Shown in pieces: positions 1-64,000 of a stretch of DNA of 64,000 nucleotides. Origin of the DNA: Natrinema marinum (lineage in GTDB: Archaea > Halobacteriota > Halobacteria > Halobacteriales > Natrialbaceae); the NCBI RefSeq assembly GCF_024296685.1, contig NZ_CP100763.1:1302001-1366000 (forward strand), read 5' to 3'. The notes under the pieces were generated by a model. The model worked only from the letters and a program-made list of their open reading frames with translations, was not told the DNA's origin and ran no database searches. Numbering within the stretch: position 1 is the first letter of the stretch; each line of letters opens with the position of its first letter. The position numbers were made by a program, and so were the translations under genes.

Positions 1-75
1 CGTCAACAGGAGGGCAACGAGGACGATTCGCGTATGGGTCGTAATTCCGTCTGCGAGGCGGTCCGGAATACTCAT
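1..75 (-). CDS. N-terminus of a membrane transporter, possibly RND/MMPL-type (partial)
   Basis: Only the first 25 codons lie in the window; the gene runs off the left edge. The visible residues begin MSIPDRLADGITTHTRIV and continue into a hydrophobic run, VLVALLLT. A short amphipathic segment followed at once by a membrane helix is typical of haloarchaeal RND-superfamily (MMPL-like) exporters, which often open with a 'DRLADAITTHSR'-like phrase. That family match rests on recall of the N-terminal pattern, so the function is tentative. No clear TATA element was seen about 27 bases upstream. Confidence 0.5.
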   Translation of the reverse strand, partial: MSIPDRLADGITTHTRIVLVALLLT

Positions 76-293
76 CCGTACACCTCTCTGGTACCTGGCG
101 GGGAATCGGTCTGGACCATTCTGTTGTTATGATCCTACAAACTCGATCGTATAAACGTATTCGGTATCCCTTCCTGCGTGCCGTTTCCGGCACGTACCCG
201 AGAGAGGCGACTCGAGACGCACGTTTCTATGCCAGATCGGCCGAAAACGAATCACCGTGCTACCGGCTCCCATCGGAGGTCGCCGCGGTGGCG

Positions 294-1028
294 CTACTCG
301 ATCGAAACGGTCCGAAGGTCCTCGGCGAATCGCACGTCGCCGTCGTAGTGCTCGCCGATCGACTCGAGCATCTCGTCGTGGCGGCCGTCGGTGTGTGGAT
401 AGAGATGGGTAAGATAGACCCGGCCGATCTCCCGGCCGGCGAGTTCCCGGCCGAGCGCGTCGGGCGTGGGGTGGTTCGAGACATCGACATCGTCGGGGAA
501 CGAGCAGTCGTGAGCGAGGACCGCCGACCCCTCGGCGAAGTTCGCCAGCCCTGCGAAGGCCTCGCTGTCGCCGCTGAACGTGAACAGATCGCCGAACCGG
601 TAGGCCAGACAGGGCACCGAGTGGCGAGTCTCGTAGGCCGAGACGTCGAACCCAGCGACGGAGAACTCGCCGGGAACGACCTCCCTGACCTGCAACTCGA
701 GTTTCTCCTGTAAGTACTCGTAAACGTCGAGCAGGTCGTCGACCAGCGCCTTGGTCCCCTGGGGACCGACGATCTCGAGGTGTTCCCCGCCGGCGAGCCA
801 CCGGGCTTTCAGCAGCGGGAGCAGGTCGGCCACGTGGTCCAAGTGGTGGTGAGTCAGGAGGATCGTCGAGACGTTCTCGTAGCCGACGCCGGACTGCTGT
901 AGGCGCTGAAGCGCGCCGGCCCCGCAGTCGACCAGCAGCGTCCGTCCGCCCTCTTGAACCAGGATTCCCGCCTGAAACCGTTCGCCGGTCGGCATGGCAC
1001 TGCCCGTACCCAGAAAAGTCACTCGCAT
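294..1028 (-). CDS. MBL-fold metallo-hydrolase, RNase Z-like
   Basis: A 244-residue protein of the metallo-beta-lactamase superfamily, probably a zinc-dependent hydrolase of the RNase Z/ElaC-like branch. It opens MRVTFLGTGSAMPT, the usual first strand and loop of RNase Z-type proteins. The metal motif HxHxDH is at residues 60-65 (HHHLDH). Later ligands are probably the His of ETRHSVPCLAYR, the Asp of FSGDSE and the His of LTHLYPH. It is shorter than a full tRNase Z (about 300 residues) and shows no obvious exosite arm, so a general MBL hydrolase is equally possible. The Met at 1028 was chosen over an upstream in-frame Met because the family fold starts there and a TATA-like stretch lies near 1052-1064. 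Confidence 0.85.
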   Translation of the reverse strand: MRVTFLGTGSAMPTGERFQAGILVQEGGRTLLVDCGAGALQRLQQSGVGYENVSTILLTHHHLDHVADLLPLLKARWLAGGEHLEIVGPQGTKALVDDLLDVYEYLQEKLELQVREVVPGEFSVAGFDVSAYETRHSVPCLAYRFGDLFTFSGDSEAFAGLANFAEGSAVLAHDCSFPDDVDVSNHPTPDALGRELAGREIGRVYLTHLYPHTDGRHDEMLESIGEHYDGDVRFAEDLRTVSIE

Positions 1029-1162
1029 ACGCGGACGTGGAACGGCCGCCCCGATAAGGGTACCTCTCGCGTCTCTCCGGGGCAGATCCACGAACGGACG
1101 AGCGTCACGGGCCGGCAGAAACCTTCAAGCGGCTGGACTCACCATCGTGGAGTACCGTTTCG

Positions 1163-1273
1163 ATGGCATCGCACACGATCGACCCCGAGAGAGTCAGCCG
1201 CCGGGACGGCGAGGTCAACCTCGCCCCGACGCCGTCCGCGCTCGATCCTGCCGGCCGGCCGGTGACCGAATGA
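1163..1273 (+). CDS. Small acidic protein of 36 residues, coupled to the next gene
   Basis: An open frame of 36 codons begins MASHTIDPERVSRRDGEVNL and ends at a TGA sharing the ATGA overlap (1270-1273) with the ATG of the following membrane-protein gene. A four-base stop/start overlap is the usual sign of translational coupling in archaeal operons. A TATA-like stretch (aaaccttcaag, about 1118-1128) lies about 35 bases upstream. No family is recognised. The protein has no membrane segment and no metal motif. It may be a real small protein or a leader that controls translation of the next gene. Confidence 0.45.
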   Translation: MASHTIDPERVSRRDGEVNLAPTPSALDPAGRPVTE

Positions 1274-1530
1274 TCGGGCGCCTCGAGAACTCGCTCCCGC
1301 CCGCGGTCACGAAGTCGACGCTGTATCGCGTCGTCGGCTGGCTGTTTCGAGCGTACGTCGCGAGCCTGGTGATACTGGGCGTCTACAGTCTCCTCTGGGT
1401 GCTCGAGCTTGCGGGCGTCCTCCCAGGGCGGTGGCTGTCGACGGCCTGGATCGGGATCGCCGCAATGGGGTCGATCTTCCTCATCTTGCTCGCCCCGCTG
1501 TACTACGCCGCTCGGTCGACGGATCGGTGA
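1270..1530 (+). CDS. Two-helix membrane protein, family unknown
   Basis: An 86-residue protein beginning MIGRLENSLPPAVTKSTLYR. Two hydrophobic segments are evident: one around residues 23-47 (FRAYVASLVILGVYSLLWVL) and one around 58-78 (WIGIAAMGSIFLILLAPLYY). The N-terminus is charged and probably cytoplasmic, and a short Arg-containing tail (AARSTDR) follows the second helix. Its start overlaps the stop of the upstream 36-codon gene by four bases, which fixes the ATG at 1270. No function can be assigned; it resembles many small haloarchaeal membrane proteins. Confidence 0.7.
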   Translation: MIGRLENSLPPAVTKSTLYRVVGWLFRAYVASLVILGVYSLLWVLELAGVLPGRWLSTAWIGIAAMGSIFLILLAPLYYAARSTDR

Positions 1531-1628
1531 CGGCCTCGATCTTATACGAGTGATTCGCTCTCGAGGCCGGCCCCGTATCGGCGGGTTTATCGCCTTCTCG
1601 TCCCGAACAGCGCGTAGGCTGAGACACG

Positions 1629-2438
1629 ATGACTGTCGTTCTCGCCGGCGTCGGGGCGGACAGCACGAACGTGGGCGCGCTGGCACCGCTGTACGACGAC
1701 GGACGCTTCGAGTACGTGCCGATTCCGGAGAAAACCCAGGAGACGGGCGAAACCGAGAGCCTCGGCTCGTGGGAGCTGCGGGCTGGCGACGGCGTCGCCG
1801 CGGACCTGACGACCCGCATCACCCCCCAGCCGGTCCACGACGGGACCGAGACCGTCACCGGCGACGCCCTCGCGTCCTGGCCCCTGCATCACGACCCGAA
1901 CTTCGAGGCGCTGACCTACGGCGAACACCGGACCAGCGGCTACGTCTCGCGGCTGCGCGCGCTCGAGTCGGGCGATGTCGTCGGCTTCTACGCCGGCCTG
2001 CGCCGGCCCGGCGGCGACCGCGCCCACCGCTACCTGATCGGCTACTTCACCGTCGACGACGTGGTCGTCGTCGGCCCCGAAACGCCCCCCGACGAACGGG
2101 CGGCGATCCTCGCGGCCCACCCGGAAAACGCCCACGCGAAACGGGCACGGGACGGCGACCTCTACCTCGAGAAGCCGGTCGTGATCGTCGACGGCCGCGA
2201 ACCCGGCGGACTGTTCGAGCGGGATCCGATCCGGCTCAGCGACTACTACGTCAAAGCTGGCAACGAGCGGCCGCAGTACTACCTGCGAGAGGAGATCGAA
2301 TCGGCCTGGAACGTCCGAGCCGGCGGCGAGAACATGATGTTCAAGCCAGCGTACCGCTGTGCACTCTCGGGTCCCGAGTTTCGGGACCTGGTCGGCGTTC
2401 CGGGCGAGCGGGCAGCGGACGGCACGAACGTGGCGTAG
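1629..2438 (+). CDS. Nmad3-like putative nucleotide-modification protein
   Basis: A 269-residue soluble protein. The N-terminus MTVVLAGVGADSTNVGALAP, followed by FEYVPIPE, matches from memory the opening of the Nmad3 family (nucleotide modification associated domain 3), where a short strand, a G-x-D phrase and an F-x-YVPIPE motif are characteristic. Further blocks are LTYGEHRTSGYVSRLRALESGDVVGFYAGL and RYLIGYFTV, with a C-terminal RLSDYYVKAG stretch. The family was proposed from comparative genomics of DNA base-hypermodification systems, and its biochemistry is not established. No other base-modification genes sit beside it, so a standalone role is likely. The ATG at 1629 is the only start that preserves the conserved N-terminus. 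Confidence 0.7.
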   Translation: MTVVLAGVGADSTNVGALAPLYDDGRFEYVPIPEKTQETGETESLGSWELRAGDGVAADLTTRITPQPVHDGTETVTGDALASWPLHHDPNFEALTYGEHRTSGYVSRLRALESGDVVGFYAGLRRPGGDRAHRYLIGYFTVDDVVVVGPETPPDERAAILAAHPENAHAKRARDGDLYLEKPVVIVDGREPGGLFERDPIRLSDYYVKAGNERPQYYLREEIESAWNVRAGGENMMFKPAYRCALSGPEFRDLVGVPGERAADGTNVA

Positions 2439-2445
2439 CGATGTG

Positions 2446-2793
2446 TTAGCGGGAGTCCGTCCGCTCGAAGCGTTGGACGATCGGCGCGACCTCCTCGAAG
2501 TTTGGTCCAGTCTCGACTTGGCTTTCGGCGCTGTCGTACTCGACGACACCGTGTTCGTCGAGTCTTGGAAGGTGGTCGTGGTGTAACTCGATCGTGACCG
2601 TCCGCGGGCCCTCTGCTGCCTCGAGATCGGCGAAATCGATCCCGCGTTCGATCGCCGCGAGGTGGTGGCCCAGATCACGAGTGGTCGTCCTTCCGACCGT
2701 TCGGAGCCTGGAGAGGGTCCGTCGCCGCGTCTCGCTTGCGAGGAGGAACGCAATCGTGCTGAACTCGAGGGTCTCCGTCCGGGATCGTGACAT
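2446..2793 (-). CDS. Winged-helix regulator, DUF7344-like
   Basis: A 115-residue protein resembling the small haloarchaeal winged-helix family often annotated DUF7344. Residues 14-45 (IAFLLASETRRRTLSRLRTVGRTTTRDLGHHL) fit an ArsR-like helix-turn-helix start, and ELHHDHLPRLDEHGVVEYD is the typical recognition helix and wing. No membrane segment or metal site is visible, so it probably acts as a DNA-binding repressor or a protein-interaction module. It converges with the Nmad3-like gene, with 7 bases between stops. A 16-base hairpin-like palindrome at 2815-2830, just upstream of its ATG, could be an autoregulatory site. Confidence 0.75.
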   Translation of the reverse strand: MSRSRTETLEFSTIAFLLASETRRRTLSRLRTVGRTTTRDLGHHLAAIERGIDFADLEAAEGPRTVTIELHHDHLPRLDEHGVVEYDSAESQVETGPNFEEVAPIVQRFERTDSR

Positions 2794-2959
2794 GGCTGAC
2801 CGTCAGCCGTCGACCGGTACGACTGTACCGCCTAACTAGTTGGGCCATAACGCTCGACATACCCGCGTTCGAGGATCCAGTCGAGAACGGCATCTACCGC
2901 CGACCGCTCGCGTGCTGTGCCCCGAAGTTTGATGAGGGCCGGATTCCTCCCGCAATCAG

Positions 2960-3859
2960 GTGACGAGGGTGATCGACAGATCTGTACTCGCACGATCACC
3001 GACTGCGATCGCCACTGGATACGCGGCGGTCGGCACGCTCTGGATTCTGGGTTCGGACGTGCTCGTCTACACCACCGTCGAAAACCTGGGGCTTGCCGTC
3101 TCCGTCGGGATCATCAAAGGCTGGCTGTTCGTCGCCGGTTCGTCGGTCGTTCTCTACGGGCTGGTATCGTACAGCCAACGGGACCTAGAGCGGACAAACG
3201 AGCGACTCGACCGGGCGCTCCAGCAGACGAGCATCCTCCAGCGGATCATCCGACACAACCTCCGCAACACCTGTAACATTATCCGCGGCAACGCCGAACT
3301 TCTCGCCGACGACGCGACCGATATCCGGACCGAACGCGTCGAGACGATCACCGATCAGACGGAACGGCTCGTCGAACTCAGCGAGAAAACCCATCTGCTT
3401 CGAGATATCGTCCTCGGGGACTCACACGGCCCACAGCGACTCGACCTCTCCAGACTGCTCGAACGACGTGTCGACACGGCTCGGCGCCAGTATCCCTCGG
3501 CGACGATCCGAACCGACGCTCCCGGCGGCGTCGTTCGCGAGACCGATCCGCGCCTCGAGACGGCCGTCGACGAACTCATAGAAAACGCGATCGAGCACGA
3601 CGACACGGGCGAGCCGACCATCGAGGTGGCGATGGATGCAGCACCGGACGGCCCCGTGACGATCGCGGTCAGCGATACGGGGCCGGGGATCCCCGACATC
3701 GAGCGCACCGTCTTCGAGGAAGGCATCGAGACCCCGCTGTCCCATTCGGAGGGCGTCGGCCTTTGGATCGCACAGACGATCGTCACGCAACTCGAGGGAT
3801 CGATCGCGATCGAGGACAACGAGCCTCGGGGGACGAGAGTCGAGTTGACGATCCCGTAG
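2960..3859 (+). CDS. Membrane-anchored sensor histidine kinase
   Basis: A 299-residue haloarchaeal sensor kinase with a GTG start. Residues 13-37 and 43-70 form two membrane helices without a large extracellular loop. A coiled segment (SQRDLERTNERLDRALQQT) leads to the dimerization/phosphoacceptor helix, where RHNLRN places the likely phospho-His at residue 99. The HATPase domain follows with an N-box (ELIENAIEHD), a G1 box (DTGPGIP) and a G2 region (GVGLWIAQTIV). No PAS or GAF domain is present, so the input is probably membrane-borne. No response regulator is adjacent, making it an orphan kinase, as is common in haloarchaea. Confidence 0.88.
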   Translation: MTRVIDRSVLARSPTAIATGYAAVGTLWILGSDVLVYTTVENLGLAVSVGIIKGWLFVAGSSVVLYGLVSYSQRDLERTNERLDRALQQTSILQRIIRHNLRNTCNIIRGNAELLADDATDIRTERVETITDQTERLVELSEKTHLLRDIVLGDSHGPQRLDLSRLLERRVDTARRQYPSATIRTDAPGGVVRETDPRLETAVDELIENAIEHDDTGEPTIEVAMDAAPDGPVTIAVSDTGPGIPDIERTVFEEGIETPLSHSEGVGLWIAQTIVTQLEGSIAIEDNEPRGTRVELTIP

Positions 3860-3900
3860 TCGACCGCGACGCGACGGTTCCGCTTCGGTCGGTTTCATGT

Positions 3901-4470
3901 ATGGATATCGCAAAGAGAGAGGCAGTGACCGCTTCCGACGATCCCACGCACCGCCACGACCGCGTCGAACGCCACGCGACGCCCGGGCCGCGCAACTCGC
4001 TTTCCCACTGGACGACCGCACGCCACCCCCTTCGGGTCGCGATCAACTACGTCGTCGTCTGGCTCGTCCGAATCTCCCCCAGCCTTCGGCTCAAACGCTG
4101 GCTGTTGCGCCGCATCGGCGTCACCGTCGGCGAGGGCGTCTCCTGGGGGCTCGAGGCCACGCCCGACGTCTTCTGGCCCGATCTGATCACCGTCCGAGCG
4201 GACGCGATCGTGGGGTACGACGCGACGATCCTCTGTCACGAGTTCCTGCAAGACGAGTACCGAACCGGCGAGGTCGTCGTCGGCGAGCGGGCGATGATCG
4301 GTGCCGGCGCGATCGTCTTACCGGGCGTCGAGATCGGTGCCGAGGCCAGTATCGCGGCGAACTCGCTGGTGACCCGCGACGTACCGCCGGGGGCGACGGT
4401 CGCGGGCGTCCCAGCCCGGTCGATGAGCGACGACAGCGATCACGGCGACGGCTCCGAGAGCGGCGAGTAG
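3901..4470 (+). CDS. Left-handed beta-helix (hexapeptide) acyltransferase
   Basis: A 189-residue member of the hexapeptide-repeat acyltransferase family (maltose/galactoside O-acetyltransferase-like). After a charged N-terminus and a hydrophobic stretch (VAINYVVVWLVRISP), hexad repeats run from about residue 80: VTVGEGVSWG, ITVRADAIVG, VVVGERAMIG, AGAIVLPGVEIG, AEASIAANSLVTRDVPPGATVAGVPAR. The last block is the classic C-terminal coil with the GVPA(R/K) ending. The probable catalytic His lies in ILCHEF. The acceptor substrate cannot be read from the sequence. The ATG at 3901 is preferred over an upstream in-frame Met inside the kinase gene. Confidence 0.85.
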   Translation: MDIAKREAVTASDDPTHRHDRVERHATPGPRNSLSHWTTARHPLRVAINYVVVWLVRISPSLRLKRWLLRRIGVTVGEGVSWGLEATPDVFWPDLITVRADAIVGYDATILCHEFLQDEYRTGEVVVGERAMIGAGAIVLPGVEIGAEASIAANSLVTRDVPPGATVAGVPARSMSDDSDHGDGSESGE

Positions 4471-4499
4471 GATTCATACACCGCGCTCGTTCGTGGCAA

Positions 4500-4511
4500 C
4501 ATAACATATAT
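4500..4511 (+). promoter_or_regulatory. TATA element of the DUF4013-like gene
   Basis: The stretch cataacatatat ends about 25 bases before the ATG at 4536. This is the right spacing for a haloarchaeal TATA box driving a leaderless or nearly leaderless transcript. Confidence 0.6.
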
Positions 4512-4535
4512 GGACCAGCGACCGAATCCTCGGCT

Positions 4536-5495
4536 ATGTCGTACTGTCACGATTGTGACGAGGGGTTCGAACGGGGGACGATCCTCTGCCCGGAGTGCGG
4601 ATCGAAGCTCACCGAGGAGCCCGATGGCGTAGAAATGTCGTCGGGCTGGTCGAACGAGGACCCCGCCGAGGACGAGTCGACCGACTGGTCGATCCACGAC
4701 TCGGACGCCGACACCGCGACGACGGACCGAAACTGGGGCGCCGAGCCGACGGGGGCGGACCGGAACGCGAGCGACCCGTCGGAGCCGATCTACCACGACT
4801 CGAGCCTGCTCGACTTCGTGATCACGTATCCCTTCGGACAGGGCGGGAAACCGATTATTATCAGTTCGCTGCTCTGGCTCGGGTCGATTTTCATCGTCCC
4901 CGCCATTTTCGCGTTCGGCTACGCCTATCGCGTCGGCCGCGCTGTGGCCCGCGGCGACCCCGACCTACCGGCGTTCGACGACTGGGTAGAGATCGGCAAG
5001 GACGGGTTAATCCTCTTTGGCCTCTATCTCCTCCTCTCGATCGTGCTCACCGCGGTGATGCTGGCGTTCGTGTTCGTTTCCGCCGTCGTGGACGATCCAC
5101 TGCTCGTGTTTTCGATCGTCGGTGTCGGGCTCTTCCTGATGCTGGCCGCCAGCTACGTCTCGGGTGCAGTCGTCCCCGTGTTGCTCGGAACGGGAAGCCT
5201 CAAGAAGACCTTCTCCGACGGGCGCATTCTGGAGTTCGCGCTCTCGGTGCACTATCTCAAGGGCGTGCTGTTTTTCACCGCCTTCTGGGTCGGCATGTCC
5301 ATCGTCGGCAACATTATTTCGATCTTCCTCATACTGTCGCTCGTCGGTATCATCCTCCTTCCCTTGCTAGCGATCGTTCCGGCGGCGTACGCCACCCTCT
5401 TTACGTTCGCCATGTGGGGCTACATCTACAACGAAGCGGCGGAAGCCGGCGACGTGACGCCTGTCGAGCCCGACGCGCCGCTCACGATGTCGTAG
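4536..5495 (+). CDS. Zinc-ribbon membrane protein, DUF4013-like
   Basis: A 319-residue protein. It starts with a zinc ribbon, MSYCHDCDEG...LCPECGSKL, giving two CxxC pairs within the first 30 residues. An acidic linker rich in Asp, Ser and Thr follows to about residue 85. The C-terminal two-thirds is a membrane domain with about five or six helices (SSLLWLGSIFIVPAIFAFGY, GLILFGLYLLLSIVLTAVML, VFSIVGVGLFLMLAASYVSG, and others). YPFGQGGKPIIISSLLW and the pattern of loops fit the DUF4013 family of archaeal membrane proteins. Its function is unknown; the zinc ribbon is probably cytoplasmic. Confidence 0.8.
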   Translation: MSYCHDCDEGFERGTILCPECGSKLTEEPDGVEMSSGWSNEDPAEDESTDWSIHDSDADTATTDRNWGAEPTGADRNASDPSEPIYHDSSLLDFVITYPFGQGGKPIIISSLLWLGSIFIVPAIFAFGYAYRVGRAVARGDPDLPAFDDWVEIGKDGLILFGLYLLLSIVLTAVMLAFVFVSAVVDDPLLVFSIVGVGLFLMLAASYVSGAVVPVLLGTGSLKKTFSDGRILEFALSVHYLKGVLFFTAFWVGMSIVGNIISIFLILSLVGIILLPLLAIVPAAYATLFTFAMWGYIYNEAAEAGDVTPVEPDAPLTMS

Positions 5496-5561
5496 CACCT
5501 GCGCTCTCGGGTACGCGTATCCGCTTCGAAACACCGCCGAAAACAGGTGCCGAAACCGATT

Positions 5562-6731
5562 CTACAGCGACGACCAGGACTTGCGCGCCTCGTTCCACGA
5601 GGTGATGTCGGCGATCCAGCGGGCGGCGATCATCTTCTTCAAGTTCTGGGCCGGGAAGCCGCCGAAGGTGTCGACTGGCAGGGCGATGCCAAAGGCGGGC
5701 TTGACGCCGTGGGCGACGGCCTTCTCGCCGACGGAGATGACGGTCCCTTTGTCGTCGAACTCCCAGGTCTTGAGCGGACGGTTCTCGAGCGCGCGAGCGA
5801 TGTTCTCGCCGGCGACCTCCGCGGCCTGCCAGGCGGCCTGTGCCGTCGGTGGCGCGGGCTGGTCGCCCTGGTCGATGATCGCGGAGTCGCCGATGGCGAA
5901 CACGCGCTCGTCGGAGGTCTGGAAGTTCGCCTCGGCAGTGAGCCGGTTGTGCTCGTTCTCGAGGTCGGTGCCGTCGAAGGCGTCCCGACCCGTGATGCCG
6001 CCGGTCCAGACGAGCACGTCGTACTCGAGGGGGTCGCCCTCGTCGAACTCGATGGCCTCGTCGGTCGCCTCGGTGATCGGATCGTCCGTGTGAATGCGGA
6101 CGCCGGCCTCCTCGAGGAGGTCGCGCAGGGCCTGCTGAATCTCTGGGTCGTTGCCGGGGAAGATCTCCTCGAGGGCCTCGACGAGGTGGATCTCGATGGG
6201 TGCGCGGTGGTTGTCGCGGAACTCCGCGATCTCGCCGGCGGTCTGGATGCCCGAGAGGCCGGCGCCGCCGATGACGACCTGCGCGGGGTCGCCGCGGGTC
6301 GCTTCCTGGCTGGCCTCGGTGACGGCCTCGTGAATCTCGAGGGCGTCGTCGAGACTTTTGAGGGTCAGCGACTGTTCCTCGAGGCCGGGGATGCCGTAGT
6401 AGGCGGTCTGGCTCCCCAACCCGACGAGGACGTAGTCGTACTCGACATCGTCGCCCTCTGCGAGTTCGACGACCTGCTCGTCGGTGTCGAGGCCGGTGAC
6501 CTCGTCCTGGACGAACCGGGTCGACGGGTCCGCGATCCGATCGACCGGGAAGGTGATGTCCGATCGAACGTCGGGGTCCCGGATGACGCGGTGGGACTCG
6601 TGGAGCACGAGGTGATAGTCGACGTCAGCGATCCAGGTTAGCCGGGCGTTGCCCCCCAGTTCCGACTGGAGTTTGGCGATCGCACCGGTACCGGCGTACC
6701 CGGCACCCAGCACGACGACGTTCTCAGTCAT
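5562..6731 (-). CDS. ndh: Type II NADH dehydrogenase (NDH-2-like FAD oxidoreductase)
   Basis: A 389-residue pyridine nucleotide-disulfide oxidoreductase of the single-subunit NADH:quinone reductase type. The FAD-binding Rossmann motif is at the N-terminus (VVVLGAGYAGTGA) and a second dinucleotide motif, for NAD(P)H, is VVIGGAGLSGIQTAGE near residue 165. The FAD-anchoring stretch RVFAIGDSA lies near residue 290. The C-terminal amphipathic region (GGFPAQNLKKMIAARWIADI) is suited to membrane-surface attachment. There is no redox CxxxxC, which fits NDH-2 rather than lipoamide dehydrogenase. A sulfide:quinone reductase-like role is possible but lacks the needed cysteines. The start was taken at MTENVVVLG. 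Confidence 0.85.
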   Translation of the reverse strand: MTENVVVLGAGYAGTGAIAKLQSELGGNARLTWIADVDYHLVLHESHRVIRDPDVRSDITFPVDRIADPSTRFVQDEVTGLDTDEQVVELAEGDDVEYDYVLVGLGSQTAYYGIPGLEEQSLTLKSLDDALEIHEAVTEASQEATRGDPAQVVIGGAGLSGIQTAGEIAEFRDNHRAPIEIHLVEALEEIFPGNDPEIQQALRDLLEEAGVRIHTDDPITEATDEAIEFDEGDPLEYDVLVWTGGITGRDAFDGTDLENEHNRLTAEANFQTSDERVFAIGDSAIIDQGDQPAPPTAQAAWQAAEVAGENIARALENRPLKTWEFDDKGTVISVGEKAVAHGVKPAFGIALPVDTFGGFPAQNLKKMIAARWIADITSWNEARKSWSSL

Positions 6732-6857
6732 ACGCCACACTGGGAAACACTATGATACAAAGGTGTTGAAACGAGAATCCGCGTGTTCGGTGTTGCCACA
6801 CCCCTACTTTCACTGCGTTCACACCTCTCGAGTCGCCGACTCGTCTCCCCCGTGCGG

Positions 6858-7778
6858 TCAGAGAATACGCTTCCCGAACGCGCTCGCGGTGAGTTCGGCC
6901 GCCAGCGTCGCCGTCTCGTTGGCCTCGTCCAAGATCGGGTTCACCTCGACCACGTCCATCGAGCGGAGGAAGCCCTCGCCCTCGTTGCGCCGGGATATGG
7001 TCTCGAGGGCGGCGTGAGCCTCCCGGTAGGTGACGCCGCCGCGGACGGGGGTCCCGACGCCGGGTGCCGCCTTTGGGTCGAGCCAGTCCAGATCGAGGCT
7101 GACGTGGACGCCGTCGGTGCCGTCGGTCGCCACCGCGAGGGCGTCCTCGACGACCGCCGACACTCCCCGCTTGTCGATGTCGGACATGGTGAATGCGGTC
7201 ATCGCGCTGTCGCGGATGAGCGCGCGCTCGCGCTCGTCGATGCTCCGGAGACCGACGTAGGCGATCGACGACTCCCGAAGTCGGGGCGCGGGCGCCCACT
7301 CGAGGTCGCCGAACGCGCCGCGACCAAGGGCTGCGGCCAGCGGCATCCCGTGGACGTTGCCGCTGGGCGAGGTCTCCGGGGTGTTGCAGTCGGCGTGGGC
7401 GTCGAACCAGATCGCGCCAAGGTCAGCCGCGCGCGCCGAGCCGTTGAGCGACCCGATCGCGACCGAGTGATCGCCGCCCAGCACGAGCGGGAACTCGCCG
7501 TCGGCGAGCGTCGCGGCGACCCGATCGCTCACGCGGGTGCAGACCCCCTCGATCTCCCGGAGGAACTTCGCATTGGCGCCGATCGGCTGGTCGGCGTCGG
7601 GGTCTCGCTCTTCGGCCCGCGGCATCGAGATGTCGCCGTCGTCGATCGGCTCGACACCCGCTCGCTCGAGGCCGTCGGCCAGATCCGCGTAGCGGATCGC
7701 GGAGGGCCCCATGTCGACGCCACGGCGGTTCGCCCCGTAGTCCATCGGCGCGCCGATGATCCTGACGGTCCGTCCCAT
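6858..7778 (-). CDS. rocF: Arginase (ureohydrolase family)
   Basis: A 306-residue binuclear manganese ureohydrolase. Metal ligands are recognisable: H104 in GGDHS, D126/H128/D130 in FDAHAD, and the later DLDWLDP pair. HGMPLA (about 143-148) and GGVTYREAH match arginase rather than agmatinase, and the ending VVEVNPILDEANETATLAAELTASAFGKRIL is close to the bacterial-type arginase terminus. The expected reaction is arginine to ornithine plus urea in the cytoplasm. Formiminoglutamase is the main alternative. The gene is transcribed away from the divergent DtxR-type regulator. Confidence 0.88.
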   Translation of the reverse strand: MGRTVRIIGAPMDYGANRRGVDMGPSAIRYADLADGLERAGVEPIDDGDISMPRAEERDPDADQPIGANAKFLREIEGVCTRVSDRVAATLADGEFPLVLGGDHSVAIGSLNGSARAADLGAIWFDAHADCNTPETSPSGNVHGMPLAAALGRGAFGDLEWAPAPRLRESSIAYVGLRSIDERERALIRDSAMTAFTMSDIDKRGVSAVVEDALAVATDGTDGVHVSLDLDWLDPKAAPGVGTPVRGGVTYREAHAALETISRRNEGEGFLRSMDVVEVNPILDEANETATLAAELTASAFGKRIL

Positions 7779-7840
7779 ACGCCCCGTACGCCGTCGACCC
7801 GTTTGGTCGTGGCGGTCGGCCGGTTCGGCGCGTCGATAGC

Positions 7841-7862
7841 TTTAGGGGTAGACGACTCTAAA
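7841..7862. promoter_or_regulatory. Palindromic operator over the promoter of the DtxR-type gene
   Basis: A 22-base interrupted palindrome has outer arms TTTAG and CTAAA and one further matching pair inside. It lies 11 bases before the ATG at 7874 and overlaps the position expected for the TATA box (gctttaggg). This is the placement of an autorepression site. That the adjacent DtxR-like protein binds it is inference. Confidence 0.5.
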
Positions 7863-7873
7863 TTCGCCACAGA

Positions 7874-8554
7874 ATGATGCTGAGCGACGTGATGGAAGAC
7901 TACCTCAAAGCCATCTACCAGCTCCAGCGCGAGACCGACGATCGGATCAAGACCTCCGAGATCGCCGACGAGCTGGACGTCACGTCGCCGACGGTCACCA
8001 GCATGCTCGACAAGCTCGAGGAGCGGGAACTCGTCGACCGCGAGAAGTATCGCGGGGTGACCCTGACCGACGAGGGCGAGACCGTCGCCCTCGAGATCGT
8101 CCGCCACCACCGGCTGCTCGAGGCCTACCTCACCGAACACTTAGATTACGACTGGTCGGAGGTTCACGCCGAGGCCGACCGGCTCGAACATCACATCAGC
8201 GAGAACTTCGAGGCCCGCGTCGCCGACGCCCTCGGCGAGCCGACGGTCGATCCCCACGGCTCGCCGATCCCCAGCGCCGACCTCGAGCCGCCGGAGCGCC
8301 CCGACGGCGAGGCCATCACCGAGTTCGAGGAAGGAACCGTCGTCACCGTCGCGGAGGTCGCCGACCGCGATCCCGAAGTGCTGTCGTATCTATCGGAGCA
8401 CGGCGTCGAACCCGGCGTCGAACTCGAGATCCTCGAGATCGCCCCCTTCGGCATGGTGACGGCGCGCTCGAACGAAGCCGACGAGCCGGTGTCGCTTCCC
8501 GAATCCGTCGCCCACCACGTTCGGGTCGCACGGCCCGCAGAAGCGAAATCGTAA
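7874..8554 (+). CDS. sirR: DtxR/MntR-family metal-dependent transcriptional regulator with FeoA-like domain
   Basis: A 226-residue regulator. Residues 1-65 are the winged helix (MEDYLKAIYQLQ...IADELDVTSPTVTSMLDKLEERELVDREKYRGVTLTDEG). Residues 70-135 are the metal-binding/dimerization domain with the family ligands (RHHRLLEAYL, EADRLEHHIS, DPHGSPIP). The C-terminal portion from about residue 155 (GTVVTVAEVADRDPEVLSYL...GVEPGVELEILEIAPFGMV) is a FeoA/SH3-like domain. Such proteins repress iron or manganese uptake genes when metal is bound. The frame starts MMLSDVMED, so the start may be the first or second Met. A palindrome on its own promoter suggests autoregulation. Confidence 0.9.
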   Translation: MMLSDVMEDYLKAIYQLQRETDDRIKTSEIADELDVTSPTVTSMLDKLEERELVDREKYRGVTLTDEGETVALEIVRHHRLLEAYLTEHLDYDWSEVHAEADRLEHHISENFEARVADALGEPTVDPHGSPIPSADLEPPERPDGEAITEFEEGTVVTVAEVADRDPEVLSYLSEHGVEPGVELEILEIAPFGMVTARSNEADEPVSLPESVAHHVRVARPAEAKS

Positions 8555-8729
8555 TCGAAATCGGCACACGGGCCCGTACGAGTGGACGGATCGCGCGGTA
8601 AACGGACGCTCCGCTCTCCGCGACAGAACGTCACAAAGCGCCGACTCACACCCGGCTCGAGCGACACATTCCCGGCAGAACGTCCGCTCACCCGCCGGGT
8701 TTAAGGAACGCAACTACGAATATATCCCT

Positions 8730-9263
8730 ATGTCATCCATCGAACTCACCCCCAGCCAGAAGAAGATACTCCGCGCGCTGACGAACCTCCACAAGGAGTC
8801 CGAGGACGCCATCAAAGGGGAGGACATCGCCGATCAGGTCGACCGTAATCCGGGGACGATCCGCAATCAGATGCAGAGTCTCAAAGCGCTCCAACTCGTA
8901 GAAGGGGTACCCGGTCCGAAAGGCGGGTACAAACCCACGGCCTCGGCCTACGAGGCCCTCGAGATCCAGCAGATGGACGAGCCCGCCGCGGTTCCCATGC
9001 AACACGAGGGCGAACCCGTCGACGACACCATCATCGAGGAGATCGACCTCTCGAGCGTCCACCACCCCGAACTCTGCCGCGCGGAGATCCACATTCAGGG
9101 GGCCCTCGGCGACATCCACGAGAACGACGCCGTCACCGTCGGCCCGACGCCGCTTTCGAAGCTCGTCATCGAAGGCACCGTCGACGGCAAAGACGATACG
9201 AACAACATCCTCATCCTGCGAATCGACGACATGATCGCACCGGCGGAAGAACCGGCACACTGA
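8730..9263 (+). CDS. HTH transcriptional regulator (Rrf2-like/TrmB-like winged helix)
   Basis: A 177-residue protein. Residues 5-70 form a winged helix (LTPSQKKILRALTNLHKESEDAIKGEDIADQVDRNPGTIRNQMQSLKALQLVEGVPGPKGGYKPT) in which PGPKGGY is the wing, reminiscent of Rrf2/DUF293 regulators. The C-terminal part (ELCRAEIHIQGALGDIHENDAVTVGPTPLSKLVIEGTVDGKDDTNNILIL) is a compact beta-rich domain of unknown ligand. A TTTAAGG element at 8700-8706 is 24-30 bases from the ATG, consistent with a leaderless transcript. The regulated genes cannot be identified from the context. Confidence 0.78.
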   Translation: MSSIELTPSQKKILRALTNLHKESEDAIKGEDIADQVDRNPGTIRNQMQSLKALQLVEGVPGPKGGYKPTASAYEALEIQQMDEPAAVPMQHEGEPVDDTIIEEIDLSSVHHPELCRAEIHIQGALGDIHENDAVTVGPTPLSKLVIEGTVDGKDDTNNILILRIDDMIAPAEEPAH

Positions 9264-9373
9264 CCGCGTCGCTCGCTCGTCTCTCGTCTTTCGACTCGCC
9301 GTTCTCGCTCTCGGCCGCGAAAAATCACTCGAGAGAGATGTCGCCGCTCGGCCGTCGAGTAGTCGCGACGACG

Positions 9374-11857
9374 CTACTCGGCCGTGTCGTCGTCGGCCGC
9401 GTCGGCCGCCGTCGCGGGAATCACGTCGACGCTCGCGACCGCGTCGTCCGCCTCGACCTCCATCACGATGACGCCCATCGTGTTTCGACCGACGGTCGAG
9501 ATCTCGTCTACTCGCGTGCGAACGATCTGGCCGCGCTCGCTCATCAACACGAGCTGGTCGTCCGCCGCGACCGCCTTGACGGCAGTGACGGGGCCGTTTC
9601 GCTCGCCAGTTTTGATGTCGATCAACCCTTTGCCGTACCGGGACTGCGTGCGGTACTCAGAGAGTAGCGTCCGCTTTCCGTAGCCGTTTTCGGTGACAGT
9701 CAGGAGCGCGCGCTCGTCGGCCTCGTCGGTCGCGACCAGTCCGGCGACCGCGTCGCCGTCCTGAAGCTTGATGCCGTTGACGCCGCGTGCGTTCCGCCCC
9801 ATCGCGCGGACCTCGTCTTCGTCGAAGCGGATCGTCATCCCGCCCTCGGTCGCGACGACGAGGTCCTGCGAGCCGTCGGTGACCTCCACGTCGACCAGTT
9901 CGTCCCCCTCCTCGAGATCGGCGGCGATGATCCCGGTCGAGAGGATGTTGTCGAACTCCTCGCCGGCGGTTCGCTTGACGTAGCCGTGACGAGTGGCCAT
10001 CGTCACGAACTCATCGTCGCCGAAGGCGTCGGTGTCGACGATGGCCGTGATGTCCTCGCCGGGCTCGAGATCGAGGATGTTGACCGCGGACTTCCCGCGG
10101 GCGGTCCGGCCCATCTCGGGGATCTCGTAGGTCTTGAGGCGGTAGACCTCACCCTGATTGGTGAAACAGAGCAGGTAGTCGTGGGTGTTGGCCCGGAACA
10201 CCGTCGCGACGCGGTCGTCCTCCTTGACGTCCGCGCCGATGATGCCTTTGCCGCCGCGACCCTGGGGGTCGAACGCGTCGATCGGCATCCGCTTGACGTA
10301 GTCGTCCTCGGTCATGACGACGAAGACCTCCTCCTCGGGGATGAGATCCTCGTGGGTGACCGTCCCCTGATCCTCGACGATCGAGGTCCGTCGCTCGTCG
10401 TCGTACTCGGCTTTGATCTCGCGGAGTTCCTCCTTGATGACCGCGAGCAGTTCCGACTCGCTCTCTAAGATCTCGGTGAGTCGTTCGATCTCGGCCTGGA
10501 CCTCCTCGTACTCGTCTTCGATCTCGGCTGCCTCCATCGAGGTGAGGCTGCCCAGTTGCATCCGGACGATGTGGGTGGCCTGATCCTCCGAGAAATCGTA
10601 GGACTCCTGCAGCGCGGCTTTCGCGGCCGACCGATCCTCGCTGTTGCGGATCAACTCGACGACGTGCTCGGCGTTCTCGACGGCCGTCAGTCGACCCTCG
10701 AGGATGTGTGCTCGGTCCTCGGCCTCGGCGAGGTCGTACTCGCTGCGCCGCCGGACGACCTCGCGTCGGTGGGCGACGTACTCCTCTAAGGTCTCTCTGA
10801 GCGAGAGCACCTGGGGCTGGCCGTCGACCAGCGCGAGGTTGATGACGCCGAACGTTCGCTCGAGATGGTTCTCGAGCAGCTTGTTCTTGACGACCTCGAC
10901 GTTCGCGCCGCGTTTGAGTTCGACGACGATGCGGACGCCGTCGCGGTCGGACTCGTCGCGCAGATCGGAGATCCCCTCGATCTCGCCCTCGTTGACGTCG
11001 TCGGCGATGCGTTCGACGAGGCGGGCCTTGTTGGCCTGATAGGGAAGTTCGGTGACGACGATCCGCTCGCGACCGTTCTTCCACTCCTCGACCTCGAACT
11101 CGGCCCGGACGCGAATGCGGCCGCGGCCGGTCTTGTACGCCGAGTAGATGGCGTCGCGACCGACGATGTTCGCGCCGGTCGGGAAGTCCGGTCCCTTGAC
11201 GTGGTCCATCAGGTCCTCGACGGTCGCCTCGGGGTTGTCGATCAACTCGATCGTCGCGTCGATCACCTCGCCGAGATTGTGCGGCGGGATGTTCGTCGAC
11301 ATCCCGACCGCGATCCCCGAAGAGCCGTTGACGAGGAGGTTGGGAAACGCCGCCGGCAGCACGTCCGGTTCCTGCAGACGGTCGTCGTAGTTCGAGGAGA
11401 AGTCGACGGTGTCCTTCTCGATGTCCTCGAGTAACTCCTCGGCGACGGGGGCCATCCGCGCCTCCGTGTACCGGGGCGCGGCGGCCGGGTCGCCGTCCAT
11501 CGAGCCGAAGTTCCCCTGCCCGTCGACCAGCGGATAGCGCATCGAGAAGTCCTGAGCCATCCGGACCAGGGTATCGTAGATTGCGCTGTCGCCGTGGGGG
11601 TGGTAGTCACCCATCGTCTCCCCGACGATCGAGGAGGACTTGCGGTGGCTGCTCCCGGAGGAGACGCCCATTTCGTGCATCGCATAGAGGATGCGCCGGT
11701 GGACGGGCTTGAGCCCGTCCCGGACGTCCGGTAGTGCGCGACCGGCGATGACGCTCATCGCGTAGTCGATGTAACTCTGCTCCATCTCGTCTTCGATACG
11801 GACGTTTTCGACCGCTCTGGCCTCTACGTCCGTCGGATCGGGTACGTCTGAACTCAT
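9374..11857 (-). CDS. gyrA: DNA gyrase subunit A
   Basis: An 827-residue gyrase A subunit that cleaves and religates DNA for ATP-driven negative supercoiling with GyrB. The catalytic Tyr is Y130 in [10 protein letters not shown]. The quinolone-pocket loop [13 protein letters not shown] is intact, with Ser at 91. Residues 440-500 form the coiled arm, and the C-terminal beta-pinwheel starts near 510. The GyrA box reads QGRGGKG (532-538) instead of the bacterial consensus QRRGGKG. An acidic tail ends AADDDTAE. Its start is 13 bases after the gyrB stop, so the two are one operon. Confidence 0.97.
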
Positions 11858-11870
11858 GTGGCGATAAACT

Positions 11871-13805
11871 CTATATGTCGATCCACTCTGCTTCCGGCGC
11901 GTGGTCCTTGATGAACTGCTTGCGGGGTTCGACGGCGTCGCCCATCAGGACGGAGAACATCTTGTCCGCCGCGGCCGCATCCTCGATCGTGATCTGTTTG
12001 AGGATGCGGTTGTCGGGGTTCATCGTCGTCTCCCAGAGCTGTTCGGGGTTCATCTCGCCCAAGCCTTTGAACCGCTGGACCTGCGAGGGGTTGCCGTCGC
12101 ACTTCTCGGCGACGATCTCGTCGCGTTCGGCGTCGGTCATTGCGTCGTAGGTCTCGCCGCGATAGCGGATGCGATAGAGCGGCGGCTGGGTCGCGTAGAC
12201 GTAGCCCCCCTCGAGCAGCGGGCGCATGTGCCGATAGAAGAACGTCAACATGAGGGTACGGATGTGCGCGCCGTCGACGTCGGCGTCGGTCGCCATGATG
12301 ATCTTCTTGTAGCGAACGTCTTCGACGTCGAACTCGTCGCCGATCCCCGCGCCGATGGCGGTGATCATGTTCCGGATCTCGTCGTTCTCGAGGATGCGAT
12401 CGAGGCGGTGTTTCTCGACGTTCAGGATCTTCCCCTTGATCGGGAGGACGGCCTGGAATTCGGGGTTGCGTGCCTGTTTGGCGCTCCCGCCCGCGGAGTC
12501 ACCCTCCGCGATGAACAGCTCTGCCTCCTCGGGGTCTTTGGTCTGACAGTCGGCGAGTTTGCCCGGCAGGGAGGTCGACTCGAGGGCGGACTTTCGACGC
12601 GTGAGTTCCTCGGCCTTCTGGGCGGCCATGCGGGCCTTGGCGGCCTCGACGGCTTTCATCACGATCGCCTGCGCGGTGTCGGGATGTTCCTCGAAGTACG
12701 TGCCGAGCCCCTCGTGCATGGCGCTCTCGACGATTCCCCGGACTTCGCTGTTGCCGAGTTTCGTCTTTGTCTGGCCCTCGAACTGCGGATCGGGGTGTTT
12801 GACCGAGATGACCGCCGTCAGCCCCTCGCGGATGTCCTCTCCTTTGAGGTTGTCCTCGAGGTCCGAGAGCAGGTCGTTCTCGTTCGCGTAATCGTTGACA
12901 CAGCGGGTCAGCGCGGTCTTGAACCCGGTGAGGTGGGTGCCGCCCTCGCGGGTGTTGATGTTGTTCGCGAAGGCGTGGATCGACCCCTGGAGTTCCTCGG
13001 TGGCCTGCATCGCCACCTCGACCTGGATGTTCTGGTCTTCGTCTTCGAAATAGATGACCTCCTCGTGCATCGCCGAGCGCGTCTCGTTTAGATACTCGAC
13101 GAACTCGCGGATGCCGCCCTGATACTCGTAGGTGTCGGTGACCGGACCGTCTCCGTCGCCCGCCTCCTGGCGCTCGTCGCGAAGCGTGATGCGGACGCCG
13201 GAGTTGAGGAAGGCCAGTTCGCGAAGCCGGTTCGACAGCGTCGAGAAGGCGAACTCGTCGGTCTCGAAGATGTCGGTGTCGGGCCAGAACTGGATCTCGG
13301 TGCCCGTCTCCTCGTCGGGTTCCATATCGCGGACCCGCTCCATGTCGCCGACGGGTTCGCCCGCTTCGAAGGCGTGGCGAAAGACGCCACCGTCGCGTTT
13401 GACCTCCGCCTCGAGTCGCATGGAGAGCGCGTTGACGACCGAGACGCCGACGCCGTGGAGGCCGCCGGAGACCTGGTACGACTTGTTGTCGAACTTGCCG
13501 CCGGCGTGGAGGACCGTGAGGATGACCTCGAGTGCAGGGCGGTCGTACTCCTCGTGGGTATCGACGGGGATGCCGCGACCGTCGTCCTCGACGGTGATCG
13601 AGCCGTCCTCGTTGATCGAGACGGTGATCTCGTCGCAGTAACCGGCCAGTGCCTCGTCGATCGAGTTGTCCACCACTTCGTAGACCAGATGGTGGAGTCC
13701 TCGAGAATCGGTAGAGCCGATGTACATCGCCGGCCGCTTTCGCACAGCCTCCAGGCCTTCTAAGACCTGAATCTGTCCGGCGCCGTACTCGCTTTCCTGG
13801 GACAT
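11871..13805 (-). CDS. gyrB: DNA gyrase subunit B
   Basis: A 644-residue GHKL-ATPase subunit of gyrase. The start is [30 protein letters not shown]; the upstream in-frame Met would place non-conserved residues first. The ATP site shows [23 protein letters not shown] and [14 protein letters not shown]. The TOPRIM region has [21 protein letters not shown] and [20 protein letters not shown]. The C-terminus ([20 protein letters not shown]) contacts GyrA. Length is normal for a haloarchaeal GyrB without the enterobacterial insertion. It is first in the gyrB-gyrA operon. Confidence 0.97.
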
Positions 13806-13835
13806 GTAAAACCTGCTTTCGGATAGCAGTCCGCC

Positions 13836-13845
13836 CCTAATAAAA
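13836..13845 (-). promoter_or_regulatory. TATA element of the gyrBA operon
   Basis: On the minus strand the sequence reads ttttattagg about 31-40 bases upstream of the gyrB ATG. This fits an archaeal TATA box and a short or absent leader. Confidence 0.5.
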
Positions 13846-13916
13846 GTCACGTGTACGCGCGCGAGCGCGAACCGAAACCATCCGTTTCCGTCTCGAGAGC
13901 GAAGTCGGTGTCGGGC

Positions 13917-14633
13917 CTACAGCAGTTCGTCGAACGACTCGTGGCCCTGAATATCGACGCCCTCGTCGGTGACCTCGGCGAGAAAGACGCCATTACCGGA
14001 GCCGGTGTCGCGCTCGACGGCGCTCTTGACGGCGCGGGCCGCTGCCGATCGTGCGTCCGCGAGCGAAAGGTCGTCTTCGTACTCGTTCTCGAGGACGCCG
14101 TAGGCCAACTGCATCCCGGAGCCGGTGACGGTGTAGTCGTCACCCATGACGCCGCCGGCGGGGTCGATGCTGTAGACGTGGCTGCCCTCGGCGTCGACGC
14201 CGCCCAGAATCGGGTTGATCGCACGGAACGGGCCGCCGCGAGCGAAGTTACCCGCGAGCGTCGCGAGCGCGTCGATGCTCATGGTCTCGCCGCGGCGAGA
14301 CTCGTAGAGGTTGGCCTCGGCGCGCAGCGTCTGGATGAACGACTGAGCGCCGCCGACGCTGCCCACGAGCGTTAACGCGGCGGTCGGGTGGATCTGTTCG
14401 ACCTTCTGGACGTTCTTGTTCGAGACGAATCGGCCGCCGAGGCTGGCGCGCATGTCCGTCGCGATGATCACGCCCTCGTCGGTCGTGATACCGACGGTGG
14501 TCGTCCCGGTCTTGTTCACGGTGTCGCCACCCTCGCCGGCGTTCGGGCTGCCGTCGGGAAGCGAACCCAACTCGGGCTCGTACGGCGACGGGTCGCCGGT
14601 ACCCCGCGGGGTCTGCGCGTTCCAGTTACTCAT
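13917..14633 (-). CDS. psmB: Proteasome subunit beta
   Basis: A 238-residue catalytic subunit of the 20S proteasome. Residues 1-43 are a propeptide ending VNKTG, and autocleavage would expose Thr44 of TTTVGITT as the N-terminal nucleophile. The conserved Asp (ATDMRAS, residue 60) and the Lys of VQK follow, and SVGGAQSFIQTLRAEANLYE matches haloarchaeal beta subunits. The ATG overlaps the psmA stop by eight bases (ATGAGTAA), so the two are translationally coupled. The subunit assembles into the inner heptameric rings that degrade proteins delivered by PAN/Cdc48 ATPases. Confidence 0.96.
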   Translation of the reverse strand: MSNWNAQTPRGTGDPSPYEPELGSLPDGSPNAGEGGDTVNKTGTTTVGITTDEGVIIATDMRASLGGRFVSNKNVQKVEQIHPTAALTLVGSVGGAQSFIQTLRAEANLYESRRGETMSIDALATLAGNFARGGPFRAINPILGGVDAEGSHVYSIDPAGGVMGDDYTVTGSGMQLAYGVLENEYEDDLSLADARSAAARAVKSAVERDTGSGNGVFLAEVTDEGVDIQGHESFDELL

Positions 14634-15366
14634 CGCTCTCCTCCGTGTCGATTTCGGCGATGATCGACTCGAGGCGATCCTCCTCGACCGAGCGGAACGA
14701 CTCGTCGTCGGTCGTGACCGTCGCGACGTCGACATCCGCGGCGTCGACGACGCCGTCCTCGGGCTCGCTGAGCGCGCGGACGGCGAGTTCGATCCCGCCG
14801 TCGATATCGAGGTCCTCGCGGTAGTGTTCCTCGAGGTAGCCCTGGATGGTATCGCGGTCGCCGCCGACGGCGGCCGCCTGCCACTCGTAGTCCGTCCCGG
14901 AGGGGTCGGTCTCGAAGAGGCGGGGCTCGCCGTCCTCGACGCCGCCGACGAGCAGGGCGACGCCGAACGGGCGCGCGCCGCCAGTTTGGGTGTACTCCTG
15001 AATGTGATCGGTGACCGCACGCGTCAGCGTCTCGACGCCGATATCCTGCCCGTAGCGGAGCTGCTCGCCCTGTGCGCGACGGCGGGCGAGGTCGATCAGC
15101 TGGCGCGCGTCGGCGACGTGGCCCGCGCTGGCGATCCCGACGTGATCGTCGGCCTTGTGAATCTTCTCGACGCTCGAGCGCTCCATGAGCGGCGAACTCA
15201 CCTGCCGGTTCGCCGCGAGGACGACGCCGTCGGGCGTCCGGAGACCGACGCTTGCGGTCCCGCGCTTGACGGCCTCGCGGGCGTACTCGACCTGGTAGAG
15301 GCGTCCGTCGGGGGAGAAGATGGTGATCCCCCGGTCGTAGGCCTGCTGCTGGGATTGTCCTTGCAT
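14626..15366 (-). CDS. psmA: Proteasome subunit alpha
   Basis: A 246-residue alpha subunit of the 20S proteasome. The N-terminal gate and signature are clear: QQQAYDRGITIFSPDGRLYQVEYAREAVKRG. YDRGITIFSPDG and YQVEYA define the alpha family, and there is no catalytic Thr or propeptide. The C-terminal tail is acidic (DTEESDE). It is the first gene of the psmA-psmB operon, with an eight-base overlap into psmB. The Met at 15366 (MQGQSQQQAYDRG) was taken because it sits 31-36 bases from a strong TATA element. Confidence 0.96.
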   Translation of the reverse strand: MQGQSQQQAYDRGITIFSPDGRLYQVEYAREAVKRGTASVGLRTPDGVVLAANRQVSSPLMERSSVEKIHKADDHVGIASAGHVADARQLIDLARRRAQGEQLRYGQDIGVETLTRAVTDHIQEYTQTGGARPFGVALLVGGVEDGEPRLFETDPSGTDYEWQAAAVGGDRDTIQGYLEEHYREDLDIDGGIELAVRALSEPEDGVVDAADVDVATVTTDDESFRSVEEDRLESIIAEIDTEESDE

Positions 15367-15390
15367 TTGATCTTCACCTGTGGTAAGGGA

Positions 15391-15403
15391 TAGAAATATA
15401 TAG
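15391..15403 (-). promoter_or_regulatory. TATA element of psmA-psmB
   Basis: The minus strand reads ctatatatttcta, among the strongest TATA-like elements in the window. It is about 31 bases upstream of the psmA start codon. Confidence 0.65.
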
Positions 15404-15478
15404 GCCTTCTTCTGAAGGCAACGTCGTCTGGCTGTCGCGGTCGGGCTCGCAGGCGACCGATTCGAGAGGCCCGACTCA

Positions 15479-15691
15479 GTGCGAGCGAGCACCCAACGCG
15501 TCCCGCGGCGACCGCGGACGTGCTGGCCGAGGTCGTCGAAGCTCGAGCAGCTCCGCGAGGACGACATCCCGACCGTCTTCGGTCGGGAGTTCGCGGAGGC
15601 TCTCTCCCTCTCAGAGCTGACCGACCGCCGGAAGCGCCTGCTCGGCGTCGTCCAGGCCGACGCGTGGGAGTGGCGGCCGCTCGAGGAGTGA
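15479..15691 (+). pseudogene. Possible frameshifted gene remnant between psmA and the flavoprotein gene
   Basis: The 366 bases from 15367 to 15732 hold the psmA promoter and then a coding-like stretch. A frame opening at a GTG (15479) ends IPTVFGREFAEALSLSELTD...RLLGVVQADAWEWRPLEE, which looks protein-like. Its first 20 residues are Arg/Pro-rich and do not. Another frame over 15514-15545 reads ADVLAEVVE, and joining it to LEQLREDD with a one- or two-base shift near 15545 gives a plausible continuous acidic protein. No family was recognised. It may be the degraded end of an old gene, or chance. Confidence 0.3.
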
Positions 15692-15732
15692 GCCGGGCCG
15701 AGGTTCTTTGCGCTCCGTCCCGTCGAACGCCC

Positions 15733-17241
15733 ATGGAGGAGTACGACTTCCTCGTCATCGGCTCCGGGTCCGGGCTCGACGTGGCGAACGCGGCGGCCAC
15801 GCAGGGACTCTCGGTCGCGGTCGTCGAGAAGGGGCGTCTCGGCGGCACCTGCCTCAACCGCGGCTGTATTCCCTCGAAGCAGTTGCTCTATCACGCGCAC
15901 GTGAAGGAAACGATCGATCAGGCCGGCGAGTTTCACATCGACGCGACGGTGAACGACGTGGCCTTTGCCGACATCGTCCGCGAGGTCACCGAGGACGTCC
16001 ACGGCAGTTCGGACTCGATCCAGCGCGGCCTCCACGCGTCGGACGCGATAGACCTGTACGACGCTGAGGCCCGATTCGTCGACGACCGGACGATCGAGCT
16101 CGCCGGAGGGAGAGCCGACGCCGAGCGCCTCCGCGCGGAGACCGTCCTCGTCGCGGCCGGAACGCGTCCGGCGGTTCCGACGATCGACGGCCTCGGAGAC
16201 ATCGAGTACCTCACCAGCACGGAGGCACTGCAACTCGAGACCCGACCGGACCACCTCGTCATCGTCGGCGGCGGCTACATCGCGGCCGAACTGGCGCAGT
16301 TCTTCGGCGCGTTCGGCAGCGAGATCTCGATCGTCGGCCGGCGGCCCCGGTTACTCCCCGACGCCGACGAGGAGGTCGCCGCCGAGTTCACCGAGCGGTA
16401 CGCCGACCGGTACGACGTGTACACCGGCTACGAGGCCGCCAGCGTCTCGGCGACCGACGGCTCGATCTCCGTCGAAGCGCACCCCTTCACGTACGAGGAC
16501 GAAAGCGATTCGGGGGTGGGCGTCGGTGAGACGAGCGCGGACGAGGAGCCCGTGACCGTCACCGGCGACGAACTGCTCGTCGCGGCCGGCCGCGTTCCGA
16601 ACACCGACACGCTGAACGTCGACGCCGCGGGCATCGACACGGACGAGGACGGCTTCGTCGACACCGACGAGTACCTGCGGACGACCGCCGAGGGCGTCTG
16701 GGCGCTCGGCGACATCGTCGGCGAGTACCTGCTGAAACACAACGCCAACCACGAGGCACGAACCGTCGCGCGGAACCTGTTCGGCGAGGACCTCGAGCCG
16801 GTCGACTACTCCGCGATGCCATTCGCCGTCTTCGGCTCGCCGGAGGTCGCCGGCGTCGGACTGACCGAAGGGGAGTTGCGCGCGACCGACCGCGAGTACG
16901 CCACGCGCACCTACCGGTACGAGGAGACGGCCCGCGGGAGCGCGATGCACGCCGAAGGGGTCGTCAAGCCGCTCATCTCCCTCGAGGGGGAGATCCTCGG
17001 CTGTCACATCGTCGGTCCCGAGGCCTCGAACCTGATCCAGGAGGTCGTCGTCGCGATGACGGCCGGCTCCGGGACGGTCCACGACATCCGCGAGTCGGTC
17101 CACATCCACCCCGCGCTCTCGGAGGTCGTCCAGCGCGCGTTCTCCGGGCAGTTCACGCGCGGCGGTGGTCACGAGCACGGGCACGGTCATGGGCACGAGC
17201 ACGATCACAGCCACGGCGGCGGTCGTGACCACGATCACTGA
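15733..17241 (+). CDS. Dihydrolipoamide dehydrogenase-like flavoprotein with a His-rich tail
   Basis: A 502-residue FAD-dependent disulfide reductase of the lipoamide dehydrogenase/mercuric reductase family. It has the FAD motif FLVIGSGSGLDVANAA, the redox-active CxxxxC (GGTCLNRGCIPSK), a second Rossmann motif LVIVGGGYIAAELAQFF and the dimer-interface ending VHIHPALSEVVQRAF with its catalytic His. After the family domain ends (near residue 475) there is a tail of alternating His, Gly, Glu and Asp (HEHGHGHGHEHDHSHGG and more). Such tails bind nickel, zinc or copper in other proteins, and none is typical of this family. The gene is not beside a 2-oxoacid dehydrogenase complex. It may be a metal-linked or stand-alone reductase. 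Confidence 0.88.
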   Translation: MEEYDFLVIGSGSGLDVANAAATQGLSVAVVEKGRLGGTCLNRGCIPSKQLLYHAHVKETIDQAGEFHIDATVNDVAFADIVREVTEDVHGSSDSIQRGLHASDAIDLYDAEARFVDDRTIELAGGRADAERLRAETVLVAAGTRPAVPTIDGLGDIEYLTSTEALQLETRPDHLVIVGGGYIAAELAQFFGAFGSEISIVGRRPRLLPDADEEVAAEFTERYADRYDVYTGYEAASVSATDGSISVEAHPFTYEDESDSGVGVGETSADEEPVTVTGDELLVAAGRVPNTDTLNVDAAGIDTDEDGFVDTDEYLRTTAEGVWALGDIVGEYLLKHNANHEARTVARNLFGEDLEPVDYSAMPFAVFGSPEVAGVGLTEGELRATDREYATRTYRYEETARGSAMHAEGVVKPLISLEGEILGCHIVGPEASNLIQEVVVAMTAGSGTVHDIRESVHIHPALSEVVQRAFSGQFTRGGGHEHGHGHGHEHDHSHGGGRDHDH

Positions 17242-17343
17242 TCGTCGCACCGTCTCGCCGATCACTCCCCGACCGCCGACTCTGCACGTGCGACACACGA
17301 CCGGCGTCACCTCTTGTGATCCCGTCTCTCAGTGTCGTCCGTA

Positions 17344-17700
17344 ATGGTAAACGCAGCAGTCGTCATTCTGGCAGGCACCGAGTCACACAGCGATCTCGGC
17401 CGACTCGTCAACGGCCTCGAGGCGGCAAAGGAGTTCGACGAGAACCCCGACGACGATCTCGAGTTGATCTTCGACGGAGCCGGGACACAGTGGGTCCCGG
17501 AACTCGAGGACGAAGACCACGACTACCACGACCTCTATCAGTCGCTCCGCGACGAGGCGGCCGTCTGTGACTACTGTTCGAACGCCTTCGGCGTCAGCGA
17601 CGCGGTCGACGACACCGACGTCGTCGCCGTCGACGAGAACGAAGGACATCCGAGCATCCGCTCGTTAGTTGACGACGGCTACGAGATTATCACGTTCTGA
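17344..17700 (+). CDS. DsrE-like small protein with a CxxC motif
   Basis: A 118-residue protein resembling the DsrE/DsrF (sulfur-relay/peroxiredoxin-like) fold. It opens with the strand VNAAVVILAGTE, followed by LGRLVNGLEAAKEFDENPDDDLELIFDGAGTQWVPEL, and has a CDYCSNAFGV cysteine pair near residue 77. The DsrE match rests on the order of strands and the position of the cysteine segment. A second Met four codons earlier (17332) is possible; MVNAAVVIL is preferred because the first strand begins there. The role is likely redox or sulfur handling; its partner is unknown. Confidence 0.75.
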   Translation: MVNAAVVILAGTESHSDLGRLVNGLEAAKEFDENPDDDLELIFDGAGTQWVPELEDEDHDYHDLYQSLRDEAAVCDYCSNAFGVSDAVDDTDVVAVDENEGHPSIRSLVDDGYEIITF

Positions 17701-17776
17701 CGCGTCCGAGCAGGGTGAGATCCCTCGGTACGGCCAGCGATGGCCTCCGCATTCACTTTCACTTCGGTAGCGCACA

Positions 17777-17786
17777 TCTTTTAGCC
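17777..17786 (+). promoter_or_regulatory. TATA element of top6BA
   Basis: The stretch tcttttagcc lies 23-32 bases before the top6B ATG at 17809, the usual position for a leaderless haloarchaeal promoter. Confidence 0.5.
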
Positions 17787-17808
17787 CCGCCGTTAGTACA
17801 GGGAGACG

Positions 17809-20289
17809 ATGACGTCGTTCCAGTCGACACTCGGTGACGAGCCGGGGATCGCCGAGGAGCTGGCCGAAAGCCAGCAGTCGATCTCCATCGCCGAGTTCTT
17901 CGAAAAGAACAAGCACATGCTCGGCTTCGACAGCGGTGCTCGAGGCCTCGTCACGGCCGTCAAGGAGGCCGTCGACAACGCCTTAGACGCCGCCGAGGAA
18001 GCGGGCATCCTCCCGGATATCTACGTCGAGATTCAGGAAGCCGGCGACTACTACCGGCTGATCGTCGAGGACAACGGCCCCGGGCTGACGAAGGAATCGC
18101 TGCCGAAAGTCTTCGGGAAACTGCTCTACGGCTCTCGCTTTCACGCGCGCGAACAGTCTCGCGGCCAGCAGGGGATCGGAATCTCCGCGGCCGTCCTCTA
18201 CTCGCAACTGACCAGCGGCAAACCCGCCAAGATCACCAGTCGAACCCAGGGCTCGAGCGAGGCGGAGTACTTCGAACTCATCGTCGACACCGACGAGAAC
18301 GAGCCCGAGATCAGCGTCGAGGAGACGACCACCTGGGACCGCCCCCACGGGACGCGCATCGAACTCGAGATGGAGGCAAACATGCGCGCCCGCCAGCAGC
18401 TCCACGACTACATCAAGCACACAGCGGTCGTCAATCCCCACGCCCGCCTCGAGCTACGCGAGCCACAGGAACATTTCAAATTCGAGCGCGCGACCGACCA
18501 GCTTCCCGAGGAGACCGAGGAGATCCGGCCCCACCCCCACGGCGTCGAACTCGGCACCGTGATGAAGATGCTGGCGGCGACGGACTCCCAGACGGTCTCC
18601 GGCTTCGTCCAGGAGGAGTTCACCCGTGTCGGGAAGAAAACGGCCGATTCGATCATCGACGCGTTCCGCGACCGCCACTACGGCCGCGAGATGCGCTGGC
18701 GGCCGCCCGCCTCTCACGAGTCCGTCAACATCGAAGCCGCGGTCGAGGCCGCTACGGCGAACAAAGGCGCCGACGCGACCAGCGCATTCGCCGAGGCTAT
18801 CGCCGAGGCAGTCGACGACCACGACCGCGTCGCCCACCACGAACTGCTCGCGGCCGTCGACGCGGCCGCCGACGACGTCGAAGCCGACCACGGAACGACG
18901 TTCGGCGACACCGTCCGCGAGAACGCCGTCGAGGCGGTCTGGCTCGAGCTGATCGACGCCGCCGATACGGAACTCGAGGCCGCCGCGGATGCGGCCGACG
19001 AGTCCGACGAAAACGCCGAGTCGCGGCTCACCGCCGACCTGTACGACCTCGCGGACGACGCGACGAGTACCCGCAAAGACGACGAGATTATCCACGCCTT
19101 CGCCGAGCGGCTCGCGGCCAAGTTCGAGGACGAACGCGAGGCCGAGAACGTCCGCCACCGGCTCACCCGAACGCGGCTCCGCGAGTTCGTCGACCGGGCG
19201 GCGGAGCTCACCGAGGAGTACGACGACGTCTCATTCGGCGAAACGGCACGCGAGAACGTCGTCGAGGCCGTCTGGGACGTGATGGCGACCGTCCCCGACG
19301 ATCCGCCGCTCGTGCGCGAACTCAACGGCGACCGCGACGCCACCAGTAATCTCGTCGACGCCATGCGCGCGACCGACATCATGGCGCCGCCGACGCGGTG
19401 TCTCTCCCCCATCTCCGAAGACCTCATCACCGCCGGCCTCGAGAAGGAGTTCGACGCGGACTTCTTCGCCTCCGCGACCCGCGACGCCGGCGTCTCCGGC
19501 GGCGATCCGTTCATCGTCGAGGCCGGGATCGCCTACGGCGGCGACCTGCCAGCCGACGGCACCGGCGAAGTCATGCGCTTTGCGAACCGCGTCCCGCTGG
19601 TCTACCAGCGCGGGGCCTGCGCGACCACCGACGTGGTCAAGTCGATCGGCTGGCGCAACTACGGCCTCGACCAGCCCGGCGGTTCCGGGCTGCCGAACGG
19701 CCCTGTGGTGATCATGATTCACGTCGCCTCGACGAACGTTCCCTTCACCAGCGAGTCGAAAGACGCCGTCGCGAACGTCCCGGAGATCGAAGACGAGATC
19801 GAACTCGCCATCCGGGAGGCCGCCCGCGACCTCAAGAGCTATCTCAACAAGCGCCGGTCGATGCAACAGCGCCGAAAGAAACAGAACGTCCTCGGGAAGA
19901 TCCTCCCGGAGATGGCCGAAAAAGTCGCCGAGGTCACCGGCCGCGACGAGCCCGATATCGGCGACGCGATCGCCCGCATCATGAACAACGTCCTCGTCGA
20001 ACGGCAGGTCGAGGCAAACGGCGACGGCACGGCCGTCTCCGTCGTCGTCGAGAACAACTCGAGTACGAACGAGTCCCTCGAGATCACCGACATCGTCTCG
20101 GCGGAGCCGACGAGCCTCTCCGATGGCGCGACCGTCGTCGAGATGGACGGCGAGTGGTTCGTCAAGTGGGAGCCCGAGGTCGGCAGCGACGGCGAGGCCA
20201 CCCTCGAGTACGAGGTACCGGACGACGCGACGTTCGATCTGGACGTCAAAGGCGTCGAGAGCGAGAAACTTACCGTCAGTGACCAATGA
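17809..20289 (+). CDS. top6B: DNA topoisomerase VI subunit B
   Basis: An 826-residue ATPase subunit of the type IIB topoisomerase. The GHKL site is clear: [29 protein letters not shown] and the lid [16 protein letters not shown]. The transducer domain follows in the C-terminal third, with the switch lysine region near [18 protein letters not shown]. It is about 300 residues longer than crenarchaeal Top6B. An acidic helical insertion occupies about residues 305-510, in and after the H2TH region, and contains two related copies of a helix ending FG(D/E)T-RENxVEAVW (residues about 364-384 and 474-495). Its stop overlaps the top6A start by four bases. Confidence 0.96.
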
Positions 20290-21377
20290 GCGCAGACGAC
20301 AACCAACAGGCCAGAGAGCAGTTGATCGATCTCGCCGCGCAGTTTTACGACCAGTTCGAACTGGGCGAGATCCCCCACATGTCCGTGCCGACGCGGACGA
20401 AGAACAACATCGAGTACGACGAGGACAAAGAAGTCTGGGTTTACGGCGACCGCGAATCGACCCGGTCGGCCAACTCCGTCCGGGGGGCGCGCAAGCTCCT
20501 GAAGGCGGTCTACACCATCGACTTCCTCGCCGACCAACTCGAGGAGGATCGCTCCTCGACCCTGCGTGAACTCTACTACCTCTCGGAGAGTTGGGACAAC
20601 AACGAGGCCCAGTTCTCGGATCAGGACGAGTCAAACAGCATGGTCGAGGACTTGGAGATCGTCTCGGGGGTCACCCGCGAGGACTTCCACATGCGCCCGG
20701 AGGAGTCCGGCGCGACGATCATGGGGCCGCTGCACCTGCGAGAGCAGACCCGCCGCGGCGAGCGCGAGATCCACTGTCAGGAAGACGTCGGCGAAGGTGG
20801 CTACCAGATCCCGAACAACCCCGACACGATCGACTTCCTCGACTGCGACGCCGACTTCATCCTCGCGGTGGAGACCGGCGGGATGCGCGACCGACTGGTC
20901 GAAAACGGCTTCGACGACGAGTACAACGCCCTGATCGTCCACCTCAAGGGCCAGCCCGCGCGGGCGACCCGGCGGATCACCAAGCGTCTGCACGACGAAC
21001 TCGACCTCCCCGTCACAGTCTTTACCGACGGTGACCCCTGGTCGTACCGTATCTTCGGCTCCGTCGCGTACGGCTCGATCAAGTCCGCCCACCTCTCGGA
21101 GTACCTCGCGACCCCCGAAGCGCAGTTCATCGGCATCCAGCCCGCCGACATCGTCGAGTACGAACTGCCGACCGACCCGCTTTCGGACTCCGATATCAAC
21201 GCCCTCGAGAGCGAACTCGAGGACCCGCGATTCCAGACCGACTACTGGGAAGAACAGATCGAACTGCAACTCGACATCGAGAAGAAGTCCGAACAGCAGT
21301 CACTGGCGTCTCACGGTCTCGACTTCGTGACGGACACCTATCTCCCTGAACGCCTCAGTGAGATGGGCGTCCTCTAG
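20286..21377 (+). CDS. top6A: DNA topoisomerase VI subunit A (Spo11-like)
   Basis: A 363-residue catalytic subunit homologous to Spo11. The 5Y-CAP region contains [13 protein letters not shown], with the active Tyr in the LYY pair. The TOPRIM domain has [20 protein letters not shown] and [20 protein letters not shown], with the DGD metal site. It begins at an ATGA overlap with top6B and forms the A2B2 enzyme that passes one duplex through a double-strand break. The end is unusual: the protein stops after [10 protein letters not shown] at a TAG, and the same frame continues 21 codons to a second copy of the motif. Confidence 0.96.
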
Positions 21378-21443
21378 ACGCCCGTCGACCCGTCGTTCAG
21401 GGAGATGGACCCCGAGCGGCTGGACGAGATGGGCGTCCTGTAG
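21378..21443 (+). repeat. In-frame duplicated top6A terminal segment after the stop codon
   Basis: Immediately after the top6A TAG (21375-21377) the same frame stays open for 21 codons and then reaches another TAG. It encodes PERLDEMGVL, nearly identical to the [10 protein letters not shown] that ends top6A. The underlying bases gagatgggcgtcct are exactly repeated before both stops. This is a direct repeat with about 70 bases between copies. It could be a silent duplication left behind a new stop codon, or a read-through extension. Confidence 0.75.
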
Positions 21444-21600
21444 GCGGTCCGCGAGTCTCGTCCCGGTTCGAATTGCCTCTCGCTTTCCCGACTCGAGAGT
21501 ACCGAACCCGATCGCCGTCTCGTGTCGTTCGGCGTCGCCCTGTGTCTGCAGGTGCAACCGGTTCCCGTCTGCGTCGACTCTCTCCGGCTAGATCGGTGAC

Positions 21601-21906
21601 ATGGCTGACGATACTGACGACAAACGGCCGATGCACAGCGAGCCGGACCAGGAGGCGATCGACGAGCCGACGACGTCCGGCGCGCAGGAGGCCGACGAGA
21701 CCGCGTGGATGATGAAAGAGGGCGTCGCGGTCGGCCTCGTGTCCATCATCGCCGTCCTCATCCTCGCGCTGGGACTGATGCAGGCGACCGGCCTCGTCAA
21801 CGTCCTCGCGCCGTTCACAGTGGGCGGGCTCCTCCCGTGGGCCGCGATCGGCGTCTTGGTCCTCCTCGCACTCGGCGCGTTCGCCTGGACTCGCGTCGGC
21901 GTTTGA
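21601..21906 (+). CDS. Two-helix membrane protein of 101 residues
   Basis: The N-terminal 38 residues are acidic and probably cytoplasmic (MADDTDDKRPMHSEPDQE...). Two helices follow: GVAVGLVSIIAVLILALGLMQ (about 42-62) and LLPWAAIGVLVLLALGAFAW (about 77-96). It ends TRVGV. The pattern is that of small haloarchaeal DUF membrane proteins. No function can be read. The start is preferred because translation would begin just upstream of the acidic segment, and no other in-frame Met gives a longer conserved-looking N-terminus. Confidence 0.75.
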   Translation: MADDTDDKRPMHSEPDQEAIDEPTTSGAQEADETAWMMKEGVAVGLVSIIAVLILALGLMQATGLVNVLAPFTVGGLLPWAAIGVLVLLALGAFAWTRVGV

Positions 21907-21932
21907 GCGGTCGATGGGAGAGCGACAGGACG

Positions 21933-22637
21933 CTACTCGTCGAGGACGACCGGCACGTTCCGGCGGGCGACATCGACGACGAACGCGTCCGAATCGACCT
22001 CGATCGCCGCGAACGTATCGTAGTGGACCGGGAGGACGAGATCCGGCTCGAGGCGCGCAGCAAGCGCCGCCGCCTCGCGGCGATCCATGGTGAACGTGCC
22101 GCCGATCGGCGGGAAGAAGCAGTCGACCGGCAGGTCGTCGTGGACCGCCAGCACGTCGGTATCGCCCGGCCAGAACGCGGTGACCCCGTCGATCGTGACC
22201 CCGAAGCCACAGCCACGGCCCTCGGGGTGATAGGGCTCGCCGGGTTCGTCGGTGTGCGGGCCGTCGGGATCGTTGTACGCCGGCGTCGTATACAGGTCGA
22301 GCGGCCCGATGGCGAACGACTCGTCCGCGCCGACGCGTTCGACTTCGAACGCCAGGTCGTCGGGGTCCTCGTCGATCCCGTCGAGGTCGTTCGCGCGGAT
22401 CGACTCGTGGACGACGATCAGCGCGTCGTCGCGAGCGACCCGTCGGATCGAGTCGGGATCGTAGTGGTGATCGTGGCTGACGAGCACCAGGTCGCCGTCG
22501 CGGGGTTCGAAGCCGTCCAGCACGCCGTAGCGTTCCGGGCCCGGATCGATGTAGACGACCGCGCCCGTCTGGCCCTCGAGTCGGAGGGTCGCGAGGCCGA
22601 ACCAGTCGATGGTCAGCGCGTCGAAGGTGACGGTCAT
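21933..22637 (-). CDS. MBL-fold metallo-hydrolase, UlaG-like
   Basis: A 234-residue member of the metallo-beta-lactamase superfamily of the UlaG/L-ascorbate-6-phosphate lactonase-like branch. The metal motif is LVSHDHHYD near residue 54 (HxHHxD). Further ligands are probably in FWPGDTDVLAV and LPVHYDTF. The N-terminus DALTIDWFGLATLRLEG is the usual first strand pair. The substrate is unknown. It converges with the upstream two-helix membrane gene, with 26 bases between stops, and is followed on the same strand, upstream, by the FAH-family gene. Confidence 0.83.
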   Translation of the reverse strand: MTVTFDALTIDWFGLATLRLEGQTGAVVYIDPGPERYGVLDGFEPRDGDLVLVSHDHHYDPDSIRRVARDDALIVVHESIRANDLDGIDEDPDDLAFEVERVGADESFAIGPLDLYTTPAYNDPDGPHTDEPGEPYHPEGRGCGFGVTIDGVTAFWPGDTDVLAVHDDLPVDCFFPPIGGTFTMDRREAAALAARLEPDLVLPVHYDTFAAIEVDSDAFVVDVARRNVPVVLDE

Positions 22638-22708
22638 ACGGGTCCTTTCTCGAGCGGGCCGAAAAGCGTTCTATTCCCGACGGGGCGACGGGCGCTGCGT
22701 CGAAGCCG

Positions 22709-23446
22709 TCAGGGAATCCGAACCGAGTGCTCGAGCGTGCCCACGCCTTCGACCTCGATTTCGATCTCGTCGCCGTCCGACAGCGGGCCGACGCCCTCGG
22801 GCGTGCCGGTGGCGATCACGTCGCCCGGCTCAAGGGTGAGGTAAGTCGTGATCTCGGCGATCAGTTCCGGGATCGAGAAGATGAGTTGCTCGCGGGAGCC
22901 GTCCTGCCTCGTCTCGCCGTTGACGCGGGTCCGTACGGACGCGTCTTCGGGGACCTCGTCGGGGGTCGCCACGACCGGCCCCATCGGAGCAGCGCCGTCG
23001 AAGGCCTTCCCGCGGATCCAGTTCTGTTCCTGGCGCTGGTCGTCGCGGTTCGAGAGGTCGTTGACGCAGGTGATGCCGGCGATCACGTCCATCGCGTCCT
23101 CCTCGGCGACGTGGCGACACTGCTCGCCGATGACGACGCCGAGTTCGGCCTCGTGGTCGAGTCGCTCTTTACCCGCAGGGAGGGTGACGGTATCGCCGTG
23201 GGACGCTAGCGCGTTCGGCGGCTTCAAGAAGAGCATCGGCCGATCGGGCAGGTCCGATCCCATCTCGTCGGCGTGGTCGGCGTAGTTGCGTCCGATACAG
23301 ACGATTTTCGACGGTTCCGACGGCGGGAGCACGTCGATCTCGTCGCTCTCGAGGTCGTAGCGCTCGTTCGCGAACGTTACCGTCCCGTCGTCGTACTCGC
23401 CACGGCGAACCGCGCCGGCCGGATCACGAAAGCGGACGTATTTCAT
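22709..23446 (-). CDS. Fumarylacetoacetate hydrolase family protein
   Basis: A 245-residue FAH-superfamily enzyme acting on carbon-carbon bonds of oxo-acids. Signature blocks are KIVCIGRNYADHADEMG, PMLFLKPPNALASHGDTV, the metal-binding LDHEAELGVVIG (the E-x-E ligand pair), NDLSNRDDQ and the ending GDVIATGTPEGVGPLSDGDEIEIEVEGVG. This architecture matches acylpyruvases and 2-hydroxyhepta-2,4-diene-1,7-dioate isomerase-like proteins. The specific substrate is not determined. The Met at 23446 (MKYVRFRD) was chosen over one six codons upstream. Confidence 0.88.
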   Translation of the reverse strand: MKYVRFRDPAGAVRRGEYDDGTVTFANERYDLESDEIDVLPPSEPSKIVCIGRNYADHADEMGSDLPDRPMLFLKPPNALASHGDTVTLPAGKERLDHEAELGVVIGEQCRHVAEEDAMDVIAGITCVNDLSNRDDQRQEQNWIRGKAFDGAAPMGPVVATPDEVPEDASVRTRVNGETRQDGSREQLIFSIPELIAEITTYLTLEPGDVIATGTPEGVGPLSDGDEIEIEVEGVGTLEHSVRIP

Positions 23447-23507
23447 GCTCGGTGGAATGGGCACCGGGGATCAAAAGCGTTGAGAAGGCGGTGAGCGCGA
23501 GGGCTAG

Positions 23508-23936
23508 TTGACGGAGTTACGCGTCCCGCTCGAGCGCCGCGGAGGCCTCCCGACCGCGGGCGACCTCGTCCTCGTCGCGGAGCCCGACGCCTGGTTCCAG
23601 TACTACTGGTGGGACGACCGCGCGGACGCGCCGCCGGACGCGACCGAGATGGACATCTACGCGAAACCCGGCTTCGACCCCTGCGAGCTGTTCTTCGGCG
23701 CCGGGGGAGAGGGGGCCCGTCTCGCTCGACCCCTTGCAGGTCAGCACCTCTCACGACCGCATCGACGAGTCGGCCTCCGGCTGTTTCGGCCTCGGGGCCC
23801 GGCAGCGCCCACACTCGAGGGCGACGGGCCGGTCGACGCGACCGACGTGACGCCGACGCTCGCGGCTCTGCTAGGGCTCGAGGGGACGCTCTCGATGGAG
23901 TTCGACGGGGCGTCGCTTCGCGATTCCGTCGAGTGA
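23508..23936 (+). pseudogene. Fragment of an alkaline phosphatase/phosphodiesterase family gene
   Basis: The first part of this frame carries DLVLVAEPDAWFQYYWWDD and MDIYAKPGFDPCELFFG. From memory this matches the C-terminal half of the type I phosphodiesterase/nucleotide pyrophosphatase (AlkP superfamily) proteins, whose usual text is near 'AWFTYYYWLDD...DIHRKPGYDPVEL'. A frameshift near 23700 breaks it. The middle part reads PVSLDPLQVSTSHDRIDES in another frame, and the original frame resumes with the family ending DATDVTPTLAALLGLEG. The catalytic N-terminal half is absent and no start is visible. It is a truncated, frameshifted remnant just upstream of tRNA-Glu. Confidence 0.7.
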
Positions 23937-24017
23937 GCGCTCGAGTGCGTGACGGCGTAGCACTCCCGGCCCGGAACGGAACGTTTTTCACTAGCCCGGA
24001 GCAACGGGTGAGTACGG

Positions 24018-24092
24018 GCTCCGTTGGTGTAGTCCGGCCAATCATTTCGGCCTTTCGAGCCGATGACCTGGGTTCAAATCCCAGACGGAGCA
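24018..24092 (+). tRNA. tRNA-Glu (anticodon UUC)
   Basis: A complete 75-base cloverleaf. The acceptor arms GCTCCGT (24018-24024) and ACGGAGC (24085-24091) pair fully, with discriminator A at 24092. The anticodon stem TCGGC/GCCGA surrounds loop CTTTCGA with anticodon TTC at 24054-24056. The T loop is GGTTCAAATCC. No CCA is encoded and no intron is present. Intergenic DNA of more than 500 bases follows. Confidence 0.96.
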
Positions 24093-24649
24093 CTCTTCTG
24101 CGCGACGAAGTACCGAAGAAGCAATCGCAGACGGCATCCGTCCGTCGTATCGAACCGGGCCGCAGCGGCAGCGACGGTCGTTCCCCGTTCCGAATCCGAC
24201 CCAGCGGCTCCGCGTTCGATCTCTCGAATTCCGTCTATTGTGTCAGAGTATTTTTAACCCGATCGCCGTTCCGAGAGACGAGCCGATGGTTGAAGCTGCC
24301 AATAAAGTAATCCGAACCTGTCTCATAGGTCACAAGTCGAAGCGGTTGCAGCATTGTCCGAATCGATCGATACCCGACCGCGTCCCACGTCGTGCTCGAG
24401 CGACGCCGTCAGCCGTCCGATGGGAGACCTGCATTCGATCCCTGTGAAGACCGTCACGAGATGGCGGATTCGATCGAAACATTTCGTTGAGTGTCTGGCG
24501 ACTATTCCAACCATGTATTAGGACTCATGACCTCATTCGATACCTAATATTGAGTGGACGATGCGGATCGGCCCGGCGAAGAAATACGCTCTAAACACTG
24601 CAACTGTGAGAACCCCTAATGAAGATAATGCCGTTGGCCAACAAGTGCC
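24093..24649. other. 557-base intergenic region after tRNA-Glu
   Basis: No convincing gene. A TATA-like element (gtatttttaacc, 24248-24259) precedes an ATG at 24286 that opens a 53-codon basic, Arg-rich frame; its composition is unlike the acidic neighbours and it was not called. A perfect 7-base inverted repeat, TATTAGG/CCTAATA, spans 24516-24549. A weak TATA-like stretch (cccctaatgaag, about 24613-24624) may drive the next gene. No copy of the tRNA 3' end was found downstream, so there is no visible attachment site. Local A+T is higher than in flanking genes. Confidence 0.6.
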
Positions 24650-25588
24650 ATGGCATACGGTACCAATCCAGAAGAGAGATACAGCTACGGGGAGGTCAGC
24701 GACGAGAACCGTCGCGAGTTCCTGAAGGCGCTTGGCGTCATCGCCGGCGGCGCTGTCGCCGGTGCGACGTTAGAAGACCTCAGAACGGAGGTCTCGAGCG
24801 GCGCGACCGAGGGGCTCGCCGAGATGGGGCAGGCGGTCCAGAACGGACTGACCGGCACGCTCGACGAGGCCTTCCTGGGCGAACAGTTGGCGGCGCTCGA
24901 GGGGAGCTTCGGCATGCTCTCGGAGCTCGAGGCGATGGGCGTCCCCGAACAGGATGCGTCGGCCTACCAAGAGTTGACGACGGCGGCGTGGGCGATCAAC
25001 GACCATCTGTCGGAGGAGGGGTTTTTCGCGAGCGCAGAGGCGAACCTGCCGGCGTTTAGCGCCGACCACATCGAGCGGACGACGCGACAGTTGTTACAGA
25101 TCAACGCGTTGCCGGCGACGCTGTCGGAGGTCGGCTTCTCGGAGCAAGAACAGACGGCGCTGGTGGTCAACATCGTCAACACCCGCGAACAGCTCTCGTG
25201 GTGGATGAAGACGCCGGACTATCCGCCGGCGGACGCGGTCGACGACGGTGTCGTCCACGAGTACGTCGCTCCGCTACACCAGCGGGCGGCCGAGGGATCG
25301 CTGCTGTGGATCGACGGGCTCGATCACTTCCTGTGGCAGCGGAAACCGCTGGTCACCGACGAGATGATCGGCCGCGGTCTGTGGGACGTCAAATCGATGC
25401 TCGGCGGGTACTACCTGCTTGCATCGGCCGCGCGCGACCTCGCAGCCGGCGACATCGCTGACGACCACCTCACGACGCTGACGACGGCCAGCACCGCGCT
25501 CATGATCATCGCCCAGGAGTTCCTGATCAGCGATGTCGTCCGGATCACCGACGACAAGCGCGCGCCGCGGACTCCGGCGAGCGACTAA
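24650..25588 (+). CDS. Tat-signal protein, likely partner of the following PQQ dehydrogenase
   Basis: A 312-residue protein with a twin-arginine signal near residues 20-44: NRREFLKALGVIAGGAVAGATL. The RREFLK core is canonical and there is no clear cleavage site, so it may remain as an N-terminal anchor. The rest is largely helical and without Cys or metal motifs (ELEAMGVPEQDASAYQEL, WIDGLDHFLWQRKPL). It ends 15 bases before the PQQ protein, which lacks a signal of its own. It is not a member of a family I recognise. By analogy with small Tat subunits of membrane dehydrogenases, it could carry the quinoprotein across the membrane; this is inference. Confidence 0.7.
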   Translation: MAYGTNPEERYSYGEVSDENRREFLKALGVIAGGAVAGATLEDLRTEVSSGATEGLAEMGQAVQNGLTGTLDEAFLGEQLAALEGSFGMLSELEAMGVPEQDASAYQELTTAAWAINDHLSEEGFFASAEANLPAFSADHIERTTRQLLQINALPATLSEVGFSEQEQTALVVNIVNTREQLSWWMKTPDYPPADAVDDGVVHEYVAPLHQRAAEGSLLWIDGLDHFLWQRKPLVTDEMIGRGLWDVKSMLGGYYLLASAARDLAAGDIADDHLTTLTTASTALMIIAQEFLISDVVRITDDKRAPRTPASD

Positions 25589-25603
25589 CCAGGGTGACCA
25601 CGA

Positions 25604-27601
25604 ATGACCTACGAATCCCACCTCATCGAACTACCCGAAGACGCACCGTGGCACGAAAAGCCGGGCGAATCGATCCACAGACAGGGCGACACCGATCAGA
25701 TCCCCGAGGTAGACGTTACCGAAGAGGACCTTGGCGAAACGGGCGAGGACCCCACGAACTGGCTCATCATGGGCGGTTCGTACCAGTCCCAGCGCCACAC
25801 CACCGCCGACGTCATCACACCTGACAACGTCGATCAGCTCGAGACCGAGTATCGACTCGAGGTCGCGGACCATCCGAACGACTTCCAGGGGTCGCCGATC
25901 CTCGTCGACGGCGATCCGCCGATCATGTACGTCACGGTCGGGCCGGATCTGCTGTACGCGATCAACGCCCGGTCGGGCGAGATCCTCTGGCGGCACTTCT
26001 ATCGTCCTCTCGTCGGCGCGTCCGACACGACGCCGCCGGCCGAACGCGGCGCCGCCGTCCTCGGCGACACGGTCTACAAGAGCACGCTCGATCTGGGCGT
26101 CATCGCGATCGACCGCTACACCGGCGAGGAGCGGTGGTACTACAACGGCGCGGCTGCCTACCGCGGCGAGGTCGCCCAGGACGGCCCCATGCACGAGGAA
26201 CTGATGTGGGAACGCTCCCGCGGGACTACCTCCTCGTTCCCGCCGTTGATCTACGACGGGATGCTGATGAAAGGCAGCTTCGGCGGCGAGTTCGGCGTCA
26301 GCGGCTTCTTCGACGGCATCAGTCTCGAGGACGGCAGTCCGCAGTGGCGGGTCAACATGACGCCGCCCCACGAGTGGGTCGGCGAGTCCTGGGAACACGG
26401 CGGCGCGACCGCCTGGGCCTCCGGGGCGCTCGAGCCCGATTCGGGAACGGTCGTCATTCCGGCGGCCAACCCGGGGCCGTGGTACGGCACCGTCAGGCCG
26501 GGCTGGAACCCCTACTCCTGCGGGAAGGTCGCGGTCAATACCGAAGACGGCGAGTACCAGTGGCACCACCAGGACTCCCCCCACGACTGGTGGGACTACG
26601 ACTCGCCGAGCCCGCCGGTCGTCTTCGAGGCGGAGGTCGACGGCGAGACGAAGAACTTCGCGACCTGGCCCGGGAAGACCGGCTGGGTGTACACGGTCGA
26701 CATGGAAACCGGCCAGCTCCACCAGCGCAGCGACGAGTTCGTCCAGCACCTCAACACGTTCAACCTCCCGCCCTACGACGACCTCGAGAGCGCGCCGTGG
26801 ATCATGCCGGACCTCATCGGCGGCACGAATCCCCAGCCGAGCGCGTACGACCCCGAGACGCGGACGCTGGTCGTCAAGGGGACCAACTACCCGATCAAGT
26901 TCTCCTGGTTCGAAACGGAGTACCAGCCGGGCGAGATCTACATCGGGATGGACACCGTGCGCCGGACGGAGCCGGTCAAGGTGGAAGTAGGCGAACAGCG
27001 CGAGGGTGACGAGGTCGGCAACGAGCGCGCCGGAAACGAAACGGCCATCGGTAACGAAACGGCCATCGGTAACGAAACGACTCTCGGCAACGAGACTGCC
27101 GGAAACGAGACCGGCCTCGGCAACGAGACCGCTGGCAACGAGACGGGCGGTGATGGTGGCGATCTCCACGAGGATGCGGGAGACGACGGAGAAGAAGAGG
27201 AGGAGGAAGAGGAAGCGGAACCTGAAACGCAGTTCGCCGACGAGTCCGTCGAAGAGTGGAACCAGAACGCCGGCGTGATCGCCGGGATCGATCCGCTCAC
27301 CGGCGACGTGAAGTGGCAAAACTGGTTCAGCTGGCGGGTCGGCCCGCCGTGGGGCGGCTCGCTGACGACCGCGACCGGTGTGACCTTCGCCGGCGGTCCC
27401 GGCGGCTACCTCCACGCCTTCGACACCGAGTCGGGCGAACGGCTGTCGACCAACGTGGTCGGCAACCACGGCGTCGACGGCGCGCCGATCAGCTGGTACG
27501 ACCCCAACGAGGGGAAACAGTACGTCGCGATCACCGGCGGCGGCGGCAATCAGGTCAACGAAGAGGGCAACACGATCGCCGTCTACTCGCTCCAGGAGTA
27601 A
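25604..27601 (+). CDS. PQQ-dependent quinoprotein dehydrogenase, no own signal peptide
   Basis: A 665-residue eight-bladed propeller protein of the PQQ alcohol/glucose dehydrogenase type. Blade motifs include LLYAINARSGEILWRHFYRPL, GVIAIDRYTGEERWYY, WPGKTGWVYTVDMETGQLH, GVIAGIDPLTGDVKWQNWFSWRVGPPWGGSLTTATGVTFAGGPGGYLHAFDTESGERL. HHQDSPHDWWDYD matches the conserved family segment near the PQQ/Ca2+ site. The N-terminus (MTYESHLIELPED) has no Tat or Sec signal. Residues 477-514 hold seven Asn-Glu-Thr sequons, followed by an acidic Glu run (EEEEEEEE), inserted between blades as a disordered loop. The sequons imply an extracytoplasmic location, perhaps by co-export with the preceding Tat protein. 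Confidence 0.88.
   Translation: MTYESHLIELPEDAPWHEKPGESIHRQGDTDQIPEVDVTEEDLGETGEDPTNWLIMGGSYQSQRHTTADVITPDNVDQLETEYRLEVADHPNDFQGSPILVDGDPPIMYVTVGPDLLYAINARSGEILWRHFYRPLVGASDTTPPAERGAAVLGDTVYKSTLDLGVIAIDRYTGEERWYYNGAAAYRGEVAQDGPMHEELMWERSRGTTSSFPPLIYDGMLMKGSFGGEFGVSGFFDGISLEDGSPQWRVNMTPPHEWVGESWEHGGATAWASGALEPDSGTVVIPAANPGPWYGTVRPGWNPYSCGKVAVNTEDGEYQWHHQDSPHDWWDYDSPSPPVVFEAEVDGETKNFATWPGKTGWVYTVDMETGQLHQRSDEFVQHLNTFNLPPYDDLESAPWIMPDLIGGTNPQPSAYDPETRTLVVKGTNYPIKFSWFETEYQPGEIYIGMDTVRRTEPVKVEVGEQREGDEVGNERAGNETAIGNETAIGNETTLGNETAGNETGLGNETAGNETGGDGGDLHEDAGDDGEEEEEEEEAEPETQFADESVEEWNQNAGVIAGIDPLTGDVKWQNWFSWRVGPPWGGSLTTATGVTFAGGPGGYLHAFDTESGERLSTNVVGNHGVDGAPISWYDPNEGKQYVAITGGGGNQVNEEGNTIAVYSLQE
27032..27145 (+). 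repeat. Tandem Gly-Asn-Glu-Thr repeat inside the PQQ dehydrogenase
   Basis: The DNA encodes seven GNET units within 38 codons, separated by zero to two residues (AI, AI, TL, A, GL, A). Two adjacent 18-base units are identical at the DNA level (unit ggccatcggtaacgaaac). Each unit contains an N-x-T sequon, the target of archaeal AglB oligosaccharyltransferase. The block lies between propeller blades and is followed by a glutamate run. Confidence 0.85.
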
Positions 27602-27713
27602 CGCGGTCGAACAGTCGGTCGCCGACGGCGATTTTTTCGCGTCGAAATCGAAAGCCGCTAACACCGTCCGTCGCGATTGGACGCGCCGACTCGAGTAACG
27701 GAGCTGTCGGACT

Positions 27714-29900
27714 TTATCCGTCCGTTTCGTTCCCGGTCGCGGTCTCGTTTCCGCCTGCAGTCTCGTTTCCGCCTGCATCGTCGCCGCCCGCCATACCACC
27801 GCCGTCGCCACCGTTTCCGCCGTCGGCGGGGACGAGCCGATGGACCGCGCCGTCACCTTCGACCGTCGCCGTGGTCGTGGTGAGGACGTAGAGCTCGCCG
27901 TCGGCGCCCTCGCCGAAAGCGTACACGTAGCCGTTCGGTCGGCCGTCCTGTGCGGCCTCTCCCTCAAGCTGAATCTGTTCGATGGGCCACAGCCCGGCTC
28001 GAGCCGACTCCTGTGTCCCGCCGCCATCGCCGCCGTTCGCCCGGCCCTCTCCCGTCGGATGGAGGCCGTCGCCGCCGCCAGTTTCGTTTCCGTCAGTCTC
28101 GTTACTGGCGGTCTCGTTACCGGCGGTCTCGTTGTCACCGTCGTCCTCGGTCGGCGGATCGAGGAACATGTCCTCGAGATCCTCTCCACCGGCATCCTGC
28201 CAGTTCTCCGGCGGCCGAGCCACGAAAACGGTACCCGGACTCTCGCCGTCTAAACTCCAGTCCCCGAAGACGTACCCGCCCTCGAGACCGCCGATCTGGC
28301 CACCCTCGTAGAGGTAGCCGCCGATGATCGAGACGCCGATCTGATCGCCGACGACGCCGCCGCCCTGACGCGTTCCGTCGGCCGCGGCTTCACCGCCAGC
28401 GCCACCGTTCTCGGTCGCGTTACCGGTCGCGTTCCCGCCGTCGCCGCCGGCGTCCGGCGGTGACTGGATGGCCCCGAGCTCGTGGGGATACTCGAGGACG
28501 GGATCGAGCAGTTCCTCGCCGCCGCGAACGTCGTCGGGGGTGGTCTCCGGACACTGATCCGGCGGCGAGTTCGGCGTTTCAGTGCTGAAGCAGTAGGTCC
28601 CCTCCTTGACGTTCCAGCTGTAGTTGCCCCCCGCCCGCACGTGGTTGACGCTCTCGATCAGGTTCTGACCGACGTCCGCGGCGAGCAGTTCGCCGCCGGA
28701 GGTAAAGGACATCCCCCAGGGGTTGCGAAAGCCCCAGGCGTAGTATTCGGGGAGTTGGTCCCCCATATCGACGAGCGGGTTGTCGTCGGGGACGCCGTAC
28801 GGTCGGCCCTCCGACTCTCCGTCGACGTCGATCCGCAGGATGCCGCCGAGGTGGTTCTCCTCGGTGTCCTGCCCGTTGCCGCCCTCGTTGGCCTCGTACC
28901 AGTCCTGGACGTGGCCGAGGCCGACGTCGTTGGCCGCCCCGCCGTCGCCGGTCCCGACGTAGAGGTAGCCGTCGGGGCCGAACGCGAGCGCGCCGGAGTT
29001 GTGGTTGAACTGCGGCTCCGGCAGCTCGAGCAGTCGGCGCTCCGACTCGGGGTCGGCGGTCGCGTTGTCGTCACCCGTGGTCTGGTACTCCGCGAGGACG
29101 AACGTGTGGTCGTAGTCCTCGGGCATGTCGTCCCCTAACGGTGCGCTGTACCGGATGTAGAAGCGCCCGTTCTCGGCGAAGTCGGGATGGAAGGCGAGCC
29201 CGAGCAGACCGCGCTCGTCGAAGTCCATGAACTCGATAAGTTGGTCCGAAACGTCGAGGAACGGCTCCTCCTGTAACCCGTCCGGGCCGTGGACGTAGAT
29301 CTGGCCGGTCTGATCGGTGATGAACCGCCGATCGGCGTCCTCGTCGGCGACCGTCATGCTCGTCGGCGTCGTCAGCGAGCCTTCGGCGACCGTCTCGAGG
29401 CCGACGGTCGGGCCCTGGCCGATGTACTGTCCCGGTTGTTCGGCCCCGGTGGCGCCGTCGGCGCCCGCGTCGGTGAACTCGATGTCGCCGCGCATCGAGA
29501 CCGGGTGTGGGCCACAGTAGTACTGAGCCATCCCGTCCTGAGCAGTGAACTCGACCGTCTGAGTCGTGCCGGCACCCGCGACGATCTCCGTGGAAACGAA
29601 CTGTTCGTCGCCGCCCTCGCTCTCGATGTTGAAGTTGTGCCCCGCGCCGTCGAGGTTCTCCCACGTGAGCGTATACGTTTCGCCCTCGACGAGGGTGAGC
29701 GTCGGATTTCGTTCCTCTGCGATCGCGTCGGGTTCCATGCCGATCCAGCCGCTGATCCGGCCGCCGATTCGGATCTCGTTCGGTAGTCCCTCCTGCTGGG
29801 CCGCTCCGGGTAACGCCAGACCCGCGACGGAGAGCGCCGCGGACGAGCGGAGAACGTTCCGCCTCGAAATCGCCGATTTGTCGTCGTTGTTCCGTGTCAT
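27714..29900 (-). CDS. Secreted cupredoxin-glucose/sorbosone dehydrogenase fusion
   Basis: A 728-residue Tat-exported protein. Residues 1-35 are the signal (SRRNVLRSSAALSVAGLALPGAA). Residues about 45-150 form a halocyanin-like cupredoxin domain with copper ligands H88 (GHNFNI), C129, H132 and M136 (YYCGPHPVSM). From about 185 it is a GSDH/soluble PQQ glucose dehydrogenase propeller (MDFDERGLLGLAFHPDFAENGRFYI, HNSGALAFGPDGYLYVGTGDGG, YAWGFRNPWGMSF, HVRAGGNYSWNVKEG). N-x-T sequons cluster near residues 480-500 (NATGNATENG), 580-600 (NETAGNETASNETDGNET) and the extreme C-terminus. The copper domain probably takes electrons from the PQQ site. It converges with the PQQ dehydrogenase gene. Confidence 0.9.
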   Translation of the reverse strand: MTRNNDDKSAISRRNVLRSSAALSVAGLALPGAAQQEGLPNEIRIGGRISGWIGMEPDAIAEERNPTLTLVEGETYTLTWENLDGAGHNFNIESEGGDEQFVSTEIVAGAGTTQTVEFTAQDGMAQYYCGPHPVSMRGDIEFTDAGADGATGAEQPGQYIGQGPTVGLETVAEGSLTTPTSMTVADEDADRRFITDQTGQIYVHGPDGLQEEPFLDVSDQLIEFMDFDERGLLGLAFHPDFAENGRFYIRYSAPLGDDMPEDYDHTFVLAEYQTTGDDNATADPESERRLLELPEPQFNHNSGALAFGPDGYLYVGTGDGGAANDVGLGHVQDWYEANEGGNGQDTEENHLGGILRIDVDGESEGRPYGVPDDNPLVDMGDQLPEYYAWGFRNPWGMSFTSGGELLAADVGQNLIESVNHVRAGGNYSWNVKEGTYCFSTETPNSPPDQCPETTPDDVRGGEELLDPVLEYPHELGAIQSPPDAGGDGGNATGNATENGGAGGEAAADGTRQGGGVVGDQIGVSIIGGYLYEGGQIGGLEGGYVFGDWSLDGESPGTVFVARPPENWQDAGGEDLEDMFLDPPTEDDGDNETAGNETASNETDGNETGGGDGLHPTGEGRANGGDGGGTQESARAGLWPIEQIQLEGEAAQDGRPNGYVYAFGEGADGELYVLTTTTATVEGDGAVHRLVPADGGNGGDGGGMAGGDDAGGNETAGGNETATGNETDG

Positions 29901-30158
29901 AGTCTCAGTACGCCGCGCCGGATATCGATCCGGATCACCCTGCGTACCGCATAGCGTAGTGTCGATATCGCGCAATAAACCGGATCGATCGTTCCCTACT
30001 CAAGATCGACTTGTCAGAACGCTGGATTCCTAATAGCTGTTTATCGCGTCTCAACTCCGTCTTTCGACACCTAATCGTGCACACACTGATCCGCGTACGA
30101 TCTCCCATCGACCGGGAACCGAGCGTAACGCGGTCGGCGGCGAGTTCCCGCACGCGAC

Positions 30159-31235
30159 TCAGAGGTAGTTCGCGATCCAGTAGGCGACGTAGCAACCGAT
30201 CAACACGCCGCTGCCGACGCGAGTGACGCGGCCACGCTCGAGTAGGATCGTCACCACGAGAAGACTACCGGCGAAGAACGGCCAGTGAAGTGTCAGCACG
30301 TCGCCGCCGGTGGCGACGGGGTGGAGCAGTGCGATGAGGCCGACGTTGGCCGTCATGTAGAAGACCGTGCTGCCAACGACGTTCCCTACGGCGAGTTCCG
30401 GCCGTCCCTGACGAACGGGCTCGACCGTGAGCGCGAGTTCCTCGAGCGAGGCGATGAAGCTCAACACCGTCGCGCCGAAGGCCAACCCCGTGATGCCAAA
30501 CGCCACGAAGATGCCCTCGGCGCTGTACACCGTCAGCCCCGAGCCGATCGTCATCCCGACCGCCGCGAGCACGGCTACCAGTAGGGAGACGTATCCGCTT
30601 CGGTCCTCGAGCGAGGGGACGAACTCGTCGAGGTCGAGGTCGATATCTAGATTGCTCTCCCGTGTCGCTCGGCTCGCCCTGTCGCCGCCGTCGGTCGCCT
30701 CCGCGGTCGGATCCGCGCCCCGTTCCGCCTCGAGGTCGACCACTTCCTGCACTTCCTCGGCGAGCAGGTACGTCGTCTCGGAGCGGCGCTCGCGCCAGAA
30801 GATGTAGGCCAGCAGCGGAACGAACAGGGCGACGAGAGCCATGCCCTCGAGGAGGTCGATCGTCCCACCGATCGACAGCGCGAACGCCGGGACGGGCGCG
30901 AGTACGAGCACGAGCAGGTACGCACGCGGCACGTCCATCCGAAACGGTACCAAGAGCCCCGCCAGCCCGACCGCGACGGTGAGGACGAACAGCGACTCGC
31001 CGAAGACGGTCCCGAGCGCCAGCCCGGGCAGGTCGACCACCGCCGCGGTCACCCCGAGCACGGCGTTCTCGAGGTCGACGCCGGCCAGTACGACAGCGAG
31101 GAAAAAGCCCGAGATCCCGAGCGAGACGGCGCTCTGGGCGACCGCCTCGATGAAGACTTCGACGCACCAGATGACCAGCACGACGCCGACGACAAACACG
31201 GCGATCAGGGCCACCAGCGAACTCGGGCCGACCAT
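30159..31235 (-). CDS. Sodium/calcium exchanger-like membrane protein, variant alpha motifs
   Basis: A 358-residue membrane protein with about ten helices in two halves around an acidic central loop (residues about 165-195). It is homologous to Na+/Ca2+ exchangers: the second half reads FIASLEELALTVEPVRQGRPELAVGNVVGSTVFY, aligning with the alpha-2 repeat where GTSLPE is usual. The GTS-P residues are lost, while the Glu and the GNVxGS helix are kept. The first half has GVDLENAVLG in the alpha-1 position. The ion is therefore uncertain. It is adjacent to and on the same strand as a paralogue (31294-32532), 58 bases downstream of it. Confidence 0.8.
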   Translation of the reverse strand: MVGPSSLVALIAVFVVGVVLVIWCVEVFIEAVAQSAVSLGISGFFLAVVLAGVDLENAVLGVTAAVVDLPGLALGTVFGESLFVLTVAVGLAGLLVPFRMDVPRAYLLVLVLAPVPAFALSIGGTIDLLEGMALVALFVPLLAYIFWRERRSETTYLLAEEVQEVVDLEAERGADPTAEATDGGDRASRATRESNLDIDLDLDEFVPSLEDRSGYVSLLVAVLAAVGMTIGSGLTVYSAEGIFVAFGITGLAFGATVLSFIASLEELALTVEPVRQGRPELAVGNVVGSTVFYMTANVGLIALLHPVATGGDVLTLHWPFFAGSLLVVTILLERGRVTRVGSGVLIGCYVAYWIANYL

Positions 31236-31293
31236 GACTCCCCGCTACCTCGGCAACGCACTTAGTTACCGACCGCTGTCACGTCACCGGAGC

Positions 31294-32532
31294 TCAGCCG
31301 CCGATCGGAACGCCCCCGAATACGACGATCGCGCTCAGCCAGTAGACGACGTAACAGCTTCCGAGCAACACGCCGTGCCACCGTTTCAATTCGCCCTGGT
31401 GGAGGAAGTACGCGGCCAGCGCCGTCACGACGATCACTGATGGGAGGTGAAACGTCAGCACGGAGCGAGAGACCTCGAGTTCGCTCAAGAGCATGATGAC
31501 GCCGACGTTACCGGTGACCGAGAAGAGGACGCTCCCGATGACGTTGCCGACGCCGATCTCGGGGACGCCCCGTCGAACCGGCTCGATCGTCAGCATCACG
31601 TCCTCGAAGGTGAGAATCATCGTGAGGACGGTCGCGCCGAAGACGGTCTCGTCGATACCGAACCCCTCGACGACGGCCTCCGACCCCGCCTCGAGCAACA
31701 TCGAGGCGAAGACGATGCCGGCCAGCGCGAGGACGGCCAGACCGAGCCAGAGCCACCCCGCGGCCGCACGATCGCCGACTAGGCGTTCCTCGGGAATCTC
31801 GGGGAGCGAGGCTGGGACCGTCATCCCGCCGTCTGCCACCCCGCCGTCGGCCTGTATCTCCTCACCGAGTTCGGTGTTCCGAAACACCGGCGTCTCGCGC
31901 CGGGATTCGCGAGCGATGATGTAGCCGAACACCAAGGCGAACGCGCCGAGCAACAGGAGTCCGTGACCGAACGTCAGCGTCCCGGCGAGGACGAACGGAA
32001 TCAAGAGGAACGGTGCCAGCGCGAACAGTACGACGTAATCAGTCGGTAGGTCGACCGGGAACGGCCTGATGATCGCGGCGAGGGCGAGCGTCGCGCCGAC
32101 GATCGCCAGTCCGGTTCCTAGCGCGGTCCCGAGGGCGGCGCCCTCCAGACCGCCGGCCGACAGCACCAGAGCGAACACCGTGTCGTCGAACTCGAAGCCG
32201 GTGAACACGATCGCGAGCGCGAACAGCGAGAGCTGCAAGCCAAACGCCGCGCGAGTCAGGTAGCTGATCAACTTCTCGACGCAGACCGTCAGGAAGATTC
32301 CACCCAGCGCCAAAACGAGGACCGCGCCGATCGTTCCCTGCCCGTCCACGAAGCCCTCGATGACTCCCTCGAGGCCGCTCTCGCCTTCTTCGTCTTCCAC
32401 AGCACCGCCGTCGTCTACCTGTGCGATCGCCGGTGCGACCGGAACCGCGACGAGAACCGCCGCGACGAACAAGCCGACGAGGTGCCGCCGAGACGGCCGG
32501 CGTAGCGCGGTCTCGATGCGGGATCGCAGCAT
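31294..32532 (-). CDS. Sodium/calcium exchanger-like membrane protein with signal sequence
   Basis: A 412-residue paralogue of the next gene (30159-31235). It adds an N-terminal cleavable-looking signal (residues 16-38, HLVGLFVAAVLVAVPVAPAIA) and an acidic extracytoplasmic segment (VDDGGAVEDEEGESGLEG) before the exchanger domain. Alpha-2 reads LTMILTFEDVMLTIEPVRRGVPEIGVGNVIGSVLF, keeping an acidic pair but not GTSxPE; alpha-1 reads VFTGFEFDDTVF. A cytoplasmic loop near residues 225-255 separates the halves. A palindrome lies 12 bases upstream of the ATG, and a divergent-looking ArsR-type gene sits on the same strand before it. The pair may be cotranscribed. Confidence 0.8.
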   Translation of the reverse strand: MLRSRIETALRRPSRRHLVGLFVAAVLVAVPVAPAIAQVDDGGAVEDEEGESGLEGVIEGFVDGQGTIGAVLVLALGGIFLTVCVEKLISYLTRAAFGLQLSLFALAIVFTGFEFDDTVFALVLSAGGLEGAALGTALGTGLAIVGATLALAAIIRPFPVDLPTDYVVLFALAPFLLIPFVLAGTLTFGHGLLLLGAFALVFGYIIARESRRETPVFRNTELGEEIQADGGVADGGMTVPASLPEIPEERLVGDRAAAGWLWLGLAVLALAGIVFASMLLEAGSEAVVEGFGIDETVFGATVLTMILTFEDVMLTIEPVRRGVPEIGVGNVIGSVLFSVTGNVGVIMLLSELEVSRSVLTFHLPSVIVVTALAAYFLHQGELKRWHGVLLGSCYVVYWLSAIVVFGGVPIGG

Positions 32533-32544
32533 GTTGGTGTCCCA

Positions 32545-32570
32545 TGTTAACTATCGGCATATAGCTAACA
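32545..32570. promoter_or_regulatory. 26-base palindrome over the exchanger promoter
   Basis: The arms TGTTA-x-CTAT and ATAG-x-TAACA pair at ten of the outer eleven... positions 1-5 and 7-10 from each end match, with one internal mismatch. It ends 12 bases from the start codon of the exchanger gene at 32532 and covers its TATA-like stretch (minus strand gctatatg). This is the layout of a repressor site. The ArsR-like gene next door is the obvious candidate binder, by inference. Confidence 0.55.
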
Positions 32571-32665
32571 GTCCGGGGAGAGACGTTCACGGGAAATCTA
32601 TACACGCGTCTCGTCGGAGCCCCCGCCGCGGTCGCCGCGAGAGGTGGCCGCAAAACGGGGCACGA

Positions 32666-32953
32666 CTAGCCGTCGGCCGACTCGTCGAGATCGTCTGCCT
32701 GCAACACGAACGTACGCTCCGGCGGCGGGGCGATCTGAAGCTCGATCGCGGCATCGAGTTCGTAGTACTTCCGGTTGCCCCGTCTGTAGTGGCTGACCAG
32801 TCCCTCCTCCTCGAGCGTCGAGAGGTGATGAACGGCCGTCTTGCCGTCCATACCGACGGCCTCCGTGAGTTCCGAGACGTACATCGGCTTCCGCGAGAGC
32901 TCCCTGAGTATCGCCAGCCGCGTTCCGTTTCCCAGGGCGTCGATGAGGCCCAT
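32666..32953 (-). CDS. ArsR-family winged-helix regulator
   Basis: A 95-residue regulator with the classic ArsR-type fold: MGLIDALGNGTRLAILRELSRKPMYVSELTEAVGMDGKTAVHHLSTLEEEGLVSHYRRGNRKYYELDAAIEL. Helix 3 and the recognition helix (DGKTAVHHLSTLEEEGLV) and the wing (RRGNRKYYEL) are clear. No Cys-based metal site is present, so sensing may be through another ligand or through partners. It lies 133 bases upstream of the exchanger pair on the same strand and may control the 26-base palindrome between them. Confidence 0.85.
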   Translation of the reverse strand: MGLIDALGNGTRLAILRELSRKPMYVSELTEAVGMDGKTAVHHLSTLEEEGLVSHYRRGNRKYYELDAAIELQIAPPPERTFVLQADDLDESADG

Positions 32954-33123
32954 ATCCGGCGATTGCGCGATCCAGCTCGAGAAAGGTTTCGCCGATTCTC
33001 ACCTCGAGCGGCCCGCGATCGGTAATCGTCGCTCCCGACTGCGAGAACGACCCGTCCGCCGACGCCCGACGTATCGCGTCCGGTGAACGGGGCTTTATCG
33101 GCGTTCACGTGGTACCAATTCGC

Positions 33124-33429
33124 ATGGGCGACCGCGTCAATGTTCCGGACGATCGGACCAGCGACCGGCGGACGATCACGAGCGGCTTCTTCGAACAGGA
33201 AGTCTACCTCTCGAGCGAGGAGACGGCGGCCTTCCTCCACGACCTCGCCGATCAGCTCGAGGGCGGGTCGTTCACGATCTCCGCTTCCGAGTGGGAGATC
33301 CCCTTCGACTACAGCGACCCCGTCGAGGTCGAGATCGAGTTTTCCCAGCAACGCGAACGGGAACTCGAGATCGAACTCGAGTTCACGGAGCCAAGCGGCG
33401 GCGACGAGCTGTCGGTCCGCGAGGGGTAG
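33124..33429 (+). CDS. Amphi-Trp domain-containing protein
   Basis: A 101-residue protein. The central portion EVYLSSEETAAFLHDLADQLEGGSFTISASEWEIPFDYSDPVEVEIEFSQQRERELEIELEF matches the amphi-Trp domain, a short family in haloarchaea and some bacteria with a conserved Trp in a beta-strand. The function is unknown. The Met at 33124 (MGDRVNVPDD) was preferred to an upstream Met because of its distance from the presumed promoter. Its stop codon abuts the stop of the convergent HTH/THI5 gene with no intervening base. Confidence 0.82.
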   Translation: MGDRVNVPDDRTSDRRTITSGFFEQEVYLSSEETAAFLHDLADQLEGGSFTISASEWEIPFDYSDPVEVEIEFSQQRERELEIELEFTEPSGGDELSVREG

Positions 33430-34728
33430 TCAGTCGGCGACGATCCCGCCCTGGGCGAGCGCGTCGCGGAGGTTCCGCCAGTCGTCCGGCGAGTGCCACC
33501 CCCAGCCGCGTCGCCGGACCGCGTCGCCACCGAATCGGTCGACCGCCGCCTCGAACGTCCGTGCGATTCGCTCGGGGGAGTCGTCAGTCTCGCTCGCGAA
33601 GTCGCTCGCGGCCGCGTCGGTCGCGCAGACCGCGTTGGCCCACCCCGCCATCGCGGCGACGAGAACCGCTGTGACGCGCTCGCGCCGCCGTCGAAGCGTC
33701 TCCTCGGCCGTAACCAGCGCCGGGCCGTACGCGGGGTACGCGTCCGAAACGGCGACGACCTCGACCCGCTGTTCGGCGAGTTCGAGCCGATCCGGATCGG
33801 GGACCATTCCGGTCACGGCGTCGACCTCACCGGACTGCAGCGCCGCCTGCTCTTCGCCGCCGACGTCGACGAGGTCGACGCTCTCGCGGATCCCGGCCTG
33901 CTCGAGGAGGAGTCGACCGAGCAGGCCCGTCTCGGTGCCCGTCCGAATCCCGACGCGACGGCCGTCGAGTTGCTCGAGTCGGTCGAACGGGCCGCCGAAG
34001 GCCGCCCGCGTCGTGTAGAGGACGACCATCGACCGCTGGAAGCAGACCGCGATCGGGACGATCGGCCGCCCGCGCGCTCGTTCTCGGAGGAGCGTCGCCG
34101 CGCCGGCGATACCGACGTCGCAGTCCGCCGACGCGACGGCGGTCGCGGCCGCGCGGGAGCCGTCGTACTCCTCGAACGCGAGCAACACGTCGCTCTCGGC
34201 CGCCGACCGCGCGGCGAACAGCGGCAGGTGGAGCGCGTTCGACCGCCAGTTGAGCGCGACGGAGACGTGCTCGGGACCCGGCCGCTCGTCGCTGTGCCGG
34301 TCGAGTTCGGTCGCCGAATCGCGGCCGTCGGCTTCCGGCGGATCGGACTCGAGGACCGCCGCGGCTTGCTCGCCCTGCTCGATCAGGCGGTCGGCGTGGC
34401 GCGCGTACGTTCGGCGGACCGTCTCGGACTGGGGAGCGACCGCGTGCCAGGCTTTGGGCGGTCGACCGGGCTCGGCGGTCGCCGCCGTCGTCTCGGCGAT
34501 CAGGTCCGCGGCGACCAGGTCGTCCAGCGCCGTCGCCGCCGCGTTCTTGCTCACCCCTGCGCCGATGTGGACCGCCGTCCGCGTGGCCGCGTCGGCCAGG
34601 TCGGGATCGCCGTGTCGACAAAGCAGATACGTCAAGACGCGGGCCGTGTTCTCGCCGAGTCCGACCGACAGCCGCTCGACGAGCCCCTCGTCCTCGTCGG
34701 TCAGGACCGGAAACGTCCGTACGTCCAT
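33430..34728 (-). CDS. Winged-helix regulator fused to a THI5/NMT1-like ligand-binding domain
   Basis: A 432-residue fusion without signal peptide or membrane segment. Residues about 15-95 form a TrmB/MarR-like winged helix (GENTARVLTYLLCRHGDPDLADAATRTAVHIGAGVSKNAAATALDDLVAADLIAE, then the wing EPGRPPKAWHAV). From about 150 the rest is a substrate-binding-protein fold of the SsuA/THI5 type (VSVALNWRSNALHLPLFAARSAAESDVLLAFEEY, DCDVGIAGAATLLR, RRVGIRTGTETGLLGRLLLEQAGI, QSGEVDAVTGMVPDPDRLEL). The arrangement implies a cytoplasmic sensor that binds a small ligand, perhaps a thiamine-pyrimidine precursor as in ThiY/THI5 proteins, and controls transcription. The ligand is inference. Confidence 0.82.
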   Translation of the reverse strand: MDVRTFPVLTDEDEGLVERLSVGLGENTARVLTYLLCRHGDPDLADAATRTAVHIGAGVSKNAAATALDDLVAADLIAETTAATAEPGRPPKAWHAVAPQSETVRRTYARHADRLIEQGEQAAAVLESDPPEADGRDSATELDRHSDERPGPEHVSVALNWRSNALHLPLFAARSAAESDVLLAFEEYDGSRAAATAVASADCDVGIAGAATLLRERARGRPIVPIAVCFQRSMVVLYTTRAAFGGPFDRLEQLDGRRVGIRTGTETGLLGRLLLEQAGIRESVDLVDVGGEEQAALQSGEVDAVTGMVPDPDRLELAEQRVEVVAVSDAYPAYGPALVTAEETLRRRRERVTAVLVAAMAGWANAVCATDAAASDFASETDDSPERIARTFEAAVDRFGGDAVRRRGWGWHSPDDWRNLRDALAQGGIVAD

Positions 34729-34984
34729 CGGAAGCGTAGTACCGCAGCGAGCGCCATAAAGCAGCGGTGGCCCCGTCTCGTGTCGGGCGTCCGATCCCGT
34801 CAGATCCGGCCATCGAACTCGTACCCTCGCCTCGAGTCGCCGCTGTGCCGGCCGTCGATAATACCTCGTGAAACATTCCTAACACGACTCTGTGTCGGTG
34901 GAACGATCGGTAATCGAGTGATTTGCCGGGAAACGATGCGTGTCGTTTACCGGATTTCGGATAGTGCGGTCCGTCGTCATATCC

Positions 34985-36088
34985 ATGGCAACTAATAACA
35001 CAAACCCTCGGATGGCTCGCGAACGGCCGTCCAGACGCGCGTTCCTCGGCGGCGTCGCCGCGGTCGGTGCGCTCGCAGGGACTCCGGCCGGCGTCGTTGG
35101 GCGGCAAGGCGATGCAGCGGTGAAAGACCTCGAGATCGTGACCGAGTTCGAACCACCGGCGCTGCCCGAGAACCTCGCGATCGATAGTCAGGGAACGGTC
35201 TACGGAAGTATGGGACCGGCGGGACAGATCTTGGCCGTCGACTCCCAGGGGAACCAGTCGACCGTCGCGACGATCGACACGGGCGAACAGGGGCTCCTGC
35301 TCGGCATCACGGTCCTCGACGGGGTCATTTATGCCGCGAACGCGTCGGGCCAGCCCGAGACCCACGGTATCTGGCGCGTCGAGCTAGAGGGAGGTGATCC
35401 CGAACGGATCGCGGCGCTCTCGCCCGAGGATTCGACGCCGAACGGGATCATGTTCGACCCTACGACGGCGGACGCGTTGCTCGTCTCCGACCATCAGGCC
35501 GGTGCGATCTGGCGGGTGACGACGGACGGCCAGGCCGAGGTCTGGGTCGACGACCCGTTACTGGACCCGAACACGGAGGCACAGACGCCGGTCGGAGCGG
35601 ACGGGCTGGCCGCGCATCCGGACGGCGACGTGTACGTCGACAACCTCAATGCGGGCTCGATCATGCGCGTCCCGGTCAGCGACGACGGGAGCGCCGGTCA
35701 GGTAGAACAACTCGTGCAGGACCAGGCGCTGGTCGGCGCGGACGGGATGACGATCGACCAGGACGGTAACATCTACGTCGCCGTCAACGCCCAGAACAAG
35801 ATTTCCCGCGTGACGAGCGACGGGGGAATCGAGACGGTCGTCAGCGGATCGCCGCTCGATTTTCCCGCCGACGTTCACTTCGGGACGACCGAGGAGACGG
35901 CGACGAGACTCTACATCGCGAACTTCGCGTACGGTACCTTCCTTCAGGAGCCGGCGGCCGCGGAGCCGAGTCTCGCGCGGATAGACGTCGGCACACGCGG
36001 TTACTTCCCGCAGTCCCCAGGCGACGGTGGCGAACCGAGTGCCGGAAACGAGACCGGCGACGGCGGCGGAACCGGCGGCGACGGGTAA
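34985..36088 (+). CDS. Tat-exported SMP-30/NHL-type beta-propeller protein
   Basis: A 367-residue secreted protein. The Tat signal (residues about 14-40) reads ERPSRRAFLGGVAAVGALAGTPAGVVG. The mature part is a six-bladed propeller of the SMP-30/gluconolactonase/LRE type: ALPENLAIDSQGTVYGSMGPAGQILAVDSQGNQ, TPNGIMFDPTTADALLVSDHQAGAIWRVTTDG, VGADGLAAHPDGDVYVDNLNAGSIMRVPV, VGADGMTIDQDGNIYVAVNAQNKISRV. Asp and Asn residues suited to a divalent metal are present. The C-terminal tail AGNETGDGGGTGGDG carries a GNET sequon like those in the PQQ and GSDH genes nearby. Lactonase activity is possible but not shown. Confidence 0.85.
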   Translation: MATNNTNPRMARERPSRRAFLGGVAAVGALAGTPAGVVGRQGDAAVKDLEIVTEFEPPALPENLAIDSQGTVYGSMGPAGQILAVDSQGNQSTVATIDTGEQGLLLGITVLDGVIYAANASGQPETHGIWRVELEGGDPERIAALSPEDSTPNGIMFDPTTADALLVSDHQAGAIWRVTTDGQAEVWVDDPLLDPNTEAQTPVGADGLAAHPDGDVYVDNLNAGSIMRVPVSDDGSAGQVEQLVQDQALVGADGMTIDQDGNIYVAVNAQNKISRVTSDGGIETVVSGSPLDFPADVHFGTTEETATRLYIANFAYGTFLQEPAAAEPSLARIDVGTRGYFPQSPGDGGEPSAGNETGDGGGTGGDG

Positions 36089-36281
36089 CCGCTACGGGAC
36101 GGATCACCGCGACGGTATCCTCTCTCGGATCGCAGACATATTCCCTGGCGCTGACACTTCCCCTCGGACTGTAGCCGCTCCGCCCTCACGGAGTCGGTCC
36201 GCCGGAATCGCCGCCAGCAGACCGTTCGTTCGGGGCAGAATACCCGTTCGTACTATCCGAGCGACAGGACTGTTCCGAAAG

Positions 36282-36289
36282 TTATTAAT
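36282..36289 (+). promoter_or_regulatory. TATA element of the HalOD1 gene
   Basis: The sequence ttattaat lies 25-32 bases before the ATG at 36314, at the distance expected for a leaderless haloarchaeal transcript. Confidence 0.6.
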
Positions 36290-36313
36290 AGAGTAGTGTG
36301 GCGGTAGATAGCA

Positions 36314-36568
36314 ATGGGACAGACCCTCGCGGTCGACACCGACGAGGTGTCAGAACGGATCGTTACTGGGGTAGCAGCGCTCGAGGGGATCGATCCGATG
36401 GAGTTACCACCGCTGTTCGAAGCGGTCGATCCCGACGCACTGACGGCGATCTTCGCGACGACGGAATCGGGTGGGCTCAGGAGCGGCAGCGTGAGGTTCA
36501 CGTACGCCGATCATCGGATTTCCGTGGAGTTCGACGAGAACGGGGAGCCGGTCGTGACCATCGATTGA
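36314..36568 (+). CDS. HalOD1 output domain protein
   Basis: An 84-residue stand-alone HalOD1 domain. Typical phrases are SERIVTGVAALEGIDPMELPPLFEAVDPDALTAIFATTE and the ending RFTYADHRISVEFDENGEPVVTID. HalOD1 was named as an output domain of haloarchaeal two-component regulators and also occurs alone; how it signals is not known. No receiver domain is attached. It is monocistronic judging by its TATA element at 36282-36289 and the 162-base gap to the following gene. Confidence 0.9.
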   Translation: MGQTLAVDTDEVSERIVTGVAALEGIDPMELPPLFEAVDPDALTAIFATTESGGLRSGSVRFTYADHRISVEFDENGEPVVTID

Positions 36569-36730
36569 CCGACGGGTCGGCGTCGACCACGACCGCCCGC
36601 GTCTCCGTTCGAACGAACGCTGAGATCGTGACGACCGAAACGATTCACACCGACCGCACTGCTCTCGTGCGATCGGATATGCAGTGACTTTCAGTGGCTA
36701 CTATAGCCCACCGATCGGTAGGTACTGCCA

Positions 36731-37504
36731 ATGGCACAACTCAGCCGACTCCGGGTGTACCCGATCAAGGGGCTCGACGGTATCGACCGCGAGACGGCCA
36801 CGATACTCGAGGGCGGGACGCTCGCCCGGGACAGGGAGTTCGCCCTGTTCGACGGCGATGGCGACGTTCTGAACGGCAAACGGACCGACCGTGTCCACGA
36901 CCTCGACACCGAGTTCGATCCCGACACCGGCGACCTGACGGTCGAGACGCCCGACGGCGAGCGTCGACGGTTCGATCTCGAGGACGATCGCGCGAGTGCC
37001 GCGGACTGGTTCGGCGAGTTCTTCGACGCGGACCTCTCGCTGGAGCGCGATACTACGCTCGGCTTCGTCGACAGACGCGAGATGGGACCGTCGGTGATCA
37101 GCACGGCGACGCTCGAGACGGTCGCCTCGTGGTTCGACGATCTGACCGTCGAAGGCGCGCGCCGACGGCTGCGGGCGAACGTCGAAGTGAGCGGCGCCGA
37201 GCCGTTCTGGGAGGACCGGTTCGTCGGCGCCGACGCGCCGGCGTTCGAGATCGGCGACGTTCGACTCGAGGGGGTGACGCCGTGTGGGCGCTGCGTCGTC
37301 CCCCAGCGTGATCCGGAGACCGGCGAGCCGACCCCCGAATTCCGGGAGCGGTTCGTGACGAAGCGCGAGGAGACCTTCCCCGAGTGGGCCGACGCCGAGG
37401 CGTTCGACCACTACTATACGGTCATGCTCATCGCGCGGGTCGCCGACCGCGATCGCGGAGCGACGCTTCGGGTCGGCGATCCGGTCGCGGTCGTCGAGAA
37501 CTGA
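36731..37504 (+). CDS. MOSC domain protein
   Basis: A 257-residue protein with an N-terminal MOSC_N barrel (LSRLRVYPIKGLDGIDRETATILEGGTLARDREFALFD) and a C-terminal MOSC domain. The conserved Cys lies in LEGVTPCGRCVVPQRDPETGEPTPEF, near residue 185. MOSC proteins (MOCO sulfurase C-terminal, mARC-like) handle molybdenum cofactor in reduction of N-hydroxylated compounds, and the Cys binds molybdenum. Here the full-length two-domain form is intact. No molybdenum-cofactor genes are adjacent. Confidence 0.86.
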   Translation: MAQLSRLRVYPIKGLDGIDRETATILEGGTLARDREFALFDGDGDVLNGKRTDRVHDLDTEFDPDTGDLTVETPDGERRRFDLEDDRASAADWFGEFFDADLSLERDTTLGFVDRREMGPSVISTATLETVASWFDDLTVEGARRRLRANVEVSGAEPFWEDRFVGADAPAFEIGDVRLEGVTPCGRCVVPQRDPETGEPTPEFRERFVTKREETFPEWADAEAFDHYYTVMLIARVADRDRGATLRVGDPVAVVEN

Positions 37505-37507
37505 CGC

Positions 37508-37837
37508 TCAGTGGTCGATCCCCGGTCGCTGGAACGTGGTCTCGGCGCCGCCTCGCTCGTCTGACGGCCCGGAAAGCGCCGCCTCGAGTTCCGGCGCGGC
37601 CAAGACTTCGTTTCGTTCGGGCTCGTCCGGCCGCCGAAAGTAGTAGGTGTCGGCACAGCCGGCGACGAGCTCCGAGAGCGGGCGGTCTTCGTCGTGGACG
37701 ATCGAGACGAGATCGCCCGTGACCCCGATCAGTACCGCGTCGTCGGGCTTGTAGAGGGCGTCTCTGAGTTCGCAGGCGGTACAGTCGGCGGGCAGCTCGA
37801 GGGTAACTCCGTCGACGGTCGCCCATCGCGTCTCCAT
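37508..37837 (-). CDS. Conserved haloarchaeal protein of unknown function
   Basis: A 109-residue protein converging on the MOSC gene with three bases between stops. The start METRWATVDGVTLELPADCTACELRDALYKPDDAVLIGVTGDLVSIVHDEDRPLSELV has the rhythm of a beta-grasp (ubiquitin-like) fold, which includes ThiS/TGS domains, but the family is not identified. Cysteines are C19, C22 and C61, so a metal or disulfide is possible. The C-terminal 35 residues are probably disordered. Confidence 0.7.
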   Translation of the reverse strand: METRWATVDGVTLELPADCTACELRDALYKPDDAVLIGVTGDLVSIVHDEDRPLSELVAGCADTYYFRRPDEPERNEVLAAPELEAALSGPSDERGGAETTFQRPGIDH

Positions 37838-37986
37838 GGACGGTCGTTCGTGGCTGAGGGGTTATACGGTTGTGCCCGCAGACACAGGCCGGCCGGCTCG
37901 CGACCGCGGCCGGACGGATCGGGCGCTGTCACGACGCGTGTAGGGCCGATGAGATAAAGTAGTGGTAGCCGAACGTATCAGCGTAG

Positions 37987-38784
37987 ATGAGTGATTGGGG
38001 ACGTGACGCGATCGAGACCCTCGAGTTCGTGGCGCGGTCGCCGTGCCGGATACGGATTCTCGAGATGCTCCGGAGTGGGGACCGCGTCTCGCGGGACTCG
38101 TTACAGGACGAGGTCGACGTCGTTCGAACGACGCTACAACGAAACCTGGAGGGGCTGACCGAACACGGACTGATTCGCGAACGGGATCGCTGCTACGAGA
38201 TCACGCCTGCGGGATCGCTCGCTGTTACCGGCGTGTCGACGGCGCTCGAACGAGTCGGCGCGGCCGACCGACTGCGGCCGGTCCTCGAGCGATTGCCCGC
38301 GGACGAACTCGAGTTTGACCTCGAGCGACTACTCGACGCGACGGTCGTCGAAGCCACGACGGCCAACCCGTACGCGCCGGTCGACTACCACGCGGACAGT
38401 CTCACGGACATTGACCACGCCAGGTTGCTGTTGCCGGCGACGGGGGCCGATCCGCTCGAGGCGTCTCGAAGCGCGATCGAAGCGGGAGCGACGTTCGAGC
38501 TGGTCGCCACCGAATCGGTCGCCGAGGCCCTGCGGACGGAACCGCCGGTCGCGGACGAGTTCGCGTCGATCGCCGTCCACGAGGGAGTCTCGCTGTCCGT
38601 CGTCGACGACGAGGTCGCCTTCTACCTGGGAATCATCGACGAGGCGGTCCAGATCGGCGTCCACGACGACGGCGGTCTGCCGACGGCGCTACTCGAGACG
38701 AGCGACGAACGGGTCAGGGAGTGGGCGATCGACCGGTTCGATGCGGCGAAGCGACGGGCAACGCCGGTCGGCGGCGACGGGTGA
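37987..38784 (+). CDS. FilR1-type winged-helix transcriptional regulator
   Basis: A 265-residue regulator. Residues 1-85 contain an ArsR-like winged helix (FVARSPCRIRILEMLRSGDRVSRDSLQDEVDVVRTTLQRNLEGLTEHGLIRERDRCYEITPAG). The C-terminal domain from about 115 (DLERLLDATVVEATTANPYAPVDYHADSLTDIDHARLLLPA...GVSLSVVDDEVAFYLGIIDEAVQIGVHDDGG) matches the FilR1/methanogenesis-regulatory-protein C-terminal family (DUF1724), a common archaeal output domain. The ligand is unknown. An AT-rich stretch, gagataaagtag, about 35 bases upstream may be its TATA region. Confidence 0.86.
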   Translation: MSDWGRDAIETLEFVARSPCRIRILEMLRSGDRVSRDSLQDEVDVVRTTLQRNLEGLTEHGLIRERDRCYEITPAGSLAVTGVSTALERVGAADRLRPVLERLPADELEFDLERLLDATVVEATTANPYAPVDYHADSLTDIDHARLLLPATGADPLEASRSAIEAGATFELVATESVAEALRTEPPVADEFASIAVHEGVSLSVVDDEVAFYLGIIDEAVQIGVHDDGGLPTALLETSDERVREWAIDRFDAAKRRATPVGGDG

Positions 38785-39094
38785 GCGGCGGCAATCGTTG
38801 GTGTGCATGCCACGCACATCGTGTGCGGGATACACTAATATCGTCTCGGGGCGGGGGTGCCAATGCGGTAGGTGGTGAAACGGCAACCGCACGACACCGC
38901 TGCGTTCACAGTCGTCGATCAGGGGAGGTGGTCCCGCACGGACCACGACGTGTGCACGGCGAGACGTCCGTCGTTCGGTTCCGGTTCGTCGGGCCGGGAC
39001 CGGCGTTTTCTCGTCGACGGGTTACGAAGGTGCGTGACCGGCGGTGTGAGTCGATTCAGGAAACGCTTAGGGCATCGCATCCGGTACTGCGAGT
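38785..39094. other. 310-base intergenic region with an inverted repeat
   Basis: No gene is supported. A frame over 38872-39444 is open but Arg-rich and not protein-like. A 17-base inverted repeat (TGTGC/GCACA arms, 38802-38818) sits 18 bases after the FilR1-type stop and could be a terminator or an operator. A second GTGTGC copy follows at 38821-38827 on the same strand. Confidence 0.5.
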
Positions 39095-39322
39095 GTGAGC
39101 GAGAACCGCGTCGTTCAGGGGCGAATGGTGACGGCCGAAACGCTCGCCGAGTTGGTCGAAGGCGACTCGGTGATGGAAGTCGACTCGATCGAGGAGGCCG
39201 ACAAAGCGTGTCCGGAGTGTGGCGGCAACGTCCTGCGAGTGACCTACATGCCGTCGGTCACCGAGCTCGTCACCGGCTGGAAGTGCCAGGACTGCGACTG
39301 GAGCGAGGCCGACCGCGACTGA
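39095..39322 (+). CDS. Small zinc-ribbon protein (DUF5795-like)
   Basis: A 75-residue protein with a GTG start. The C-terminal half holds two Cys pairs, CPECGGNVLRV and CQDCDW, the four-Cys zinc ribbon of haloarchaeal DUF5795-type proteins. The N-terminal half (RMVTAETLAELVEGDSVMEVDSIEEADKA) is acidic. It is probably a structural zinc micro-protein, perhaps binding nucleic acid or protein. No operon partner is evident. Confidence 0.82.
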   Translation: MSENRVVQGRMVTAETLAELVEGDSVMEVDSIEEADKACPECGGNVLRVTYMPSVTELVTGWKCQDCDWSEADRD

Positions 39323-39454
39323 TCGCGTCCGCTCGAGCGCCGACCGCGACCGACAGCCGCTGCTGTCCGGGAGCAGCGTTCCGAACGCAGGCGAGGGCCC
39401 GGCCACAATTTAACTCACATCGTGGAGTATCGAGGGTGCGATGAGGGAGTTAGA

Positions 39455-40444
39455 ATGAGTTCGTCGTGGGACAGAGACAGCGACAACTTGGCGGTCCGGT
39501 GGCTCTTCTTCACGGGAAATCGCCTCGGAGTCGCGGCCGTACTATCGCTCCTCTTTGCAGCCTCGGCGGCGCTGGCGATCGAGTTCGGCTTCGTCTACGT
39601 CAGGTCCGGGAGCAACCTCTCGACGGCACTCTCGAGCGGCCTGCTGTCCGGTCTACTGACGCTACTGACGGTCGCCCTCTCGATCAATCAGCTCATCCTC
39701 TCGCGTCTGTTCGGCTCGGCGGGAGGCCTCTCTGGCGAGCTCGAGGAGACCCTCGACTACCGGCGAACCGTCGAGGAGATCGCGGGTGTGAACGTGAGTC
39801 CGAACGAGCCCAGTGCGTTTATCGGCCTTCTCGGCGAGGCGCTGACGCGGCGCGTCGGGGACTTCCGTCGCGAAGTCGAGCGGAGAGCCGGTGGACTCGG
39901 CGGCGGAGACGACCTCGAGACGTACGCGTCGTCGATCACCGATTACGGCGACCACCTCTCGAGGGCCGACGATTTCGACGACCCGTACAAAGTGCTGCTG
40001 ATCACGCTCGGGACGGACTACGCGGACCACCTCCAGACGACGCGATCGTTCCGGAGCAAGTACGGCGACGACTTCTCCGACGAGGCCGACGAGGCTCTCG
40101 ACGACGTTTTCGAACTGTTGAAGGCAACCGCAACGATGCGGCAGTTCTTCAAGACGCTCGTCCTTCAACAGGAACTCGCCATGCTCTCCCGGCGGTTGAT
40201 TTACACCGGCGTCCCGGCGATACTCGTGGCGTACTTCCTCTCGCAGACCTATACCGCCGCTTCGGACCTGCCGACGGCGATCGATCCGGCGGTCATGCCG
40301 ATCGTGGTGGTGGTCGCGACGGGGGTGGTCCTCTCACCGCTGGCGGTGTTGGTCGCCTCCCTGGTCCGCGTGGCGACGGTGTCCCTGTACACGGTCTCTA
40401 TCGGGACGTTCATCCCGCCCGAAGAAACGTTCAAAAGCGATTGA
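39455..40444 (+). CDS. Haloarchaeal membrane protein with four helices, unknown function
   Basis: A 329-residue protein. Two N-terminal helices lie at about residues 24-46 (LGVAAVLSLLFAASAALAIEFG) and 60-85 (LSSGLLSGLLTLLTVALSINQLIL). A long soluble, acidic and probably coiled middle follows (GELEETLDYRRTVEEIAGVNV ... FELLKATATMRQFFKTLVLQQEL). Two C-terminal helices lie at about 245-265 and 283-310. The MSSSWDRDSDN start was preferred over one eleven codons earlier. The arrangement resembles haloarchaeal membrane proteins of unknown role; no catalytic motif is seen. Confidence 0.75.
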   Translation: MSSSWDRDSDNLAVRWLFFTGNRLGVAAVLSLLFAASAALAIEFGFVYVRSGSNLSTALSSGLLSGLLTLLTVALSINQLILSRLFGSAGGLSGELEETLDYRRTVEEIAGVNVSPNEPSAFIGLLGEALTRRVGDFRREVERRAGGLGGGDDLETYASSITDYGDHLSRADDFDDPYKVLLITLGTDYADHLQTTRSFRSKYGDDFSDEADEALDDVFELLKATATMRQFFKTLVLQQELAMLSRRLIYTGVPAILVAYFLSQTYTAASDLPTAIDPAVMPIVVVVATGVVLSPLAVLVASLVRVATVSLYTVSIGTFIPPEETFKSD

Positions 40445-40548
40445 ACGTGGTCCGACGGTCGATGACGGAGCCGTCGCCATTTCGCCCCGAGAGACGGCGA
40501 ACGGCGAGCGCGCGTATCCGCCGATAGGCGGGGAGTTCAGGACGCCGG

Positions 40549-41421
40549 TTACCAGACCACCCACTCGAGCGCGAGGACGACCGCGGCCAGGAAGACGTGT
40601 TCGCCGTCGACGACGAAGCCATAGTACAGCGGGCCGCGATCGGGGGTTGCGAAAGGGATGTATGCGCAAACGTAGACGTTCATCGCCAGAACGACGAGGA
40701 ACTCGGCTGGGACGACCCCGTTCGCGATGAAGGCGACGACGCCGACGGCGACGGCGACGGTAGCGACGATCGAAGCGCGCCTGGTCGCTTGCGGACCGAA
40801 CAGATTGGGAACGGTTGGAATGTTCTCCGCGCGGTCACCCTCTATGTCCTTCACGTCGAAGATCACTGCGGCGATAGTTATCATGACGGTCACGTACGCG
40901 AACACGAACAGTACCTCGACGGAGGCGAGCCGATCGTAGTAGTACCCGACGCCCAGCGGAATCGCGCCCCAGGCAAAGCCCACGACGAGATTCTTCACGA
41001 GGAAGATCTGCTTGACGCCACCGACGGAGTACAGCAGGACCACCGCGAGCGGCAGGAACATGTACACCGCACCCGGCAGCCCCACCGCGACGGCGAGGCC
41101 GATCGCGGCGACGTAGAGGGCGACACCCGCCGCCAGCCAGAGCCGGCCGTAGCGCTTCGTAAACGCTGCGCGCCGCGGAACGTTTCGCTCGTCTTCCTCG
41201 AGGTCGGTGAACCGGTTGACGGTGTAGACGAACATCGTCGCCGCGAAGACGATAAACAGCGGCAGCGGCTCTAACGGGAGCCCCGCGAGCCGAACCGTCG
41301 TGACCGCGACGCTGACCGTCGACAGCGAGATGAAGAGGTTGCTGTGGACCAGAAACCGGAGGACGGCCGCTACCGACGACACCCATGGTGGCGTCCGGTG
41401 CGTCGTCGCTTGGTTCGTCAC
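40549..41421 (-). CDS. UbiA-family prenyltransferase-like membrane protein
   Basis: A 290-residue membrane protein with about eight or nine helices and a GTG start. The UbiA motifs are recognisable though modified: VYTVNRFTDLEEDERNVPRR replaces NDxxDxxxD near residue 70, and FDVKDIEGDRAENIPTVPNLFG is the second Asp-rich loop near residue 190. These loops bind the prenyl diphosphate through Mg2+. The aromatic acceptor is unknown; candidates are a quinone precursor, geranylgeranylglyceryl phosphate or a tetrapyrrole. The first motif has Asn and Thr-Asp rather than the full consensus, so activity should not be assumed. Confidence 0.78.
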   Translation of the reverse strand: MTNQATTHRTPPWVSSVAAVLRFLVHSNLFISLSTVSVAVTTVRLAGLPLEPLPLFIVFAATMFVYTVNRFTDLEEDERNVPRRAAFTKRYGRLWLAAGVALYVAAIGLAVAVGLPGAVYMFLPLAVVLLYSVGGVKQIFLVKNLVVGFAWGAIPLGVGYYYDRLASVEVLFVFAYVTVMITIAAVIFDVKDIEGDRAENIPTVPNLFGPQATRRASIVATVAVAVGVVAFIANGVVPAEFLVVLAMNVYVCAYIPFATPDRGPLYYGFVVDGEHVFLAAVVLALEWVVW

Positions 41422-41802
41422 GGGGATGGCCTCGTGTGAGAGCTAGGGACAGACGGGGTTTGAATGCTGTGTTGGTCCCGCTGTTCCAGCGGGCGGCGAC
41501 GGCGGAGTCACTGCCGGCTGCCGGCCAGGCCGGACCGGATCGAACGGGGCGGCGCACTCGAACGCGGTTGACGAACGGGACCCGATCTGGAAAATCGCCC
41601 ACTCACGCCGACCGTTCGGGCTCGAGTTCGAACGTGTGGTTGCGTCCAGTCTAGCTTCAGTTGAAGAACCACACAAAGAAGGCCGAACCGGAAACGGTAC
41701 GACGGCTGCTGACCCGCAGTCGTTGATACACGTGGATGGAATTCCCGTGGCGAGTGGAAACTGGCAGGATTTAAGCAAGGGCGGAACGGCCGTTCGAATG
41801 GT
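41422..41802. other. 381-base intergenic region with the sucCD promoter and an inverted repeat
   Basis: No gene is supported. Perfect 8-base arms GTGTGGTT (41634-41641) and AACCACAC (41667-41674) enclose 25 bases that themselves contain a smaller inverted repeat (CTTCA/TGAAG). The sucC TATA element is at 41770-41775. The large structure lies about 130 bases before the sucC ATG. Confidence 0.5.
41770..41775 (+). promoter_or_regulatory. TATA element of sucCD
   Basis: The sequence tttaag lies 28-33 bases before the sucC ATG at 41803, consistent with a leaderless promoter. Confidence 0.55.
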
Positions 41803-42951
41803 ATGAAATTACACGAGTACCAGGCGAAGCAGGTCTTCGCCGATGCCGGGGTGCCGACGCCGGAGTCCCAACTCGCGGACGACGTCGACGGCGTCGTCGC
41901 CGCGGCCGAGGAGATCGGGTATCCGGTAGCGGTCAAGGCGCAGGTACAGGTCGGCGGCCGCGGAAAGGCCGGCGGGATCAAGCTGGTCGAGGACGAGGAC
42001 GAGGCCCGCGAAGCGGCCGAATCCATCCTCGGGATGGACCTGAAAGGCTACCACGTGGACCGAGTCCTCGTTGAGGAGGCGGTCGACTTCGTCAACGAGC
42101 TCTACGTCGGGATCACGATGGACCGCGGCGAGGGCAAGCCCGTCGCGATGGTCTCGACCAAGGGCGGGGTCAACATCGAGGAGGTCGCCGAGGAGGACCC
42201 CGAGGCGATCGCCCGCGAACACATCGACCCCTCTTTCGGGATGCATCCCTACCAGGCTCGCAAGGCCGTCTACGACGCCGGCGTCGACCAGTCGGTCGCG
42301 CGCGACGTCTCGAGCGTGCTCACCACGCTCTACCAGCTCTGGGACGACAAGGACGGCGCCGACGCCGAGATCAACCCGCTGATGGTCACGAGCGACGACG
42401 AGGTCATCGCGGCCGACGCCGTGATGAACATCGACGAGGACGCGCTGTTCCGCCAGCCCGAACTCGCCGAGATGGAAGAGGAAGCGTCGGGCGGCGACGA
42501 ACTCGAGCAGAAGGCCGACGAGTACGACTTCGACTACGTCCGGCTCGAGGGTAACGTCGGCATCATCGGCAACGGCGCCGGGCTCGTGATGACGACGCTC
42601 GACCTGGTCGATCACTACGGCGGAAAGCCTGCCAACTTCCTCGACGTCGGCGGCGGCGCGAAGGCCGCTCGCATCGCGAACGCGCTGGACATGGTGTTCT
42701 CCGACGACAATGTCGATTCGGTCGTCTTCAACATCTTCGGCGGCATCACGCGCGGTGACGAGGTCGCCCGCGGGATCAACGAGGCGTTAGAGCAGTTCGA
42801 CGAGATCCCCAAGCCGGTCGTCGTGCGACTGGCCGGGACGAACTGGGAGGAAGGCATGGAAATTCTCAACGAAGACCTCGTGACGGTCGAACAGACCTTG
42901 GAGGACGCGGTACAGCGTGCCGTCGAGTACGCTGGGGAGGTGGAAGCATGA
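41803..42951 (+). CDS. sucC: Succinate-CoA ligase (ADP-forming) subunit beta
   Basis: A 382-residue ATP-grasp subunit of succinyl-CoA synthetase (citric acid cycle). The opening [30 protein letters not shown]-grasp residues [19 protein letters not shown] and [41 protein letters not shown], and the C-terminal [15 protein letters not shown] are all present. The length is standard. The stop overlaps the sucD ATG by four bases (ATGA), so both subunits are coupled. A TATA element at 41770-41775 drives the operon. Confidence 0.97.
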
Positions 42952-43820
42952 GTGTACTAGTCGACGACGACACGCGCGTCGTGGTACAGGGCATCACCGG
43001 CGGGGAAGGCAAGTTCCACGCCGAACAGATGATGGAGTACGGCACCAACGTCGTGGCCGGCGCGGTCCCCGGCAAGGGCGGTCAGGAGGTCAGCGGCGTC
43101 CCCGTCTACGACACGGTTCACGAAGCCGTCGAGGAGGAGAACGCCGATACGTCGGTCATCTTCGTCCCGCCGGCGTTCGCCGGCGATGCGATCTTCGAGT
43201 CGCTCGACTCGGATCTCGACCTCGCGGTCGCCATCACGGAGGGCATTCCGACCCAGGACATGGCGCGAGTCAACAAGCGCCTGACCGAGACCGACACCCG
43301 TCTGATCGGCCCCAACTGCCCCGGCCTCATCACTCCCGGCGAGGCCAAACTGGGCATCCTCCCCGGCAACATCTTTTCGGAGGGGAACGTCGGCCTGGTC
43401 TCCCGCTCGGGCACGCTGACCTACCAAGTCGTCGACAACCTGACCTCTCGCGGCATCGGCCAGACCACCGCGATCGGCATCGGCGGTGACCCGATCATCG
43501 GCACCGACTTCGTCGACGCCCTCGAGCTGTTCGAGGACGACCCCGACACCGACGCCATCGTCATGTGCGGCGAGATCGGCGGCGAAGACGAGGAGGAAGC
43601 GGCCGCGTTCATCGACGACTACGTCGACACGCCGGTCGCCGGCTTCATCGCCGGCCGCACCGCGCCGCCGGGCAAGCGGATGGGCCACGCCGGTGCGATC
43701 GTCTCCGGCTCTGGTACCGGCACCGCCGAGAGCAAGATCTCGGCGTTGAACGACGCCGGCGTCCCCGTCGGCGACACCCCCGAGGAAGTCGCCGACCACA
43801 TCGAGGAGTTCCTCGGCTAA
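42948..43820 (+). CDS. sucD: Succinate-CoA ligase subunit alpha
   Basis: A 290-residue CoA-binding subunit of succinyl-CoA synthetase. It has the CoA-site motif [34 protein letters not shown] and [23 protein letters not shown]. The phospho-His loop is the HAGAIVSG segment ([12 protein letters not shown]), with the catalytic His near residue 246. It completes the sucC-sucD operon. Nothing unusual is seen in length or motifs. Confidence 0.97.
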
Positions 43821-44006
43821 CGCAGTCGTCTCCACCAGCGTCGCCCGCGATCGGAGCCGCGGGCTGGTGACACCCGTTTTCGCTTGAGGCGACAGCTACC
43901 GCGACCATACGCCACGAGCGACTGGTTTCACCGCTCTCGTCGGCCCCAAACCGACCCGTCACACGCCCGCAGTACCGTCATGCTATCTCGCCCGATACCG
44001 TCTCGT

Positions 44007-44159
44007 ATGCCGGTCTGGCTCGAGTGTGACCACTGCGGAACCGAACACACGATTCCTGAGCGGAGCGACATTTCAGGGGGTGGCACGCGGTGTCCGGCGT
44101 GTGGTGAACGTCCGTACACGGTCCGCCGACGCGGCCTCGAGTGGCATCCCGATCCGTGA
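44007..44159 (+). CDS. CPxCG-type zinc-finger micro-protein
   Basis: A 50-residue protein, MPVWLECDHCGTEHTIPERS, followed by RCPACGERPYTVRRRGLEW. The CxxC (CDHC) and CPAC pairs form a single zinc finger of the kind described for haloarchaeal micro-proteins, several of which affect growth or biofilm. There is no partner gene. The start was set at the Met five residues before the first Cys pair; longer in-frame starts give a non-conserved Arg-rich N-terminus. Confidence 0.72.
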   Translation: MPVWLECDHCGTEHTIPERSDISGGGTRCPACGERPYTVRRRGLEWHPDP

Positions 44160-44260
44160 TCGAACGAAGAGCGCAGAACAGCGATGGTCACACAGCGACA
44201 CGAGCGCGAACCGACGGTGACCCTGGTCGCATGCTAGTAGCCGCCGGATGACAGCACGGA

Positions 44261-45073
44261 TCAGCCCATAAACGGCAGGAGCCGACCGAAGAAGCCGGAC
44301 GAGTCGTCGGAATCCGCGTCCGTCTCGTCCGCTGCCGTGTCGTTGTCCGAGTCCGCGGCTGGGGAGCCGTCCGCACCGGTTTCGGCGCTCGAGTCCGTCT
44401 CGCCCGCCTCCGTCGTGACGGCGATGCTCGAGTTCGACGGCGAGTCGCGTTCGCTCTCGGTATCGGCGTCGGCCGCCGACGCCTCGTCGGGGTCGTACTT
44501 CGGCGCGTCCTCGTCTCCGAAGAGTCGGTCGACGAGTTCGTCGTGCTCGTCGCCGGCCGACGCGTCGTCGACGCCATCGGCAGGTTCGTCGGTCGCAGAT
44601 TCGGAGTCAGCGTCGGTCGCCGGAGAGTCGCTGCCCTCGGCCGATTCGCCGAGTTCGTCGGGCTCGCTCGAGTCCTCCGTCTCGACCCAGAGGAACTCCT
44701 GGTCCTTCGTGCGGCCGGTAAGCAGGAGGTCCGCGAGCTCGTCCTCGTCGGCCAGCAACTCGTCGTCGACCGGGGCGTCGGGCTCTGGGTCCGGTTCGTC
44801 CGCGCTCGCGATGATGTCTTCCGGACTCTCGTCTTCGAGCACGTCGTCGGCCCCGCCCTCGTCCTCAGCGTCGGCACGGAGCTGTTCGAACACGTCGGCC
44901 GCCGTCCTGTCCTCGACGTCGTCGGGTTCCTCCCGACCGGCCGCCTCGTCGTCCGTCGTGGGACGATCGGCCCCCCAGTCGTCGGTCTCGAGGTCCCCGA
45001 AGAGTTCGTCGACGCTCGAGCCGATATCGAACGCGCTGTCACCCGAACTGGTGTCTGTCGTACTATCTGTCAT
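44261..45073 (-). CDS. Highly acidic low-complexity protein of 270 residues
   Basis: A hydrophilic protein very rich in Asp, Glu, Ser and Ala, almost certainly disordered over much of its length. Three short ordered-looking blocks stand out: SAFDIGSSVDELFGDLETDDW at the N-terminus, DELLADEDELADLLLTGRTKDQEFLWVE near residue 125, and a hydrophobic-aromatic end SGFFGRLLPFMG. A middle block HDELVDRLFGDEDAPKYDP echoes the N-terminal one (VDELFGDLE). The ordered ends could be docking motifs. The function is unknown. A TATA-like run (minus strand) lies near 45100-45120 upstream of the start. Confidence 0.7.
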   Translation of the reverse strand: MTDSTTDTSSGDSAFDIGSSVDELFGDLETDDWGADRPTTDDEAAGREEPDDVEDRTAADVFEQLRADAEDEGGADDVLEDESPEDIIASADEPDPEPDAPVDDELLADEDELADLLLTGRTKDQEFLWVETEDSSEPDELGESAEGSDSPATDADSESATDEPADGVDDASAGDEHDELVDRLFGDEDAPKYDPDEASAADADTESERDSPSNSSIAVTTEAGETDSSAETGADGSPAADSDNDTAADETDADSDDSSGFFGRLLPFMG

Positions 45074-45281
45074 GAACCCGTTCACTTCTAGTGGATTATC
45101 ACATGACTTTAATTTTTGGAATTTTTTCAGTCCGGATAGATGATATCGATGACGTATTAGTGTGATGGCCGTCCGGGGGGAGGGACGAACACGAAAATTG
45201 ACAACTAGGCACTGAATAGCTGCTTCGGGTAACGATCGGTAAAATCACGATTCAGGAGGTGTTGCTCGGATGCCGGGACCA

Positions 45282-45303
45282 CGGCAGCGCCGCGGCGCTG
45301 CCG
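45282..45303. promoter_or_regulatory. 22-base perfect palindrome upstream of rbcL
   Basis: The arms CGGCAGCGCCG and CGGCGCTGCCG pair at all eleven positions with no spacer. It ends 43 bases before the RuBisCO ATG (45347) and just upstream of a TATA-like stretch (gtaaaccctat, about 45306-45316). A perfect gapless palindrome at this position suggests a dimeric regulator; a GC-rich hairpin in a transcript from the opposite side is the alternative. Confidence 0.55.
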
Positions 45304-45346
45304 GGGTAAACCCTATCAGTCGACGCATTGTACGTGGTGCGTTAGC

Positions 45347-46597
45347 ATGACTGGGATCGAGTACGACGACTTTCTGGACCTCGGGTACGAGCCCGCGGAC
45401 GCTGAACTGGTCTGTGAGTTCGCGATCGAACCGGCTGCGGACATGTCGATGGAAGCGGCCGCCAGCCGGGTCGCCTCGGAGTCCTCGAACGGGACGTGGG
45501 CGGCGTTACACGTCGACGAGGACGAACTGACCGATCTGGGCGCGGTGGCCTGCGGAATCGACGGGACCGAGGTCACCGTCGCGTATCCGCCCGAACTGTT
45601 CGAAGCCGGCAGCATGCCCCAGATCCTCTCGTGTATCGCCGGCAACATCCTCGGCATGAAGGCCGTCGACTCGATCCGGCTCGAGGACTGCCAGTGGCCC
45701 GAATCGATCGTCGGCGGGTTTCCGGGCCCGCAATTCGGGACGAGCGTCGCCAGCGAAAAGCTCGACGCCGGCGAGCGCCCCGTCTTGGCCACGGTCCCGA
45801 AACCCAAGGTCGGCCTCTCGACCGAGGCCCACGCCCGCGTCGGCGAGGACGCCTGGCGCGGCGGTATCGATCTGCTGAAAGACGACGAGAACCTCACCGA
45901 CCAGGCGTTCAACCCGTTCGAAGACCGGCTCACCGAGAGCCTCGCAGCCCGCGACCGCGCACAGGAGGACACGGGCGAGCGCAAAGACTACCTCGTGAAC
46001 GTGACCGCGGAGACGAACGCGATGCTCGAGCGAGTCGACCTCGTCGCCGAACACGGCGGCGGGTTCGTCATGGTCGACGTGATCACGTGCGGCTGGTCGG
46101 CGGTCCAATCGGTCCGCGAACGCTGCGAGAAACACGGACTGGCGATCCACGCTCACCGCGCGATGCACGCCGCCTTCGACCGACTGGACCACCACGGCGT
46201 CTCGATGCGGGTCATCGCCCAGATCGCCCGCCTCTGTGGCGTCGATCACATCCACACCGGTACCGCGGGACTTGGCAAACTCGAAAACGAGGACACGCCG
46301 GGGATCAACGACTGGCTCACCGGCGACTGTCACGGCCTGAAACCCGTGCTTCCGGTGGCCTCTGGCGGGCTCCACCCCGGCGTGGTCGACCAGTTGCTCG
46401 AGGCGCTTGGGACCGACATCGTCGTCCAGGCCGGCGGCGGCGTCCACGGCCACCCCGACGGGACTCACGCGGGTGCGAAAGCGCTCCGACAGTCGGTCGA
46501 GGCGTCGATGGCCGGCGACAGTCTCGAGGACTACGCCGTGGACCACGCCGAACTCGCGACGGCGCTCGAGAAGTGGGGGGCGGAGACTCCGCGGTAA
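45347..46597 (+). CDS. rbcL: Type III ribulose-bisphosphate carboxylase
   Basis: A 416-residue archaeal form III RuBisCO. Catalytic features are all present: K152/K154 in VPKPKVGLS, the carbamylated K178 in LLKDDENL with Asp180-Glu181 as metal ligands, H270 in HAHRAMHAA, K311 in loop 6 (TGTAGLGKLE), and SGGLHPG and GGGVHGHPDG. No small-subunit gene is present, as expected for form III. In archaea such enzymes act in AMP/nucleoside degradation to 3-phosphoglycerate, with AMP phosphorylase and ribose-1,5-bisphosphate isomerase, neither of which is in this window. A palindrome lies upstream. Confidence 0.94.
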   Translation: MTGIEYDDFLDLGYEPADAELVCEFAIEPAADMSMEAAASRVASESSNGTWAALHVDEDELTDLGAVACGIDGTEVTVAYPPELFEAGSMPQILSCIAGNILGMKAVDSIRLEDCQWPESIVGGFPGPQFGTSVASEKLDAGERPVLATVPKPKVGLSTEAHARVGEDAWRGGIDLLKDDENLTDQAFNPFEDRLTESLAARDRAQEDTGERKDYLVNVTAETNAMLERVDLVAEHGGGFVMVDVITCGWSAVQSVRERCEKHGLAIHAHRAMHAAFDRLDHHGVSMRVIAQIARLCGVDHIHTGTAGLGKLENEDTPGINDWLTGDCHGLKPVLPVASGGLHPGVVDQLLEALGTDIVVQAGGGVHGHPDGTHAGAKALRQSVEASMAGDSLEDYAVDHAELATALEKWGAETPR

Positions 46598-46658
46598 CCT
46601 CGGTAGGGGCCCTCGAGCATAGCTATCGCGACCGATCAAGGCCGATATTCTTCGAAAA

Positions 46659-46715
46659 CTAGACATTCGTCTAGAAGTCAGATAGATATTTATAAATGTA
46701 GTTTAGATATTCGTC
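46659..46715. promoter_or_regulatory. TATA box flanked by two repeat copies
   Basis: The AT-rich TATA stretch atatttataaatg (46686-46698) is centred about 25 bases before the ATG at 46717. TAGACATTCGTC (46660-46671) lies before it and TAGATATTCGTC (46704-46715) after it, differing at one base. The first copy is part of a palindrome (CTAGAC/GTCTAG, 46659-46674). The pair would place two regulator dimers either side of the TATA box. Confidence 0.6.
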
Positions 46716-46716
46716 A

Positions 46717-47214
46717 ATGGCGTATGGACAGTCACACCGAAGGGACAGTCTGTCACCGGTGACCGTTCTCACCACGGTGACGGCCGCCCTGATCGCCGGC
46801 GCGGCCCTCGGTGGCGCGTTACACGCGACCGGAAACCTCCGGACGATCGCCGGCCTGTACGGACTCGAGGGCGTGGTAAACGAGTGGACGCTGGTCTTCT
46901 GTCACAGTCTCGTCGCGGGCGGCCCGTTCGTCGCGATCGTCACTCGACTGTCACGGGGACGACGCGTCCCGCGGCCGCTCGCGGAGAGCCATCGAAGTCC
47001 GTTCCTCTGTGCCTGCGTGGGGCTCTCCTACGGTGCCCTCCTCTGGGTGACCGTCGTCGCCTACGCGGCTCCGTTCGCGTTCGGTCTCGTCACCGGTGAC
47101 GCGTATCCCGTTCCGTTCCGCCACTGGGGGAGTTTCTTCGCCCTGTTGCTGTTCGGAGCCGTCTTCGGGGCGTGGTATCCGCTGCTCCGGTCGTTTTTCA
47201 CCGACCAACGCTAA
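46717..47214 (+). CDS. Four-helix membrane protein, unknown function
   Basis: A 165-residue hydrophobic protein. Helices are at about residues 17-36 (VTVLTTVTAALIAGAALGGAL), 58-77 (WTLVFCHSLVAGGPFVAIVT), 93-117 (LCACVGLSYGALLWVTVVAYAAPFAF) and 135-157 (FFALLLFGAVFGAWYPLL). Short loops carry a few charges and no metal motif. It resembles membrane pieces of haloarchaeal sensor proteins but has no output domain. Its promoter is unusual, with paired repeats around the TATA box. It may be a small transporter, sensor or membrane-stress protein. Confidence 0.7.
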   Translation: MAYGQSHRRDSLSPVTVLTTVTAALIAGAALGGALHATGNLRTIAGLYGLEGVVNEWTLVFCHSLVAGGPFVAIVTRLSRGRRVPRPLAESHRSPFLCACVGLSYGALLWVTVVAYAAPFAFGLVTGDAYPVPFRHWGSFFALLLFGAVFGAWYPLLRSFFTDQR

Positions 47215-47260
47215 CCCGTAGTCGACGGGCGGTACTCGACCGTCTCGAGTCGAGTGGCGC

Positions 47261-48166
47261 TTACTCGGACGGCGATGTCCGGTCGACGAACTCGACGATG
47301 TGTTCGGCGATCTCCTCGCCGGCGTCCTCCTGCAGGAAGTGTGCGGCCTCGTCGATCCAGATGTCGGGTTGCTCGGTTGCGGTCGGAATGTGTTGGCGAA
47401 GCGGATCACGATCGTGAGACGTGATCGGGTCCTCTCTCCCGAACAGCACGAACGCGGGTTTCTCCCACTCGCCGAGGAGGTCCTGGGTCTCGGCCATCAG
47501 CTCCGCCCCGGGATCGTCGGGCGATGTCGGGACGAGGCCGGGGAAGGTCCGCGCGGCGGCCTTGTACCGCTCGTCCGGGAACGGCGCGCGGTAGGCGTCG
47601 ACCTCCTCCGCCGAGAGGTCGCGGTAGCAGCCCCCTTCGACGAGCCTGCCGATGTCGAACTCCTCGGCGGTCTCTACCATCTCGAGGAACTCGTGCCACC
47701 GGTCGCTCATCTCCTGTGTCCCGTCCGGGACGCCGGTGTTCATCGGAACGATGCGCGCGAACCGGTCGGGTTCGTGGGTCGCAAGCGACAGTCCGAGAAC
47801 GCCCCCCCAGTCCTGGCAGACGAGCGTGACGTTCGTCAGGTCGAGTTCCTCGACGAAGGTCTTCAGCGCGTCGTAGTGCATCTCGACGGAGTACTCATCG
47901 AGGTCCTCGTACCGGTCGGAGCGACCACAGCCGATCAGGTCTGGAACGACGACGCGGCCGCGCTCGGCCAGCGTAGGCATCATCTTTCGGTAGAGGAACG
48001 ACCACGTTGGCTCGCCGTGCAGACAGAGGAACGTCTCCTCGGCTTTGTCGGCTTCGTCGCCGGCTTCCACGTACGCCATGCGCAATCCGCCGACATCGAC
48101 GTACTGGGGCTCGTAATCGAAATCCGGCACGTCCTCGAATCGCTCCTCCGGGACACTAAGGACCAT
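47261..48166 (-). CDS. Haloalkane dehalogenase-like alpha/beta hydrolase (HLD-I type)
   Basis: A 301-residue alpha/beta-hydrolase with the marks of subfamily I haloalkane dehalogenases (DhlA-type). The oxyanion block HGEPTWSFLYRKMMP is at 50-64. The nucleophile elbow is VCQDWGG, with Asp119 as nucleophile and Trp120 as the first halide-binding Trp. The acid is probably Asp246 (GREDPIT) and the catalytic His is His276 (AAHFLQED). The lid domain, about 150-230, contains W157 as a possible second halide ligand. The expected reaction is hydrolysis of a halogenated alkane to alcohol and halide, though activity in archaea must be tested. An epoxide hydrolase or other hydrolase is the alternative. 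Confidence 0.8.
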   Translation of the reverse strand: MVLSVPEERFEDVPDFDYEPQYVDVGGLRMAYVEAGDEADKAEETFLCLHGEPTWSFLYRKMMPTLAERGRVVVPDLIGCGRSDRYEDLDEYSVEMHYDALKTFVEELDLTNVTLVCQDWGGVLGLSLATHEPDRFARIVPMNTGVPDGTQEMSDRWHEFLEMVETAEEFDIGRLVEGGCYRDLSAEEVDAYRAPFPDERYKAAARTFPGLVPTSPDDPGAELMAETQDLLGEWEKPAFVLFGREDPITSHDRDPLRQHIPTATEQPDIWIDEAAHFLQEDAGEEIAEHIVEFVDRTSPSE

Positions 48167-48345
48167 ACGGCGTGATACCCCACACCACTATTCAAAGATT
48201 GGGGAACCGATATCAACCGATTCTAGATTTTCTCTGGTCCGTCTCCGTCCATAATCACAATGTGTTACTCCGCAGGAAGAAGCGGCTTGACCGGCCACCG
48301 AACACTTCACGCTCGTCGCAACTATCCAAAAACGTTATAATCTCG

Positions 48346-48371
48346 TTAACCACGTCTAGAATCGTGGTTTA
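48346..48371. promoter_or_regulatory. Inverted repeat covering the bioB start
   Basis: Nine-base arms with one mismatch (AACCACG and CGTGGTT are the exact core) flank an 8-base spacer and include the bioB GTG codon. With a TATA element at 48335-48341 (ttataat), the repeat covers the presumed transcription start. It is a likely operator or a start-codon hairpin. Confidence 0.5.
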
Positions 48372-49467
48372 CGAGACTGGAAACGAGACGGTCGACGACG
48401 CACTCGAGCGGGTGCTCTCCGGCGAGCGCCTCGACCGGACCGACGGGCTCGCGCTGATGGCCCAGCCGGTCGACGCCCTCGCGGAGGCCGGCGCGGCCGT
48501 GCGCGATCGCTTCGGCGACGGCACGGTCGACGCCTGCTCGATCGTCAACGCGAAGGCGGGCAACTGCGCCGAGGATTGTGGGTTCTGCGCGCAATCGGTC
48601 CACTTCGACACCGGCATCGACACCTACGGCTTCCTCGGCCCGGAGAAGATCCTCGAGGCCGCCAAGCGAGCCGAACGCGATGGCGCCCAGCGATTCGGCA
48701 TCGTCGTCGCCGAGAAGGGCGTCTCGAAGGAACACCGCCCCGAAGAGTGGGCGGAAGTTCTCGAGTCGATCCGACTCGTCCGCGACGAGTGCGACCTCGA
48801 GGTCGACGCCTCGCTCGGTATTCTGACCGAGGAAGAGGCCGCGATCCTCGCCGAGGAGGGGATCAACCACTACAATCACAACATCGAGACCTCCCCGAAC
48901 TACTTCCCCGAGATCGTCGGGAGCCACAGCTTCGAGGACCGCGTTCAGACCCTCGAGGTGGCCAAGGAGGCCGGCATGGACCTCTGTGCCGGCGTCATCC
49001 TCGGCATGGGCGAGACGCCGACCGACCGCGTCGAGGCGGCGATCGCCCTGCAGGACATCGGGATCTCCTCGCTGCCGGTCAACGTCCTCAATCCGGTCGC
49101 GGGCACGCCGCTGGCCGAGCAGGGCGTCGACATCAGTACGGCGGAAATCGTCAAGACGGTCGCGGTGTACAAGCTGCTCCACCCCGAGTCGCGGGTGCGG
49201 CTCACCGGCGGCCGCGAGGTCAACCTGGCGCCCGAGGAGCAACACCTCCCCCTCGAGGCTGGCGCGGACGGCATTCTCACCGGCGACTACCTCACCACCG
49301 AGGGCCAGTCCCCCGGCGAGGACATCGAGATCATCGAACGCGCCGGGCTCGAGCCCAACCGGGAGACCAACAACTTCGACCCCGAGGAGGTCAAGGCCCG
49401 CCACGGCGGGGCCGCCGAATCGTCGACCGGGTCGGCGAGTACGGGCGCAGAACCGAGCGACGACTGA
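48364..49467 (+). CDS. bioB: Biotin synthase
   Basis: A 367-residue radical SAM enzyme that inserts sulfur into dethiobiotin to make biotin. The SAM cluster motif CxxxCxxC is C68, C72, C75 (NCAEDCGFCAQS). Other conserved stretches are GAQRFGIVVAEKG, NHYNHNIETSPNYFPEIV, GVILGMGETPTDRVE and VRLTGGREVNL. The 40-residue tail after GAGADGILTGDYLTTEGQ is acidic. The start is taken as the GTG at 48364, because the residues upstream in the same frame are Arg-rich and an AT-rich TATA element (48335-48341) lies 23-29 bases before it. It is the first gene of the biotin operon. Confidence 0.95.
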   Translation: MVYETGNETVDDALERVLSGERLDRTDGLALMAQPVDALAEAGAAVRDRFGDGTVDACSIVNAKAGNCAEDCGFCAQSVHFDTGIDTYGFLGPEKILEAAKRAERDGAQRFGIVVAEKGVSKEHRPEEWAEVLESIRLVRDECDLEVDASLGILTEEEAAILAEEGINHYNHNIETSPNYFPEIVGSHSFEDRVQTLEVAKEAGMDLCAGVILGMGETPTDRVEAAIALQDIGISSLPVNVLNPVAGTPLAEQGVDISTAEIVKTVAVYKLLHPESRVRLTGGREVNLAPEEQHLPLEAGADGILTGDYLTTEGQSPGEDIEIIERAGLEPNRETNNFDPEEVKARHGGAAESSTGSASTGAEPSDD

Positions 49468-49496
49468 CGACACGCGAATTCACCACATCGATACAC

Positions 49497-50549
49497 ATGG
49501 ACGACATCACGTTTGCGGTACTCGGAACTGGCGGCATCGGCCGACGAGCACTCGAAGTGAGCCAGCACAAAGACGCCCTGACGCCCATCGCGGCCTGTGA
49601 CCGACACGGCGTCGCGTTCGACTTCGACGGCCTCGACGTCGACGAACTGCTGGCGGCCACGGAGGGAAATATCGATAACGAAGTTGCGACTGATGGAGGA
49701 ACGACAGCCGCCGGGGGCGGCGTCAAACAGCACGGCGAGGACAAGGGCGTCGTCGCCTCGAGCCAGGCCCGACCCAGCGAGGACCCCATTCAGGAGGTCA
49801 TCGACCACGGCGACCGGATCGACGCGGTCTTGCTCGCCCTGCCGAACTACGAACACGACTTCATCCCGCGGACCGCCGACCGCTTCGTCGAGGGCGACTA
49901 CTCCGGCGTCATGATCGACGTGCTCAAGCGCTCGCGCGTGATCGACATGCTCGACGACCGCCGCGACGAGTTCGCCGAGGCCGGCATCACCTTCATCTGC
50001 GGCGCTGGCGCGACGCCCGGCCTGCTGACCGGCGCGGCGGCGCTCGCGGCACAGTCGTTCGTCGAGGTCACGGACGTCGACATCCACTGGGGCGTCGGCC
50101 TCAAATCCGGCTACGAGGACAACCGCGGCACCGTCCGCGAGGACATCGCCCACCTCCCCGAGTACGACATCGAGACCGCACGCGAGCTCTCCGAGGCCGA
50201 GATCGAGGCGATCATCGACGACCACGACGGCGTCATCGAATTCGAGGACATGGAACACGCCGACGACGTGTTGCTCGAGCGCGCGGGCGTCTGTGACGCC
50301 GCGGATGTCTCCGTCGGCGGAATCCTCGACGTGCGCAACGACGAGAAGCCGACGACGACCACCGTCCGCGTGACCGGGCGGACCTCCGACGGCGAGACCG
50401 CGACGAACACGTTCCAACTCGGCGACGAGACGAGCATGGAAGCCAACGTCAACGGCCCCGCGCTGGGCTACCTGAAAGCCGGTGTCCGGCGCAACCGTGC
50501 GGGCGAGTACGGCGTCTTCGGACCGGCCGATCTGATGCCCGGCTTCTGA
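49497..50549 (+). CDS. bioU: BioU-like NAD(P)-dependent oxidoreductase of the biotin operon
   Basis: A 350-residue protein with an N-terminal Rossmann motif (FAVLGTGGIGRRALE) and homology to saccharopine dehydrogenase-like oxidoreductases. It lies between bioB and bioF, and no bioA (DAPA aminotransferase) is present in the cluster. From memory, BioU of cyanobacteria makes 7,8-diaminopelargonate from KAPA as a suicide enzyme using a Lys, and haloarchaeal BioU proteins are reported that do not need the sacrificial residue. Candidate active residues lie in VMIDVLKRSRVIDML (K144, S146). The Gly-rich block GGTTAAGGGVKQ and the GAGATPGLLTGAAAL loop suit NAD(P) and substrate binding. Its position is the best evidence for the role. 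Confidence 0.8.
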   Translation: MDDITFAVLGTGGIGRRALEVSQHKDALTPIAACDRHGVAFDFDGLDVDELLAATEGNIDNEVATDGGTTAAGGGVKQHGEDKGVVASSQARPSEDPIQEVIDHGDRIDAVLLALPNYEHDFIPRTADRFVEGDYSGVMIDVLKRSRVIDMLDDRRDEFAEAGITFICGAGATPGLLTGAAALAAQSFVEVTDVDIHWGVGLKSGYEDNRGTVREDIAHLPEYDIETARELSEAEIEAIIDDHDGVIEFEDMEHADDVLLERAGVCDAADVSVGGILDVRNDEKPTTTTVRVTGRTSDGETATNTFQLGDETSMEANVNGPALGYLKAGVRRNRAGEYGVFGPADLMPGF

Positions 50550-50586
50550 CCGCACTGTTCCCCTCGTCGTTTCAATGATCAAAACT

Positions 50587-50601
50587 ATTGATGCAATCAA
50601 T
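50587..50601. promoter_or_regulatory. ATTGAT/ATCAAT palindrome before bioF
   Basis: The 15 bases from 50587 to 50601 have 6-base arms ATTGAT/ATCAAT around a three-base centre. They lie in the 151-base gap between bioU and the bioF ATG at 50701 and could be a regulatory site or a residue of an internal promoter. Confidence 0.35.
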
Positions 50602-50700
50602 ACCGCCACATATCGCACGCCTCGAGCGGTCTCCGGGACGAACCACCCGAGCGAGCCGAACCGTGAGAGTGAAACCGTGGCGCTGAGTCCGTCTAGTCGA

Positions 50701-51915
50701 ATGGCCGACCGCGGGTTCGACCTCGAGGACCGACTCCGGACGCTCGAGGAGAACGACTTGAAACGGGCACTCTCGCCTGGCGATCGGGTCGCCGAGCGCG
50801 GCTACTTCGCCGAGCCGTCGGGCGCCGATCTCCCGGTACTCGACTCGGCGGAGGCGCTGGTGTTTGCCTCGAACAACTATCTGGGGCTGACCGACGACCA
50901 GCGGGTACAGGACGCGGCCCGACAGGCGGCCGCGACCGTCGGCACCGGCGCGGGCGCGAGCCGCCTCGTCACCGGTGATACGCTGGTCCATCAGGATTTA
51001 GAGCGCGTGCTTGCCGAGACGAAAGGCACCGAGCGCGCGCTCGCATTTTCGTCCGGGTACGCCGCGAACGTGGGGACGATCGCAGCGCTCGAGCCCGACG
51101 TGGTCTTCTCCGACGAACTAAATCACGCGAGCATCATCGATGGCTGTCGGCTCGCGGCTTCCGAGACTGTCGTCTACGACCACTGCGACGCCGCGAGCCT
51201 GCGAGCGGCCCTCGAGGAGCGGGCCGACCGAGCTGGAGGGGGAACGGCCGACGAATCCTGGCTGATCGTCACCGACTCGGTGTTCAGCATGGACGGCACC
51301 GTCGCCCCGCTCGAGGACATCTGCGACGCCGCCGAGGAGTTCGGCGCGTGGGTGATGGTCGACGAGGCCCACGCGACGGGCCTCTACGCGAACGGCGGCG
51401 GTATCGTCCAGGCCGAAGGGCTCGAGGACCGAGTCCAAATCCAGATGGGGACGCTCTCGAAGGCGCTGGCCAGTCAGGGCGGCTACGTCGCCGGCAGTTC
51501 GGAACTGATCGAGTGTCTCCTCAACGACGCCAGATCGTTCGTCTTCTCGACCGGCCTCGCGCCGCCGGCCGCCGCCGCCGCCAGCGAGGCGTTGCACGTC
51601 GCTCGCCACGGCGACGTGCGCGAGCGACTCTGGGAGAACGTCGCTCACTTGCGCGATGGCCTCGAGTCGATGGGGCTCGAGGTCTGGGGCGACTCCCAGA
51701 TTCTCCCCGTCGTCATCGGCGACCGTCGGGACGCGATGGCCCTCGCGGAGGGGATCCGCGAGCGAGATGTCGTCGCACCGGCGATCCGGCCGCCGACTGT
51801 CCCCGAGGGAACCAGCCGCATCCGCGTCGTCCCGATGGCGACCCACGGGCAGGGCGACATCGTCGCCTGCCTCGAGGCGTTCCGCGCCGCAGGCGAGGAG
51901 GTGGGGCTGCTGTGA
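50701..51915 (+). CDS. bioF: 8-amino-7-oxononanoate synthase
   Basis: A 404-residue alpha-oxoamine synthase (PLP fold type I) that joins pimeloyl-thioester and alanine to form KAPA. Key blocks are ASNNYLGL, SRLVTGDTLVHQDLERVLAETKGTERALAFSSGYAANVG, FSDELNHASIIDGCRL, VDEAHATGLYANGGG and the Schiff-base Lys of GTLSKALASQGGYVAG. Related enzymes (Kbl, HemA) share the fold, but the operon settles it. The ATG at 50701 was chosen because upstream codons in the same frame are not conserved. Its TGA overlaps bioD by four bases. Confidence 0.94.
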   Translation: MADRGFDLEDRLRTLEENDLKRALSPGDRVAERGYFAEPSGADLPVLDSAEALVFASNNYLGLTDDQRVQDAARQAAATVGTGAGASRLVTGDTLVHQDLERVLAETKGTERALAFSSGYAANVGTIAALEPDVVFSDELNHASIIDGCRLAASETVVYDHCDAASLRAALEERADRAGGGTADESWLIVTDSVFSMDGTVAPLEDICDAAEEFGAWVMVDEAHATGLYANGGGIVQAEGLEDRVQIQMGTLSKALASQGGYVAGSSELIECLLNDARSFVFSTGLAPPAAAAASEALHVARHGDVRERLWENVAHLRDGLESMGLEVWGDSQILPVVIGDRRDAMALAEGIRERDVVAPAIRPPTVPEGTSRIRVVPMATHGQGDIVACLEAFRAAGEEVGLL

Positions 51916-52613
51916 GCGCAGCCCGACCGATCGCCGTCGTGGGCACCGGGACCGACGTCGGAAAGACGGTCATCACGGCCGGGCTCACGCACCTGCTTCG
52001 CGACGCCGGTCACAACGCACGGGCGATCAAACCGGCCCAGACGGGTCATCCGCCGGACGACGACGCGGGCTTCGTCGCCGGGGCCTGTGACGATCCGACC
52101 GCCGCGACCTGCCCGCGCTACCTCGAGCCCGCGCTGGCTCCCCGCGTCGCGGCCGAAATCGCGGACGAAGAGCTCACCTACGAGTCGATCCGTGCGGCCT
52201 GCGAGCGCGAGATCGAGGCGACGCCGGTCCCGTTCGTCGAAGGGATCGGCGGACTCCGGGTGCCGCTGGCCGGCGACCACGAGGTGATCGACCTCGTGGC
52301 CGATCTCGAGGCGACGGCGGTCGTCGTCACCCGGTCGGGGCTCGGGACGCTCAACCACACCGCGCTCTCGGTCGACGCGCTCGAGGACCGCGGCGTCGAT
52401 GTCTGCGGGATCGTCGTCAACGAGTACGCCGGCGAAACCGTCGCCGAGCGGACGAACCCGGACGAACTCGAGCGGATGACCGGCTACGCGGTCGAGACGG
52501 TGCCGCCGCTGGGCGGGAGAGACGACGAACCCGACCCGCGCGAGCTAGCCGCCGGCGTCAGCGACGCACTGTCGCCCGCGTTTCGTGAGCGATTGCCGAT
52601 AGAACGCGTCTGA
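51912..52613 (+). CDS. bioD: Dethiobiotin synthetase
   Basis: A 233-residue ATP-dependent carboxylase-type enzyme that closes the ureido ring of dethiobiotin. The P-loop is GTGTDVGKTVITAG at the N-terminus, and IKPAQTGHPPDDDAGFVA and VEGIGGLRVPLAGDHEV follow. The start is GTG, overlapping the bioF stop as GTGA. Nothing is missing from the family pattern. It closes the bioB-bioU-bioF-bioD operon. Confidence 0.94.
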   Translation: MSAARPIAVVGTGTDVGKTVITAGLTHLLRDAGHNARAIKPAQTGHPPDDDAGFVAGACDDPTAATCPRYLEPALAPRVAAEIADEELTYESIRAACEREIEATPVPFVEGIGGLRVPLAGDHEVIDLVADLEATAVVVTRSGLGTLNHTALSVDALEDRGVDVCGIVVNEYAGETVAERTNPDELERMTGYAVETVPPLGGRDDEPDPRELAAGVSDALSPAFRERLPIERV

Positions 52614-52628
52614 TCGGTCGGCGTCCAC

Positions 52629-52826
52629 TCAGGCCGACGGTGTCGGTGGCTCTTCTTCCGACGACGACCGGTCGTGGTCGGACGAAACAGTCGACGCCTC
52701 GCCGTCGAGGTCGACGAGGCAGGAGACAACCTCGGATTTCCGGTGTTTCACCTCGAGATGGACCCGGAGATCGTTGCGGTCGCCGTACGTTTCTGTGCAA
52801 AGCGGGCAGCTATGGGGGTTCGTCAT
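52629..52826 (-). CDS. Small C2H2 zinc-finger protein
   Basis: A 65-residue protein, MTNPHSCPLCTETYGDRNDLRVHLEVKHRK, carrying one C2H2 finger (C-x2-C...H-x3-4-H). The remainder is acidic and disordered (DHDRSSSEEEPPTPSA). Such small C2H2 proteins are common in haloarchaea. It may bind DNA or protein. It converges with bioD, with 15 bases between stops. Confidence 0.75.
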   Translation of the reverse strand: MTNPHSCPLCTETYGDRNDLRVHLEVKHRKSEVVSCLVDLDGEASTVSSDHDRSSSEEEPPTPSA

Positions 52827-52953
52827 TCAACCAGTCACCATGTATTCGTCTCATCGTTTATCGACGTAATAGTGTCGATTATTCAATATATGGATATATC
52901 GAGCGGGCTGAACGCTTGGATGGCATCCGGAGACGAACCAGCAGGGACGTTCG

Positions 52954-54453
52954 TCACATGAAATCGCTCAGCCCTGACTGATCGTCGTCAGGTTCGTCGG
53001 CCGCCGACTGATCGTCCGCTGTCGACTCCGTGGCCGACCCGTCGTCGGTCTCCGAGGCCACGAGCGTCTGTTGTTCGTTGCCGCCGTCATCCGCGTCCGT
53101 ATCGGCGGCGGGTTCGTCGGTATCGTCCTCGCTCGAGCGCTCGGCCTCGAAGAAGGCGTTGCCCGAGTGTTCGACCGCTTCCTCCGCTTTGCGCTCTTCG
53201 GCGTCTTCGACGATCGACTGGACCTTGTTTGTGTCTTTCCCGCTGCCGGTGACAAAGGAGACCTCCGACGCGTCGAGGTCGTAGGCGGCGGCCATGCGGA
53301 CGGTCAGCTCGCGGTTCTTGCAGTGGTGGGTCATCGCCGAGAGGAACGGAAGGATCTCGCGGCGGGCCGTGGCGACGCTCGCGCCCTCGCGCTCGGCGAT
53401 ACGCTCGGCGATCGAATCGCGGGTGTTCCGGGTTCCTTTCGTGCGACCGAGTTTCGACCAGTAGCTCGGCGGGCCGTAGCGGGTCCAGCCGCCCTTGTCG
53501 CCCCGCCGGGAGGCGGCGACGCCGGCGGTCATGTTGTCCGTCGCGTACCGCCAGAACGAGTAGTTCTGCGTGGCCCGAACCCGGCCCAGCCAGCGGTCGG
53601 CGTTCGAGAGGAACCCGTAGGCGTCGGCCAGTTCGGCGCCCTCGTAGTCTTTCGGGACGTTGTCTTCGATCCAGTTGAGCAGATCGTCCGGCGTCTCGTC
53701 GACATCGTAGGAGGCCCGCAACGCGCCTTCGGCGTCTTCCTCTTTGATGAGCGCGTCGAGGAAGTCGAAGATGCCCTCGGTGGTGTCGCGCTGGCCGGTC
53801 ACCACGTCCTCGACGGTCAGCCGCTCGGTCTCCTCGGCGACCGCCTGCAGGTCGTTGACCGCCGAGCGCAGGTCGCCGCTGGTCGACTCGGCGATCTTCT
53901 CTAGCGCTTCCTCGTCGAACTCGACGCCCTCGCGGCGGCAGATGTCCCGGAGGACGGGCACGATCGAGCGCTTCGAGACATCGCGGAACTCGATGGTCTC
54001 GCAGGCGTTGCGTAGCGACTGGCTCATGTCGTAGAACTCGTTGGCCACGAGAACGATCGGCTGGTTCGCGTCCTTGACGACGCGGGTGACCTCCCGCGAG
54101 CCGCCGTAGTCGGCGTTCCCGTGGAAGTTGTCCGCCTCGTCCAGAATGACCAGCCTGCGGCCCGCCCCGCCGGCGGTGAGCGTCCCGCTTTTTGCGGCTT
54201 CGCCGGCGACGCGTTCGATCACGTCGGCCCCACGGCTGTCGCTGGCGTTGAGTTCCATCACCGGCCAGCCCAGGTCGTTGGCCAGCGCGTGGGCGGCCGA
54301 CGTTTTCCCGACGCCGGGGCTGCCGTGAACGATCACCGACTTGCGGTGGTCGTCCCAGCTCTCGGCCCACTCCCTGAGCTGATCGCGGGCCTTGTTGTTG
54401 CCGCGCACCTCCGACAGCGTCGTCGGGCGGTACGTCTCCGTCCAGTCGGTCAT
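52954..54453 (-). CDS. rfcL: Replication factor C large subunit
   Basis: A 499-residue clamp-loader subunit. The Walker A motif is GSPGVGKT (44-51), the Walker B LVILDEADN near residue 105, and the remaining AAA+ features (NEFYDMSQSLRNACETIEF) are intact. A long acidic disordered region (residues about 415-490) follows the collar. The C-terminus QSGLSDFM is a plausible PCNA-interacting peptide (Q-x-x-L-x-x-F). It loads the sliding clamp with the RFC small subunit, which is elsewhere. The acidic insertion is typical of halophilic RfcL. Confidence 0.95.
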   Translation of the reverse strand: MTDWTETYRPTTLSEVRGNNKARDQLREWAESWDDHRKSVIVHGSPGVGKTSAAHALANDLGWPVMELNASDSRGADVIERVAGEAAKSGTLTAGGAGRRLVILDEADNFHGNADYGGSREVTRVVKDANQPIVLVANEFYDMSQSLRNACETIEFRDVSKRSIVPVLRDICRREGVEFDEEALEKIAESTSGDLRSAVNDLQAVAEETERLTVEDVVTGQRDTTEGIFDFLDALIKEEDAEGALRASYDVDETPDDLLNWIEDNVPKDYEGAELADAYGFLSNADRWLGRVRATQNYSFWRYATDNMTAGVAASRRGDKGGWTRYGPPSYWSKLGRTKGTRNTRDSIAERIAEREGASVATARREILPFLSAMTHHCKNRELTVRMAAAYDLDASEVSFVTGSGKDTNKVQSIVEDAEERKAEEAVEHSGNAFFEAERSSEDDTDEPAADTDADDGGNEQQTLVASETDDGSATESTADDQSAADEPDDDQSGLSDFM

Positions 54454-54612
54454 TGAATACCGATTGGGGTGAGCCGCGTTTAGTGGTTGCGGAGCGTCAC
54501 TCTTCGTCGATCGGTTTCAGGTCGAGGCGGGCCGGAACGTCTTCGTGCGCCTCGTCGCTCGAGCCATCCTCGATACCCTACTTCTATGCGACTGGCCGGC
54601 TTTAATCCGGTA

Positions 54613-56127
54613 ATGGCGGATCTGGTCGACCTCGTTCACCGCTCGCTCCGTGACGAGGCCCGACGCGAGTTCGACGACCGCGTCGACGAGCAGGCCACGC
54701 GGCTGGCCGACGCCCTTCGCGAGGGGCGACTCGACAGCCCCGGCTTCGGGCTGGGGATCGAACTCGAGGCCTACGCGGTCGACGGGGACGGCGAACTCAC
54801 CCGAGTGCCGAAGACCGTCCTCGAGAGCGACTGCGAGAAGGAACTCGGACGGCAGAACGTCGAGTTTCACACGGAGCCGTCGTCGTTCGACGGCGACGGG
54901 ATCGCCGATCAGGCAGCAGCGCTCCGGCGGCGCTATCGGCGCGTGCAACGGGTCGCGGACGAAGCGGGCGCATCGATCGCCCTCGACGCCATGTGGACGA
55001 TGCCGCCCGCGGCGGGAAGCTATCCGTACCTCGCGGACGTCGGCGACCGCGAGGGGGTCACGATCGCCAAGAACATGACGCCGTCGCCGCGGTACTGCGC
55101 GATCGACAACGACATCCTGGCGCGAACGGGCGGGTCGGTCGCGCTCGAGGTGCCTGGCGTCGAGCGGCGCTTTCCGTCGATCCTGTTCGAGTCGCTGGCG
55201 AGTTCGATCCAGCCCCACGTCCAGATTCCCGACGCCGAGGCGTTTCCGCGCTACTACAACCTCGCCGTCCGGACGCTCGGGCCGGTGCTCGCGCTGGCGA
55301 CGAACTCGCCGCTGTTACCGCCGGACCTGTACGATATCGAGGACCCGGCCAGCCTGCTCGAGGAGACCTACCACGAACTCCGCATTCCGGTGTTCGAACA
55401 GTCGATCAATCGGGCGTGGGAGAAGGTCCGGTTCCCCCGCGGAATCGACGACGCGACCGACACCCTCGAGCGGCTCGCGGCCGACCAGACGTGTGCCCCG
55501 TTTCTGCGCGAGTGGCTCGCGGACGGGGACCGCGAGACGTTTTCGGATCGGTTCTGGGAACTCGACCACAAGCGGGGAACGTACTGGCGATGGCTCCGGG
55601 CCGTCATCGGGGGCCAGCCCGTCGGTCAGGGGGACCGATGGTCGATCCGCATCGAGTACCGCCCGCTCCCGACCCAGCCGACGATCGCCGAGAACATCGG
55701 GTTCCAGTGTTTAGTCGCCGGCCTCCTCCGCGGGCTGTACGTGGCCGACCACCCGCTCGCGAGCCTCGAGCACGACGCGGCCGAGCGGAGCTTCTACGCG
55801 GCGGTCGAGGACGGGCTCGAGGCGGACCTCGCGTGGCTCACCGCCGACGGCGACCGGACGACGGACTCGAGCGTGATCTACGACGAGCTCTTCGCGTTCG
55901 CCCGTCGCGGCCTCCGCGAGCAGGGCGTGCCGTCGGAGACGATCGAGACGTACCTCGGTCTGCTCGAGACCCGCTGGGCCGAGCGGACGACGCCCAGTCG
56001 CTGGAAGCTCGACCGGGTCGCCGACGGGCTCGAGGCGGGCGAATCGTTCGAGGACGCAGTGTTCGCCATGCAACGCGAGTACTTCGACCGATCGGCCGGC
56101 GATGAACCGGTCACGCAGTGGTCCTGA
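54613..56127 (+). CDS. Glutamate-cysteine ligase-like (GCS2 family)
   Basis: A 504-residue protein of the glutamate-cysteine ligase/carboxylate-amine ligase family. The N-terminal active-site region LGIELEAYAVDGDGELTRVPKTVL, with metal-binding Glu residues, is followed by NVEFHTEPSSFDGDG, ALDAMWTMPPAAGSYPYLADVGDREGVTIAKNMTPSPRYC and WSIRIEYRPLPTQPT. In haloarchaea such enzymes are thought to make gamma-glutamylcysteine, the main thiol. The ATG at 54613 is taken; an in-frame ATG at 54586 would add nine residues and is possible. Confidence 0.82.
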   Translation: MADLVDLVHRSLRDEARREFDDRVDEQATRLADALREGRLDSPGFGLGIELEAYAVDGDGELTRVPKTVLESDCEKELGRQNVEFHTEPSSFDGDGIADQAAALRRRYRRVQRVADEAGASIALDAMWTMPPAAGSYPYLADVGDREGVTIAKNMTPSPRYCAIDNDILARTGGSVALEVPGVERRFPSILFESLASSIQPHVQIPDAEAFPRYYNLAVRTLGPVLALATNSPLLPPDLYDIEDPASLLEETYHELRIPVFEQSINRAWEKVRFPRGIDDATDTLERLAADQTCAPFLREWLADGDRETFSDRFWELDHKRGTYWRWLRAVIGGQPVGQGDRWSIRIEYRPLPTQPTIAENIGFQCLVAGLLRGLYVADHPLASLEHDAAERSFYAAVEDGLEADLAWLTADGDRTTDSSVIYDELFAFARRGLREQGVPSETIETYLGLLETRWAERTTPSRWKLDRVADGLEAGESFEDAVFAMQREYFDRSAGDEPVTQWS

Positions 56128-56165
56128 ATCAGTCGGGTCGGACCTCGAGACCCCGCGTCCGGCGG

Positions 56166-57527
56166 TCAATCGGAGGGATCCTCGGCTTCGGCTTCCGGAA
56201 CTCCTTCACTGACGACCACTCGTGAGACCCGCGTCCCCTCGACCGCCTCCACGGTCACTTCGTAGCCGTCGACTTCGATCGCGTCGCCGACCTCCGGCGG
56301 ACGGCCCAGCCGGCTCAGGACCAGTCCGCCGATGGTGTCGAACGCCTCGCTCTCGAAGTTCGTCTCGAGGGTCTCGTTGACCGCCGCGAGCGAAACGCCG
56401 CCGTCCATGGCGTAGCGGCCGTCGGTCAGCTCGTCGATCGAGGGTTCCATCTCCGCGACGTCGAACTCGTCTTGGATTTCGCCGATCACGACCTCGATGA
56501 CGTCCTCGATCGTGAGGATTCCCTCGAACGCGCCCCACTCGTCGATGACGACCGCCAGTTGGACGTTCCGTGCGCGGAACTCCGCGAGGATCTCGTCGAT
56601 TCGGCGGGTCTCGGGGACGATAATGACGTCTCGAGCCAGATCGCGCGCGGTGGGTTCCTCGGCCGCCGAGCCGTCGGTCTCGTTTGCGGTCTCGATCGCG
56701 TGGAGGACGTCTTTCGCGTGGACGAACCCGACGACGGGCTCGTCGGCGTCGTCGTCGACGATGGGGAATCGGGTGTAGCTCCCGCTCGCGGCGACGCCCC
56801 GGAGCTCCGAGAGGGGCATATCGGCGCGGACGGTGACGACGTCCGGTCGGGGGACCATGACCTCGCGGGCGATCGTATCGCCCAGATCGAAGACGGCCTC
56901 GATCATCTCGACTTCGTCCGTCTCGACGGCGCCCTGTTCGCCGGACCGCGAAACGATGCGTACGATCTCCTCCGGACTGTGGCTCTCGTCGCGCTCGGAG
57001 GCCGGCGCGACGCCGATCAGGCGCGTGAAGAAGTTCGCCGTCCCGTTGAAGACGACGATACCGGGGATGAAGATGTAGTAGAAGAACTTCATCGGGGCGG
57101 CGACCAGCAGCGCGATCCGCTCGGCATCGGCGATGGCGAGCGTCTTCGGCGCGAGTTCGCCGAAGACGACGTGGAGGAACGTGATGACGCTGAACCCGAC
57201 TGCAATAGAGACCAGATGCAGCGTACCAGCGGGCAACACTGGCCCCAAAACGGGCTCGAGCAGCGAGGCGATGGCCGGTTCGCCGACCCAGCCCAGTCCC
57301 AGCGAGGCGATCGTGATCCCCAATTGGGTGGTCGCCAGATAATCGTCCAGATTCTCCTCGGCCTCCTGGACCAGCTTCGCCGACGACTTCCCCTCCTCGA
57401 CGAGCGTCTCGATCTGAGTCGATCGGATGCGGACGTAGGCGAACTCCGCCGCGACGAAGAAGCCGTTCAGGAAGACCAAGAAGAGAGCGAAGAGGAGCCG
57501 ACCGACCGAGAAAACGAGGTCTACCAC
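56166..57527 (-). CDS. CNNM/CorC-family membrane protein with CBS domains
   Basis: A 453-residue protein, GTG start at 57527. The DUF21/CNNM membrane domain takes about 190 residues (four helices: SVGRLLFALFLVFLNGFFVAAEFAYVRIR, and the region ALLVAAPMKFFYYIFIPGIVVFNGTANFF). Two CBS domains follow (MVPRPDVVTVRADMPLSELRGVAASGSYTRFPIV and RNVQLAVVIDEWGAFEGILTIEDVIEVVIGEIQDEF), then a CorC_HlyC domain (DGRYAMDGGVSLAAVNETL). Members transport or sense Mg2+ and other ions. The GTG is preferred because the first membrane helix begins just after it; a GTG at 57536 is equally possible. Confidence 0.86.
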   Translation of the reverse strand: MVDLVFSVGRLLFALFLVFLNGFFVAAEFAYVRIRSTQIETLVEEGKSSAKLVQEAEENLDDYLATTQLGITIASLGLGWVGEPAIASLLEPVLGPVLPAGTLHLVSIAVGFSVITFLHVVFGELAPKTLAIADAERIALLVAAPMKFFYYIFIPGIVVFNGTANFFTRLIGVAPASERDESHSPEEIVRIVSRSGEQGAVETDEVEMIEAVFDLGDTIAREVMVPRPDVVTVRADMPLSELRGVAASGSYTRFPIVDDDADEPVVGFVHAKDVLHAIETANETDGSAAEEPTARDLARDVIIVPETRRIDEILAEFRARNVQLAVVIDEWGAFEGILTIEDVIEVVIGEIQDEFDVAEMEPSIDELTDGRYAMDGGVSLAAVNETLETNFESEAFDTIGGLVLSRLGRPPEVGDAIEVDGYEVTVEAVEGTRVSRVVVSEGVPEAEAEDPSD

Positions 57528-57863
57528 CGCCCCCACCTCGGCGACCTCGAGCGCTTCGTCGGCGTCGCACTCACGACAGTTTCTCGACGCACTCGACGAC
57601 CGATCCGTCGGTCTCGCTCGCTCGAGCGAGCGGCCCGACGGACGACGATCGGCGGCGGAGACGCGGAACGGGCCTCGCAGCCGGTAGAGACGACCATACG
57701 GGTACTTGGCACAGGACTTACAAAACCGTAGCGCTGGCGATCGACCGCCGACCGGCGGGCGCTCGTCCGAAGCCGCGATCGATCGGCCGGCAACGGCACG
57801 CCGGTCCGTCCGATCGATGGCCGGGTCCGGAGCGGCTAACTGGCTGTAACTCCAACGCCGCCC
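57528..57863. other. 336-base intergenic region with an 18-base palindrome
   Basis: No gene is supported. A perfect 18-base palindrome (CGCTCGCTC/GAGCGAGCG, 57615-57632) lies about 90 bases upstream of the CNNM/CorC gene. An AT-rich stretch aatccgtag lies near 57720-57740. The rest is GC-rich without a coding pattern. Confidence 0.5.
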
Positions 57864-58625
57864 ATGAACGTCGCGATCGTCACCGTCGGCGACGAGATCC
57901 TCGCGGGGTCGACCACCAACACCAACGCGTCGTGGCTGGCCGAGCGGATCACCGCACGCGGCAGCACCGTCGCCCGAATTCTGACGATCCCCGACGACCG
58001 CGACCTCATCGCCGACTACGTCGCCCGCTGGAGCGACGCCTTCGACGCCGTCATCGTTACCGGCGGCATCGGCGGCACGCCCGACGACGTGACCGTCGAA
58101 GCCGTCGCCGACGGCCTCGAGCGGGAGTTCGTCGTCCACGGCGAAATTCGCGAGCGCCTCCTCGAGAAGGCCGCGGCCTTCCGTGACGAGAACCCGGAGA
58201 TGGTCGAGGAGTACGACCTCCAACTGGACATCGACGCGGCCGCTTCGATCCCCGAGGGCGCGACGCCGATCGTCGTCGACGAGGGGTGGGCTCCCGGCTG
58301 CGTCGTCGAGAACGTCTACGTCTTCGCCGGCATCCCCGACGAGATGAAAGCGATGTTCGAGCAAGTGGCCGACGAGTTTCAGGGCGACGCCGTCGCTCGG
58401 ACGCTGTACACGCCGGCCCCCGAGGGATCCCTCCACGAGGCGCTCGAGGAGGTGAGCGAGCGGTTCGATGTCTCCGTGGGTAGTTATCCCCGCAGCGAGC
58501 ACCGACCGGGCCGGATTCGGGTCTCGAGTACGGAGCCGGAGACGGTCGACGCGGCCCTCGAGTGGCTGCGGGAGCGCGTCGAGACGACCGAACCGCCGTC
58601 GGCCGATGTGAACACCACGGATTGA
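57864..58625 (+). CDS. CinA-like molybdopterin-binding domain protein
   Basis: A 253-residue protein of the CinA N-terminal/MoaB-MogA fold. It shows VTVGDEILAGSTTNTNASWLAERI, DAVIVTGGIGGTPDDVTVEAVADGL and VFAGIPDEMKAMFEQVADEF, matching the competence/damage-inducible CinA N-domain. A C-terminal NMN-deamidase domain is not present. It may bind a pterin cofactor or a nucleotide substrate. The ATG at 57864 is preferred because MNVAIVTVGDEIL is the expected first strand. Confidence 0.84.
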   Translation: MNVAIVTVGDEILAGSTTNTNASWLAERITARGSTVARILTIPDDRDLIADYVARWSDAFDAVIVTGGIGGTPDDVTVEAVADGLEREFVVHGEIRERLLEKAAAFRDENPEMVEEYDLQLDIDAAASIPEGATPIVVDEGWAPGCVVENVYVFAGIPDEMKAMFEQVADEFQGDAVARTLYTPAPEGSLHEALEEVSERFDVSVGSYPRSEHRPGRIRVSSTEPETVDAALEWLRERVETTEPPSADVNTTD

Positions 58626-58733
58626 CGGACGACGGTTCGTTCTCGAGCAATCTGACTGGGTCCAACCAACGGAACACGCGGAGCTTTTAATTTCAGGAAG
58701 TAGTGAATATACAGGGAGAGGACACCGTCGAGA

Positions 58734-59699
58734 ATGCGACCGACGATATTTGCGGGACTTGCGGCCCGTGCCACGCTTGCAGTGGCCATCAGTGGAGTAG
58801 TACTCGCCGGTAGCCTTGCCATCGTAGTGGTGATCGCAGTCGTCAGCGGGATGGTTTTCTCTGCATACGCGTCTGATGTGCTGGACTTCGCTCATATTTC
58901 TCTCCCGAGTGTAGTGTGGGCGGCCGTCTGGTCGCTCTGTGGTCTCTGTGCGATCGTCTGGTTCACTCGGGCGATTGCGAGCGCCGTCCGTCTCGGACGC
59001 ACTGATCTCCTCCAACGAACGACTCCGTTCTCGGAGATAGCGGGAAAGGAGCCGTCAAACACCGAATACGCAATTAGTCGTCTCGCGAGCCAGATAGATG
59101 TCCCAACACCGCCGATACGAGTCAATCCAACGGCGACGCCGCTCGCGTTCACGACGTATCGATCGGATGACCCGATCGTCAGAACCGGTCACGACGCGAC
59201 GCCGGTCCTCGTCGTCTCGCGGGGACTCATCGAGACACTCTCGGAGTCAGAGCTCTCGGCAGTCCTCGCACACGAACTCGCCCACATTTCCAACGACGAT
59301 CTTCGACTGCTCACGGTGATACTCATCCCGCTCATCGGCGCTGAAAGGCTTACACCGGACGAGGGGAGTACGTCGAACGTCCTCGAAGTTTGCGGGCATC
59401 TCCTCAACAGTATCGCACTGATCGGGGTCGGCGTCTTCTCCCGAGGTCGAGAACTGGCCGCAGACCGTGCCGCCGCCGAGTTGACCGGCGATCCGGCTGC
59501 ACTTGCGACTGCGCTCGAGAAACTCGACGAAGCAGCGCCCGCCAAACCGACAGCTGACCTTCGCGAGCACGCTCGCTCGACAAACGCGATCGCTATTCTT
59601 CCGACACTCGGCGACGAACGCCCCAGTTCGGGGCTTCGTTCGACGCATCCGCCGCTCGAGACGCGCCTCAGGCAGCTTCGCTCGTTGGCGGCCGACTGA
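58734..59699 (+). CDS. M48-family (HtpX-like) membrane metalloprotease
   Basis: A 321-residue membrane protease. Residues 8-40 and 58-80 form N-terminal membrane helices. The zinc motif HExxH is LAHELAHISNDD near residue 182, and the third ligand is the Glu of FSRGRELAADRAAAELTGDP near residue 243. A second hydrophobic region (SIALIGVGVFSRG) precedes it. The enzyme degrades damaged membrane proteins. AT-rich elements upstream (ttttaatt at 58685-58692 and gaatata at 58705-58711) are promoter candidates. Confidence 0.87.
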   Translation: MRPTIFAGLAARATLAVAISGVVLAGSLAIVVVIAVVSGMVFSAYASDVLDFAHISLPSVVWAAVWSLCGLCAIVWFTRAIASAVRLGRTDLLQRTTPFSEIAGKEPSNTEYAISRLASQIDVPTPPIRVNPTATPLAFTTYRSDDPIVRTGHDATPVLVVSRGLIETLSESELSAVLAHELAHISNDDLRLLTVILIPLIGAERLTPDEGSTSNVLEVCGHLLNSIALIGVGVFSRGRELAADRAAAELTGDPAALATALEKLDEAAPAKPTADLREHARSTNAIAILPTLGDERPSSGLRSTHPPLETRLRQLRSLAAD

Positions 59700-59763
59700 T
59701 CCAATAAGACCACGGTGACCGAACTGAGCGTCACCGTCGCGCTGTATCGAAAGGGATCAGTGG

Positions 59764-60408
59764 TCATGCCGACCGACGGTCCTCGAGAATCCGCACGCCC
59801 ACCGCAGTCAGTCCGGCGACGGTGAGCACGAACCGCTCGCCGGTCCCCGCGATGGGGAAGATCCGCTCGATGCCCGTCGCGGGTTCGCCACGGGTGGGGT
59901 CGAACCCGGTTCTGTAGTGGGTGTTCTCGGTCGTCCCGCGGGCCGTCGTCTCGGCGAGTCCGCTGCCCTCGAGTTCGACGAACGTCTGGACGAGCCCGCG
60001 CTGGTCGGTGAGCAGCAGCGAGCCCGAGAGGTCGTAAAACCGGTCGTGGAGCGGCCAGAAGAGGTTGACGCCGTTGAAGAAGGCGTCGAACAGGACGTGC
60101 GCGAACAGGAGCGCGGCGAGCGTCGTCCACGCGACTCGAGGGGCCGTCTCTCCCCAGCGCGCTCGGACGAACGATTCCTCGCGGACCGCGCCGTCCCAGA
60201 GCAAGACGGCGGCGGGGACGAGGACGATCCAGAGGTTGTGCAGCGCCGCGCGGTGGGTGCCGGGGACGACGATCCCGATCAGCGTGTCGAGATCCAGCAG
60301 CGCGCTACAGCCCATCACGAACAGGATCTTGCGGGTATCGAACGCGTCGCCGAGCAGCGCGACGCCGAGCAGTCCCGCAAACGCGACGTGGACGACGGTC
60401 GATGGCAC
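59764..60408 (-). CDS. YdjM-like membrane metal-dependent hydrolase
   Basis: A 214-residue membrane protein, GTG start. MPSTVVHVAFAGLLGVALLGDAFDTRKILFVMGCSALLDLDTLIGIVV shows the His/Asp motif layout of the YdjM/LexA-binding-like 'metal-dependent hydrolase' membrane family (VHVAFAG, LLDLDTLIG, HNLWIVLVPA, HVLFDAFFNG). About four or five helices are seen. The C-terminal half (ELEGSGLAETTARGTTENTHYRTGFDP) faces outward or inward without known activity. Catalysis is not proven in this family. Confidence 0.8.
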   Translation of the reverse strand: MPSTVVHVAFAGLLGVALLGDAFDTRKILFVMGCSALLDLDTLIGIVVPGTHRAALHNLWIVLVPAAVLLWDGAVREESFVRARWGETAPRVAWTTLAALLFAHVLFDAFFNGVNLFWPLHDRFYDLSGSLLLTDQRGLVQTFVELEGSGLAETTARGTTENTHYRTGFDPTRGEPATGIERIFPIAGTGERFVLTVAGLTAVGVRILEDRRSA

Positions 60409-60525
60409 GTACCGCCGACTCGAACCGCGAGGGCTTGACTGTTGGGGCGTCGGGTCGAGCTCGCGCGACCCGTCGCGGCGGTCCGTCTCCGGTAGGTACT
60501 TGAGTCGACCGGGCGACCGACGCGT

Positions 60526-61236
60526 ATGGGCGGGCGCGGACCGAAACGGGAACTCGCGGAGAAGATCGCCGGGGAGATCACGTTGAGCGACGACCCCGGC
60601 GCGACGCTGCGGAAGTGGCGCACCGACTTCGACGTCTCGCAGACCGACCTCGCGGCCGAACTCGACGTTTCGTCGTCGGTTATCTCCGACTACGAGAGCG
60701 GCCGCCGGGAGAGCCCCGGCATCGGCGTCGTCGGTCGACTCGTCGAGGGGCTACTCGCGATCGACGAGCGCCGCGGCGGCGAGCGCATCCGGCAGTACGG
60801 TCGCGTCCTCTCGGCGGGCTTCGAGAGCGACGTGGTCCACGACCTGCGGGAGTACGCCACCTCGATCCCCCTCGCGCGGCTCTACGACGACCTCGAGGCC
60901 ACGGAGATTGCGTCGAGCGGCACCGACAGCGTCAGCGGCCACACCGTCATCGACAGCATTCAGGCGATCACCCGCCTCTCGAGCGAGGAGTTCTTCCGAC
61001 TCTACGGCCAGAGCACGAATCGCGTCCTCGTCTTCACGGGCGTGACGCGAGGCGAATCCCCGCTGGTCGCGCTGCGGGTCGTCAACCCGACGCCGAACGC
61101 CGTCATCCTCCACGGCATCGACGAGGCCGACCTCTGGGACCACGCGGCCGATCTGGCGCGGATCGACGGCTACTCGCTGGCCGTGACGAACGCGCCGTTG
61201 GACGAGATGCTCGAGCACCTCGTGACCCTCGAGTGA
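60526..61236 (+). CDS. XRE-type HTH transcriptional regulator
   Basis: A 236-residue archaeal regulator of the COG1709 type. Residues about 27-85 contain the XRE helix-turn-helix (LRKWRTDFDVSQTDLAAELDVSSSVISDYESGRRESPGIGVVGRLVEGLL). The C-terminal domain (DVVHDLREYATSIPLARLYDDLEATEIASSGTDSVSGHTVIDSIQAITRLSSEEFFRLYGQSTNRVLVFTGVTRGESPLVALRVVNPTPNAVILHGIDEADLWDHAADLARIDGYSLAVT) is an archaeal sensor-like domain. It converges on gcvH. The regulated genes are not known. Confidence 0.86.
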   Translation: MGGRGPKRELAEKIAGEITLSDDPGATLRKWRTDFDVSQTDLAAELDVSSSVISDYESGRRESPGIGVVGRLVEGLLAIDERRGGERIRQYGRVLSAGFESDVVHDLREYATSIPLARLYDDLEATEIASSGTDSVSGHTVIDSIQAITRLSSEEFFRLYGQSTNRVLVFTGVTRGESPLVALRVVNPTPNAVILHGIDEADLWDHAADLARIDGYSLAVTNAPLDEMLEHLVTLE

Positions 61237-61295
61237 GCCAGTAGTGCTTGCGGCGCCGCTGTTGGGAACCGAGCAGAAAGGTGATCAGCGGCGGC

Positions 61296-61682
61296 TTACG
61301 CGATCTGCTTCTCGTACTCGTCGGCGGTCAGGAGCGCCCCGAGTTCGTCGGGATCGTCCGGTTCGATCTCGAGCATCCAGCCCTCGCCGAACGGGTCGTC
61401 GTTGACGAGTTCGGGCGCGTCGAACAGGTCGTCGTTGATCGCGACGACCTCGCCGCCGACCGGCGCGTAGAGGTCGGAGACGGCCTTGATCGACTCGACG
61501 ACGCCGAACTCCGCCTCCTGAGAGAGGTCGTCGCCCACGTCGGGGAGTTCGACGAAGACCACGTCGCCGAGTTCGTCCTGAGCGAAGTCGGAGATGCCGA
61601 CCTGAACGGTGCCATCGTCGGTCTCGAGGGCCCACTCGTGCGATTCCAGATACCGTCTATCGTCGGGAACGTCGAAGCTCAT
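61296..61682 (-). CDS. gcvH: Glycine cleavage system H protein
   Basis: A 128-residue lipoyl carrier. Lipoyl-lysine lies in [15 protein letters not shown] (near residue 60) and the domain is complete. It is 1 base downstream of gcvT on the same strand, and the two are coupled. The gcvP genes, expected next, are absent: an XRE regulator of opposite strand follows instead. Confidence 0.94.
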
Positions 61683-61683
61683 G

Positions 61684-62781
61684 TTATACTGTGTCGATGA
61701 AGGGCGTCGTTTCAACTCTTGCCTTTTTGGACTGACCGCGGACGATCACCTGCAGCGTCGTCCCCGGCTCGGCGTACTCGACGGGGACGTAGCCCAACCC
61801 GATCGGTCGCTCGAGCGTGGGGCTCATCGTCCCGCTCGTGACGGTGCCGATAACCCGGCTCTCGGCGTTCGTGATGTCGTAGCCGTGTCGGGGGACGCCG
61901 CGGTCGATCAACTGGAAGCCGACCAACTGTTCGTCGACGCCCGCGTCCTCGATCTCCGCGAGGGCGTCCCGGCCGACGAACTCGGTCTCGAGCGCGACGG
62001 TAAAGCCGATGCCGGCCTCGTAGGGCGTCCGCGGGTCGGTCTCGGAGTCGAAGTCCTGCCCGGCGAGCAGCAAGCCGGCCTCGATGCGGAGCGTATCCCG
62101 CGCGCCGAGCCCGCAGGGCTGGCAGTCGAACGCCGCCCAGATCTCCTCGGCCGCCGCCCACGGGACGATCAGCTCGAAGCCGTCCTCGCCGGTGTAGCCC
62201 GTGCGGGCGGTCCAGCACTCGACGCCGTCGATCGTCGCGTAGCGGGCCCCGAAGCGCTCGAGGTCGTCGACCGATTCGTCGGTCGCTTCCTCGACCAGCG
62301 CGACCGCGTTCGGCCCCTGGACGGCGAACATGGCGTACTCGTCGGTCCGGTTGTCGACGACCGCCTCGAGATCCCACTCGTTGCGGTAGCGGATCCATCG
62401 CTCGTGAGTCGCCTCGTCGGTGCCGGCGTTGGGGACGAACAGGAAAGTCGACTGCCCGTCTTCGTCGGGCAGTCGGTAGATCACCGTATCGTCGATGATG
62501 ACTCCGTCCTCGTCGGTGATGACGGCGTACTGGGAGTCACCCACGTCGAGCCGGGTGACGTCGTTCGAGGTGAGCCGTTGCATCAGTTCCGTCGCGTCCG
62601 GGCCCGAGACGTGAATCTGGCCCATGTGCGAGACGTCGAAGATGCCCGCGTCCTCCCTGACGGCCGCGTGCTCGGTCTGAATCGAATCGAACTCGACCGG
62701 CATATCCCAGCCGCCAAACTCCGTGAACTTCGCCCCGCGCTCGTCGTGAATCCCACGTAACGGCGGCGTCTGAAGCGGCAT
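61684..62781 (-). CDS. gcvT: Aminomethyltransferase (glycine cleavage T protein)
   Basis: A 365-residue tetrahydrofolate-dependent aminomethyltransferase. Key segments are [79 protein letters not shown] and [19 protein letters not shown], all typical of GcvT. It transfers the methylene group of the H-protein-bound aminomethyl to folate. It precedes gcvH directly. No irregularity is seen in length. Confidence 0.95.
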
Positions 62782-62981
62782 ATCCGGAACGTCATCCGCG
62801 GAGTAGTAATGTCTTTTCGTCGGCCGAACGCCGCGACCGATGACGGGACCGGCGTCCCCTTCGAAACATTCGAGCCGGTACCCGCCTCGAGAGAGTCCAC
62901 ATCACGTCCGATTCGACCGACGGGGAGGCGAAACCTAGTGTGGTTAACAACCCGGCGGGCTATCGCCTCCGGTTGCCGAAA

Positions 62982-62990
62982 CTATATGCC
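62982..62990 (+). promoter_or_regulatory. TATA element of the aldehyde dehydrogenase gene
   Basis: The stretch ctatatgcc lies 25-33 bases before the ATG at 63015, consistent with a leaderless transcript. Confidence 0.55.
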
Positions 62991-63014
62991 TAAAAACAAC
63001 GTACAGATCTCCGT

Positions 63015-64000
63015 ATGAGCGCTCCGAAACTCGAGCCCCAAGCGGAGTGGGATCGAATTTACATCGACGGCGAGTGGCGTGAGGCTGCCAGCGGCGAGAC
63101 GCTCCCGGTGGAAAATCCGGCGAAACAGGAAGTGTTTACGGAAGTACCGGCGGCGACCGAGGAGGACGTCGACGCCGCCTACGAGGCGGCCGAGGCCGCC
63201 CAGCCGGAGTGGGAAGACACGCCCCGCGAGGAGCGCAACGAGATCGTCCAGAACCTACTGAACGAACTCAACGGCCGCTTCGAGGAGGTCGCGGGCCTGC
63301 TCGCGACGGAGGCCGGCACGCCCGGCTATCGAGCGATGGGCGAGTTCGCCACCGCGACCGGCGACGTGGAGATGGCACTGGAACTCGAGGCGCCCGAAGA
63401 GGAGGTCCGGCCCTCCTCATCGGTCGACGACAAGGACAACCACATCGTCTACGAGCCGGTCGGCGTCGTCGGCGTCATCTCGCCGTGGAACTTCCCGCTG
63501 CACCTCTCGCTGCGCGCCGTTGCGCCCGCGATCGCGCTGGGTAACACCGTCGTCCTGAAGCCGGCGACCGACACCCCGATCACGGGCGGCCTGCTCATCG
63601 CGAAGCTCTGCGAGGCCGCGGGCGTCCCCGACGGCGTCGTCAACGTCGTCACCGGCCGCGGCTCCGACATCGGCGACCGGATCGCCAACCACCCCATCCC
63701 GCGGGTCATCTCCTTTACCGGCTCGACGGCCGTCGGTAAGGGCGTCGCCGAAAACGCCGGCGGCAGCCTCGCGCTACCCGCCCTCGAGCTCGGGGGCAAC
63801 GCGCCATTCATCGTCACCGACGAGGCCGACCTCGAGCGGGCCGCCCGCGCCGGCGCGTTCGGGTCGTTCTTCCACCAAGGGCAGGTCTGCATCTCGATCA
63901 ACCGCCACCTCGTCCACGAGTCGCTGTACGACGAGTACGTCGACCTGCTGGTCGACCACGCCGAATCGCTCATCGTGGGCGACCCCTCCGAGAACGAGGA
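63015..64000 (+). CDS. Aldehyde dehydrogenase (partial, N-terminal part)
   Basis: The gene is cut by the window end after 328 codons. It begins MSAPKLEPQAEWDRIYIDGEWREA. Present are the NAD-binding and catalytic blocks of the ALDH superfamily: VGVVGVISPWNFPLHLSLRAVAPAIALGNTVVLKPA, ISFTGSTAVGKGVAENAGG, LPALELGGNAPFIV and the catalytic Cys in GSFFHQGQVCISINR. The length is consistent with a roughly 500-residue soluble NAD(P)-dependent enzyme. The substrate is unknown; vanillin/benzaldehyde-type ALDHs have similar openings. Confidence 0.93.
   Translation, partial: MSAPKLEPQAEWDRIYIDGEWREAASGETLPVENPAKQEVFTEVPAATEEDVDAAYEAAEAAQPEWEDTPREERNEIVQNLLNELNGRFEEVAGLLATEAGTPGYRAMGEFATATGDVEMALELEAPEEEVRPSSSVDDKDNHIVYEPVGVVGVISPWNFPLHLSLRAVAPAIALGNTVVLKPATDTPITGGLLIAKLCEAAGVPDGVVNVVTGRGSDIGDRIANHPIPRVISFTGSTAVGKGVAENAGGSLALPALELGGNAPFIVTDEADLERAARAGAFGSFFHQGQVCISINRHLVHESLYDEYVDLLVDHAESLIVGDPSENE

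Follow-up and report, generated by a model that had tools for sequence, protein, structure and literature searches.

The window analysed here, a stretch of 64,000 nucleotides from Natrinema marinum, belongs to a complete, 3.77-Mb haloarchaeal genome, and carries a set of four biotin-synthesis genes preceded by a putative regulatory site. The features that concern us are listed below, with positions counted from the first base of the window.

48335..48341, forward strand: TATA-box-like TTATAAT, read from the sequence, with its centre about 26 bases upstream of the bioB start codon
48345..48372, unstranded: palindrome GTTAACC-N14-GGTTTAC, putative BirA-type operator, just downstream of the TATA-like box and spanning the bioB GTG start
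48364..49467, forward strand: bioB, biotin synthase (radical SAM), with a GTG start, Radical_SAM and BATS domains, and 334 bits on TIGR00433 (cut-off 225)
49497..50549, forward strand: bioU, predicted NAD(P)-dependent sacrificial amine donor converting KAPA to DAPA (or DAPA carbamate), 350 residues, matching NF047886 at E 1.5e-101
49665..49739, forward strand: disordered insert in the Rossmann half of the bioU product, residues 57-81, with pLDDT under 50, in the gap between two phmmer segments
49926..49928, forward strand: codon of K144, counterpart of the sacrificial Lys124 in Synechocystis by alignment with the position mutated in the K124A structures 6itd and 6k37
50256..50258, forward strand: codon of H254, which lines up with the position mutated in the H233A structure 6k38 (Synechocystis His233) and is invariant in our alignment A1
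50701..51915, forward strand: bioF, 8-amino-7-oxononanoate (KAPA) synthase, 401 bits on TIGR00858, slightly under the 426-bit cut-off
51912..52613, forward strand: bioD, dethiobiotin synthase, 109 bits on TIGR00347 (cut-off 83)

A preliminary description of this DNA had placed bioB, an oxidoreductase gene, bioF and bioD at 48364-52613, with a four-base overlap between the last two, and this is borne out by the coordinates and by the model matches, the bases shared by bioF and bioD being GTGA. The same order, bioB-bioU-bioF-bioD on a single strand, is found in all the haloarchaeal loci that have the four genes (137/137), and because order and strand are shared throughout, the arrangement is not due to chance. 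The operon is present in about 150 related genomes sampled and, across families, no gene other than these four recurs in its neighbourhood in the collected haloarchaeal loci. In Haloferax mediterranei, bioB (HFX_5079), bioF (HFX_5077) and bioD (HFX_5076) respond together, and HFX_5078, whose number lies between those of bioB and bioF, was left unnamed in that study (PMC10779274).

The collected loci also show some variation around this arrangement. The whole operon is carried on large plasmids in records of Haloferax, Haladaptatus, Natrinema and Natronococcus (L215, L216 and others), and three loci of one genus (L168, L181 and L184) have bioB-bioU with no bioF or bioD nearby, though their contigs run on. 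Near the operon in the window there is a gene for a RuBisCO large chain (45347-46597, over the cut-off of Pfam RuBisCO_large), and such a gene lies in the neighbourhood of the biotin operon in 19 collected loci.

The BioU model NF047886 (AmOxnSyBioU) is the sole NCBIfam match of the 350-residue oxidoreductase, with a score of 340 bits that lies under the curated 600-bit cut-off for membership, a value not reached in any of the 391 haloarchaeal genomes that were searched. No Pfam domain was matched by the protein, hence no DNA-binding domain. Among solved structures, the only phmmer match is Synechocystis BioU (Slr0355, E 7e-87), with 47% identity over 262 residues and about 44-47% over the aligned part, and the spacing from the catalytic lysine to the GATPG motif is equal in the two proteins. 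The AlphaFold model of the oxidoreductase (mean pLDDT 75) matches the five BioU crystal structures (6ir4, 6itd, 6k36-6k38) with Z 38, aligning with 6itd over 322 residues at 2.2 Å, while the nearest non-BioU folds are those of amine dehydrogenases and carboxyspermidine dehydrogenases, with Z 17-18. Similarity to BioU, on which the preliminary assignment had been made to depend, is thus clear in both alignment and fold. The plasmid record with the closest BioU match is from Natrinema thermotolerans (95% identity).

Judged by homology, modelled fold and catalytic residues, the oxidoreductase is a BioU. The family itself is already known, having reportedly been described by Sakaki and colleagues in 2020, and the haloarchaeal group represents new, well-supported members of it. 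The haloarchaeal protein has the fold in common with Synechocystis BioU and keeps the equivalents of Lys124 and His233, but its Rossmann half contains the disordered insert, where residues 57-81 belong to a stretch that is not alignable with the Synechocystis protein, and its gene shares an operon with bioB, bioF and bioD.

The two catalytic positions were identified from the residues mutated in BioU, as read from the titles and sequences of 6itd and 6k37 (K124A) and of 6k38 (H233A). A lysine occupies the K144 position in each of the 149 haloarchaeal BioU loci gathered from the 391 genomes, a set in which Haloferax mediterranei was not identified, and the BioU of Haloferax larsenii carries this lysine. 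The same holds for 80 of 80 cyanobacterial BioUs examined. Therefore, there is no sequence support for a lysine-free haloarchaeal BioU, and the statement in the preliminary description that a haloarchaeal BioU acts without the sacrificial lysine is not supported, K144 being present here as well. The literature searched, which took in a minority of subscription journals, yielded neither a report of a BioU that dispenses with the lysine nor activity data for any haloarchaeal BioU. A codon for Ser, Thr, Cys, Trp or Arg at the lysine position of the motif D[AV]L.R...GATPG[LF]LT was found in none of about 85,000 genomes, a pattern that misses motifs of the DAI type, and a serine-type BioU, for which this single form of the motif gave zero matches, was dropped as a candidate. 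Conservation of the lysine fits suicide chemistry without proving it, because many other columns of the BioU alignment are also invariant and the fold is common to catalytic dehydrogenases, and it would fit a multi-turnover role too. Single-turnover chemistry is the default prediction for the haloarchaeal BioU.

The absence of bioA, which the preliminary description had reported for the cluster, extends to the whole genome, where a search for a copy elsewhere returned none over the cut-off. The best match to the bioA model (TIGR00508) in the 3.77 Mb reaches about 289 bits against a cut-off of 405, and the protein concerned scores much higher on other aminotransferase models (424 bits, a lead of more than 130 bits). 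The class III aminotransferase family has 12 matches in the genome, none of them at the bioA cut-off. A bioA over the cut-off was likewise found in 0 of 63 haloarchaea tested, compared with 6 of 14 control genomes. These 63 include about 30 that have bioB but no intact BioU, and which therefore are not using BioA instead. BioA takes KAPA to DAPA, as BioU does, but is an unrelated, multi-turnover PLP enzyme. The suggestion that the oxidoreductase takes the DAPA step consequently gains support from its similarity to BioU in sequence and fold, from the two catalytic residues and from the absence of bioA.

Within our sample of the phylum, BioU is confined to genomes of the order to which the source organism belongs. 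Its relatives amount to 454 stretches in the genome collection, the best 80 of which are all cyanobacterial, and an ancient transfer of bioU between cyanobacteria and haloarchaea is plausible. In the haloarchaea lacking BioU that we inspected, bioB stands alone at most loci, is sometimes accompanied by bioF, and never has bioD nearby. Two loci retain bioB and bioF beside a decaying bioU, which at one of them (L209) is just a short match and at the other (L210) is broken into two pieces.

Upstream of the operon, the distance between the TATA-like box and the bioB start codon matches the archaeal TATA rule, and suggests that the bioB transcript is leaderless. The palindrome that spans the start codon is conserved across haloarchaea: of 165 regions upstream of bioB, 158 reach a score of 12-14 out of 14, versus 0 of 165 shuffled ones. 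It partly fixes the first BioB codons, which it overlaps (V-V-Y-E or M-V-Y-E). Exactly one site per genome was found in the 8 genomes searched, with 0 for a reversed control pattern, so that further members of an operator regulon were discarded. A search for an RNA regulator in the region gave no Rfam match. Encoded elsewhere in the genome are the BioY biotin transporter and BirA (L299), a Group II ligase with HTH and ligase (BPL) domains (PF08279 (HTH_11), PF03099 and PF02237, with TIGR00121 over its cut-off). The palindrome resembles the BirA box, reportedly set out in 2002 by Rodionov and colleagues. Both parts of the BirA biotin regulon, a protein joining HTH and ligase domains and a palindrome, are therefore present here too, but in this case the promoter is archaeal, the site lies over the codon at which translation of a probably leaderless mRNA starts, and each of the 8 genomes searched has just one such site, with no copy at the BioY gene. 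The operon is probably repressed by this BirA, which joins a biotin ligase to a DNA-binding head, through binding to the palindrome. The bioB palindromic operator is new, in that it was previously unremarked as far as the literature searched shows.

Taking these observations together, we consider it very probable that the 350-residue protein is a BioU that performs the step of BioA, with K144 probably used once and the operon probably repressed by BirA. By analogy with Synechocystis BioU (the mechanism is summarised in PMC12915131), the amino group of K144 would condense with the ketone of KAPA and the adduct would be reduced by NAD(P)H. The K144-KAPA conjugate would then be carboxylated, and an NAD(P)+-dependent oxidation would free DAPA-carbamate. 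Because K144 would be left as an aldehyde in this process, each BioU molecule would probably be used only once, donating the side chain of its own lysine, and BioD followed by BioB would complete biotin.

It is very improbable that the oxidoreductase has a regulatory or general dehydrogenase function instead and lies in the operon by chance, with a class III aminotransferase acting as BioA. Its orthologues are indeed labelled 'transcriptional regulator' or 'hypothetical protein' in public haloarchaeal records, and the genome has the 12 class III aminotransferase matches mentioned above, but the protein combines the sequence and fold of BioU with both catalytic residues, lacks any Pfam domain and hence a DNA-binding domain, and has an invariant placement between bioB and bioF, while the best bioA-like protein scores 424 bits on other aminotransferase models versus about 290 on that of bioA. 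A greater, though still small, likelihood attaches to a BioU that would make DAPA over many turnovers, either by regeneration of K144 or with free lysine or ammonia as the amine donor. The nearest non-BioU folds belong to multi-turnover amine and carboxyspermidine dehydrogenases, so the scaffold is capable of such catalysis, and lysine conservation is compatible with it; however, every one of the 149 haloarchaeal proteins retains the sacrificial lysine, and no lysine-free BioU was seen, the codon pattern having 0 matches in the roughly 85,000 genomes, DAI-type motifs being missed.

A further alternative concerns the pathway as a whole, and bears on the source of the pimeloyl group. The preliminary description had seen no gene for its supply and, as regards bioW and bioC, this extends to the whole genome, in which we found no BioW and no BioC over the cut-off. 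An acyl carrier protein (ACP) was also not found in this genome, whereas 11 of 14 control genomes were positive. Matches to BioW occur in 3 of the 391 haloarchaea, all under the cut-off and once within the bio operon, where a bioW-like gene lies between bioB and bioU (L047 in genome G021, B-W-U-F-D), the sole case seen; two genomes of the source's genus have bioW elsewhere. A pimelate gene could not be recovered from the conserved neighbourhood, given that nothing but the four genes recurs and that bioW is inside the operon in one genome only. We also rejected a bioH-like role for the alpha/beta hydrolase encoded at 47261-48166, divergently from bioB, which is haloalkane-dehalogenase-like (361 bits versus the 265-bit cut-off of that family) and adjoins bioB in just 29 of 150 loci. 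The operon might thus serve salvage from scavenged pimelate or KAPA rather than full synthesis, a reading that we hold to be rather unlikely, and that is compatible with BioU carrying out the conversion to DAPA. The lack of ACP, BioW or BioC over the cut-off speaks for salvage, as does the presence of the BioY transporter; against it, a locus that we take to be on the Natronomonas pharaonis chromosome (L065) has the B-U-F-D operon and a BioU with the lysine. N. pharaonis is reported to be prototrophic for biotin, and Natrialba magadii auxotrophic (PMC3403918). An ACP-free route or pimelate uptake must be considered for the pimeloyl group. Since the ACP and BioW routes are missing and yet at least one species apparently with the operon is reported to be biotin-independent, haloarchaea may make biotin fully de novo, through a consumable DAPA enzyme and an undescribed ACP-free route to pimeloyl-CoA, a proposal that we make tentatively and put at slightly under an even chance.

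In a 2018 survey of 31 Halobacteria genomes, bioF was found in 18, bioD in 14, bioB in 19 and bioA in 0; such archaeal pathways were called fragmentary, and only Methanococcales and Thaumarchaeota were named as having bio clusters (PMC6138646). The sets of these two groups (PMC6138646) have bioD, bioB and bioF in common with those of haloarchaea, but they use bioA, and Methanococcales also bioW, whereas haloarchaea would use BioU, almost always without BioW. BioU is the exact filler of the bioA gap left by that survey, in about 150 sampled genomes, and the misleading labels of 'transcriptional regulator' and 'hypothetical protein', by which annotation had hidden the gap-filling enzyme, can be corrected to BioU. 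The question that follows is a sharper one, namely how the pimeloyl group is supplied in cells that have neither BioW nor an acyl carrier protein. The haloarchaeal BioU would, moreover, carry single-use enzyme chemistry into a second domain of life, and into genetically tractable hosts (Haloferax).
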